Shown here: piece after piece, positions 1-47,515 of the stretch
Layout of the letters: every line of letters begins with the position of its first letter
Numbering within the stretch: the stretch's first letter is position 1
NCBI GenBank assembly: GCA_905235845.1
Contig: CAJONG010000002.1
Location: 1 to 47,515, forward strand
Source: an uncultured Lachnospiraceae bacterium
GTDB lineage: Bacteria > Bacillota > Clostridia > Lachnospirales > Lachnospiraceae
DNA: 47,515 bases
Reading direction: 5' to 3'
Notes under the pieces: generated by a model
The model's database searches: none
Told to the model about the DNA's origin: nothing
The model's input: only the letters and a program-made list of their open reading frames with translations
Position numbers and translations under genes: made by a program

Positions 1-1
1 T

Positions 2-157
2 CTAAGCCTTATAAGGCAGATATGTAAGAGAGTGCTTGTGATGAAGGGCGGATATGTGGTCGAAAGCGGTGATGTGGAGAAGATATTCAACGAGCCGAAG
101 AATGATTATACTAAGAAGCTCATAGATTCAATACCCAAAGTGGAATTGGGACCATAG
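2..157 (+). CDS. Oligopeptide/dipeptide ABC transporter ATP-binding protein, C-terminal end (truncated by window start)
   Basis: Frame 2 reads ...LIRQICKRVLVMKGGYVVESGDVEKIFNEPKNDYTKKLIDSIPKVELGP*, typical of the C-terminus of OppD/DppD-type ATPases; followed at once by a second ABC ATPase. Confidence 0.85.
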   Translation, partial: LSLIRQICKRVLVMKGGYVVESGDVEKIFNEPKNDYTKKLIDSIPKVELGP

Positions 158-176
158 CAGCGGGGAATAAAGGAAT

Positions 177-920
177 ATGAACAATATCCTGGAAGTGAAG
201 GATGTCAAAGTCTCTTTTCCGGAAGAGAGACGTACCATCTTCGATAAACGTAAAAGAATAGATGTGCTTAAGGGCGTAAGCTTTAATATCGGTGAGGGCG
301 AGATAGTCGGACTTGTGGGCGAATCGGGCTGTGGCAAGTCGACGCTTGCCAAGGTAATATTAGGTCTTATCAAGCCGGATTCGGGAGAGATCATCCATAG
401 AAGCAGGCATCCGCAGATGATCTTCCAGGACCCTTACAGCAGCCTTAATCCATCCAAGACAGTGGATTTCATATTGGAGGAGCCGCTTAGGAATCTTACG
501 GATCTTAATAAAGAGGAGAGACTTATAAGAGCCAAGGAGAGACTCATACAGGCGGGACTTGATGATAAATATCTGTACAGGAAACCGTCCGAGCTGTCGG
601 GAGGACAGAGACAGAGAGTATGCATAGCGGAAAGCCTTATGATGGATCCAAAGCTACTAATAGCTGATGAGCCCGTGTCGGCGCTTGATGTTACGATACA
701 AGCCCAGATACTTAAGCTTTTAGATGATCTCCAGGAGAGCCTTGGGCTGTCGATACTGTTCATATCGCATGATCTAAGAGTGGTATATCAGCTATGTGAC
801 AGGGTCATAGTGCTCAGGGATGGTGTTATAGCCGAACAGGGGGATATAGATGAGGTATACAGGCATCCGAAGCATGAATATACCAAAGAACTGCTTGAGG
901 CATCAGGGATTGTAAGTTAA
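177..920 (+). CDS. Oligopeptide/dipeptide ABC transporter ATP-binding protein (OppF/DppF-like)
   Basis: Walker A GESGCGKST, signature LSGGQRQR, Walker B LLIADEPVSALD, C-terminal YRHPKHEYTKELL. Confidence 0.95.
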   Translation: MNNILEVKDVKVSFPEERRTIFDKRKRIDVLKGVSFNIGEGEIVGLVGESGCGKSTLAKVILGLIKPDSGEIIHRSRHPQMIFQDPYSSLNPSKTVDFILEEPLRNLTDLNKEERLIRAKERLIQAGLDDKYLYRKPSELSGGQRQRVCIAESLMMDPKLLIADEPVSALDVTIQAQILKLLDDLQESLGLSILFISHDLRVVYQLCDRVIVLRDGVIAEQGDIDEVYRHPKHEYTKELLEASGIVS

Positions 921-1024
921 TTTTATTATCAAAATAATATAACGTTCTGCTATAAAGATTTGTTACTCTTGATACGATATAATATATGCAAGGCAGAGGA
1001 TAACTGCCACACAGAGGATTAAAG

Positions 1025-1399
1025 ATGAGCATATATGATGTTGGTTACGGCGGATTCGGCGCCTTTCAGAACAACTTCAGAATAAATGACATTCCCAAGG
1101 TCGAGCAGGTTAAGCCGGTAGAAGAGGTTAAGCCTTCTGTTGAGGTTAATGAGCCTAAGAAGCTTGATATACAGGAGATCGAACGGCCAAGGACCACAGA
1201 CCCGAACAGTATATCGATAGAGTTCAATAAGGGAAATGATCATTCCTACATCGGAAGCACCAAGGACATTGCAGGACTGGATGTGCAGAAGGCCATCTCG
1301 GCAATGCAGCAGGACAGCGTACTTCAGGAGTACAACTACTTCGTTGGCAGCGCAGATAAGGTATTCAGCTCAAGTGACGGTGTAGTACTTGCCAAGTAA
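1025..1399 (+). CDS. Small hypothetical protein with KPVEEVKPSVEV repeat-like segment
   Basis: 124 aa ORF, followed by an intrinsic terminator. Confidence 0.75.
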   Translation: MSIYDVGYGGFGAFQNNFRINDIPKVEQVKPVEEVKPSVEVNEPKKLDIQEIERPRTTDPNSISIEFNKGNDHSYIGSTKDIAGLDVQKAISAMQQDSVLQEYNYFVGSADKVFSSSDGVVLAK

Positions 1400-1447
1400 A
1401 ATATTACTGATTATACATTTTCATTTTCTTCCTTCCTAACTTTTTAT

Positions 1448-1483
1448 AAAATACCCACTGCTTTGCGGTGGGTATTTTGATTT
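1448..1483 (+). terminator. Rho-independent terminator
   Basis: AAAATACCCACTGCTTTGCGGTGGGTATTTTGATTTT: strong stem with T-rich tail. Confidence 0.9.
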
Positions 1484-1511
1484 TATCTGACTTCTCTGAT
1501 ATTATGTATGT

Positions 1512-2030
1512 ATGTTTGAGAGATTATATCCGGATGAATACTATGAATCGGCATATGTGATCCCATATGAGGAGTTCTATGAGAAGGGTTATCGGGCGAT
1601 CATATATGATATAGACAACACCCTTGTTCCACACGGTGCGCCTGCTGATGCCAGAAGCATCGAGCTTTTTGACAGATTAAGAGCGATCGGTTTTGCCTGC
1701 ACACTCTTATCCAATAACAAAAAGGAAAGGGTGGATATGTTCAATAAGGATGTGGGCGTATATACAATATATAAAGCGGGGAAGCCGTCCCCTTCGGGAT
1801 ATATAAAGGCCTGTGAGATGATGGGCAGTACAACCGCTAATACTATATCTGTCGGAGACCAGATATTCACCGATGTATGGGGAGCTAAGAGAGCCGGCAT
1901 CAGATCCCTGATGGTAAGATATATTGATCCCAAGGAGGAGATACAGATCATACTTAAGAGACGGCTTGAGTTCTTCGTATTAAGGGAATACCGGAAAAAC
2001 AGGAAAAAGAAAAAATGTGTTGAAAAATAA
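1512..2030 (+). CDS. YqeG family HAD-IIIA phosphatase
   Basis: AIIYDIDNTLVPHG motif, SNNKKERV, GDQIFTDVWGAKRAG; about 170 aa. Confidence 0.92.
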   Translation: MFERLYPDEYYESAYVIPYEEFYEKGYRAIIYDIDNTLVPHGAPADARSIELFDRLRAIGFACTLLSNNKKERVDMFNKDVGVYTIYKAGKPSPSGYIKACEMMGSTTANTISVGDQIFTDVWGAKRAGIRSLMVRYIDPKEEIQIILKRRLEFFVLREYRKNRKKKKCVEK

Positions 2031-2085
2031 CAGGACATAGTATACACTATTAAAGAATTATTGTCGAATATTAGGAGGAATATGT

Positions 2086-2643
2086 ATGATAGCAGCAGGT
2101 GATTTCAGAAATGGAGTTACTATTGAGCTTGAGGGTAATGTCTACCAGATCATTGAGTTCCAGCATGTTAAGCCCGGTAAGGGTGCTGCCTTTGTAAGGA
2201 CGAAGCTTAAGAACATCAAATCGGGCGGCGTAGTGGAGAAGACATTCAGACCTACAGAGAAGTGCCCCAAGGCTCATGTAGATAGAAAGGATATGCAGTA
2301 TCTGTATAAGGACGGAGATCTGTATTACTTCATGGATTCCGAGACATATGAGCAGATCGCTTTGAATCAGGATGCGGTTGGCGATGCACTCAAGTTCGTC
2401 AAGGAGAACGAGGTATGTAAGGTTTGCTCACATAAGGGAGAAGTATTCTCGGTTGAGCCTCCGTTATTCGTAGAGTTGGTCATCACAGAGACAGAGCCCG
2501 GATTCAAGGGTGATACCGCAACTGGTGCCACCAAGCCGGCTACTGTTGAGACAGGTGCTCAGGTTCAGGTGCCTCTCTTTGTGGATCAGGGTGAGACGAT
2601 CAAGATTGACACCCGTACAGGAGAGTATCTTTCCAGAGTGTAA
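2086..2643 (+). CDS. efp: Translation elongation factor P
   Basis: [45 protein letters not shown]-terminal [20 protein letters not shown]. Confidence 0.98.
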
Positions 2644-2673
2644 TGTAACTGAAAGTGTAAGACAGTGTACTTT

Positions 2674-2705
2674 TAAGGCAACGATTTTATCGTTGCCTTT
2701 TTTGT
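2674..2705 (+). terminator. Rho-independent terminator downstream of efp
   Basis: AAGGCAACGATTTTATCGTTGCCTTTTTTGTT. Confidence 0.88.
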
Positions 2706-2727
2706 TATGTATCGAAAGGAGAAGTTA

Positions 2728-3729
2728 ATGAATAATAATGTGGCTGCGAATAACAATGTAATACTTGGTATGGACTGCTTCTTAGAGGAGCTTAAGAACA
2801 GGCTGAGTGAGTACTATAAGGATGAATACAGTGTAAACATCAAGACAATAACGAAGAATAACGACAAGGTAAGACATGGACTGTCCATCCATAAGAGGGG
2901 AACCAATGTGTCTCCGACCATATACCTTGATGAAGCATATGAGGATTACACCAAGGGCAAGAGCCTCTGTGAGATAGCCTCCGAGATCATAGCTACCAGA
3001 CGTGAATGCAAGGAAAGTCTGGACTTTGAAGCAGAGCATTTTATGGATTACGAATGGGTAAGAAGCAGGCTTGGGATAAGGCTTATAGGGAAGAGCCTTA
3101 ACTCTAAGAGACTTAAGGAATTACCGCATGTGGATTTTTCAGATATGGCGATCGTATTCTATGTGGAGGTGGATGAAGACAGCATAGGTAAAGGTACGAT
3201 ATTCATTAAGAAAGAATATATGGATGAGTGGTCTGTCAATATCAAGAGGCTGTATACGGATGCAATGAACAATGCGATGCAGAAGGAACAGCCTGTATTG
3301 GAGGATATAATGACCATGTTAATGGAACTGTACAATGCAAGATTCGGAGAGGAAGGAGATGAGGACTATAAGGCTGTGCTTGAGGGTATCAGAGACGGAG
3401 CAAAGGAGCGTGGAAAGATGTATGTACTGTCCAATCAGTCGAGAAATAACGGAGCTTCAGTCATCACATACCCCGGGATGCTGCACGATATAGGTGAATC
3501 ACTGGGAAGCGACTTCTATATAATCCCCAGTTCAATACATGAGGTGATAATCCTGCCTGTGATCGAAGATTCGGATCATGGATATTTGTTGTCAGCTATG
3601 GTGAAGGAAGTCAATGAGACCAAGCTTGAACCGGAAAATGTACTGTCGGATCATGCCTACAGATATCACAGGAATACCAACTGGTTAGAGCCTTTCAGTC
3701 AGTCTGTTATTGATGATCCGGCTGCTTAA
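2728..3729 (+). CDS. DUF5688-like hypothetical protein
   Basis: Long ORF with IHKRGTNVSPTIYLDEAYEDYTKGKSLCEIASEII pattern; ATG MNNNVAAN preceded by AAAGGAG. Confidence 0.75.
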   Translation: MNNNVAANNNVILGMDCFLEELKNRLSEYYKDEYSVNIKTITKNNDKVRHGLSIHKRGTNVSPTIYLDEAYEDYTKGKSLCEIASEIIATRRECKESLDFEAEHFMDYEWVRSRLGIRLIGKSLNSKRLKELPHVDFSDMAIVFYVEVDEDSIGKGTIFIKKEYMDEWSVNIKRLYTDAMNNAMQKEQPVLEDIMTMLMELYNARFGEEGDEDYKAVLEGIRDGAKERGKMYVLSNQSRNNGASVITYPGMLHDIGESLGSDFYIIPSSIHEVIILPVIEDSDHGYLLSAMVKEVNETKLEPENVLSDHAYRYHRNTNWLEPFSQSVIDDPAA

Positions 3730-3774
3730 GCCTATGCATTTTACATAAGGGCAGGCTGATGTTATACTGTACCT

Positions 3775-5376
3775 ATGCGCAAAAAAAGGAAAGACAACGT
3801 AATAGAGGCTGTGGCAGGAGTCATCCTTCTGATAATTGCTTTCATATGTTACCTTCTGTTCTTCAGATATGTGCAAGGAGATGACATATGGTATGACGAG
3901 GTCTTCTCCATGGGCTTTATAAGAGAAGATATAAGAGGGCTTGCGGCGCTTACGGCCATGGATGTCCATCCGCCGTTTTATTATATGTATCTTAAGGCGG
4001 CGGTGGCGCTTATATGTACTTTATCCGAAAGTACTGGTATCGTACAGGCTGCTAAGGCTGCATCCCTCCTTCCGTGGATAGGACTCTTTATCATGGCACT
4101 CATACCCGTCAGGAAGCGCTTCGGAATGCTGACGGCGGGACTTTTCATATTACTTATAACAGCCATGCCGCAGATAGCTCCTTATTATACTGAGATAAGG
4201 ATGTATTCCCTTGCGCTTATGCTTGTGACCTTCGAGATATTATTGTCAGTTAAGCTTGCCGAGGGCATGATATACGATGGGAGAGTGAGCGTCCCGGTGG
4301 CTGTCGTTTTTACGATAGTGGGACTTATAACGGCTTATACCCAGTATTATGCCTGCATAGCAGTTATTGGATCGTATATTGCGCTGACCTGTCTTATACT
4401 TATGTATGCCGGGAATAAGAAGAAGTCTTTTATGGCATTGCTTGGATGTGCAGTCGTATCTGCCATCGCATACATGCCGTGGCTGCCGGTGCTTATAAGG
4501 CAGGCTGATAATATAAGCGGAAGCTATTGGATACAGCCGCTTACGTTAAGGAGTATAGGAGGCTGTATCAAGTATCTTACAATGCCCGTAATAGACGTAT
4601 CACCTGTTATTAAATATACCGCTACGGGCTGCGTTATCCTTTCCACATTATGTACGATCATATTGTATCTTATACGGAGAGAAAAAAGCAGTACAGAGAG
4701 CAGCACAGAGAATGAAGGAAGCAGTATTGTTATAGAAAAAAACAGTGACAGATATGATATAATAATACTGTTATGCTGCCTGATGCCGATCGCGGTCGTT
4801 GTTGTAAGCGGATTCATCTTATCTGCTATGGGAACACCCATTTTCGTATACAGATATATGATACCGGCTGCCGGAGGACTGTGGCTTTTCGTGGCAACAG
4901 GAGCGGGAAAGGTAGGCAGATCATATATAAGGATTCCTTTCGTATGTGTCTTCATAGCGGTTTGCCTGCTTAACATGAGGGGATACAGCATAGAGGAGCA
5001 TAAGAAGCTTGATATGATCGCTATAGCTGACGAGAACCTTGCCAAGATACCTAAGGGAAGTGTGATAGTTACCAATTTCGATCATGTCACTGCCGTAATC
5101 GGGGAGAGGATGACTGATGAGAAAGTGGTACTGTATGACAATGAGATCGACAGGCTGATTCCTATGATGTATGCCAATGTATCGGACGGATTCACGGATG
5201 ATGATCTGATCAACCTGTTAGATGCCGGAGAGAGGGTGTATTTCTTCGGAAGCTTTAATTCAAGGGAAGAGATCATCAGTAAATGGAGTGAGCTTAGAAT
5301 AGGCAGTGAACTCACCGATAGTATAATGGTGGAGAGATATTGGTTCAATATCTACAGACTATACAGGATCGATTGA
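3775..5376 (+). CDS. GT39/ArnT-like polytopic membrane glycosyltransferase
   Basis: Many TM segments, DDIWYDEVFSMGF and MDVHPPFYYMYLK motifs typical of PMT/ArnT-like GT-C enzymes. Confidence 0.75.
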   Translation: MRKKRKDNVIEAVAGVILLIIAFICYLLFFRYVQGDDIWYDEVFSMGFIREDIRGLAALTAMDVHPPFYYMYLKAAVALICTLSESTGIVQAAKAASLLPWIGLFIMALIPVRKRFGMLTAGLFILLITAMPQIAPYYTEIRMYSLALMLVTFEILLSVKLAEGMIYDGRVSVPVAVVFTIVGLITAYTQYYACIAVIGSYIALTCLILMYAGNKKKSFMALLGCAVVSAIAYMPWLPVLIRQADNISGSYWIQPLTLRSIGGCIKYLTMPVIDVSPVIKYTATGCVILSTLCTIILYLIRREKSSTESSTENEGSSIVIEKNSDRYDIIILLCCLMPIAVVVVSGFILSAMGTPIFVYRYMIPAAGGLWLFVATGAGKVGRSYIRIPFVCVFIAVCLLNMRGYSIEEHKKLDMIAIADENLAKIPKGSVIVTNFDHVTAVIGERMTDEKVVLYDNEIDRLIPMMYANVSDGFTDDDLINLLDAGERVYFFGSFNSREEIISKWSELRIGSELTDSIMVERYWFNIYRLYRID

Positions 5377-5378
5377 AC

Positions 5379-6935
5379 ATGAGTATAGACAGAGAGAAGT
5401 TGATTAAAGCAATCAAAAAAAATATTGTGGCTATTGTGTTCATCGGGATAATGTCGGTGATATATATATATACCATGTTCAATAATAAGCCATGGTATGA
5501 TGAATTATATACATATTACTATTTCATAAGCAGAGGACCGATATATGCGGCTATACACTGGCCCGTACCCAATAATCACGTGGGTTATTCCGTGCTGTCC
5601 GCCATCTTTGACCTCTTCGGCAATCAGTATATAGGCTTAAGAGGCGTATCCTGCATTGCAGCCATATTAAATCTCGTACTTCTATACAGATTCTCACGCA
5701 GATTCATGAACAGATTCTTTGCAACGGGTGTGATAGCATTGTATGCAGGTTCATACCTGACGTTCCGTCTGTCCGTACAGGGCAGAGGATATACTCTTGC
5801 CATAACCTGCTACCTTGTGACGATGATCGAGATATACAATATATGTACCGAGGTTCATAAGAAGCGCAATTATGTAATTCTCGGATTGGCAATGATGTAC
5901 GGTATGTACATACTGCCAAGCTCGGTGTACTGGGTCATTCCAAGTTGTATAACGGGCGGTCTGTATCTTCTTGTGAAAAAGAACTATGACCGGCTTAGGA
6001 ATCTGATAATATGTGCACTGGGAGCCGCCGGGGGGACATTCCTCCTGTATACTGTCATATGGCTTGCCATAGGCGCCAATCTTATGAGCAAGGATGCGGA
6101 AAGTATTTTCTACGGTGTCGATCAGGCCCTTGTTGTGCTCAGGGATCCTCTCGGCTCTTTCACGACAGGTATAAAATATATGCTTGCCACTCCATATATC
6201 CAGAGTATCGACAGGACCGAATGTATCAGAACCATGTATGTGTATCTCAAGGAACTCTTTGATAATTTCTACAATTATAGCGGTATATCCATATTCATCC
6301 TGACGGTCATCATCTTCGTCTGGAATATATGCCAGGCTTTAAGACAGTTGTATTACAAGAGGAACAGGTTCATGGCAAGCATATTTGTCACGACCAATCT
6401 GATCATGGTCCCCGTTATGCTAATGATACAGAGTGTGCACCCGTATAAAAGGGTATTAAGCTTTTATTTCATACCGATCGCTTTCGGAGTCATGCATATG
6501 CTGAATAATTTCTGCGATGAATACTTATCCGACAGCTTCAAGCGTAATTTTGGAACAGCGGCCATGTGTGTCAGCGTGATCTTGGCTCTGTATTGTGTGA
6601 ACAGCGAATACTACAGAGAACCTTTAGCAGACAGGGAGAATGTGATCGAGGATGTACTGGCTAAGGTTGATACATCCGGGATAGATAAGATACATTATAC
6701 CGACGACTATCAGAAGTATGTGCTTAAGTTCTATCATGATGTGATGCCTGAGGAGTGCGAGGAACTGTCAGATGCCAATTATGTGATGATAGGTCCGGAG
6801 CTAAGGGATAATAAGTATAATGAGCCGGTATGGCCGGTATTATACAGCTATCATATGGCCAGACTTAATTATATAGAGGACAAAATGACGGAGATCGCAT
6901 CCAATGACAGCTATACCATATACGCTAGACAATGA
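5379..6935 (+). CDS. GT39/ArnT-like polytopic membrane glycosyltransferase (tandem paralogue)
   Basis: NKPWYDELYTYYYF motif and PNNHVGYSVL; many TM segments. ATG at 5379 lies just after the upstream stop. Confidence 0.75.
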   Translation: MSIDREKLIKAIKKNIVAIVFIGIMSVIYIYTMFNNKPWYDELYTYYYFISRGPIYAAIHWPVPNNHVGYSVLSAIFDLFGNQYIGLRGVSCIAAILNLVLLYRFSRRFMNRFFATGVIALYAGSYLTFRLSVQGRGYTLAITCYLVTMIEIYNICTEVHKKRNYVILGLAMMYGMYILPSSVYWVIPSCITGGLYLLVKKNYDRLRNLIICALGAAGGTFLLYTVIWLAIGANLMSKDAESIFYGVDQALVVLRDPLGSFTTGIKYMLATPYIQSIDRTECIRTMYVYLKELFDNFYNYSGISIFILTVIIFVWNICQALRQLYYKRNRFMASIFVTTNLIMVPVMLMIQSVHPYKRVLSFYFIPIAFGVMHMLNNFCDEYLSDSFKRNFGTAAMCVSVILALYCVNSEYYREPLADRENVIEDVLAKVDTSGIDKIHYTDDYQKYVLKFYHDVMPEECEELSDANYVMIGPELRDNKYNEPVWPVLYSYHMARLNYIEDKMTEIASNDSYTIYARQ

Positions 6936-7009
6936 GGGCCGAATGTGGTAGTATAGATTGGCTGTAACATTTTTGTAACAATTAATGATACGACCATTAG
7001 ATGTTACAT

Positions 7010-7081
7010 GTGCCCGTAGTCTAATGGATAGAACGAAGGCCTCCGACGCCTTTAATGCAGGTTCGATTCCTGTCGGGCACA
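7010..7081 (+). tRNA. tRNA-Arg (anticodon CCG)
   Basis: Acceptor GTGCCCG/CGGGCAC 7/7; anticodon arm AAGGC-CTCCGAC-GCCTT with CCG at 34-36; T-arm GCAGG-TTCGATT-CCTGT. CCA not encoded. Confidence 0.96.
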
Positions 7082-7102
7082 TTTTTAAGGAGATAATACA
7101 AA

Positions 7103-8416
7103 GTGAAAGAGAAAAAGACCAATGTCTTTGTTGAATGGATCAAGGACGTTGTTGAACTCATTAAGGACAATAAAAGGATCGTGCTAACCGTCCTAGCCTT
7201 TATAGTGCTTCTGGTCGCTGTCATAATGATATCCACAAGGATGGCCAAGGGCTCCAAGGAAGCGATCGTAGTCATGACGGAGGATGCATCCGAGTCCTCG
7301 GAGGAGTATGTCATCACGGAGGAAGCGCTTAAAAAGGATGCATATCCTGAGATCAACAACCTGATGAATAAATATTATTCGGCTGCGGCTGATGGCGATA
7401 TAGATGCTATTGAGACCATGAGAAGCGGTCTGGACGATAAGGAGAAGATCGTCATAAGCAAGAAGGCCGAGTACGTGGAGAGCTATCCGACGATAGTGTG
7501 CTACACCAAGCCGGGTCCAATTGACAAGACCTACCTTGCGTATGTGAATTATGAGGTCAAGCTTAAGGAATTCGACGATCTTGTTCCCGGGATGAACGTG
7601 TGGTATGTATGCGTGGATGATTCTGGCAGATACTATATCAACGAAGATCCGCAGGATGATAAGATCATAGAATACTGTAAGATAGTATCTGTACAGGATG
7701 ATGTACAGGATCTCAGCAATACGGTCAATGTTAAGTATAATGAGATAATGGAGAATAATACTGAGCTTGCCAAGTTCATGGATGAGCTGGGTGTGCAGAT
7801 GAAGGTCGATGTGGGTGAGGAGCTTGCCAAGGCACAGTTACCTGAGTCAGAGGAGGAGACTGTGGAAGAGGTAAGCGAGTCGGAAGCGGAGGAGCCTGTA
7901 AGCACGGTTAAGACTGTCAGAGCGATAACCGTAGTCAATGTAAGGGCATCTGACAGCGAGAAAGCCGATAAGGTCGGTAAGGCTGAGACGGGACAGGAAT
8001 TCACTCTTCTTGAGGAGAAGGCTAACGGCTGGTCCAAGATCCAGTATGAGGATAAGGAAGCTTTCATTAAGTCCGAATATCTCGAAGCTGTAAGTGTTGA
8101 GACCGCTCAGGCCGATGCATCTGCGGATAACGAGACTGATAATAAGGATGATAATTCCTCGACCGATAACAGCAAAAGCAGTAATGATTCTACCCAAAGT
8201 GATGATGGCGAAGCAATAAAGAATTCACCGTCATCCGGGACGGGTACTGCTTCAGATACAGTCAAGGTCAGAAAAGAGGCTTCAACCGATTCCGAGCAGC
8301 TTGGACTGCTCTATGGCGGAGAAAGGGTTGAGATCGTGGAGAAGCAGTCTAACGGATGGACAAAGGTTAAGTATAAAAACTCTACCGGATTCGTTAAGAG
8401 TGAGTATCTGAGATAG
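7103..8416 (+). CDS. Membrane-anchored protein with two C-terminal bacterial SH3 domains
   Basis: N-terminal TM (IVLTVLAFIVLLVAVIMI); two SH3b repeats VNVRASDSEKADKVGKAETGQEFTLLEEKANGWSKIQYEDKEAFIKSEYL and VKVRKEASTDSEQLGLLYGGERVEIVEKQSNGWTKVKYKNSTGFVKSEYLR. GTG start after AAGGAGA. Confidence 0.88.
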   Translation: MKEKKTNVFVEWIKDVVELIKDNKRIVLTVLAFIVLLVAVIMISTRMAKGSKEAIVVMTEDASESSEEYVITEEALKKDAYPEINNLMNKYYSAAADGDIDAIETMRSGLDDKEKIVISKKAEYVESYPTIVCYTKPGPIDKTYLAYVNYEVKLKEFDDLVPGMNVWYVCVDDSGRYYINEDPQDDKIIEYCKIVSVQDDVQDLSNTVNVKYNEIMENNTELAKFMDELGVQMKVDVGEELAKAQLPESEEETVEEVSESEAEEPVSTVKTVRAITVVNVRASDSEKADKVGKAETGQEFTLLEEKANGWSKIQYEDKEAFIKSEYLEAVSVETAQADASADNETDNKDDNSSTDNSKSSNDSTQSDDGEAIKNSPSSGTGTASDTVKVRKEASTDSEQLGLLYGGERVEIVEKQSNGWTKVKYKNSTGFVKSEYLR

Positions 8417-8453
8417 AACGATAAGAATGTGAATAAAAATATGTAAAGAGGTA

Positions 8454-8482
8454 TTGCATAATTGTATACAATATGTTATTAT
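8454..8482 (+). promoter_or_regulatory. Putative gdhA promoter (TTGCAT-N17-TATTAT) with ATTGTATACAAT palindrome inside the spacer
   Basis: -35-like 8454-8459, -10-like 8477-8482, perfect 12-bp palindrome 8461-8472. Confidence 0.55.
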
Positions 8483-8488
8483 CGTTAA

Positions 8489-9919
<1,431 letters not shown>

Positions 9920-9940
9920 TAGTTTGATCTAAGGATGTTA

Positions 9941-9980
9941 TATCGGGTACAGGCAAAAAAGCCTGTACCTGATTTTTTTT
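9941..9980 (+). terminator. Rho-independent terminator downstream of gdhA
   Basis: ATCGGGTACAGGC-AAAAAA-GCCTGTACCTGATTTTTTTT. Confidence 0.93.
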
Positions 9981-10024
9981 ATGAAAGCGAGCCAAGGATG
10001 GCGAGCACCGAAGAATTATGGTAT
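9981..10024. repeat. Direct repeat copy 1 (about 44 bp)
   Basis: ATGAAAGCGAGCCAAGGATGGCGAGCACCGAAGAATTATGGTAT; identical to copy 2 except A/G at one position. Confidence 0.9.
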
Positions 10025-10052
10025 TACACGGATGTATTACAGAATTCTGAGG

Positions 10053-10096
10053 ATGAAAGCGAGCCAAGGATGGCGAGCGCCGAAGAATTATGGTAT
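10053..10096. repeat. Direct repeat copy 2 (about 44 bp)
   Basis: ATGAAAGCGAGCCAAGGATGGCGAGCGCCGAAGAATTATGGTAT, 72 bp after copy 1; runs into TATAAT just before the mscS-like gene. Confidence 0.9.
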
Positions 10097-10107
10097 AATT
10101 GAAAATT

Positions 10108-11619
10108 ATGAAGAAAAAAGCGGTAATCAGTGGTATATGCGTATTACTTATTGCGATACTTACGGGAGTAGGTATCTATTTTGCGTTATCGCTATACAGT
10201 GGTATGGGGAATATCGTATACGGTATGGACATTCCGCATGTGATCGTTGTTGTGACTGTATATGCACTGATATCCAATACACTTGTTGAATATATGTATC
10301 AGGTCTGTGTGTTGGGAACTCCGGTGAGTGAAGGCCTTGCCAAGAAGAAACTCAAGACATTTATCATTGTCGGGATACTCATGACTATGTCATTGACATA
10401 TTATATACAGACTCTGGTGGCAAGAGTACTGACATCGCCTGAACATATTGATGGCTTTTTCAGGCTTGGTCTTACCCTTGTCATGGGTCTTATAAGTGCT
10501 CTTTCTCTTCTTGTTATATATCTCATTTTTTTTAAGAATATCAAAGTGCCTGTAATAAGCAGAGTATCTGAGGAGAAGATAGATAATAACGCTTTCATTG
10601 ACGGATTGGGTAAGAGATTCGGGAGAGATAATAAAAGGGTGACGCCCGAACAGGTTGTATTCAGGTATCTGAGACATGACATCAATATAATATCCGTGGG
10701 ATTTATCTTCTGGGCGGGGATAGGAAGGGATATTGATTATGGGAATTCGATCATCGGATATATAATAAGGGGTGAATGGGAGAAGGGCAGTAATATCTTT
10801 GCCATAACCACCTGCATATTTGTTCTGTGCATTTCTTCTACAATTTCATCTGTAATCATGTATATCTCCGATGCATTGATGCTCACATTTGATTCCCGTG
10901 GCGAGACCATCGGAAGAATGGTAATGAGCCTTATTAAGTATATGATGATCCTCATTGCCATATTCTTATGCCTGTCAATACTCGGATTCAATACAGGAAC
11001 CCTTGTGGCTTCTGCCGGAGTACTATCTCTTGTGGTAGGTCTCGGTGCCAAGGAGCTTATAAGTGATATCATAGCAGGACTATTTATCATAATAGAGGGT
11101 GAATTCAGGGTGGGTGATATAATCACCATAGGAAATTTCAGGGGGACGGTGACGGAGATAGGAGTCAGGACGACTAAGCTGGTAGATGGCATCGGGAATG
11201 TGAAGATAATCAATAATAGTCAGATAACAGATGTTATCAACATGACAAGGAATTATTCCTTCGCTAATTGCGATGTGGGAATAGGATATGATGAGGATCT
11301 TGAGAGGGTAGAGATTATACTTGACAGGGAACTTCCGCTTGTGGCGGACAGAATAAAGGAGATTAAGGGCGGACCCTACTACAGAGGGGTATCAGAGCTT
11401 GGTGAGAGCAGTGTGGTACTAAGGATATCCGCTGAATGTATTGAAGCAGACAGGATACAGCTTGAGAGGGATCTTAACAGGGAACTCAAGCTGATATTTG
11501 ACAGGAACGGGATTATTATTCCTTATCCGCAGATCGTCATCAATGAAACAATGAAGACCGTGCCGGAAGAGGGGATGACGACCGGTATACAGGAATCGGG
11601 GACAGAAGAGCGTGAGTGA
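10108..11619 (+). CDS. MscS family mechanosensitive ion channel
   Basis: TM segments, then AGVLSLVVGLGAKELISDIIAGLFIIIEGEFRVGDIITIGNFRGTVTEIGVRTTKL. Confidence 0.92.
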   Translation: MKKKAVISGICVLLIAILTGVGIYFALSLYSGMGNIVYGMDIPHVIVVVTVYALISNTLVEYMYQVCVLGTPVSEGLAKKKLKTFIIVGILMTMSLTYYIQTLVARVLTSPEHIDGFFRLGLTLVMGLISALSLLVIYLIFFKNIKVPVISRVSEEKIDNNAFIDGLGKRFGRDNKRVTPEQVVFRYLRHDINIISVGFIFWAGIGRDIDYGNSIIGYIIRGEWEKGSNIFAITTCIFVLCISSTISSVIMYISDALMLTFDSRGETIGRMVMSLIKYMMILIAIFLCLSILGFNTGTLVASAGVLSLVVGLGAKELISDIIAGLFIIIEGEFRVGDIITIGNFRGTVTEIGVRTTKLVDGIGNVKIINNSQITDVINMTRNYSFANCDVGIGYDEDLERVEIILDRELPLVADRIKEIKGGPYYRGVSELGESSVVLRISAECIEADRIQLERDLNRELKLIFDRNGIIIPYPQIVINETMKTVPEEGMTTGIQESGTEERE

Positions 11620-12340
11620 TTCGGATAACGGAATAAGACTTAATAAATACATTGCTGAATGCGGCGTATGTTCAAGGAGAGAGGCTGATAGGCTTATAGA
11701 TGAGGGCAAGGTAAGGATTAACGGCGCTGTGGGCATCACCGGACAAAGAGTCAGGTCCGGTGATGTGGTTGAATATAATGGCAGGACTATCCGTCCTATT
11801 AAGGATAAGATCGTGCTTGCATACAATAAACCTGTAGGAGTCACCTGTACAGAGAGGGATGAGCATGCAGGACTTTCCCTTAAGGATGTTATAGATTATC
11901 CTGTAAGACTCACTTATGCCGGCAGGCTTGATAGGGACAGTAACGGACTGTTGTTGCTTACTAACGACGGAGAACTTATCGAAGCTTTGATGCGCGGTTC
12001 TAACGGGCATGAGAAGGAGTATGTGGTAAAGGTTGATAAAAGGATAGACGAAGGCATAAAGAACCGACTTGAAAAGGGTATATATCTAAAGGATCTGAAT
12101 GTAACGACAAGGCCGTGCAGAGTTGAGATATTAAGTGACCATAAGTTCTCCATAACCATCACTCAGGGACTTAACAGGCAGATAAGGAGAATGTGCGAAG
12201 CGCTCGGTCTTAAGGTGGAGAAGCTTACGAGGATAAGGGTGGGCTGTGTAGAGCTTGGGAATCTTACCTCGGGTGAATACAGGGAGATAACATCAAAAGA
12301 GATGAATGAACTGTATAAAATGGTCGGGGTTCAGTCATAA
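11612..12340 (+). CDS. RsuA/RluB/RluF-family pseudouridine synthase
   Basis: S4 domain RLNKYIAECGVCSRREADRLIDEGKVRING; catalytic GRLDRDSNGLLLLTNDGEL; QGLNRQIRRMCEALG. Confidence 0.93.
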   Translation: MSDSDNGIRLNKYIAECGVCSRREADRLIDEGKVRINGAVGITGQRVRSGDVVEYNGRTIRPIKDKIVLAYNKPVGVTCTERDEHAGLSLKDVIDYPVRLTYAGRLDRDSNGLLLLTNDGELIEALMRGSNGHEKEYVVKVDKRIDEGIKNRLEKGIYLKDLNVTTRPCRVEILSDHKFSITITQGLNRQIRRMCEALGLKVEKLTRIRVGCVELGNLTSGEYREITSKEMNELYKMVGVQS

Positions 12341-12418
12341 AGTTAATTCAGGAATTAATTACTGTGCATTTATTACGTAAAATAAGAGCCGTTATTTTTC
12401 GGATGCAGGGTGTGAACT

Positions 12419-14374
12419 ATGGATAGAATGCGCGAGCTTATAGATAAACTTAATGAGGCTTCCAAAGCATATTATGCTCAGGACAGGGAGATCATGAGCA
12501 ACTACGAGTATGATGCTCTGTATGATGAACTTGTAAAACTCGAAAAGGATACGGGTATCACCATGTCTGATTCTCCGACCGTCAATGTGGGCTATGAGTC
12601 GGTGGATGAGCTTCCCAAGGAGAGACATGCAGTTCCGATGCTTTCTCTTAATAAGACCAAGGACAGAGAGGAACTTAGGTCATGGCTCGGAGATATGGCG
12701 GGACTTCTTAGCTGGAAGCTTGACGGGCTTACTATTGTGCTTACATATGAGAATGGTGAGCTTAGTAAGGCTGTGACCAGAGGTAATGGCGAGATCGGAG
12801 AAGTTATCACGGCCAATGCCAGGGTATTTAGGAATATACCCCATAAGATATCCTTTACGGGACGAATGGTACTAAGAGGCGAAGCTGTGATAAAATACTC
12901 TGATTTTGAGAAGATTAACGCAGGGATCGAGGATGTGGATGCCAAGTATAAGAACCCGAGAAATCTTTGTTCCGGTTCTGTAAGGCAGCTTAACAATGAG
13001 ATCACGGCTAAGAGGAATGTGTATTTCTATGCATTTAGCCTTGTGGAAGCACAGAATAAGGATTTTGCATATCGCAAGGAACAGTTTGAGTTCCTTAAGG
13101 GGCTTGGATTCGATGTGGTAGAATACCATGAAGTAGATAAGACATCGATAAGGGGCGTTATAGAAGATTTTGCAGCTAAGATCACGGACTATGATGTACC
13201 ATCAGATGGTCTGGTGCTCACATATGACGACATAGCATATGGAAGGAGTCTCGGAAGAACTGCTAAGTTCCCAAGGGATTCCATAGCATTCAAGTGGCAG
13301 GATGAGATAAAAGAGACAGTACTTAGGGAGATTGAGTGGAGCCCGAGCAGGACAGGGCTTATCAATCCGGTAGCGATATTTGATCCCGTGGAACTTGAAG
13401 GGACGACCGTAAGCCGCGCCAGTGTCCATAACATAAGTATTGTAAAAGGACTAAAGCTTGGCATAGGCGACAGGATAACTGTATATAAGGCCAATATGAT
13501 CATCCCGCAGATCGCCGAGAACCTGACGGGCAGCGATAACCTTCAGATTCCCACGGAGTGTCCGTGCTGCGGTGGTAAGACCGAGATAAGGAGTATAGCC
13601 GAGGCGGAATCGCTGTACTGTACGAATGCGGAATGTCCGGCCAAGAAGCTTAAGTCTTTTGCACTTTTCGTGAGCAGGGATGCGATGAATATAGACGGAA
13701 TGAGCGAAGCGACGCTTGAGAAGTTCATAGGTGCGGGCATACTTAAGTCGCTCACGGATCTGTATCATATGGACCGATATGAGCTTAAAATAGTCGAGAT
13801 GGAGGGCTTCGGACAGAAGTCTTATGATAATCTGATAGGTTCTGTTGAGACTTCGAGAAATACCAATCTGGCAAGGCTCATATACGGGCTGGGTATTCCG
13901 GGAATAGGAGTGGCCAACGCAAGGATGTTAAGCCGCTACTATGACAATGATATGGACAGGATAATGAATGCGACGGCTGATGAACTGGCATCAATTGACG
14001 GGATCGGCGATGTGATGGCGAGTGCCATAGTCGCATATATGGACGATGAAACCAACAGGTCGCTCATTAATGCTCTGCGCTCTGAACTTAGTTTTACTGA
14101 GGTGGCTGTAGACAACAGCAATGAGAGCATATCCGGCAAGACCTTTGTCATAACCGGTTCGTTGTCACATTTTGCCAACAGAGATGAGCTTAAGGCAAGG
14201 ATCGAGAATCTGGGCGGAAAGGTCGCCGGAAGTGTGAGTAAGAATACAACGGCGCTCATCAACAATGATGTAACATCCAATTCGTCGAAGAACAAAAAGG
14301 CTAAAGAATTAAATGTAGATATAATTTCGGAAGAAGAATTCATAAGAGATTATCTGGGAGAGGAGACAGGCTAA
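12419..14374 (+). CDS. ligA: NAD-dependent DNA ligase
   Basis: SWKLDGLTIVLTYENGEL active-site Lys motif, Cys4 zinc CPCCGGKTEI..LYCTNAECPAKK, C-terminal BRCT. Confidence 0.96.
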   Translation: MDRMRELIDKLNEASKAYYAQDREIMSNYEYDALYDELVKLEKDTGITMSDSPTVNVGYESVDELPKERHAVPMLSLNKTKDREELRSWLGDMAGLLSWKLDGLTIVLTYENGELSKAVTRGNGEIGEVITANARVFRNIPHKISFTGRMVLRGEAVIKYSDFEKINAGIEDVDAKYKNPRNLCSGSVRQLNNEITAKRNVYFYAFSLVEAQNKDFAYRKEQFEFLKGLGFDVVEYHEVDKTSIRGVIEDFAAKITDYDVPSDGLVLTYDDIAYGRSLGRTAKFPRDSIAFKWQDEIKETVLREIEWSPSRTGLINPVAIFDPVELEGTTVSRASVHNISIVKGLKLGIGDRITVYKANMIIPQIAENLTGSDNLQIPTECPCCGGKTEIRSIAEAESLYCTNAECPAKKLKSFALFVSRDAMNIDGMSEATLEKFIGAGILKSLTDLYHMDRYELKIVEMEGFGQKSYDNLIGSVETSRNTNLARLIYGLGIPGIGVANARMLSRYYDNDMDRIMNATADELASIDGIGDVMASAIVAYMDDETNRSLINALRSELSFTEVAVDNSNESISGKTFVITGSLSHFANRDELKARIENLGGKVAGSVSKNTTALINNDVTSNSSKNKKAKELNVDIISEEEFIRDYLGEETG

Positions 14375-14375
14375 G

Positions 14376-15344
14376 ATGCCTATAAGGATCAAAGACTCGC
14401 TGCCTGCGCAGGCGATACTTGAAGAAGAGAATATATTCGTGATGACGGAGTTCCGTGCGATGCACCAGGATATCCGTCCGCTTGAGGTGCTGATACTTAA
14501 CCTCATGCCCAATAAGGAAGTGACGGAGACGCAGATACTGCGCAAGCTCTCGAACAGCCCGCTGCAGTGTAATGTAGAGCTGTTGCAGACGGCCAGCTAT
14601 ACGCCGACGCATGTGGATTCGAGCCATCTGGAGTCGTTCTATACGACTTTTGATCAGATAAAGGATCGGAAGTTTGACGGGATGATCATCACAGGCGCGC
14701 CGCTTGCATACGTGGAGTATGAGGATGTGACTTACTGGAAAGAGCTCTGTACCATCATGGATTGGGCCAAGGTGCATGTACACTGCACGTTCTTCCTGTG
14801 CTGGGGGGCTTTTGCGGGGCTCTATCACCATTTCGGTATCCACCATAAGTTCTATGATAAGAAGCTCTCCGGTATATATGCACATAGGGTACTTAAGCCC
14901 ACATCACCATTGTTCCGTGGCTTTGATGATGTCTTCTATGCGCCTCATTCGCGCGAGATCTATGTGGACGGTGCGGATGTTGAGAAGATACATGAACTGG
15001 AGATCATGGCAGATTCGGATGATGCAGGTATAACCATATTAAAAACCGAGGATTCTAAGATGTTCTTCGTATTCTGTCATCTCGAATACGATGCGAACAC
15101 ATTATCAGATGAGTACTTCAGAGACTTAGGCAAGGGAATGAATCCGGAGATCCCTAAGAATTACTTCCCCGGTGATGATCCCTCCAAGTACCCCGTTGTC
15201 AACTGGCGTTCTGCGGGCCAGTTATTCTATACGAACTGGCTTAATTATTATGTGTATCAGTCAACCCCGTATGACGTTGCGAAGATCGGCGAGGATGTAG
15301 ATATCGACAAGGCTGAAGATGTGGAGTATGGGATGTATATCTGA
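14376..15344 (+). CDS. metA: Homoserine O-acyltransferase (MetA)
   Basis: MPIRIKDSLPAQAILEEENIFVMTE, LNLMPNKEVTETQILRKLSNSPLQ, FFLCWGAFAGLYHHFGI. Confidence 0.96.
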   Translation: MPIRIKDSLPAQAILEEENIFVMTEFRAMHQDIRPLEVLILNLMPNKEVTETQILRKLSNSPLQCNVELLQTASYTPTHVDSSHLESFYTTFDQIKDRKFDGMIITGAPLAYVEYEDVTYWKELCTIMDWAKVHVHCTFFLCWGAFAGLYHHFGIHHKFYDKKLSGIYAHRVLKPTSPLFRGFDDVFYAPHSREIYVDGADVEKIHELEIMADSDDAGITILKTEDSKMFFVFCHLEYDANTLSDEYFRDLGKGMNPEIPKNYFPGDDPSKYPVVNWRSAGQLFYTNWLNYYVYQSTPYDVAKIGEDVDIDKAEDVEYGMYI

Positions 15345-15398
15345 TCCTTTACAAAAAGATTTAAAAGATTATAATGCCGTATTAAAAGGAAGCTCAAC

Positions 15399-17378
15399 AT
15401 GTCGAACGAGAATTCGTTTCAAAAGAAGTTTTTAAAAGATGACACTGTTTCAACAACACCGGTTTATGAGATATATGCAAGTGCGGCTCGTAGACTATGG
15501 GATCAATATTATTCTACATACGATTTACGTCCTAGAAGTATCGCAAAGGTGTCTGACGGAACAAATCGCTCGGTGAATTTTTATAAGGATAATAAGCATA
15601 TTCTGGAGATTGCTATAGGCAAAACAACCACACTGTATGTTTTAGATGATTATTTAAGAAGTAAAATACGTATTGATTATAATCAAGATCCGTCAGGACG
15701 ATATAGGCATACATTTAATACTTTTGAGGAATGCTTTGATGTAATTAATAGTGTATTGGAGAATGATGTAAAAGATAAAACTATTGAGAGGATAAGCATA
15801 ACTAGATCTAAGCTATTTGTTGCTTCGGATATGAATAACGATATGTTGGCGCAAGTTAAGGTGCTTAGAGATGAGTATAGTCAAATAGAGATATCGAATA
15901 TAGATCAGACGGGTGTCAAACAATGGAGAGCAGCATACTTTTATGATAAAAATGTGCAACGCAGGAATAATCAATTGATAGAAGTATGGTATGAAAAGCG
16001 TAATGATAGAGTGGTGTTTGTCATTGCCAAGTCACTGATGACATCAGATGAAATAATAGAATCAGACAAGAATAAACGTGCTACAGTTAATCGCGGAAGG
16101 CTATATAGATATAATTTATCACATGAAGACCTTCTTTCCTTTATCCGGGAGAAACTCGACTTATATTGCAAAGGAGATAGTAACAGTATTTCTAAATTAT
16201 CGAATATAGAAGAAATTTCTGGGGGATTATATAATATACAGCTAAGTAAAGCAGGATTAGATATAAAAGATAACTGGAAGGGAGATCCCAGAGACCGCTT
16301 TATTAAACTATTTGCACCATTAACTGATGGTTCAGAATATTATTTTAAGCGCAATACAACGGACTCTAGCGGTAAACTGTTAGAGCTATATAGAAATGGT
16401 GAGAGCAAGAGAGTAATGCTGTTTAAAGGCAAGCAGGATATGACCATTGGCGTTGCCTTTAATGGTGATTTCTATAACTATATAAAGCAGACAGTAGATC
16501 TGCCCGAAAATCAGAAGTCATATAGAACTCAACCTCACATGGATCTGTCATTGACAAAATTGTGGAATGTTGTATGTGCCGCTACAAGTAAAAGGCAGTA
16601 TATTGTTAATGCCGATGAATTGCCTGTTAAAGTTGAATCCGAGAGGGCTACGGTAATAAAACCGGTTAAAGAACAAGAGTCTCCGTTGGTAAAATACTCT
16701 TTTGTCAAGATGATAGATACCGAAAAGAGGGTTGCAGTTGTTAAATCATCTAAAGATGGGAAGAATTATGTCCGTAAAGAGTATGATCAGTATAATCTCA
16801 ACATATTTGAAAGGCTTAAAAAGGCGGATATTAAGGGAATCCCTCATATCTATGAATGCATAAAAGACAATGGTGTCTTGGTCACTATAGAGGAATTCAT
16901 AAGTGGTAGGAATATTGATGAAGTAATTGAACAGGAAGGCGTATTCGATGAGGAGGAAATGCTTCATATTGCTTTGAAACTGTGCGATATATTGGAGGAA
17001 CTTCACAAATTAGATCCTCCAATGATTCACAGGGACATTAAACCATCGAATATTATGCTTAAGAAAACAGGGGAAGTTGTCCTTATAGACTTTAACGCGT
17101 CTAGGGAGTTTAAGGAGGGATATTCACAGGATACAGTTCTTCTTGGTACTAAGAATTTTGCGTCACCGGAACAATTAATGGGTTTTGGTGACTCTGATGC
17201 AAGAACCGACATTTTTGGATTTGGTGCAACTATGAGTTATATAATGACGAAAATGCCGATTAATCAGATGGTTGCTCCCGGTAGATATAGTCAGGTATTC
17301 ACAAAATGTACCCGAATGGATAAGAAGGACAGATATCAAAGTGTATCTGAATTGAGAGAGGCGCTACTTAACACCTAA
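15399..17378 (+). CDS. Serine/threonine protein kinase with about 460-aa uncharacterised N-terminal region
   Basis: C-terminal kinase motifs: MIHRDIKPSNIML, VVLIDFNASREF, LLGTKNFASPEQ, DARTDIFGFGATM. N-terminus not recognised. Confidence 0.9.
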   Translation: MSNENSFQKKFLKDDTVSTTPVYEIYASAARRLWDQYYSTYDLRPRSIAKVSDGTNRSVNFYKDNKHILEIAIGKTTTLYVLDDYLRSKIRIDYNQDPSGRYRHTFNTFEECFDVINSVLENDVKDKTIERISITRSKLFVASDMNNDMLAQVKVLRDEYSQIEISNIDQTGVKQWRAAYFYDKNVQRRNNQLIEVWYEKRNDRVVFVIAKSLMTSDEIIESDKNKRATVNRGRLYRYNLSHEDLLSFIREKLDLYCKGDSNSISKLSNIEEISGGLYNIQLSKAGLDIKDNWKGDPRDRFIKLFAPLTDGSEYYFKRNTTDSSGKLLELYRNGESKRVMLFKGKQDMTIGVAFNGDFYNYIKQTVDLPENQKSYRTQPHMDLSLTKLWNVVCAATSKRQYIVNADELPVKVESERATVIKPVKEQESPLVKYSFVKMIDTEKRVAVVKSSKDGKNYVRKEYDQYNLNIFERLKKADIKGIPHIYECIKDNGVLVTIEEFISGRNIDEVIEQEGVFDEEEMLHIALKLCDILEELHKLDPPMIHRDIKPSNIMLKKTGEVVLIDFNASREFKEGYSQDTVLLGTKNFASPEQLMGFGDSDARTDIFGFGATMSYIMTKMPINQMVAPGRYSQVFTKCTRMDKKDRYQSVSELREALLNT

Positions 17379-17827
17379 TTATCATTTTTGCTAGTCTGAA
17401 GAGGTTCCACTCCGTTGTCAGATAGATATATATTGACATCAGCGATAGAGGGGAAATTTTCTATATTATTGAAAATATATATTATGAATGTATCCCGGCG
17501 TCTTCTGGGATACAGCTCATCGTTGCCTGAATATGCCAATGCGTGTTCAACATCTTTAAGGCTCATATGAGCGCCATAGCACAGTGCAAAGATTTTATCA
17601 CGACTTCCCTTTTTCTTGCCAGTAATAATGTCATTTGCTGTGCTTTTAGAAACATTGGCATTACGGGTTATCTCGGCCGCTGTTAATCCGGGATGATTAT
17701 AGATATATTCACTAAAAAAATCAGAAATAGTCTTACCGGATTCGATAACATCCTCAAGATCCTTTGGAGTGGCACCATCGTTGATCATATCCCATATGTT
17801 TTTTGTAGATAGTTCTCTTTTGCTCAA
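17375..17827 (-). CDS. Helix-turn-helix (XRE-like) regulator, tail-to-tail with kinase
   Basis: HTH LTAAEITRNANVSKSTANDIITGKKKGSRDKIFALCYG; stop codon overlaps kinase stop; SD on minus strand before ATG. Confidence 0.82.
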   Translation of the reverse strand: MSKRELSTKNIWDMINDGATPKDLEDVIESGKTISDFFSEYIYNHPGLTAAEITRNANVSKSTANDIITGKKKGSRDKIFALCYGAHMSLKDVEHALAYSGNDELYPRRRRDTFIIYIFNNIENFPSIADVNIYLSDNGVEPLQTSKNDN

Positions 17828-17888
17828 AATAGCCTCCTAATATACTCTAATAACTATATTATAGCGGAATCTTCAACCGATTGCTACT

Positions 17889-17905
17889 GTCCGCTAGTAG
17901 CGGAC
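17889..17905. promoter_or_regulatory. Palindromic operator candidate in divergent intergenic region
   Basis: GTCCGCTA-G-TAGCGGAC perfect inverted repeat; extra TAGCGGA half-site at 17862-17868. Confidence 0.6.
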
Positions 17906-17986
17906 CAATTATAGAAATAATAGTTGTATCATTCAGATAAAGCTAATAGCTAATAGCAAAAAGCAACGGACTGGAGGTGATACTAA

Positions 17987-18214
17987 TTGACACAAGAAGA
18001 TTTGGCCAAAATTCTTAGACAAAGATATGATTGCGCAAAACGCAATGAATCGGCAATGCAAGTCCATCTGTTTGGGATTGAATATGGAGAAGAAATCAAG
18101 CAGGGAGAATACAAGATCTCGGATATAGTTGCATTGGCTGGTTTGGATAAAGGATATGTTTCTGAGGTAAGCAAGGGTGTTAAGTTATCAACAGTTGTTG
18201 AGAGAAAACGATAA
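17987..18214 (+). CDS. Small HTH-like domain protein
   Basis: TTG start after GGAGGTGAT; LAKILRQRYDCAKRNESAMQVHLFGIEYGEEI..YKISDIVALAGLDKGYVSEVSKGVKLS resembles small HTH-like proteins common in Firmicutes accessory regions. Confidence 0.7.
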   Translation: MTQEDLAKILRQRYDCAKRNESAMQVHLFGIEYGEEIKQGEYKISDIVALAGLDKGYVSEVSKGVKLSTVVERKR

Positions 18215-18244
18215 GTGGGATTATTTGGATGGAGGATTAGAATT

Positions 18245-18538
18245 ATGTACGATATCAGGGAAGAACTTATGCAAAAAATGGTTAAGGAATTAAAGGTTGA
18301 GCAGCCTAATTATGAGATTATGTCAGATGAAGAGTATTATAACTCTGATTATGGACTAAGGCGTAGACAAAGGAATCAGACATGCTCAAACGTTGTATAT
18401 ATGCATTTCTTGGTTCCAGGTGTAGCAAAGAATCTGTTTGGTGCATATTTCCACAAGAAGGATATAGCAGTCGCAGTTCCGATGGACTTTGAGGCATTCA
18501 CAACTAAACTTAATATCGAGCGAACCCTAAAATTTTGA
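18245..18538 (+). CDS. Hypothetical protein
   Basis: 98 aa from ATG 18245 after GGAGG; lies between HTH-like and DUF2130 genes. Confidence 0.6.
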   Translation: MYDIREELMQKMVKELKVEQPNYEIMSDEEYYNSDYGLRRRQRNQTCSNVVYMHFLVPGVAKNLFGAYFHKKDIAVAVPMDFEAFTTKLNIERTLKF

Positions 18539-18559
18539 TTGTTTGTGTGGAGGTTTATT

Positions 18560-19783
18560 ATGGCAGAACTAAAATGTCCCCATTGTGGACAGGCTTTTAC
18601 GGTTGATGGTACGGAACTTAGTTCTATTGTTAAGCAGATCCGTGATGCTGAATTTGAACGAGATTTACAAGTTAGAGTGGATGAACTCAAGGGACACTTG
18701 AACAGCTTGCATGAATCTGAACTTAAAAGCGCACTTGCAGAAGCAGAGGTGGCTAAGAACGATAAGTTTGAAAAAGAAAAAGAGAAATTTAGCAAGGACA
18801 TGCAGAAACTAGAAGCTGATAAGACCAAGCTTGAAGCAAAGATCCAGAAGCTTGAGGCGGCTCTTGACAGCAGTGAGGATAAGAAACAGATTGCGGTGAT
18901 GGAAGCCGTGAAGGAGGCTGAGGATAAGACGCATGACCTTGAGAAAGATCTTCTGAATGAGAAAGAGAATACCAAGGTTCTCTTGGCTGAAAAAGATGCG
19001 CAGATTGAATTTTATAGAGATCTTAAGGCTAAGATGTCTACAAAGATGGTAGGCGAGACTCTGGAGCAACACTGTGAGATTCAGTTTAATCAAATCCGAG
19101 CAACGGCATTTAAGAATGCTTATTTTGAGAAGGACAATGATGCCCGTACCGGTAGCAAGGGCGACTACATCTTCCGCGAAGAGGATGAGTACGGTAACGA
19201 GATTGTATCTATCATGTTCGAGATGAAGAACGAGAGTGATACGACGGCTACCAAGCATAAGAATGAGGACTTCTTTAAGGAACTGGATAAGGACAGGAGA
19301 GAGAAGAATTGTGAATATGCTGTTCTTGTGACCCTGCTTGAATCGGACAGTGAACTATATAATGGCGGTATAGTGGATGTGTCGTATAAGTACGACAAGA
19401 TGTATGTAGTTCGGCCGCAGTGTTTTATACCGATTATCACACTGCTCCGTAATGCGGCTCTCAATGCCCTTTCATACAAACAAGAACTTGCTGAAGTTCG
19501 GAGTCAGGATATCGATATCTCTAACTTTGAGGATTCATTGCTTAAGTTCAAGGATGATTTCGGTAAGAACTATAGTCTTGCCCATAGCCATTTTGATAAG
19601 GCGATAGACGAGATTGATAAGACAATTCAGCATTTAGAGAAAGTAAAGGCAGAACTTCAGGGATCAGATAGGCAACTTCGTATTGCAACTGGAAAGGTTG
19701 AAGATGTTTCAGTTAAGAAACTGACTAAGGACAACCCCACGATGCAGGCAAAGTTTGAAGAATTGAAGAAGAAAAAACATTAA
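18560..19783 (+). CDS. DUF2130 family protein (coiled coil plus PD-(D/E)XK-like core)
   Basis: N-terminal CPHCGQAF, long coiled coil, MVGETLEQHCEIQFNQIRATAFKNAYFEKDNDARTGSKGDYIFRE..IMFEMKNESDTTATKHKNEDFFKELDKDRREKNCEYAVLVTLLE. Confidence 0.9.
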   Translation: MAELKCPHCGQAFTVDGTELSSIVKQIRDAEFERDLQVRVDELKGHLNSLHESELKSALAEAEVAKNDKFEKEKEKFSKDMQKLEADKTKLEAKIQKLEAALDSSEDKKQIAVMEAVKEAEDKTHDLEKDLLNEKENTKVLLAEKDAQIEFYRDLKAKMSTKMVGETLEQHCEIQFNQIRATAFKNAYFEKDNDARTGSKGDYIFREEDEYGNEIVSIMFEMKNESDTTATKHKNEDFFKELDKDRREKNCEYAVLVTLLESDSELYNGGIVDVSYKYDKMYVVRPQCFIPIITLLRNAALNALSYKQELAEVRSQDIDISNFEDSLLKFKDDFGKNYSLAHSHFDKAIDEIDKTIQHLEKVKAELQGSDRQLRIATGKVEDVSVKKLTKDNPTMQAKFEELKKKKH

Positions 19784-19837
19784 TTGGTGCAAGGAGTGCA
19801 ATTGCGGCTATAGGGATGGACGATTTGAGTACACATT

Positions 19838-19869
19838 GAGGGAGACTTGACTGGTCGCCCTCTTTTTTT
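19838..19869 (+). terminator. Rho-independent terminator
   Basis: GAGGGAGACTTGACTGGTCGCCCTCTTTTTTT (one internal mismatch). Confidence 0.75.
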
Positions 19870-19877
19870 ATGTTCAA

Positions 19878-19932
19878 ATTTACTCATTGAGTGAGGAAGA
19901 ATAATGTGATGGCATATACTCAATGAGTAAAT
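19878..19932. repeat. 15-bp perfect inverted repeat upstream of brnT
   Basis: ATTTACTCATTGAGT (19878-19892) and ACTCAATGAGTAAAT (19918-19932), 25-bp spacer. Confidence 0.9.
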
Positions 19933-19989
19933 GTGCCTCCGATGATTGTAAATACATTATAATTATAGTATAATTATAGAAAGAATCTT

Positions 19990-20277
19990 ATGATGTACCG
20001 ATTTGAATGGGACGAAGATAAGAACCAGAGGAATATTATTAAACATGGTATATCGTTTTCAGAGGCAAGTTCTGTTTTTGGTGATGAAGCAGCAATACTG
20101 TTTGATGACCCTGAACACTCTGAAGATGAAGAACGATTCTTACTGATTGGTATGAGTAATAAAGCAAGAGTGTGCATTGTTTGCCATTGCTTTAGAGAAT
20201 CGGACAACGTAATACGCATTATTTCTGCCAGAAAGGCAACAACGACGGAGGAAAGAAGATATGTTAGAGGAATATGA
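19990..20277 (+). CDS. brnT: BrnT family toxin
   Basis: FEWDEDKNQRNIIKHGISFSEASSVFGDE..FDDPEHSEDEERFLLIGMSNKARVCIVCHCFRESDNVIRIISARKATTTEERRY. Confidence 0.94.
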   Translation: MMYRFEWDEDKNQRNIIKHGISFSEASSVFGDEAAILFDDPEHSEDEERFLLIGMSNKARVCIVCHCFRESDNVIRIISARKATTTEERRYVRGI

Positions 20278-20476
20278 TATTGATAATCTTAATCCAAGAC
20301 CTAATCCGTATGCGAAGGAATTAAAGAAGCAAGTGACCATTAAGATGTCACCAACCGTTATTGATTATTTTAAGGGTGAGGCTACAGAGATCGGAATGCC
20401 GTATCAGACGCTAATAAACTTATATCTGATGGACTGCGTCAAGTCGCACAAAAAGTTGGATATGCGTTGGAAGTAG
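20261..20476 (+). CDS. brnA: BrnA-like (CopG/RHH) antitoxin
   Basis: LKKQVTIKMSPTVIDYFKGEATEIGMPYQTLINLYLMDCV; overlaps brnT end by 17 bp. Confidence 0.9.
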   Translation: MLEEYDIDNLNPRPNPYAKELKKQVTIKMSPTVIDYFKGEATEIGMPYQTLINLYLMDCVKSHKKLDMRWK

Positions 20477-20714
20477 TAGGTCTGTTTTGACATTAAAAAT
20501 GGACTGCTGTATTTGTTGAGGAAATAAAGATTATGAGTGATGATACTTATTACATAGAGACGAAGAAGTGAATGAAAACGTCTCGGGTGGCTTGAATTTT
20601 CAATTTTCGGGAGGCTTGAAGATGCGGGAGCCTGCTTGATTTTGATTGGTAGAGGAGAGTCCTTTTCATGTTATAATACATTTGAAGAATATTTTGATCA
20701 CAAAGGAGAGCTCT

Positions 20715-21887
20715 ATGCCGTTTCAGATAGTTAGAAATGATATTACAAAAATGCATGTTGATGCCATAGTCAATACAGCTAATCCCATGCCGGGGTACGG
20801 TTCGGGAATAGATACAGCCGTCTATGAAGCGGCAGGTGTAGAGAGGCTTCTTGCCAAGCGCCAGGAGATTGGTGTAATCGAACGCGGGCATTCTGTGATC
20901 ACGGCCGGATATGATCTGCCTGCCAAGTACATCATCCATACCGTGGGCACAGCATGGCAGGGTGGTGATCAAGGTGAGGAGGATATCATCCGTGATTGTT
21001 ACCGCAGTGTATTTGAGCTGGCTGTCACGAATGATGTGGAGAGTCTGGCGATACCGCTTCTTGCATCAGGTTCATATGGTTTTCCGAAGGGTATAGCACT
21101 TCGGATCGCGTTATCTGAGATCGAGTCATTTATGGCGGACCATGATCTTGAGTTATATCTGGTCGTATTTGATGAGAAATCTTTTGCATTGTCCTCTGAA
21201 TTGTATGGGGATATCGATGCATATATCAACGATAACTATGTAGAAGAGAAGGTTAAAGAAGAGTACCACGTAAGTCATATATCTGAGCCTGAAGGAACAC
21301 CGGTGGCGTCAGCAATGTCTGTGATGGGAAGCGCGGAAGAACCACGCGGTCGAGGAACCGGACTGTCAGATATCATATCCGGCATCAGGACTAAGGATAA
21401 GAAGGCTGCTAAGTCAAAGCCATCGAGCGAAGGTATGGAGTATGACACATTTCCATACGAAGATGCTGAGATTGAGACCATGATCTGTGCAACATCCTTT
21501 GAATCGCACAAGAGTCTTGACGATGTGGTCAATAACCTCGATAAGACATTTATGGAAATGGTCTTCTCTTTTGCAGATGAGAAGGGCATGACGGATGTCG
21601 AAGTCCAGAAGAGGGCTAATCTTGACAGGAAGGCATTCTCAAAGCTTAAGTGCGGCACGACTAAGAATCCGAGCAAGGCTACGGCACTGGCCCTGGCAGT
21701 TGCGCTTATGCTTAACCTCGATGATACCAAGGATCTTCTTTCCAGGGCAGGGTTTGCCCTGTCGCCATGCAGCAAGCAGGACCTTATCGTTCAGTATTTT
21801 ATAGAACGCGAGGTTTATGACATATACGCTATCAATATAGCTTTATTCGAGCACGGAGAGCAGCCTCTAGGCACTCAGATCATATAA
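20715..21887 (+). CDS. Macro domain protein with C-terminal HTH-like domain
   Basis: MPFQIVRNDITKMHVDAIVNTANPMPGYGSGIDTAVYEAAG..YIIHTVG..LLASGSYGFPKGIALRIA; C-terminus VEVQKRANLDRKAFSKLKCGTTKNPSKATALALAVALMLNLDDTKDLLSRAGFALSP. Confidence 0.93.
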   Translation: MPFQIVRNDITKMHVDAIVNTANPMPGYGSGIDTAVYEAAGVERLLAKRQEIGVIERGHSVITAGYDLPAKYIIHTVGTAWQGGDQGEEDIIRDCYRSVFELAVTNDVESLAIPLLASGSYGFPKGIALRIALSEIESFMADHDLELYLVVFDEKSFALSSELYGDIDAYINDNYVEEKVKEEYHVSHISEPEGTPVASAMSVMGSAEEPRGRGTGLSDIISGIRTKDKKAAKSKPSSEGMEYDTFPYEDAEIETMICATSFESHKSLDDVVNNLDKTFMEMVFSFADEKGMTDVEVQKRANLDRKAFSKLKCGTTKNPSKATALALAVALMLNLDDTKDLLSRAGFALSPCSKQDLIVQYFIEREVYDIYAINIALFEHGEQPLGTQII

Positions 21888-21983
21888 ATATCAAATGTCG
21901 CCTGACAAGTGACCGTTGGGCCTCTTTCAAGAAATATAATGACCTCAGTAACAGATAAACATCACCTTACGGAGGTAATCATT

Positions 21984-22676
21984 ATGAGAGAGAACTTAAC
22001 GGAACTTGTATTTATTCTTGACAGAAGCGGATCCATGAGCGGCCTGGAATCAGACACGATCGGAGGCTTCAATTCCCTTATTAAAAAACAGAAGAAAGAA
22101 GAAGGAGAGGCGGTAGTCTCTACAGTCCTTTTTGACGATGTGAGCGAGGTCATTCACGACAGGATGCCCATAGCCGATGTCAAGAAGCTGACAGAGAAGG
22201 ACTACTATGTGAGAGGATGCACGGCGTTATTCGATGCAGTAGGTGATGCTATACATCATATCGGCAATGTCCAGAAATACGCCCGTGAAGAGGACAGACC
22301 CGGTAAGACTTTATTCGTGATCACGACAGACGGCCTGGAGAATGCCAGCAGGAGGTACAAGATCAAAGAGATCAAGAAGATGATCAAACGTCAGACCGAG
22401 AAGTATAACTGGGAGTTCATATTCTTAGGTGCAAATATTGATGCGATCGAGGTTGCCGGCAGCATGGGGATCAAGGCAGACAGGGCGGCGAACTATCACT
22501 GCGATGAAGTCGGGACAGCTCTTAACTATGCAGTCTTGGAAGAGACTGTATCACTTGTCAGAAAAAGCGCTCCCGCTATGATGCATGCGACACTTGCAGG
22601 CGGTGCATGGAAGGCTAAGATCGATAGGGATTATGATGACAGAAGTGATAAGAAGAACATAAAGAGGAGGGCGTGA
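21984..22676 (+). CDS. VWA domain protein (TerY-like)
   Basis: ELVFILDRSGSMSGLESDTIGGFNSLIKKQK, VRGCTALFDAVGDAIHHI, LFVITTDGLENAS: MIDAS DxSxS..T..D. Confidence 0.92.
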   Translation: MRENLTELVFILDRSGSMSGLESDTIGGFNSLIKKQKKEEGEAVVSTVLFDDVSEVIHDRMPIADVKKLTEKDYYVRGCTALFDAVGDAIHHIGNVQKYAREEDRPGKTLFVITTDGLENASRRYKIKEIKKMIKRQTEKYNWEFIFLGANIDAIEVAGSMGIKADRAANYHCDEVGTALNYAVLEETVSLVRKSAPAMMHATLAGGAWKAKIDRDYDDRSDKKNIKRRA

Positions 22677-22678
22677 TC

Positions 22679-23491
22679 ATGATCGGAGCTATATTAGGTG
22701 ATATCGTGGGTTGTCCATATGAGTTCGACAGAAGCCCTAAGATCAAAGACTTTGGCCCTTTGTTCATAGAGAGTTCTATGTATACGGATGACACCGTGAT
22801 GACCATAGCGGTAGCGGACGGACTGATGAATGCGGGCCTTGATGCGGATGCTGAGAGTATCCGTCATGAAATAGTAAGGTCCATGAAAGCATGGGGAAGG
22901 AAGTATCCCAGTGCAGGATATGGCGGAAGGTTCATATGGTGGCTGCAGTTAGATGATGATAATCCTTACGGAAGCTGGGGCAACGGTTCGGCAATGAGAG
23001 TGTCCTCGGCAGGCTGGCTTTATGACACCATAGAGCGGACCAGAGAGGTGGCAAGGGCTACGGCTGAAGTCACGCATAACCACCCCGAAGGCATAAAAGG
23101 TGCGGAAGCAACGGCTTCTGCCATATACCTTGCAAGGACAGGCAAGTCAAAGGATGAGATCAAGCAGTATATCATCGATGAATTCGGATATGATCTGTCC
23201 GGAACCCTTGATGATATACGACAGAATTATCACCATGTGGAGAGTTGTCAGCAGACAGTTCCTGAAGCGATAACGGCATTCCTTGAAGGAAATGACTTTG
23301 AGGATGTTGTCAGGAATGCTGTGTCATTGGGAGGAGATTGCGATACGCTCACATGTATTGCATCCGGGATCGCAGAGGCATTCTATGGTATTCCGGAGAA
23401 CTATAAGGCGGAGGCTTTAAGCCGCATAGAAGACGATATGAGGGATGTGTATAGCCGGTTTTGCCAATTGATTAAGGAGGATTTTTCATGA
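22679..23491 (+). CDS. ADP-ribosylglycohydrolase family protein (DraG-like)
   Basis: MIGAILGDIVGCPYEFD, MYTDDTVMTIAVADGL, GNGSAMRVSSAGW, AVSLGGDCDTLTCIASGIAEAFYG. Confidence 0.94.
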   Translation: MIGAILGDIVGCPYEFDRSPKIKDFGPLFIESSMYTDDTVMTIAVADGLMNAGLDADAESIRHEIVRSMKAWGRKYPSAGYGGRFIWWLQLDDDNPYGSWGNGSAMRVSSAGWLYDTIERTREVARATAEVTHNHPEGIKGAEATASAIYLARTGKSKDEIKQYIIDEFGYDLSGTLDDIRQNYHHVESCQQTVPEAITAFLEGNDFEDVVRNAVSLGGDCDTLTCIASGIAEAFYGIPENYKAEALSRIEDDMRDVYSRFCQLIKEDFS

Positions 23492-23736
23492 AGTGTCCAA
23501 AGTGTGGTAGTGAGAATGTAACGGTAAGTGTTGTAAATGAGGTCAAGCTTAAGAACAAGCATAAGGGGGTACTCTATTACTTGTTCGTTTGGTGGTGGTG
23601 GGCTCCGATCAAGTGGTTGGTGTTTACCGTTCCGGCATTGCTAATTGCAATATTTGGCCATAAGAAGCAGAAAGCCGTTAATATCCAGAAGACGGTTTGC
23701 TGCTGTCAAAATTGTGGGCATACCTGGAACAAATAA
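23488..23736 (+). CDS. Zinc-ribbon membrane protein
   Basis: MKCPKCGSENVTV ... WWWWAPIKWLVFTVPALLIAIFG ... CCCQNCGHTWNK; ATGA overlap with upstream gene. Confidence 0.8.
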   Translation: MKCPKCGSENVTVSVVNEVKLKNKHKGVLYYLFVWWWWAPIKWLVFTVPALLIAIFGHKKQKAVNIQKTVCCCQNCGHTWNK

Positions 23737-23760
23737 TCTACATTGGATTATTAGCAGCCG

Positions 23761-23787
23761 GCAGTTGACGTTATAATCGTCAACTGC
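23761..23787 (+). terminator. Stem-loop, possible terminator
   Basis: GCAGTTGACG-TTATAAT-CGTCAACTGC, 10-bp perfect stem; weak T tail. Confidence 0.45.
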
Positions 23788-23878
23788 TGTTATGCTTAAC
23801 TGAATATGGTATAATATATGATGTCTAAACAATTATTGGCAAAAAGTGTCAGTAGTGAAGTAACACAATCGAGGGCAG

Positions 23879-24130
23879 ATGAGTATATTTAAGAGCAAAG
23901 CTGAAAAAGAACTGGATGAGATTATCCAAAGGCTTGAGATGAATATGGCGAACAACTATAAAGACAATGCGCAGGACAACCTTAAGGAACTTGTGGCTGC
24001 CCTTAATAGTATGCGCAAATCAGGTGCTCTTAAGCCTAAGGTATTTGATAAGTATGATGCTATCCTTTCGGAATACCAGGAGAAGATGAAGGGATACAGT
24101 CATAAGGATCAGAAGCCGTATTGGCATTGA
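23879..24130 (+). CDS. Small hypothetical helical protein
   Basis: 83 aa ORF MSIFKSKAEKELDEIIQRLEMNMANNYKDNAQDNLKEL. Confidence 0.65.
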   Translation: MSIFKSKAEKELDEIIQRLEMNMANNYKDNAQDNLKELVAALNSMRKSGALKPKVFDKYDAILSEYQEKMKGYSHKDQKPYWH

Positions 24131-24218
24131 TTGATGTAGTGAGGGAATTAATCTCAAGAAAGATCGTAACTTAAATGGAATATGTTTTTGCGTGGTCGTG
24201 TTTGAAATTGGAGGAAAG

Positions 24219-25554
24219 ATGAAGCAATTGTTTAAAGGTTTTTGTGAGTTGGGTTTACTATTCGTCTTACTTATTTTGATGGGATGTGGTACATCAGATC
24301 CTTGGCCGAAAACGGGGCTTGGAGCAATGATTTCGGCACCTACTGAGGGGAAGGTCGAAATCAGTAAGAATAATGATAAAGAGTTTTATGCAAAAGTATC
24401 AGGAAGCGAGAAAAAACGGGCAAGAATATATCAAGGGATGATAGAAGATGCTAAAGAGAACGGCTTTTCCCTCGACCAAGATAATTATGTTGACACAGTA
24501 TACTCAGCATTCACGAGCGAAGGACATAAAATAAGGCTTAAAAACAATGCAACTCTGAAGCTTATAACTATAGACATTTATGCGCCCAAACATATGGATG
24601 AGATAATATGGCCGACATCACGGGGGGGCTCATTTAATTCCTCATCCACAATCGATGGTTGGGGAGAAGGAAAGCGAAAGCGACAGTTCATTTATTATTT
24701 ATTTTGCGGAAACAAGTAAAGAACAGATAAATAGGTACGCAGACGAATTGTTGGAAGCAGGATTTGAGTACGATTACATGAAACATGACGGTTGGTTCGC
24801 TGGAAAAAATGAATATGGTGGTAAGATTACTTTAGATTATTATGGTTTTAATATAATGTATATGAGTTATATGCTATTTGATAACGGAAAGGAAATTCCC
24901 GTTGCTGAGAAAAGTAATGAATTGAAAGACGAGGAACCAGATGCTTCAGCGGAGTACAAGGAGGATTCGTTGAGTAATGAGAATATAGAGACTAATAACG
25001 CAACGGTAGATGAACAAGAGCCTTCGTCCGATGAGGAAACAGAGGATCCTTTTGATTTATTAATTGCCGAAACAGAACTTAGAAATATGTGCGTTAATCA
25101 AAAAATAAGTGATGTTTATGATTATATTCAACAGTCTGGATATACGGCAACATATACAGCAGACAAGTCTAACGCGGATTTTACTGAATCGGTCCGTACT
25201 GACGAGGAAACAAGAGAGAGTTTCTATATTATTGATATTATAGAGATAAATTCTTCAACCAAGACAATAGAGTTTAAGATTACTAGTGCCTATAACTATG
25301 ATTTGGTTCAGAAATCGGAATTAGATGCTGTTGATGCATGGGTCGAAACTGAAATGTACGGAAAGTCTCAGTACACTAAATTCAAATTGCATTATCTGAC
25401 GGGGAAAATATCGGAAAGTCTAGAGGCAGAGAATACTTGGTATCTTTTAGCAGAATGCGATGTTAATGGAGAAAAAGGGTATTACTGCGAATCAAGAGTA
25501 ACAGGAACACCTGAAAACCCAGAAATTATATACTTCAATGTGTATAAAAAGTAA
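24219..25554 (+). pseudogene. Frameshifted lipoprotein with two tandem related domains
   Basis: Lipobox LILMGC. Frame 24219-24719 passes to frame 24655-25554 at a 7-G run (24622-24628). Removing one G gives ...IIWPTSRGAHLIPHPQSMVGEKESESDSSFIIYFAETS..., which matches the first-domain pattern WPKTGLGAMISAPTEGKVEIS. Confidence 0.72.
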
Positions 25555-25683
25555 AAGATTAAATTGATGCATGTGCTTTCGATTAGACATTATCCGAAAT
25601 CATAGTTTTATGCCTGTGTAATACTGGTAAAGCTAAGAATGACTGCAAAATTTTACATACCAAACAGGGGTGACGGGTAATTT

Positions 25684-25708
25684 ACGGGTTCAAGTCCCAT
25701 ATGCTCCA
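25684..25708 (+). other. tRNA 3'-end remnant (T-arm plus acceptor strand)
   Basis: ACGGGTTCAAGTCCCATATGCTCCA: near-canonical T-arm (one mismatch) and acceptor 3' strand; no recognisable 5' half upstream. Confidence 0.55.
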
Positions 25709-25723
25709 GTAACCTGATCGAAT

Positions 25724-25752
25724 ACAGTTCGGCATGGAATATAAGGGCACTT
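25724..25752. repeat. Imperfect direct repeat copy A, upstream of the nucleotidyltransferase pair
   Basis: ACAGTTCGGCATGGAATATAAGGGCACTT; 25/29 identical to copy B. Confidence 0.7.
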
Positions 25753-25785
25753 GGCGTGAGAAAACGTCAGGTGCCCATCTTTTTT
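25745..25785 (+). terminator. Rho-independent terminator
   Basis: GGGCACTTGGCGT-GAGAAA-ACGTCAGGTGCCCATCTTTTTT, stem with G-U wobbles. Confidence 0.82.
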
Positions 25786-25851
25786 GACAAAAAGCGTAAA
25801 TGGGTGTAGAATTACCCTACAATCATTTTAAAAAATATTTGGAGTAGTGTA

Positions 25852-26499
25852 ATGAACGATTATATGGCCGAATACACCGCACTGGATGAGAAACTGACGG
25901 AATTGAATAAAAGATTGGAGAATTATCCCAAGGGATCACTTCGAAGGCGTGAGATTAAGGGCGGGGTGTATTATTATCTTCAGTATAGAGAAGGACAACA
26001 AGTCAAGAGTGTATATGTCCACGCAGATGATGTTTCCGATGTACGGGACAAGATAGATAAGAGAAAGGAATTGGAGCAAAGCATCAAGTCTATGCAGTCG
26101 CGAGTGGATCAATATGCCAGCGTGCTGGGCATACACAGGACATATCGTCCTGTTAAGGATGTTGACTATGAGAATTATACGCTTTTCATGTCTACAGTGG
26201 CGCATGACTATAAATCGCTTGATTCCGGGGAATTCATAACAAAATATGATGTATCAAAGTTTCGTGGAATTAATAAAAGGTATATTGCAGGATTCTTGGA
26301 TTATATTTACGGAATAGAACGTTGGAATATGCGAAAGACCAATGATTTGGTGTTGGATCCGTATACGTATCTGATGTACTTTAAGTATGAGGATAAGGAA
26401 GTATTAAAGCAGGAACTTCGGAAAGCGATACCGGCTTTTTTGAACCGGGGATTGTTGATCACGAATGTGCAGGAGGCAGTCAGTGGGACATTTGGTTGA
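25852..26499 (+). CDS. Hypothetical protein, putative regulator/antitoxin partner of the downstream nucleotidyltransferase
   Basis: Motif YPKGSLRRREIKGGVYYYLQYREGQQVKSVYV; ends overlapping the next ORF. Confidence 0.7.
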   Translation: MNDYMAEYTALDEKLTELNKRLENYPKGSLRRREIKGGVYYYLQYREGQQVKSVYVHADDVSDVRDKIDKRKELEQSIKSMQSRVDQYASVLGIHRTYRPVKDVDYENYTLFMSTVAHDYKSLDSGEFITKYDVSKFRGINKRYIAGFLDYIYGIERWNMRKTNDLVLDPYTYLMYFKYEDKEVLKQELRKAIPAFLNRGLLITNVQEAVSGTFG

Positions 26500-27064
26500 G
26501 GAAGAATACTTATATAGGGAGAATATTGATGAGTATTTTGAGGCACTTGCCGTGGAGATTAAGCGCACAGGGATTGGTCTGCACAGAATACTTGTTGTTG
26601 GGGGAGCGGCAATGGCTCTCAAGTATCATGATGGAAGATCTACGGTAGATATAGATATATGTTTCCGTGAACAGAAGGACCTATATAACTGTTGCACGAA
26701 CGTGGCTGAGGAGTACGGTTTGCCGCAGGATTGGATCAATGCAGATGTAATGCATTCAGATTCTTTTTCGTATAAGCTGTTTGATAATGCAGAGCTATAT
26801 AAGTCGTTTGGTGACATACTGGAAGTATATGTAGCCAGCGATCTGGACTTGTATTGTATGAAGATAGTATCTTTTCGTCCTAAAGACGTACAGGATATGG
26901 AGGTCCTTGCGGAAACTTTAAGAAATAATAGTATTTCAAGGGATGATGTTATAGAAAACTTTATTCGTTTATATGGAAGCGAGTATTATCTTCGTAATGA
27001 TGATAGGAAGATCAAATTTGTAGATATGCAGCTAAGAAAAAATGAAGTACTCAGGGGGAGGTAG
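26483..27064 (+). CDS. Nucleotidyltransferase-like protein (DUF6036/MNT-like)
   Basis: ILVVGGAAMALKYHDGRSTVDIDICF (GG..DxD NTase signature), DLDLYCMKIVSFRPKDVQDMEVLAETL; probable GTG start at 26483 after AGGAGG. Confidence 0.78.
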   Translation: MGHLVEEEYLYRENIDEYFEALAVEIKRTGIGLHRILVVGGAAMALKYHDGRSTVDIDICFREQKDLYNCCTNVAEEYGLPQDWINADVMHSDSFSYKLFDNAELYKSFGDILEVYVASDLDLYCMKIVSFRPKDVQDMEVLAETLRNNSISRDDVIENFIRLYGSEYYLRNDDRKIKFVDMQLRKNEVLRGR

Positions 27065-27077
27065 TGTGAACTTGAAG

Positions 27078-27106
27078 ACAGTTCGGCACAGATTATACGG
27101 GCACTT
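27078..27106. repeat. Imperfect direct repeat copy B, downstream of the nucleotidyltransferase pair
   Basis: ACAGTTCGGCACAGATTATACGGGCACTT; 14 bp after the nucleotidyltransferase stop. Confidence 0.7.
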
Positions 27107-27313
27107 ATAAATATCTTGCCTGTATAGGTGGAGATATCCTAAGACGGAATATATGGTATGACCGTACGTGATACCTGCGATATATCCTGTGACGGAGCGT
27201 GATATAACAGTAAGCAGATATGGTCGTAAGCAGGGTTGAAAACAACTAAGTGTATGGTAAAATATACTATAGCGAGGATTGGACGACCGGTTAAGACTAT
27301 CAGGAGGTGGAAA

Positions 27314-27526
27314 GTGAAGAAAATGCTGTATGAACTGTACAAAAGAAGAGAGAAGATACTTATTCTGCTGGTAGGGATATTCTTCGGGACCATAGTGGGT
27401 ATTTTTCTGGCTCCGGCCAAGAACGGAATTACGATAGGCAGCTATAACGGCAATAATTCATCCGGCAAGGACAGCGAGGAAGAATTTAATAAGGACCTTG
27501 CTATGGAGATGGGAGAATTAAGGTAG
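27314..27526 (+). CDS. Small single-TM hypothetical protein
   Basis: GTG start after AGGAGGTG; KILILLVGIFFGTIVGIFLAPAKNG. Confidence 0.65.
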   Translation: MKKMLYELYKRREKILILLVGIFFGTIVGIFLAPAKNGITIGSYNGNNSSGKDSEEEFNKDLAMEMGELR

Positions 27527-27575
27527 ATTTCACAATATATGAAAGGCAGGTATTTTACTATGTTTAAGAGGATTA

Positions 27576-27626
27576 TATGTAACGGGTATCGCTCTTCCTG
27601 TTGACGGCGGATACACATGCATGTAA
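27576..27626 (+). pseudogene. C-terminal remnant of a short-chain dehydrogenase/reductase
   Basis: Reads YVTGIALPVDGGYTCM*, the typical SDR/FabG-like C-terminus, with no SDR ORF upstream. Confidence 0.72.
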
Positions 27627-28336
27627 AAGGTCTTAACAGGAATCAGATTAAATATATAGTCATAATCGCGATGGTGATCGACCATATAGCCTGGGCCTTT
27701 GTGCCGACACTGTCCGGTCTTGGGATAGCGATGCATTTCATTGGCAGACTTACGGGTCCCACGATGGCTTTTTTCATTGCCGAGGGATATCTGCATACGA
27801 GTGATATTAAAAGGTATGCTGCAAGACTTTGTATTTTTGCGTTCATATCATGGATACCATTCAGTATCTTTGAGAACGGGAGATGGCCGACGTGTGATTT
27901 TGGCATGATATATACACTTTTTCTTGGACTAATAGCAGTCTGGGTGTGGGATAAGGCCAAGATCAACTATTATTTTAAAATAGCAATTGTTATTATAATC
28001 CTGTTGCTGTCCTCATTCGGAGACTGGTCATATACAGCGGTTCTGATCCCCCTTATTCTGGTTAATTATAAGGATGATGAAGAGCTCAAATGGGGTGGGC
28101 TTATTCTCATATGCCTGGTAAAGATTGCTCTTGCCATGACATATGGATGGAAAAGTGGATTGATGCAATCCGGAATACTTCTGGTTCCGCTAATGCTTAT
28201 ATTTTTGTATAATGGTGAGGCAGGAAGCAAACACCATTTTCATAAATGGTTCTTTTATGTATTCTATCCGCTGCATCTTGTTATATTGATTATCATAAGA
28301 TATAAAGTGCTGGGGATAGGCGTGAAGTTTTTTTAA
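27617..28336 (+). CDS. TraX family membrane protein
   Basis: GLNRNQIKYIVIIAMVIDHIAWAFVPT..LTGPTMAFFIAEGYLHTSDIKRYAARLCIFAFISWIPF. Confidence 0.88.
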   Translation: MHVKGLNRNQIKYIVIIAMVIDHIAWAFVPTLSGLGIAMHFIGRLTGPTMAFFIAEGYLHTSDIKRYAARLCIFAFISWIPFSIFENGRWPTCDFGMIYTLFLGLIAVWVWDKAKINYYFKIAIVIIILLLSSFGDWSYTAVLIPLILVNYKDDEELKWGGLILICLVKIALAMTYGWKSGLMQSGILLVPLMLIFLYNGEAGSKHHFHKWFFYVFYPLHLVILIIIRYKVLGIGVKFF

Positions 28337-28352
28337 CTATCAAGGTGAACTC

Positions 28353-28613
28353 ATGAACAGTGAGATAAGGATGAATGTATCCTCCCTTGTACGCAAGGAT
28401 GGGGAAAAAGCCATATATGTCCTTTTTACGGATGGAGATAAGGAGGCAGAGTTCGTCGTGCCTGAGGGCAGGCTGCTTGACAATAAAGGCTTCTCGGATA
28501 AGGAGATAACAGAGCTTAGGGATTATCTTCATAATGAGCAGGACTACATATACAGTGTGGCAAAAAAGGTGAATCCCATGAAAGGATTCATGGGTAAAAA
28601 GCAGGGCGTGTAA
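28353..28613 (+). CDS. Small conserved hypothetical protein
   Basis: 86 aa ORF between TraX and GH5 genes, close spacing. Confidence 0.7.
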   Translation: MNSEIRMNVSSLVRKDGEKAIYVLFTDGDKEAEFVVPEGRLLDNKGFSDKEITELRDYLHNEQDYIYSVAKKVNPMKGFMGKKQGV

Positions 28614-28614
28614 T

Positions 28615-29805
28615 ATGGTAGCCGGAAAAAGGAGGTTTATTACAGCGATCTGTCTGATAATGGCGATCATTATATCAGGCTGTGCAGTCAGTAATAAAGT
28701 TGATAATAAGGAAAACGATAATGCGGATAAGTGGGAAGAGGAAGCTATCCTTCTAATGAGTGAGACTGAGCCGGCAGAGGATGAAAAAGAGAATAATACA
28801 GTAAGTCCATCGGGTTATACAGATCCGGTCAATATAGATGAGGTAGTGGGGAATGAGGAGAATGATATGAAGACAAAGTATGACAAGCACGGCGCATTAC
28901 ATGTGAATAACAGTGGAAAGTTAGTGGATCATAACGGTGAGATAGTGACTTTGCGCGGTTATTCTACCCATGGGATCAATCTCTACGGTGATTATATCAA
29001 CAGGGATTTCCTTGAGTATATGAGAGATGAATGGAAGATAGATGTGATAAGGCTGGCTATGTATACGGCGGAAGAGAACGGCTATTGCATTACATCCGAT
29101 GAGAAAAGGGAAGAGCTCATGGAGATTATTGACCGAGGAGTTAAGGCGGCTACAGAGCTTGGCTTATATGTGATAATAGACTGGCATATACTTTCGGATA
29201 ACAATCCTCATATATATGAGGATATGGCTGCAGATTTCTGGGATAAGATATCCGACAGATATTCTTCATACGGCAATATATTCTATGAGATATGCAATGA
29301 ACCCAATTCGGGCTGTACATGGCAGGATATCAAGACATACAGCGACAGGATGATCCCAATAATAAGGAAGAACGACCCTTATGCTGTTATACTTGTGGGT
29401 ACTCCCGAATGGAGTCAGCGAGTGGATGAGGCTGCCGACGATCCCATAAATACGGATGATAATATTATGTATGTACTGCATTTCTATGCTGATACACATA
29501 GAGACTATCTAAGGGGCGTTGGACAGAGTGCCATCGACAGAAAGCTTCCGCTCTTCGTGACGGAATTCGGGACCTGTGCGGCCGACGGCGGCGGAGCGCA
29601 TAACACCGAAGAAGCTGAAAAGTGGATGAAGCTGCTTGATGATAACGATATAAGCTATGTTATATGGAATATATCCAATAAGGATGAAACCAGTGCCATG
29701 ATCATGCCTTGGTGTGATAAGGTGACAGGTGATTATACCGATGACGAATTACGAGAGCCGGCGAAGTGGTACCGGGATGTCCTTAAGAGTGCTTCCGGCA
29801 GATAG
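28615..29805 (+). CDS. GH5 family cellulase/endoglucanase lipoprotein
   Basis: Lipobox IIISGC; LRGYSTHGIN, YVIIDWHILSDNNP, NIFYEICNEPNSG, VLHFYADTHR, PLFVTEFGTCAADGGG. Confidence 0.94.
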   Translation: MVAGKRRFITAICLIMAIIISGCAVSNKVDNKENDNADKWEEEAILLMSETEPAEDEKENNTVSPSGYTDPVNIDEVVGNEENDMKTKYDKHGALHVNNSGKLVDHNGEIVTLRGYSTHGINLYGDYINRDFLEYMRDEWKIDVIRLAMYTAEENGYCITSDEKREELMEIIDRGVKAATELGLYVIIDWHILSDNNPHIYEDMAADFWDKISDRYSSYGNIFYEICNEPNSGCTWQDIKTYSDRMIPIIRKNDPYAVILVGTPEWSQRVDEAADDPINTDDNIMYVLHFYADTHRDYLRGVGQSAIDRKLPLFVTEFGTCAADGGGAHNTEEAEKWMKLLDDNDISYVIWNISNKDETSAMIMPWCDKVTGDYTDDELREPAKWYRDVLKSASGR

Positions 29806-29861
29806 ATCACAGACAACCATAGGATTATGACAAATATATAGTTCCTGCGAGCTGGCATCGG

Positions 29862-30155
29862 TCACATAATCGTAGAGAGAGGCTTGTCATGAACATTGTT
29901 CCAAAGCTTCCCTCTGATATCATGTTGTGAATTAAGCCAGTCCACGGCTTCATCGCGACCGTCCTCCGTGAGAGGGAAGACCTCGCTTGTCTTAAGAGCA
30001 TCATCGGTGCTGTAGAAGGAATAGGGTTCAGGCCAGATGGTGGCAAGAATCTCATCATTGCCATTATTAGCCAGTCTGTAACGCATACCTGTATCTGAGC
30101 CTGTAAAGGGCTCTTTTTTAATGAAATTAAGTGATACCTTCTCTTTCTCTATCAT
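29862..30155 (-). CDS. Small hypothetical protein
   Basis: 97 aa, MIEKEKVSLNFIKKEPFTGSDTGMRYRLANNGNDEILATIWPEP. Confidence 0.65.
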   Translation of the reverse strand: MIEKEKVSLNFIKKEPFTGSDTGMRYRLANNGNDEILATIWPEPYSFYSTDDALKTSEVFPLTEDGRDEAVDWLNSQHDIRGKLWNNVHDKPLSTIM

Positions 30156-30266
30156 GTATCCCTATACCTCAATATTCCCTCTGTAATAACCTTGTAATAT
30201 ACATTAAATATACATGCAATACATATGTAAATCTTACATGGCAATTATTAATTCATGAATCAATAA

Positions 30267-33200
30267 TCATGACGCATTCAAGCGCTTGAATGCACTGCTT
30301 AGCATGAGTTTGATCCTGTTGAGCTGGTTCACCTCGCTGGCACCCGGATCATAGTCAATGGCTACGATATTGGCTTCCGGATGGGTACGCCTTATCTCCT
30401 TGATGACTCCTTTGCCGACTATATGATTGGGCAGGCATCCGAAGGGCTGTGTACATACGATATTAGTAGCCCCGTCATGTATGAGTTCAATCATCTCGCC
30501 CACAAGGAACCATCCCTCACCGGTCTGATTGCCGATGGATACATAGTCCTTGGCATAGTCTGCAAGGGTAAGTATATCGCTGTAGGGAGTAAAGTGTTTA
30601 CTCCTCTTAAAGGCATCATTAGCCGGCTTCTGCAGGAATTGTAAGGCTTTGATGCCAAGCGAAGAGATCCTGGCTGACTTCTTGCTCGTACCGAGATTCT
30701 CCGCCTTATATATCTGATTATAGAAGCAGTAGTGCATGAATCCGAAAAGCTCCGGTACTACAACCTCGGCGCCCTCTGATTCAAGCAGTTCAACCAGATG
30801 ATTATTGCCGGTGGGAGAGTACTTAACAAGGATCTCGCCCACTATACCCACGCGGGGCTTTTTAATATCCTCATGGATGGGGATGGAATCAAATTCCGCC
30901 ACCATATCACGGCATATCTTCCTGAATTCATGCAGGGAGGGATACTTCCTGCTACAAAAGCGGACGCATGTATCTACCCATTTTCTGTGCACCTTCTCTA
31001 CAGAGCCCGGAGTTATCTCATAGGGTCTCATGCGATATACGGTCTTCTGGAGTATATCACCGAAAGCAGCTCCGTAAGCGGCGCGTAAGAGGAAGGGGAT
31101 ATCGATCTTAAAGCCCGGATTGGATTCGATGCCTCCGAGGTTAAGGGATATTACAGGGATATGCTCAAGTCCTGCCTTACGCAGGGCACGTCTGATAAAG
31201 CCGATATAATTGGTGGCCCTGCATCCTCCGCCGGTCTGTGTGATGATCAGGGCAACCTTATCAGTATCATACTTACCCGATTCAAGGGCGGCCATAAGCT
31301 GACCTACCACTATAAGGGAAGGATAACATGCGTCATTATTAACATATTTAAGTCCGGCATCTATGGCAGTTCTGTTGTCATTATCAAGGACTACCAGATT
31401 GTATCCGCTTGCTGCCATGGCAGGACCAAGGATGTCAAAGTGTATGGGAGACATCTGGGGACAGAGTATGGTATAGCTGTCGCGCATCTTTTCGGTAAAC
31501 TGCACCTTGGTAATAGCACTTGAACGGATCGTACGTTTATCGCCCTTGCGCTTTTTGACTTCAAGGGCAGAGATGAGGGAACGTATTCTTATCCTTGCGG
31601 CTCCGAGATTATTGATCTCATCTATCTTAAGACAGGTATATATCTTGTCGGAGCCTGACAGAATATCATTAACCTGATCCGTAGTGACGGCATCGAGTCC
31701 GCAGCCGAAGGAATTAAGTTGTATCAGATCGAGGTAATCCACGGTCTTAACGAAGCTTGCGGCTGCATACAGTCTTGAATGATACATCCACTGATCCATG
31801 ACGATCAAAGGTCGCTCGGGCTTAGCCAGATGGGATATCGAATCCTCCGTTAGCACTGCGAATCCGTAGGATGTGATAAGCTCCGGTATACCGTGATTGA
31901 TCTCGGGGTCTAAGTGGTAGGGCCTTCCTGCAAGTACGATACCTCTTGTGCCGGTATCCTTAAGGTACTTAAGTGTCTCTTCGCCCTTATTTCTTACATC
32001 AGTTCTGGCAGCATCTAGCTCTTCCCATGCATCGTGTACAGCCGCCGTTATCTCCCATTCGGGAATCTCCTTAAATTCCTTCTTAAGGGCTTCCATAACG
32101 GTGTCGATGGAGGTAAAGGCCATGAAAGGGTTCTTAAAGATTACTTCACCACGTCCTATCTCTTCTACATTGTTCTTGATATTCTCAGGGTAGGAGGTAA
32201 CTATGGGGCAGTTGTAGTGATTGCCCGCATCCTTGAATTCCTCTCGCTCGTAGAACAGGGAAGGATAGAAGATGAAGTCAACACCCTCATGTATGAGCCA
32301 CATTATATGTCCGTGAGCTATCTTGGCCGGATAACACTCGGATTCGCTTGGTATTGATTCGATACCGAGTTCGTATATCTTATGAGTCGAGCTTGGAGAC
32401 AAGACGACTTTGTAATGAAGCTTAGTAAAGAATGTATACCAGAAAGGATAATTTTCATATATATTAAGGACTCTGGGAATACCTACGGTTCCACGAACCG
32501 CCTTGGAGCTTTCCAAGGGCTCGTAGGAGAAGAGCCGCTTAAGCTTATAATCGAAGAGATTGGGGATACCTGTATCAACCTTGGCTTTGCCGAGGCCGCG
32601 TTCGCAACGATTGCCTGATATATACTGTCTGCCGCCGGAGAAGCGGTTGATCGTAAGCCTGCAATTATTGGTACAGCCCTTACATTTGGCCATACTTGCC
32701 TCATACTTAAGTTCTGTGATCTCTTTAAGGCTTAACATTGTGGACTTATAGCCTTCCTCGTATTTTTCTCTGGCTATAAGGGCGGCACCGAAAGCGCCCA
32801 TGATACCGGCGATATCAGGTCTTATGGCTTCACATCCGGCGATCTTCTCGAAGGCTCTGAGGACAGCATCATTATAGAATGTACCGCCCTGTACTACTAT
32901 ATTACGGCCAAGCTCCGATGCACTTGATACCTTGATGACCTTAAAGAGAGCATTTTTGATAACGGAATATGCAAGACCGGCAGATATATCAGCTACGGTA
33001 GCACCTTCCTTCTGAGCCTGCTTGACCTTACTGTTCATGAACACGGTACATCTGGTGCCAAGGTCTATGGGATAAGGGGCAAAAAGCGCCTCACCTGCAA
33101 ATTCCTGTACACTTAAGTCAAGGGATGAAGCGAATGTCTCTATGAAGCTTCCGCAGCCGGAGGAACAGGCCTCGTTAAGCTGTACGGAATCAACGCAGCT

Positions 33201-34502
33201 ATTCTTGATCTTGATACACTTCATATCCTGACCGCCGATATCAAGGATACAGTCCACATCGGGGTTAAAGAATGCGGCGGCATAGTAGTGAGCCACAGTC
33301 TCCACCTCGCCGTCATCCAACATAAATGCGGCTTTCATAAGCGCTTCGCCGTAGCCTGTAGAGCAGGAGCGAACTATCCTTGCACCCTCGGGGAGTTTAT
33401 CATAGATATCCTTGATGGCATCAATGGCTGTCTGTAACGGGCTTCCGTTATTATTGCTGTAGAATGAGTGCAGAAGCTTGCCGTCCTCGCTGACAAGTGC
33501 GATCTTGGTAGTGGTTGAGCCGGCATCGATACCAAGGAAACAGTTGCCTTTATAGTCTGACAGGGGAGCGGTTATAACATGAGCCTTTTTATGTCTTTCA
33601 CTGAATGCGTCATAGCTTTCCTTATCCGGGAAAAGCGGCTCCATTCGCGCCACCTCAAAATCCATCTTGATACCGTTACTTAAGCGGTCTGTAAGTGCTG
33701 CAAGAGATATGCACACCTCATCCTTGGAATTGAGCGCTGACCCCATCGCTGCGAACAGATGTGAATTATTAAGCTCTATTGTATGTTCGTCATCAAGCTT
33801 AAGTGTCCTTATGAAAGCGACCTTAAGCTCAGAGAGAAAGTGCAGGGGTCCGCCAAGGAACGCCACATGTCCTCTTATGGGCTTACCGCAGGCAAGACCG
33901 GAGATGGTCTGATTGACCACGGCCTGAAAAATGGATGCTGCAAGGTCTTCTCTGGTAGCACCGTCATTGATAAGGGGCTGGATGTCCGTCTTGGCAAAAA
34001 CACCGCATCTGGCGGCTATCGTATACAGAGAATTGTAGTTTTTGGCATATTCGTTAAGTCCGGTGGCATCCGTCTGCAACAGGGCGGCCATCTGGTCTAT
34101 GAATGATCCGGTTCCGCCGGCACAGATCCCGTTCATTCGCTGCTCAACATTACCATTCTCAAAATATATGATCTTGGCATCCTCACCGCCAAGCTCAATG
34201 GCCACATCGGTCTTGGGCGCGAAGGTCTCAAGAGAGGTCGCAACGGCTATGACTTCCTGAGTGAACGGACAATCAAGGTGATTGGCTAATGTCAGTCCGC
34301 CACTGCCCGTGATCATGGGGTGAACATCTATATCCCCTAAAGATTCCTTCGCATCCTTAAGAAGCCCTGCAAGTGTACCCTGTATATCCGCAAAATGCCT
34401 CTTATAATCGGAAAAAAGAAGATTATTCTCTTCATCCATTATCGCAACCTTGACAGTGGTTGAACCTATATCTATTCCAAGTGAATATCGTGTCTTAGCC
34501 AT
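30267..34502 (-). CDS. Giant 2-hydroxyacyl-CoA dehydratase activase family protein (two BadF/HgdC-like ASKHA domains plus HgdB-like region)
   Basis: Two ASKHA copies ([17 protein letters not shown] / [33 protein letters not shown] / [16 protein letters not shown]), Cys motif [30 protein letters not shown]. Confidence 0.93.
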
Positions 34503-34768
34503 TATTATCTCGTCACTTTCTTCGTATGTAGTATCCGTGACCACATTTAATAGGTAGAATTACAACTTAAGCAATCCTATCTATTCTACTTAAGAGCCCT
34601 CAAAAAATCAAGCATAATAGGATTATTTATGAAAGTTTAATAGTTAATGGCTTTTTAATTATTATAATATGCCAAAATGTGGTAAGATATATGCGGACTT
34701 TTTATCGGGGAAGCGAATCATATGAATATATGTCGCAAATGAAATGAACCAAATTACGGAGACTGACT

Positions 34769-35662
34769 ATGAAACAGAGTTTTAGCGATAGGATGGAACA
34801 AAAGCTTGGCAGATACGCCATAAGGAATATAACCTTATACCTGATAATATGTTATGCCTTCGGGTATGTGATAGAACTGGTCAACCCGGATTTTATAGGC
34901 TTCATGACACTTGAACCGGCATATATATTACATGGGCAGATATGGAGGATATTCACATGGCTTGTGATTCCACCCAGTGAGAGCAATCTTTTCTTCGTAC
35001 TTATCATGTTATACTTCTATTACAGCATAGGAAGAAGTCTTGAAATGGTATGGGGAACATACAGGCTGAACGTATATCTTATATCGGGTATGTTGTATAC
35101 GATAGCCGGAAGCTTCATACTCTATGGGATAATGAGGGGTCTCGGGGCTCCGGCAATGACCACGTTCGGACCGGCTTTTTCAACGACATATATCAATCTG
35201 TCGATCTTCCTTGCGTATGCGGCGACATTCCCGGAGATGCGGGTATTGCTTTTCTTCATAATACCCATCAAGGTCAAGGTGTTGGGTATCATATATGTTG
35301 TAATACTTGCATATGAGTGTATAAGCATAGGTATCAGATACGGAATGCTGATCGGAATGATATATTGGGTAGTAATAGGTGCATCGTTGCTTAACTTTGT
35401 GATATTCTTCTTCACTTCAAGGGGTAAGGTTAAGTTCAATCCAAGGCAGGCAAAGCAGCGCATGGAATACAGACATAATGTAGCCAAAGCGGAGCAAAAT
35501 AAGATATCCAAGCATAAATGTGCCGTATGCGGCAGGACAAGCGACAGCAATCCGGAGCTTGAATTCCGCTTCTGCTCTAAGTGTCAGGGCAATTATGAGT
35601 ATTGCAGTGACCACCTTTTTACCCATTCACATATCAGATATGACAACACGGGGGATAACTAA
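34769..35662 (+). CDS. Rhomboid-like membrane protein with C-terminal zinc-ribbon
   Basis: Rhomboid-like TM layout (EPAYILHGQIWRIFTWLVIPPS); no GxSG serine motif seen; CAVCGRTSDSNPELEFRFCSKCQGNYEYCSDHLFTHSH. Confidence 0.7.
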   Translation: MKQSFSDRMEQKLGRYAIRNITLYLIICYAFGYVIELVNPDFIGFMTLEPAYILHGQIWRIFTWLVIPPSESNLFFVLIMLYFYYSIGRSLEMVWGTYRLNVYLISGMLYTIAGSFILYGIMRGLGAPAMTTFGPAFSTTYINLSIFLAYAATFPEMRVLLFFIIPIKVKVLGIIYVVILAYECISIGIRYGMLIGMIYWVVIGASLLNFVIFFFTSRGKVKFNPRQAKQRMEYRHNVAKAEQNKISKHKCAVCGRTSDSNPELEFRFCSKCQGNYEYCSDHLFTHSHIRYDNTGDN

Positions 35663-36411
35663 TGGATAGAGAATTATTCACCGCAAAAATCGAAGAACTG
35701 GTGGCTGCGGGCAGAGAACAGGGCGGTATGGTGTCTAAGGAACAGGTGGAAGAGGCGGCCCTTGAACTTAATCTGCCGGTAAGCGGACTGAATGCGGTAT
35801 ATGATTACCTTAAGTCTAAAAAGATCGGAATAGGCGAAGCCATTGATATAGAGGAAGCCCTATCCAAGGAGGACAGGGATTATCTTAAGCTGTACCTTAA
35901 TGAGCTGGAAGAACTTACAGAGTACAGTGAAGGAGAGAAGGAGGCACATTATATCTCTGCCATGGCAGGTCATCTGGAGAGCCAGACTAAGGTTATAGAG
36001 ATCATGCTTCCACAGGTTGTGGATATAGCAAGGCTGTATGCGGATCAGGGAGTGCCGATAGAGGACCTTATAGGTGAGGGCAATGTGGCATTGTCTGCCG
36101 GAGTAACGATGCTTGGTGCTTTGGAGTCGTGGAAGGAAGTACCGGGAGCACTGGCTTCCATGGTGATGAATGCTATGGAACAGCTTATATCCGAAGAAAG
36201 TGACATACATAAAAGCGATGAGAAGATAGTATCCAAGGTCAATAAGGTGGCGGATGCGGCAAGAGAACTGGCTGAGTCCTATGGCCGTAAGGTGACTGTA
36301 GATGAGCTTATGGAAGAGACGAAGCTGAGCCGTAAGACCATAGAAGATGCGATTAGATTTTCAGGTGAGAAAATTGAGGATATAGATCCCGGTAATACTT
36401 CAGATAATTAA
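35662..36411 (+). CDS. Sigma-70-like protein lacking region 2.4/4 features
   Basis: DRDYLKLYLNELEEL (region 1.2-like), QVVDIARLYADQGVPIEDLIGEGNVALSAGV (region 2.1/2.2-like), AARELAESYGRKVTVDELMEETKLSRKTIEDAI (region 3-like). Overlaps upstream stop (TAATG). Confidence 0.72.
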   Translation: MDRELFTAKIEELVAAGREQGGMVSKEQVEEAALELNLPVSGLNAVYDYLKSKKIGIGEAIDIEEALSKEDRDYLKLYLNELEELTEYSEGEKEAHYISAMAGHLESQTKVIEIMLPQVVDIARLYADQGVPIEDLIGEGNVALSAGVTMLGALESWKEVPGALASMVMNAMEQLISEESDIHKSDEKIVSKVNKVADAARELAESYGRKVTVDELMEETKLSRKTIEDAIRFSGEKIEDIDPGNTSDN

Positions 36412-36467
36412 ATGTAAAATTAATTTCACTACTGAAATTACGCGCGATCAGATAATTTAGAAAGAAT

Positions 36468-36887
36468 ATGGATAAGACGGCAGACAGAGATTACAAGCAT
36501 ATAATACAGGATTTCTCAAACTTATATCTGGGAGGCAGATTAAGCTATGGGGAGATGATGGATATGGAGGATATACCCTTTAAGCTTAAAACCGTGATCT
36601 CCCGCTATATGCTTAAGGAAGTGGATAAGGACACAACACTGGAGAATCATCTTTTCTATATGGATAAGGACAGTACATCATATATGGTCTATAAGAAGCT
36701 TCGGGCGAGGTTTCTGTTAAATGTATTCTACGAAGACGGACACGGTAAGAATGAGCCGGGGTATCATATAGATGAATTCCTTATAGATGAGATACTTGAT
36801 AATGAGGATATAATGGCCAATAAGGATGTGACTTTTCTGACAGAGGTGAGGATATCCAAGCTTAAGCTGTCGGCTTTGTCGATATAA
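36468..36887 (+). CDS. Hypothetical protein
   Basis: 139 aa ORF MDKTADRDYKHIIQDFSNLYLGGRLSYGEMMDM. Confidence 0.7.
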   Translation: MDKTADRDYKHIIQDFSNLYLGGRLSYGEMMDMEDIPFKLKTVISRYMLKEVDKDTTLENHLFYMDKDSTSYMVYKKLRARFLLNVFYEDGHGKNEPGYHIDEFLIDEILDNEDIMANKDVTFLTEVRISKLKLSALSI

Positions 36888-36910
36888 CATACAACATGGA
36901 GGATAATTCA

Positions 36911-39835
36911 ATGGATTTTAAGAAATCGGGGGCATATGAGCTTATTGAGGAGCATCCGATCAAAGAGCTTGATACGGTGGGCTACATCCTGCGTCATAAG
37001 AAGACGGGAGCAAGAGTTGTTCTTATGGAGAATGATGATGACAATAAGGTGTTCTATATAGCCTTCAGGACACCGCCTACGGACAGTACGGGTGTGATGC
37101 ATATTCTGGAACATTCGGTGCTGTGCGGTTCTAAGAATTTCCCTGTTAAGGACCCTTTCCTTGAACTTGCCAAGGGAAGTCTCAATACCTTCCTAAATGC
37201 CATGACTTATCCGGATAAGACGGTATATCCCGTGGCAAGCTGCAATGATAAGGATTTCCAGAACCTTATGCATGTATACCTGGATGCGGTATTCTATCCC
37301 AGGATCTTAGACAGTGATATGACCTTTAAGCAGGAAGGCTGGCATTATGAGCTTACGGATAAGGACAGTGAGCTTAAGATAAACGGCGTGGTATACAACG
37401 AGATGAAGGGAGCCTTCTCCAATCCGGATGATGTTCTGGAAAGGGAACTTTTTAATTCACTTTTCCCGGATACTTCATACGGGGTAGAATCAGGCGGAGA
37501 TCCCAAGGATATCCCGTCACTTACATATGAGCATTATCTTGATACTTACAGAAGCTATTATCATCCGAGCAATTCATACATATATCTCTACGGAGACATG
37601 GATATGGCAGAAAAGCTTGAGTTCATAGATAGGGAGTATCTGTCACATTTTGATGCTATAGAGATCGATTCCGAAGTAAAGGAGCAGAAGCCCTTTGATA
37701 ATCGCAGGGAAGTGGTGAAGGAATTCTCGGTAACAGAGAACGAACCCACTGAAGAGAATACATATCTAAGCCTTAATTTCGCCATGAAGGATAACTTGGA
37801 CAGAGAGGAATATATCGCATGGCAGGTGATAGATTATGCTCTGTGCGGAGCTCAGGGTGCCATACTTAAGCAGAGGCTTCTTGATAAGGGAATAGGCAAG
37901 GATGTCTATTCCATATATGATAACGGTGTTAAGCAACCCTACTTCTCTATAATCGCCAAGTACAGCGATGTGGAAAAGAAAGCGGAATTCATCGAAACGA
38001 TCCAAGAGACTATTGATGAGATAATTAATTCGGGATTTAAGAAAGATACATTAAAAGCAGGGCTCAATGCTCTTGAATTCAGATACAGAGAAGCAGACTT
38101 CGGTAATTATCCTCCGGGACTTATGTACGGACTTCAGGCTTTGGACAGTTGGCTGTATGATGACCTTAAGCCTTTTATACATATAGAGGCAGATGATACT
38201 TTCAAGACTCTGCGTAAGAAGATAGAGACCGATTACTTCGAGAAGCTTATCAAAGCAGGGATAACGGATAATGATCACAGTACCGTTGTCATTGTAAAGC
38301 CTGTTAAGGGACTGGTGGAAAAGGAGGAGGAGAGCCTTAGTGAGAAATTGGCTGCATATAAGGCCGGATTAAGCGCTAATGATGTAGATAAGCTTGTTAA
38401 GGATACTGCAGCTTTGACCGCATATCAGGAGAAAGAGGATACTAAAGAAGCTCTTGCGACCATCCCCGTACTTAATATAAGTGATATTAAGAAGGAGACT
38501 GACAGGCTATATAATGAAGAGAGAAGTATAGGAGACATCACAGCCTTATATCATCCGATATCCACGAATGGGATAGATTATGTACGACTGATATTTGATA
38601 CAGCATCCATAGATGAGGAACATTTCGCATACCTGCCGTTGCTTAAGAGCGTAATCGGCGTGATGGATACCGATAAGCATTCTTATCAGGAGCTTTTCGA
38701 CAGGATATACATAGATACGGGTGGAATCTCACCGGCTGTCAATGTATATGAATCCTCCAAGTCAAAGGATGATATCAGGGTCACATTCGATCTAAAGGCC
38801 AAGTGCCTTGAAGGAGATATTGATAAGACCATGTCTCTGATGAAGGAGATGATCACTGAGACTGTTTATTCCGATGAGGACAGACTCTTAGAGATACTTA
38901 ATGAGGTCAAATCAAGGAATCAGAGTTCGATGATAAGCGCAGGGCACAGTGTGGCAATGCAGAGAGCATTAAGCTATGTATCTAAGATCGGCAAGACCGT
39001 GGATGCGGTGCAGGGCTATGATGCATACAGATTCATAGAGGATATCGAACTTGATTATGACAATAGGAAGACAGAGGTAATAAGCAGACTTAAGGAATTG
39101 AGTGAAATGCTCTTCGTATCATCCAAGTTGATGGTAGAATTCACCGGAAGTGAGAGCGAATACAGGAGCTTTGAAAAATCCGTGTCTGAACTGTCGGGTA
39201 TTCTGCCGAAAGGAAGTAATGCCTGCATCGGATATGCACCAAGACTTAAAAAGACAAGTGAAGGACTTAAGACGGCCGGTCAGGTGCAATATGTGTGCAG
39301 AGCGGGGAATTTTATTAAAAGAGGAATAAAGTATACGGGCGCATTGCGTGTATTGAAAGTAATGATGGGATATGACTATCTGTGGAACAATATAAGGGTA
39401 AAGGGCGGAGCATACGGATGTATGTCGGGCTTTAGCAGGAATGGCGACAGTTACTTTGTCTCATACAGAGACCCCAATATTAAGAATACCATAGATATTT
39501 ACGAGGGGATACCGGAGTACCTTAAGGGCTTCAAGGCGGATGAACGTACGATGACCCAGTATATAATAGGAGCCATAAGTACTCTTGATACACCGCTTAC
39601 TCCTTCCGGTAAGGCGCTTAAGTCACTGAGCGCATATATGTGTGATTATGACAGGGAGGATTATCAGAAGGAGAGAGATGAGCTTTTAGCTACTACTCCG
39701 GAGGTAATAAGAGGACTGGCGCAATACTGTGAGAACATACTTGATGATGGTGCCTTGTGTGTAGTAGGCGCGGAGGCTAAGATAGAAGAAGAAAAGGGGC
39801 TTTTTGAAGAGACACATCCGCTTTTCAGAGGATGA
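36911..39835 (+). CDS. M16C family (PreP-like) zinc metalloprotease
   Basis: HILEHSVLCGSKNFPVKDPFLELAKGSLNTFLNAMTYPDKTVYPVAS (HxxEH); 970 aa. Confidence 0.95.
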   Translation: MDFKKSGAYELIEEHPIKELDTVGYILRHKKTGARVVLMENDDDNKVFYIAFRTPPTDSTGVMHILEHSVLCGSKNFPVKDPFLELAKGSLNTFLNAMTYPDKTVYPVASCNDKDFQNLMHVYLDAVFYPRILDSDMTFKQEGWHYELTDKDSELKINGVVYNEMKGAFSNPDDVLERELFNSLFPDTSYGVESGGDPKDIPSLTYEHYLDTYRSYYHPSNSYIYLYGDMDMAEKLEFIDREYLSHFDAIEIDSEVKEQKPFDNRREVVKEFSVTENEPTEENTYLSLNFAMKDNLDREEYIAWQVIDYALCGAQGAILKQRLLDKGIGKDVYSIYDNGVKQPYFSIIAKYSDVEKKAEFIETIQETIDEIINSGFKKDTLKAGLNALEFRYREADFGNYPPGLMYGLQALDSWLYDDLKPFIHIEADDTFKTLRKKIETDYFEKLIKAGITDNDHSTVVIVKPVKGLVEKEEESLSEKLAAYKAGLSANDVDKLVKDTAALTAYQEKEDTKEALATIPVLNISDIKKETDRLYNEERSIGDITALYHPISTNGIDYVRLIFDTASIDEEHFAYLPLLKSVIGVMDTDKHSYQELFDRIYIDTGGISPAVNVYESSKSKDDIRVTFDLKAKCLEGDIDKTMSLMKEMITETVYSDEDRLLEILNEVKSRNQSSMISAGHSVAMQRALSYVSKIGKTVDAVQGYDAYRFIEDIELDYDNRKTEVISRLKELSEMLFVSSKLMVEFTGSESEYRSFEKSVSELSGILPKGSNACIGYAPRLKKTSEGLKTAGQVQYVCRAGNFIKRGIKYTGALRVLKVMMGYDYLWNNIRVKGGAYGCMSGFSRNGDSYFVSYRDPNIKNTIDIYEGIPEYLKGFKADERTMTQYIIGAISTLDTPLTPSGKALKSLSAYMCDYDREDYQKERDELLATTPEVIRGLAQYCENILDDGALCVVGAEAKIEEEKGLFEETHPLFRG

Positions 39836-39893
39836 GAAAGAGGTATATGTAACCGTAAGTAAAAATCATAGATTCTAAATGAGGGAGAAAAAG

Positions 39894-40940
39894 ATGAAAA
39901 ACAGGAAATTCATACTATTAACAACAGTTGTTATTATTACGGTATTGCTTTCGGGATGCGGCAGTAGCAATACATCGGGCAGTTACAAATCCGAAGCAAG
40001 AGCTTCGTATGACTCCGGAGATAGTTATTTCAATTCTCCGGAGTCATACGATATGGCTATGTATGATGACAATACAACGACCGGTTCCGGTGCTTCCATG
40101 ACAACCGAGAATGCAACGACGAGTAATCGTAAGCTTATAAGAAATGCAAGCTTAAGCGTGGAGACCAAGGAATTCGACGAGCTGTTAGTCAGTCTTGATG
40201 CCAGAATTAAGGGCATGGGTGGATATATAGAGAATATGAGCGGTAACTATGGAAGCAGATATTCAAGCTACCGTTCAAGCAAGAGCGCATATATAACCGC
40301 ACGTATCCCTTCGGCTAGGCTTGATGAATTCATCAATTCCGTAGGAGAGACGGCCAATATCACAAGTAAGTCCGAGTCAGTAACAGACATAACCTTAGAG
40401 TATGTGGATATGGAGAGCCACAAGAAGATGCTTAAGGAGGAGCAGGACAGACTTCTTGAGTTCTTGGATCAGGCAGAGACCATAGAGGACATAATCACCA
40501 TTGAAGACAGACTTACGAATGTTAAGTATCAGCTTGAGAGCATGGAGAGCCAGCTTCGTACTTATGACAATAAGATAGATTACAGTACGGTCAATATAGA
40601 TATTCAGGAAGTCATAGACTATACGGTTGTGGTCGAGGAAGAGAAGACTCCCGTGGAACGTATGAAGGAAGGATTTGCCGAAAGTATAAGGAATGTGGGA
40701 ATTGGCTTAAGAGAATTCGGAATTTGGTTCGTGATCAATCTGCCTTATATCATCCTTATTGCAGCCATTGCTGCTGTCGCACTTATCATAATAAGAGCAG
40801 TTGGCAAGAGGAATAAGAGAAAGCGTGAGGCTAAAAGGGAAGAAAAGGCTAAGAGGCATACCGAGGCAGCCGCAAGAGGCGAGAGTGCACAAGAGAATAA
40901 GGCAGAAGTGTATGTAAGTAAACCGGACAAAAATTCTTAA
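39894..40940 (+). CDS. DUF4349 domain lipoprotein
   Basis: Lipobox VLLSGC; RKLIRNASLSVETKEFDELLVSLDARIKGMGGYIENMSG; C-terminal TM. Confidence 0.9.
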   Translation: MKNRKFILLTTVVIITVLLSGCGSSNTSGSYKSEARASYDSGDSYFNSPESYDMAMYDDNTTTGSGASMTTENATTSNRKLIRNASLSVETKEFDELLVSLDARIKGMGGYIENMSGNYGSRYSSYRSSKSAYITARIPSARLDEFINSVGETANITSKSESVTDITLEYVDMESHKKMLKEEQDRLLEFLDQAETIEDIITIEDRLTNVKYQLESMESQLRTYDNKIDYSTVNIDIQEVIDYTVVVEEEKTPVERMKEGFAESIRNVGIGLREFGIWFVINLPYIILIAAIAAVALIIIRAVGKRNKRKREAKREEKAKRHTEAAARGESAQENKAEVYVSKPDKNS

Positions 40941-41015
40941 GCACGGGACGGTGCCTTCCGTAAATAAGTGCACGGAATGATATTTAGATGAACAAGGATA
41001 TAAAATATAAGAGAT

Positions 41016-41927
41016 ATGCAGGATAGTGACAGAAAAGCAGGATTTGTGAGCATAATCGGGCGGCCCAATGTGGGTAAGTCCACACTGATGAATTATATAA
41101 TAGGTCAGAAGATCGCCATTACATCGAATAAGCCACAGACCACGCGTAACAGGATAAGAACGGTATATACGGAAGATCGGGGTCAGATAGTATTCACTGA
41201 TACTCCGGGCATACATAAGGCCAAGAATAAGTTAGGCGACTATATGGTGAGCGTGGCAAGGAAGTCCATAGTCGATGTGGATGCCTGTATGTGGATAGTG
41301 GAGCCGACTACATACATAGGTTCCGGAGAGCAGGCTATAGCAGAAGAATTATCCAAGGCTGACGGGATAGTAAGGATACTTGTCATCAATAAGACGGATA
41401 CGCTTAAGAATAAGGCGCAGATACTTGAAGTTATCGAAGCCTATAAGAATGTATGTAAGTTCGATGAGATAATTCCCGTATCCGCCAAGACGGGTGAGGG
41501 CGTACCGGAGCTTATAGATAATCTCTTTAATTACATGCCTGAGGGTGCGCCTTACTTTGAAGAGGATGTCATAACGGATCAGCCCTTAAGACAGATAGTA
41601 GCGGAGCTTATACGCGAGAAGGCTCTGTGGTGTCTTAAGGATGAGATACCGCACGGGGTAGCTGTAGTCATAGACACCTTCGAGGAGGATGAGAAGCTAA
41701 CAAGGATCACCGCAACGATAGTATGCGAGAAGAATTCCCACAAGGCGATCATAATCGGTAAAAACGGTACGATGCTTAAAAAGATAGGCTCTCTTGCCAG
41801 ACCTGATATAGAGGATATGCTTGAATGCAAGGTATATCTGGAGCTCTGGGTCAAGGTAAGGAAGGACTGGAGAGAGTCCGATCTGCTCATGAAGAATTAC
41901 GGATATGATAAGAGGGATATAGACTGA
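41016..41927 (+). CDS. era: GTPase Era
   Basis: GFVSIIGRPNVGKSTLMNYIIGQKIAITSNKPQTTRNRI, DTPGIHKAKNKLG, NKTD, KH-domain IIGKNGTMLKKIGSLARPDIEDMLECKVYLELWVKVRKDWR. Confidence 0.98.
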   Translation: MQDSDRKAGFVSIIGRPNVGKSTLMNYIIGQKIAITSNKPQTTRNRIRTVYTEDRGQIVFTDTPGIHKAKNKLGDYMVSVARKSIVDVDACMWIVEPTTYIGSGEQAIAEELSKADGIVRILVINKTDTLKNKAQILEVIEAYKNVCKFDEIIPVSAKTGEGVPELIDNLFNYMPEGAPYFEEDVITDQPLRQIVAELIREKALWCLKDEIPHGVAVVIDTFEEDEKLTRITATIVCEKNSHKAIIIGKNGTMLKKIGSLARPDIEDMLECKVYLELWVKVRKDWRESDLLMKNYGYDKRDID

Positions 41928-41952
41928 GAAAAACGGCATTGATCCGTATCTG

Positions 41953-42420
41953 CTAATGGAATAAGGGGAACGTGGCGAAGCCCATGGCTATGCCGAACAG
42001 TGCGCCGATAAGAACCTGAAGGGGTGTATGACCGATAAGCTCCTTCAGGTTTTCTGTTGTGAATTCTATCTTCTCGGGATGCTCATTGTTAAAATAAGCC
42101 ATGATCTGATTGATTATGACAGCCTGTGTACCTGTCTCGCGACGAACACCTCTTGCGTCATACATGACCACTATGGCAAAAATGGTGGCTATAGCGAATG
42201 TACCGGAACCTAAACCGTATTCAAGAGCGGAGGCTACGGACAGAGCACATACCGTGGCTGAATGACAGCTTGGCATACCGCCGCTTCCTACAAGCCTCTC
42301 GGGATTAAATTTCTTATCGATAAGCAGAACTATGATAGTCTTCACTATCTGTGCCGCAAGCCAGCTTATGGCGGCAGCCATGAGTACATAATTATGTATA
42401 AGATCGTTCAAATAATTCAT
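41953..42420 (-). CDS. Divergent PAP2 family protein (YuiD-like, DUF212)
   Basis: GGMPSCHSATVCALSVA, VVMYDARGVRRETGTQAVIINQ, LKELIGHTPLQVLIGALFGI. Confidence 0.93.
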   Translation of the reverse strand: MNYLNDLIHNYVLMAAAISWLAAQIVKTIIVLLIDKKFNPERLVGSGGMPSCHSATVCALSVASALEYGLGSGTFAIATIFAIVVMYDARGVRRETGTQAVIINQIMAYFNNEHPEKIEFTTENLKELIGHTPLQVLIGALFGIAMGFATFPLFH

Positions 42421-42608
42421 GCTTAGAATACCTTTTTGTCGTTTATTAACATTGTTATTATAAAGTAAGGGGGTAATATTGGCAATTATGATTATGGAAA
42501 AAGAATAAAATATTATGTATGATTATATTGGAAAAACAGAGATATTCATAGTCGATGTATCATATGCATTATTGTAAAAAGATATATCGTATTGAGGTGT
42601 CGGAAGGT

Positions 42609-44426
42609 ATGTACATATTCAACATAATCTCATTGCTTGGCGGATTGTCGATGTTCCTGTACGGAATGCGGCTTATGAGCGGAAGCCTTAAGGAAGGGTC
42701 GTCCGGAACACTTAAAGTCGCAATGGAAAGGATCACCAATAATCCGCTTAAATCCTTCTTACTTGGACTTGGAATAGCAGCCGTTATTCAATCCTCGACA
42801 GCTACGATAGTTATCACTTCAGGTCTTGTGGCGGCCGGAATATTAAGTCTCGAACAATCACTTGGAATTATCATAGGCGCCAATGTCGGAACTACCGTAA
42901 CAGGTCAGATAATCAGGCTTTTGGATATCGGAGAGGATTCATCGCCTGTACTTAGGTTCTTCCAGCCTTCAACTCTTGCCCCTTTAGCTCTTATAGTCGG
43001 CATCATACTCATAATGTTCTGTCATTTTAAGAAATCGGATAATCTCGGAAGTATAGCAATGGGCTTTGGTATACTGTTCGTGGGTCTTATGAACATGACT
43101 TCTTCTGTAAGCGGACTTATAGAAGGCGGACAGATGGGCAGAATGTTTGAGCATATGGGAGATAATCCCATCCTTGGATATATGATAGGTGCAGGTGTGG
43201 CATTCATACTGCAAAGTTCGTCTGCGACAATAGGTATATTACAGGCCTTCTCAATGGCAGGCTCGATACCTTTTAAGACCATATACATCGTGATCGTGGG
43301 TATATATCTGGGTGACTGCGTAACCACAGCTATCGTCTGTTCGATCGGAGCACAGAATGAATCGAAGAGAGTGGGACTTGTCAATATTATATATAATCTA
43401 AGTAAGACAGTGATCGTCATTGCGGTTGTTGCGTTGACACACAGCCTTGGACTTTTAGATGAGCTGTGGAATATGCACATGACACCGGGTACAATAGCTG
43501 ATGCCAATACGATCTTCAACCTGGGTTGTGCCATAATATTGCTTCCCTTTGGTAATATTTTTGTAAAGCTCAGCCGCCGCATCCTGCCTGATGCCGAGGA
43601 GCCTAAGGGTAAATACTCCGATATCGTATCCGCACTTAATCCGGTATTCTTCTCAACCCCGGCCCTTGCCTTCAGAAGCTGCTACAATGCTCTTAATGCC
43701 ATGTTCGATGCGGCTGTTGTTAATATCAATAAGGCGCTGGATGTCATAGATGATTATGATGACAGTATTGTGGATGAGATAGCTGCGGAAGAGAAGAATA
43801 TAGATATGCTGACAGACAGGGTGGATAATTATCTGGTCCAGCTTTCGCCCCATATAAGTGAGGATCTGCATATCAGGATATTCGAACAGTATCATAAGCT
43901 TGTAACCGAATTCGAGCATCTGGGAGACTATGCTGACAATATAGCCATGACAGCGAGGGAGATGCATAACGAAGGCGTGCAGTTCAGCAAGACGGCACTT
44001 AATGAGCTTAAAGTGGTAAGGGATCTTCTTGATACCATACTTGACTATGCCAAGCTTACTTTTGTTAAGCGTAATCTGGATGCGGCCTATCATATAGAGC
44101 CCCTTGAAGAGGTTATGGATGACCTTATCAATACGCTTCATGATAATCATCTTGACAGGCTAAGAGACGGCAAATGTACCATCAGAGCAGGAATAAGCTT
44201 TCTTAATATCCTTACCAATCTTGAGAATATGTCGGATTCATGCTCCCATGTGGGCGTGGCGATAATCGCAAGAGTCAAGCCGGAGAAGGCTAATCTCCCC
44301 CATACCTATCTTATAAGCCTCCATAAGGGAGAGAATTCCAGGTTCAATGAAGCGTACAGTGAGGCTCATGAAAATTACTATAAGATGCTTGAAGAAATGG
44401 GTAGAGAAAAAGAGACAGAGGCATAA
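42609..44426 (+). CDS. Na/Pi cotransporter family protein with PhoU-like domain
   Basis: LLGGLSMFLYGMRLMSGSLKEGS, IQSSTATIVITSGLVAAGIL, QSSSATIGILQAFSMAG; PhoU-like C-terminus. Confidence 0.94.
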   Translation: MYIFNIISLLGGLSMFLYGMRLMSGSLKEGSSGTLKVAMERITNNPLKSFLLGLGIAAVIQSSTATIVITSGLVAAGILSLEQSLGIIIGANVGTTVTGQIIRLLDIGEDSSPVLRFFQPSTLAPLALIVGIILIMFCHFKKSDNLGSIAMGFGILFVGLMNMTSSVSGLIEGGQMGRMFEHMGDNPILGYMIGAGVAFILQSSSATIGILQAFSMAGSIPFKTIYIVIVGIYLGDCVTTAIVCSIGAQNESKRVGLVNIIYNLSKTVIVIAVVALTHSLGLLDELWNMHMTPGTIADANTIFNLGCAIILLPFGNIFVKLSRRILPDAEEPKGKYSDIVSALNPVFFSTPALAFRSCYNALNAMFDAAVVNINKALDVIDDYDDSIVDEIAAEEKNIDMLTDRVDNYLVQLSPHISEDLHIRIFEQYHKLVTEFEHLGDYADNIAMTAREMHNEGVQFSKTALNELKVVRDLLDTILDYAKLTFVKRNLDAAYHIEPLEEVMDDLINTLHDNHLDRLRDGKCTIRAGISFLNILTNLENMSDSCSHVGVAIIARVKPEKANLPHTYLISLHKGENSRFNEAYSEAHENYYKMLEEMGREKETEA

Positions 44427-44429
44427 TCC

Positions 44430-45080
44430 ATGCAGGAGAATGTTGAGGTAAAAGGGATAATACTTAAGAGTGAGCCGGCCGGAGATTATGACAGAAGAGT
44501 AGTGATACTGACGGATAAAAGAGGCAAGATATCTGCTTTCGCCAAAGGCGCAAGAAGACCCAACAGCAGGTTCGTGGCAGTTACGGATCCTTTTACATTC
44601 GCAACCTTCCGGCTCTATGAAGGAAGGAATTCCTATTCACTTAACGATGTAGAAGTCCATAATCACTTCGAGGAGCTTCGGAGAGAATATAATAACGCAT
44701 ATTATGGAATGTATATGCTGGAGATCGCAGACTATTATACCCGTGAGAATAACGATGAGAAGGAGATGCTTAAGCTCTTATATCAGAGCCTGAGGGCACT
44801 TATAAAGCCAAGTCTGGATAACAGGCTGGTGCGTGTCATATATGAGATTAAATCCACTGTAGTTAACGGAGAATTTCCGGGACCCAAAGATAATGCCGCA
44901 TATAAAAATGCCACCCTGTATGCCATAGAGTATATCATACACAGCAGCATTGAAAAACTGTATACTTTCACCGTAAAACCGGATGTACTTACGGAGCTTG
45001 AAGAGATAGCCGCGGATACATGCAGACAGACCATGAACTATCCCTTCAAGAGCCTTGAGATATTGAACACACTTACATGA
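44430..45080 (+). CDS. recO: DNA repair protein RecO
   Basis: VKGIILKSEPAGDYDRRVVILTDKRGKISAFAKGARRPNSRF; C-terminal zinc-finger cysteines not present. Confidence 0.9.
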   Translation: MQENVEVKGIILKSEPAGDYDRRVVILTDKRGKISAFAKGARRPNSRFVAVTDPFTFATFRLYEGRNSYSLNDVEVHNHFEELRREYNNAYYGMYMLEIADYYTRENNDEKEMLKLLYQSLRALIKPSLDNRLVRVIYEIKSTVVNGEFPGPKDNAAYKNATLYAIEYIIHSSIEKLYTFTVKPDVLTELEEIAADTCRQTMNYPFKSLEILNTLT

Positions 45081-47069
45081 TCAGTCTTCATCTACAAGTA
45101 TAGCCACATCCCACGGATGCAGGGTGATCCCGTCACCCATCTCGTAGTGTTCGCCGCCGATCAGATTCTTGCAGTCATGTTCGCAGATGATCGTATTATT
45201 TTCCATAGAATAATTGAATACATATTCAATATGCTCGTTCATATCATTGATCCCGCATCTTCGTATGAGAGGGAACTGATATCTGGGAAGGTCAATACCC
45301 GCAATACGTGCAACACGCCTTATAGTCTTGCTTATTGCGGCTTTATCACACATACATCCTATATAGGTGGCTGATCCCTGTCCGTATCTGCTGTGCGCAA
45401 TGGCAGCATATCTGTTCCAGTAAGGGTGTGAATATCTGGCCCATGGGACGGCATCTCCTGTAAGCTGTAACAGTTCGATATGGCTGTCGATATTGAATTC
45501 CTGTCCATCGTCGAACATTACGGTGGCAGAATCGGGGATAGTGAACATGTCATAGCTTACATCGAAGACATCGGTCATGCCGTGGGGAGCCGTGTCGGAG
45601 AAGATCTTAAGCTCTCTGTCTGCGAAAAAGCTCTTGAAGGTGGCTATCATGTGTCCGCCGTTCTCTATATAAGAGCGGAATCTGCCGATCAGGACATCAT
45701 CCACACTGTAAAGAGATGGAAGGATCACAAGACTGTAATTGTCGAGCTTAGATGACTTATATATGATGTCGCATTCAAGATTCATCTCGTAGCAGGCATC
45801 ATATATGCGCCTTACTATATCATTATAATCAAGGGAGAGCTCTTCCTTATATTCGCTGAATGCCGTAAGGGAATCAAGGTCTAGAAGTATGGCCGCCTTG
45901 TTGGGCTTACGGAGATTGATAAGATGTCTGCTTATACCCTCCAATTCATCGGTAAATCTCGACAGCTCATGGTAAGTCTCGCCCGGCTCAAGGTCATGAC
46001 TTAAGATACCCTTCCAGTAGCTTTCGGGTCCGTTGTGTATAGAATGCCAGTTCCAGTACATTATAGAATTGGAACCGCCGGACAATTGTGCATAGCCCTG
46101 CATACGAAGCTGACCGGGATAAGGAAGCCATTTAATGCGACCCTGTGACTGGGTCTCAAGCAAAAGGTAGTTATCCTGCTTAATGGAACGGGCAATATCC
46201 GAACAGAATGCGATCTCTGTACCTGTAAGTTCGCTCTGAGAAGGATGATATATATCTGCGCCGGCAACATCCAAAGCCTTACCTGCAAGGCACTGATCTA
46301 CAAGAGGCTGTAAACCGTACGAATGGTCGCGCCAGTCGAAGTCGAAATTATGAGTGATAAACTGCCCCTCTTTGGCATATTCCCTGATTATATCTGCCTG
46401 CCATGATATAAAATCCGTTATGCAGTCTCTTAGGAATCGCTTATACGCAGCGGAAAGACTGGGATTAACGGTACCGCGGATATCGGGAAAATCATCCCAG
46501 TTCTCTATACGATTGCTCCAGTAGTCCAGACCGAATTCCCTGTTAAAATTATCTATATTGGGGTATTCCGCACGCAGCTTCTCAACAAAAAGAGCCTGAA
46601 CATCGGGACCGGCGGCATCAGCAGAGCGTGTCTCGTTGTCAATCTGATAGCCTATTATGCAATCATAACCGCTTATAACCTGCATCATCTTACGGATCAT
46701 CCTGTTGCAGTGATAGCGGTAGTGTTCGTTGGTTATATCAAAAAACTGCCTGTGACCGTAGAGCAGTTGACCGTCCTTGGTAACGGACATGATATCAGGA
46801 TACTTATGAGCAAGCCATGAAGGGATGGCATAGGTGGGAGTGCCGACAATGACACCTATCTCATGTCTGCCTGCGGATTCAAGCACGGAAGTAAGCTTGG
46901 AAAAATCGAATTCTCCGTCTCCGGGCTCCCATGTGCTCCATGTCGACTCGCCGATACGTATGGTATTGAAGCCAAGCTTCTTCATAAGCTCAAGATCTTC
47001 ATCGATCCGTTCATACGGCATGTATTCATTATAATAAGCTGCCCCCAGTATCAGTTCCTTTACTCGCAT
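45081..47069 (-). CDS. Beta-galactosidase, GH42 family
   Basis: LGAAYYNEYMPYERIDEDLELMKKLGFNTIRIGESTWSTWEPGDGEFDF, IIGYQIDNET, LLLETQSQGRIKWLPYPGQLR. Confidence 0.95.
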   Translation of the reverse strand: MRVKELILGAAYYNEYMPYERIDEDLELMKKLGFNTIRIGESTWSTWEPGDGEFDFSKLTSVLESAGRHEIGVIVGTPTYAIPSWLAHKYPDIMSVTKDGQLLYGHRQFFDITNEHYRYHCNRMIRKMMQVISGYDCIIGYQIDNETRSADAAGPDVQALFVEKLRAEYPNIDNFNREFGLDYWSNRIENWDDFPDIRGTVNPSLSAAYKRFLRDCITDFISWQADIIREYAKEGQFITHNFDFDWRDHSYGLQPLVDQCLAGKALDVAGADIYHPSQSELTGTEIAFCSDIARSIKQDNYLLLETQSQGRIKWLPYPGQLRMQGYAQLSGGSNSIMYWNWHSIHNGPESYWKGILSHDLEPGETYHELSRFTDELEGISRHLINLRKPNKAAILLDLDSLTAFSEYKEELSLDYNDIVRRIYDACYEMNLECDIIYKSSKLDNYSLVILPSLYSVDDVLIGRFRSYIENGGHMIATFKSFFADRELKIFSDTAPHGMTDVFDVSYDMFTIPDSATVMFDDGQEFNIDSHIELLQLTGDAVPWARYSHPYWNRYAAIAHSRYGQGSATYIGCMCDKAAISKTIRRVARIAGIDLPRYQFPLIRRCGINDMNEHIEYVFNYSMENNTIICEHDCKNLIGGEHYEMGDGITLHPWDVAILVDED

Positions 47070-47263
47070 ATAACCCTCCTTATCAATCCCGTCCGCGGCA
47101 TAATATATCGCCATTATGCGGATCAATGTAAATACAGGTTAATTGTATTATATGTAGGATGTATTACGCAAGATTGTATGGACGAAATCCTGAAATTATT
47201 TTATATTATTAATGATATCCGTAGGATATAAAGATAAGATAATGAGAAGTGAGGGTTACATTG

Positions 47264-47515
47264 ATGGAAGACATTAAGAATCAGATGCTTGAAGAATTCA
47301 AAAAGACATTCGGGGACAGTGAGGGCGTGAGAGTATTCTTCGCACCGGGAAGGGTCAATCTCATAGGCGAACATACAGACTATAACGGAGGTCATGTATT
47401 CCCATGCGCTCTGACGATAGGTACCTATGCAGCGGTTAGGAGACGTGATGACAGAGAGCTTAATTTCTATTCATTGAACTTCAAGGATAAAGGAGTTGTC
47501 AGAACCTCCTTAGAC
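47264..47515 (+). CDS. galK: Galactokinase, N-terminal part (truncated by window end)
   Basis: [61 protein letters not shown]. Confidence 0.97.

Follow-up and report, generated by a model that had tools for sequence, protein, structure and literature searches.

The window, that is the whole 47,515-nucleotide stretch analyzed here, comes from an uncultured Lachnospiraceae bacterium whose genome assembly is 79% complete. Its central part holds two gene groups (Table 1). In the first, a Ser/Thr protein kinase gene lies tail-to-tail with a small gene for a helix-turn-helix (HTH) protein, P0001. The TTG start of P0001 lies a few bases downstream of AGGAGG, a TATAAT-like box is present upstream, and from these signals P0001 looks like a real gene. 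In the second, the gene of a macro-domain protein (P0002) is followed by genes for a VWA protein and an ADP-ribosylglycohydrolase (ARG). The kinase (P0003) carries its kinase domain at residues 436-656 (PF00069, 89 bits against a cut-off of 31.7), preceded by 430 N-terminal residues to which no domain was assigned. The PF00069 match, the HRD motif (HRDIKPSN at residue 544) and the metal-binding Asp place it among the Hanks-type Ser/Thr kinases, with DFN replacing DFG at residue 564. P0002 falls into the MacroD/YmdB class by its Pfam match and its catalytic pair, Asn23 and Asp33, and the top Foldseek matches of its macro domain were E. coli YmdB, human MacroD2 and the O. iheyensis macrodomain. 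Catalytic residues are thus present in the macro domain, the ARG and the kinase of the window; some macro-domain clades have Cys or Val at the expected Asp position. The fold and the Asn/Asp pair are common to P0002 and MacroD-type macrodomains such as E. coli YmdB and human MacroD2, but in P0002 a conserved helix, followed by a disordered linker, leads into a fused C-terminal domain.

Table 1. Features of the kinase and macro-domain loci (window coordinates; residue numbers refer to the named protein)
Feature	Position	Strand	Basis or remark
Ser/Thr protein kinase P0003, 659 aa	15399..17378	+	PF00069
HTHC-K protein P0001, 150 aa	17375..17827	-	Overlaps kinase gene tail-to-tail by 4 bp
HTHC domain of P0001, residues 34-137	17417..17728	-	AlphaFold, hhalign, Foldseek
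Parts of P0001 HTHC			Cro/C1-like five-helix core 34-99; C-terminal helices 110-120 and 128-137
Thr8, candidate phosphorylation site, start of first helix	17804..17806	-	Invariance
Macro-HTHC-M protein P0002, 390 aa	20715..21887	+	ATG start
MacroD/YmdB-like macro domain, residues 4-153	20724..21173	+	PF01661 92 bits, Foldseek
Post-macro helix IDAYINDNY, residues 167-175	21213..21239	+	Conserved in HTHC-M
HTHC-M domain, residues 268-379	21516..21851	+	AlphaFold blocks pLDDT 66-93; linker before ~30
VWA protein, DRSGS MIDAS motif	21909..22676	+	phrog_7371 E 1.9e-56; likely start ATG 21984
ADP-ribosylglycohydrolase, DraG-type, last gene of macro module	22673..23491	+	PF03747 134 bits
Helix pairs 1-4, P0001/P0002			34-44/279-289, 50-57/294-300, 61-69/305-313, 76-85/321-330
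Helix pairs 5-7, P0001/P0002			90-99/335-344, 110-120/354-364, 128-137/370-379

A first-pass annotation had aligned the C-terminal regions of P0001 and P0002 by eye along their whole length and proposed that a common module joins the kinase-associated protein to the macro-domain protein. Both sequences are encoded as quoted there (17375-17827, minus strand; 20715-21887, plus strand), and the homology was borne out. BLASTP of the two tails gave E 4e-4 over 128 columns with 25% identity, and a whole-genome search with either tail recovered the other at E ~2e-5. Family alignments of 26 kinase-type relatives (A2) and 14 macro-type relatives (A3) were then compared by hhalign, which returned a score of 115 (probability 99.2, E 1.1e-19) over 110-121 columns, spanning the whole Cro/C1-like HTH and two further helices. 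A generic Cro/C1 HTH set from the same bacterial family scored only 32 against either alignment, and 100 column-permuted versions reached a maximum of 22.6. The part behind the HTH alone still scored 35.5 (E 6.8e-8), compared with a permuted maximum of 20.7. The link between both proteins is therefore more than a generic HTH. P0001 and the C-terminus of P0002 represent two long-separated families of a single undescribed domain, named HTHC here, which consists of a Cro/C1-type HTH core and two conserved C-terminal helices. The kinase-linked family (~150 aa) is called HTHC-K and the family that is joined in most cases to a MacroD-like macro domain HTHC-M. Less survives of the shared ending read by eye as L.(D/E).G..PL: the Leu positions are common, but the remainder was overread and is no family signature, as the majority of macro-type members have an ending such as L-F-x-x-x-Q-P-L-L-G.

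Predicted structures gave the same picture. The AlphaFold model of P0001 (pLDDT 82, pTM 0.72; the input alignment contained macro-type rows too) has a five-helix HTH fold at residues 34-99. In the model of P0002 (mean pLDDT 67.6) the macro and C-terminal parts are good and the linker is disordered. Compared by helix order, seven helices of the two models pair one to one. Foldseek matched P0001 to 6rnz, 2cro and 3zkc with target-normalized TM scores of 0.74-0.78 and E 0.086 or worse; no PDB match was obtained at E 0.001 or better. The matches were mostly confined to the Cro/C1 core, and no solved counterpart was found by Foldseek for the two extra helices and the N-terminal extension. The five-helix core of the HTHC-K model thus matches Cro/C1 (XRE) families such as SinR, DdrO, ClgR and 434 Cro, from which HTHC-K differs by these additional parts and by scores below the Pfam cut-offs: the window proteins reached 17.9 for MarR_2 (cut-off 27) and 15.6 for HTH_26 (cut-off 22).

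Among 329 genomes, placed in the Lachnospiraceae by their named relatives, A2 was matched in 164 and A3 in 143. HTHC-K was present in 88 of the 329, about a quarter, after sorting by hand from E-values. In the phylum as a whole, the macro type is commoner than the kinase type, and its named examples include some on megaplasmids or plasmids, from Peptoclostridium, Selenomonas, Vescimonas and Niallia. The two families split deeply in the tree, where 72 of 74 HTHC-M rows form one clade (support 100/99); the other two rows represent poorly selected stretches. Gene neighborhoods were surveyed at ~120 loci, mostly from Lachnospiraceae and many from draft genomes (63 HTHC-K, 61 HTHC-M), counting as neighbors genes within 1.5 kb. 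The profiles used for kinase and VWA adjacency were derived from the neighborhoods of the same HTHC loci. Each HTHC form has a conserved gene partner, namely a kinase for HTHC-K (51/63) and a VWA protein for HTHC-M (39/61). In searches of open-licence papers, we found no description of either the HTHC-K/kinase or the HTHC-M/VWA pair.

The kinase association of HTHC-K is specific when compared with 30 generic HTH_26 loci, where a kinase was seen in only one, itself an HTHC-K locus. Named close relatives had an adjoining kinase for 77 of 79 HTHC-K genes, which form a close cluster and are not independent. The remaining 12 of the 63 surveyed HTHC-K genes had no kinase within 1.5 kb, and most of these retain the N-terminal Thr described below. 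The paired kinases have at least three architectures: a kinase with C-terminal membrane segments, an N-terminal zinc-ribbon followed by a kinase, and the form of the window with its 430 unassigned N-terminal residues. Since the other neighbors vary with the kinase form, the kinase is the constant partner of HTHC-K. Pairwise distances of HTHC-K and kinase were correlated (r 0.75, shuffled maximum 0.29); such a correlation can also arise, without physical contact, from linked genes that are inherited together.

Near its N-terminus HTHC-K carries a Thr (Thr8 in P0001) in 140 of the 141 distinct sequences that have a residue there, at a mean identity of 43%. Ser never occurs, and the sole exception is a tandem copy at one locus (L197). 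The context is mostly K-x-T-x-(D/E)-L. HTHC-M lacks a kinase partner, and its residue at the comparable position varies, as judged with a rough regular expression. From this pattern Thr8 looks like the target of the neighboring kinase, and the absence of Ser was taken to argue for a specific role. In the AlphaFold model Thr8 occupies the N-cap position of a predicted helix within a segment of low confidence (pLDDT ~50), and its invariance could be structural rather than related to phosphorylation.

A structural role of Thr8 would suit another arrangement, in which HTHC-K represses the kinase gene as an ordinary autoregulator and the Thr only caps a helix, unphosphorylated. The Cro/C1-like core and the position of the Thr at a helix start are consistent with this, as is the layout of the pairs, of which 34 of 51 are divergent with a short shared spacer. 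The pairing persists, however, in 13 co-directional and four convergent pairs (the latter as in the window), which need no shared promoter, and N-caps normally accept Ser, Asp or Asn as well, yet the position is almost exclusively Thr. Furthermore, no obvious palindromic operator was seen by eye in the divergent spacers, mostly 53-63 bp long. We regard the repressor as rather unlikely.

The explanation that we prefer, and hold a little likelier to be right than wrong, is that HTHC-K is the Thr8-switched substrate of the kinase and HTHC-M the binding arm of a module for ADP-ribose removal. HTHC-K would act as a dedicated substrate or effector of the neighboring Ser/Thr kinase, and phosphorylation of its invariant N-terminal Thr would shift the N-terminal helices relative to the HTH domain. 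The shift would in turn switch binding of HTHC-K to DNA or another protein. HTHC-M would provide the partner- or nucleic-acid-binding arm of its own module, in which the MacroD-like domain and the ARG may strip macromolecules of ADP-ribose or sense it in free form, and the VWA protein may serve as a partner or peptide-binding chaperone. Several observations speak against this explanation: the possibly structural invariance of Thr8, the lack of an obvious palindrome in the divergent spacers, the DFN in place of DFG in the kinase, the HTH scores below the Pfam cut-offs, and the kinase-less minority of HTHC-K genes (12/63).

A small HTH gene adjoining a kinase also recalls toxin-antitoxin or abortive-infection pairs, like HipA-HipB or single-kinase defence. 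The kinase domain resembles the PD-T4-6 and mad6 kinases of PADLOC, and the macro and VWA families are found in phages too. The PADLOC matches are, however, limited to the generic kinase domain, the gene order is usually divergent with no overlapping operon, and the broad co-inheritance resembles regulation. The kinase is, moreover, of the Hanks type and not HipA. We consider such a pair very improbable. HipBA itself was rejected as a candidate: the kinase matches PF00069 with no HipA match, and 34 of 51 pairs are divergent.

For HTHC-M, a macro domain was carried by 53 of 61 members and a VWA gene lay downstream on the same strand in 34 of the 39 loci that had one. An ARG was found downstream in 10 of the 61 loci and a kinase beside just one. 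No ADP-ribosyltransferase gene recurs beside HTHC-M loci; an ARG-SseB fusion adjoins the HTHC-M gene in one of them (L237). The VWA neighbor was retained in six of the eight members without macro domain. Likewise, a helix of the IDxYIDxNY type was present in 57 of 65 macro-HTHC-M proteins and in eight of nine macro-less HTHC-M proteins, compared with none of 12 macro-only proteins. As both the VWA neighbor and the post-macro helix are kept without the macro domain, the VWA partner follows HTHC-M and not the macro domain, and our guess is that the helix contacts the VWA protein. Distances of HTHC-M and VWA, calculated from the best-scoring domain stretches, were correlated as well (r 0.46, null maximum 0.21).

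It had further been suggested that the shared domain could place kinase signalling and ADP-ribose processing in one system; this was not supported when adjacency, co-occurrence and closeness were examined. In such an integrated pathway both would share a target, for example through complexes that contain both HTHC types or through a common operator. HTHC-K and HTHC-M lie within 4 kb of each other in the window, and both types are on one contig in three other genomes (G002, G028 and G198), the nearby HTHC-K of G028 having no kinase. The neighborhood survey did find HTHC beside kinases, VWA and DraG genes, but the two loci are rarely close, and none of the 63 HTHC-K genes was within 1.5 kb of a VWA, ARG or macro gene. 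With the window excluded, both types were less than 15 kb apart in two sampled genomes (0.56 expected, P 0.11), i.e. not closer than by chance. The predicted co-occurrence stood as a slight excess: by hand-sorted counts from E-values, both types occurred in 36 genomes against 27 expected (odds ratio 1.8, p 0.014, uncorrected for phylogeny and genome size), while most genomes had one type without the other. Together with the deep split of the families, this makes an integrated pathway clearly improbable. Because the loci are never adjacent, co-occurrence is weak and closeness is not beyond chance, we see the two proteins as linked by descent, with few indications that they act together. The kinase and macro modules are most likely separate, and merely proximate in the window.

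Kinases with their own HTH regulator are known from other bacteria. In PknH-EmbR, a Hanks-type Ser/Thr kinase and a dedicated HTH-containing regulator are encoded by linked genes. AfsK-AfsR also combines such a kinase with a dedicated HTH-containing regulator (AfsR, PMC10936776). The HTHC-K pair is similar, its phosphorylation being predicted only, but HTHC-K differs in having a Cro/C1-like core and two helices without FHA, SARP or TPR part.

ARG-centred systems have been proposed to counter viral ADP-ribosylation; they are reported from actinobacteria, planctomycetes and proteobacteria and include phosphatases as well as regulators of the Nudix- or WYL-HTH kind (Viruses 2022, PMC9503650). HTHC-M loci share with them the ARG, the VWA protein and sometimes a macro domain and SseB, and an ARG with a VWA chaperone and no ADP-ribosyltransferase is found at 21909-23491. 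In contrast to those systems, HTHC-M loci belong to Bacillota and are centred on the macro-HTHC protein, with an ARG in only 10/61. Neither a Nudix- or WYL-HTH regulator nor a phosphatase was present among the scanned window proteins and scanned recurrent neighbors. By analogy, the macro-HTHC protein may take the place of these regulators, and putative removal of ADP-ribose by macro domain and ARG would fit the proposed function (PMC9503650). Two further candidates were rejected: DarTG, since no DarT ADP-ribosyltransferase occurred among the eight scanned window proteins and none recurs beside HTHC-M, and the TerY-P triad (VWA, PP2C, kinase), as the same eight proteins (15.4-23.5 kb) included no PP2C.

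Thr8 provides a named candidate target for the many orphan Ser/Thr kinases encoded by Lachnospiraceae of the gut. Many annotated O-acetyl-ADP-ribose deacetylases bear a C-terminal domain that is missing from their annotation and has a conserved VWA partner of its own. A wider and more doubtful proposal is that HTHC might be a general output domain of Bacillota that reads several signals, acting under threonine phosphorylation and ADP-ribose systems and also in metallopeptidase-type proteins of cellular and phage origin (phrog_4031, L241), perhaps in phage defence. If true, a single binding domain would have been coupled to two types of protein modification.

Among the kinases adjoining HTHC-K, the family of ~150-aa HTHC proteins, in loci L062-L101, L162-L201 and L313-L392, DFN or DMN replaces DFG in 111 of the 123 with a readable motif, and DFG itself was found in only 4. 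For the window kinase, no Pfam match was obtained with the N-terminal 430 residues, which look like small alpha/beta units, apparently repeated.

The genes that follow HTHC-K were also recorded by kinase form. In zinc-ribbon kinase loci, it is followed by a second, ordinary XRE protein (~112 aa, HTH_3; L096, L097, L162, L164, L174, L188); where the kinase has membrane segments, proteins of 311, 147 and 123 aa follow (L082, L086, L168, L178, L376), of which the 147-aa protein is weakly VanZ-like.

In the HTHC-M proteins of L062-L241, in which HTHC usually lies C-terminal to a macro domain, a short 'IDxYIDxNY' helix is conserved after the macro domain and is retained where that domain is lost. 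An overlapping BrnT/BrnA-like pair lies a short distance upstream of the window macro gene.

Coordinates of the features described
Feature	Location	Description
Kinase N-terminal part	window 15399-16700	430 residues
BrnT-type gene	window 19990-20277	ribonuclease toxin
BrnA-like ORF	window 20261-20476	71 aa; overlaps BrnT-type gene end
'IDxYIDxNY' helix	window 21213-21239	post-macro
851-aa protein	L241:5878-8433	YgjP-like metallopeptidase part, weak M78-like stretch, C-terminal HTHC domain

Residues 241-842 of the 851-aa protein matched phage family phrog_4031 (E 1.2e-138), indicating that the HTHC tail is also carried by phages.
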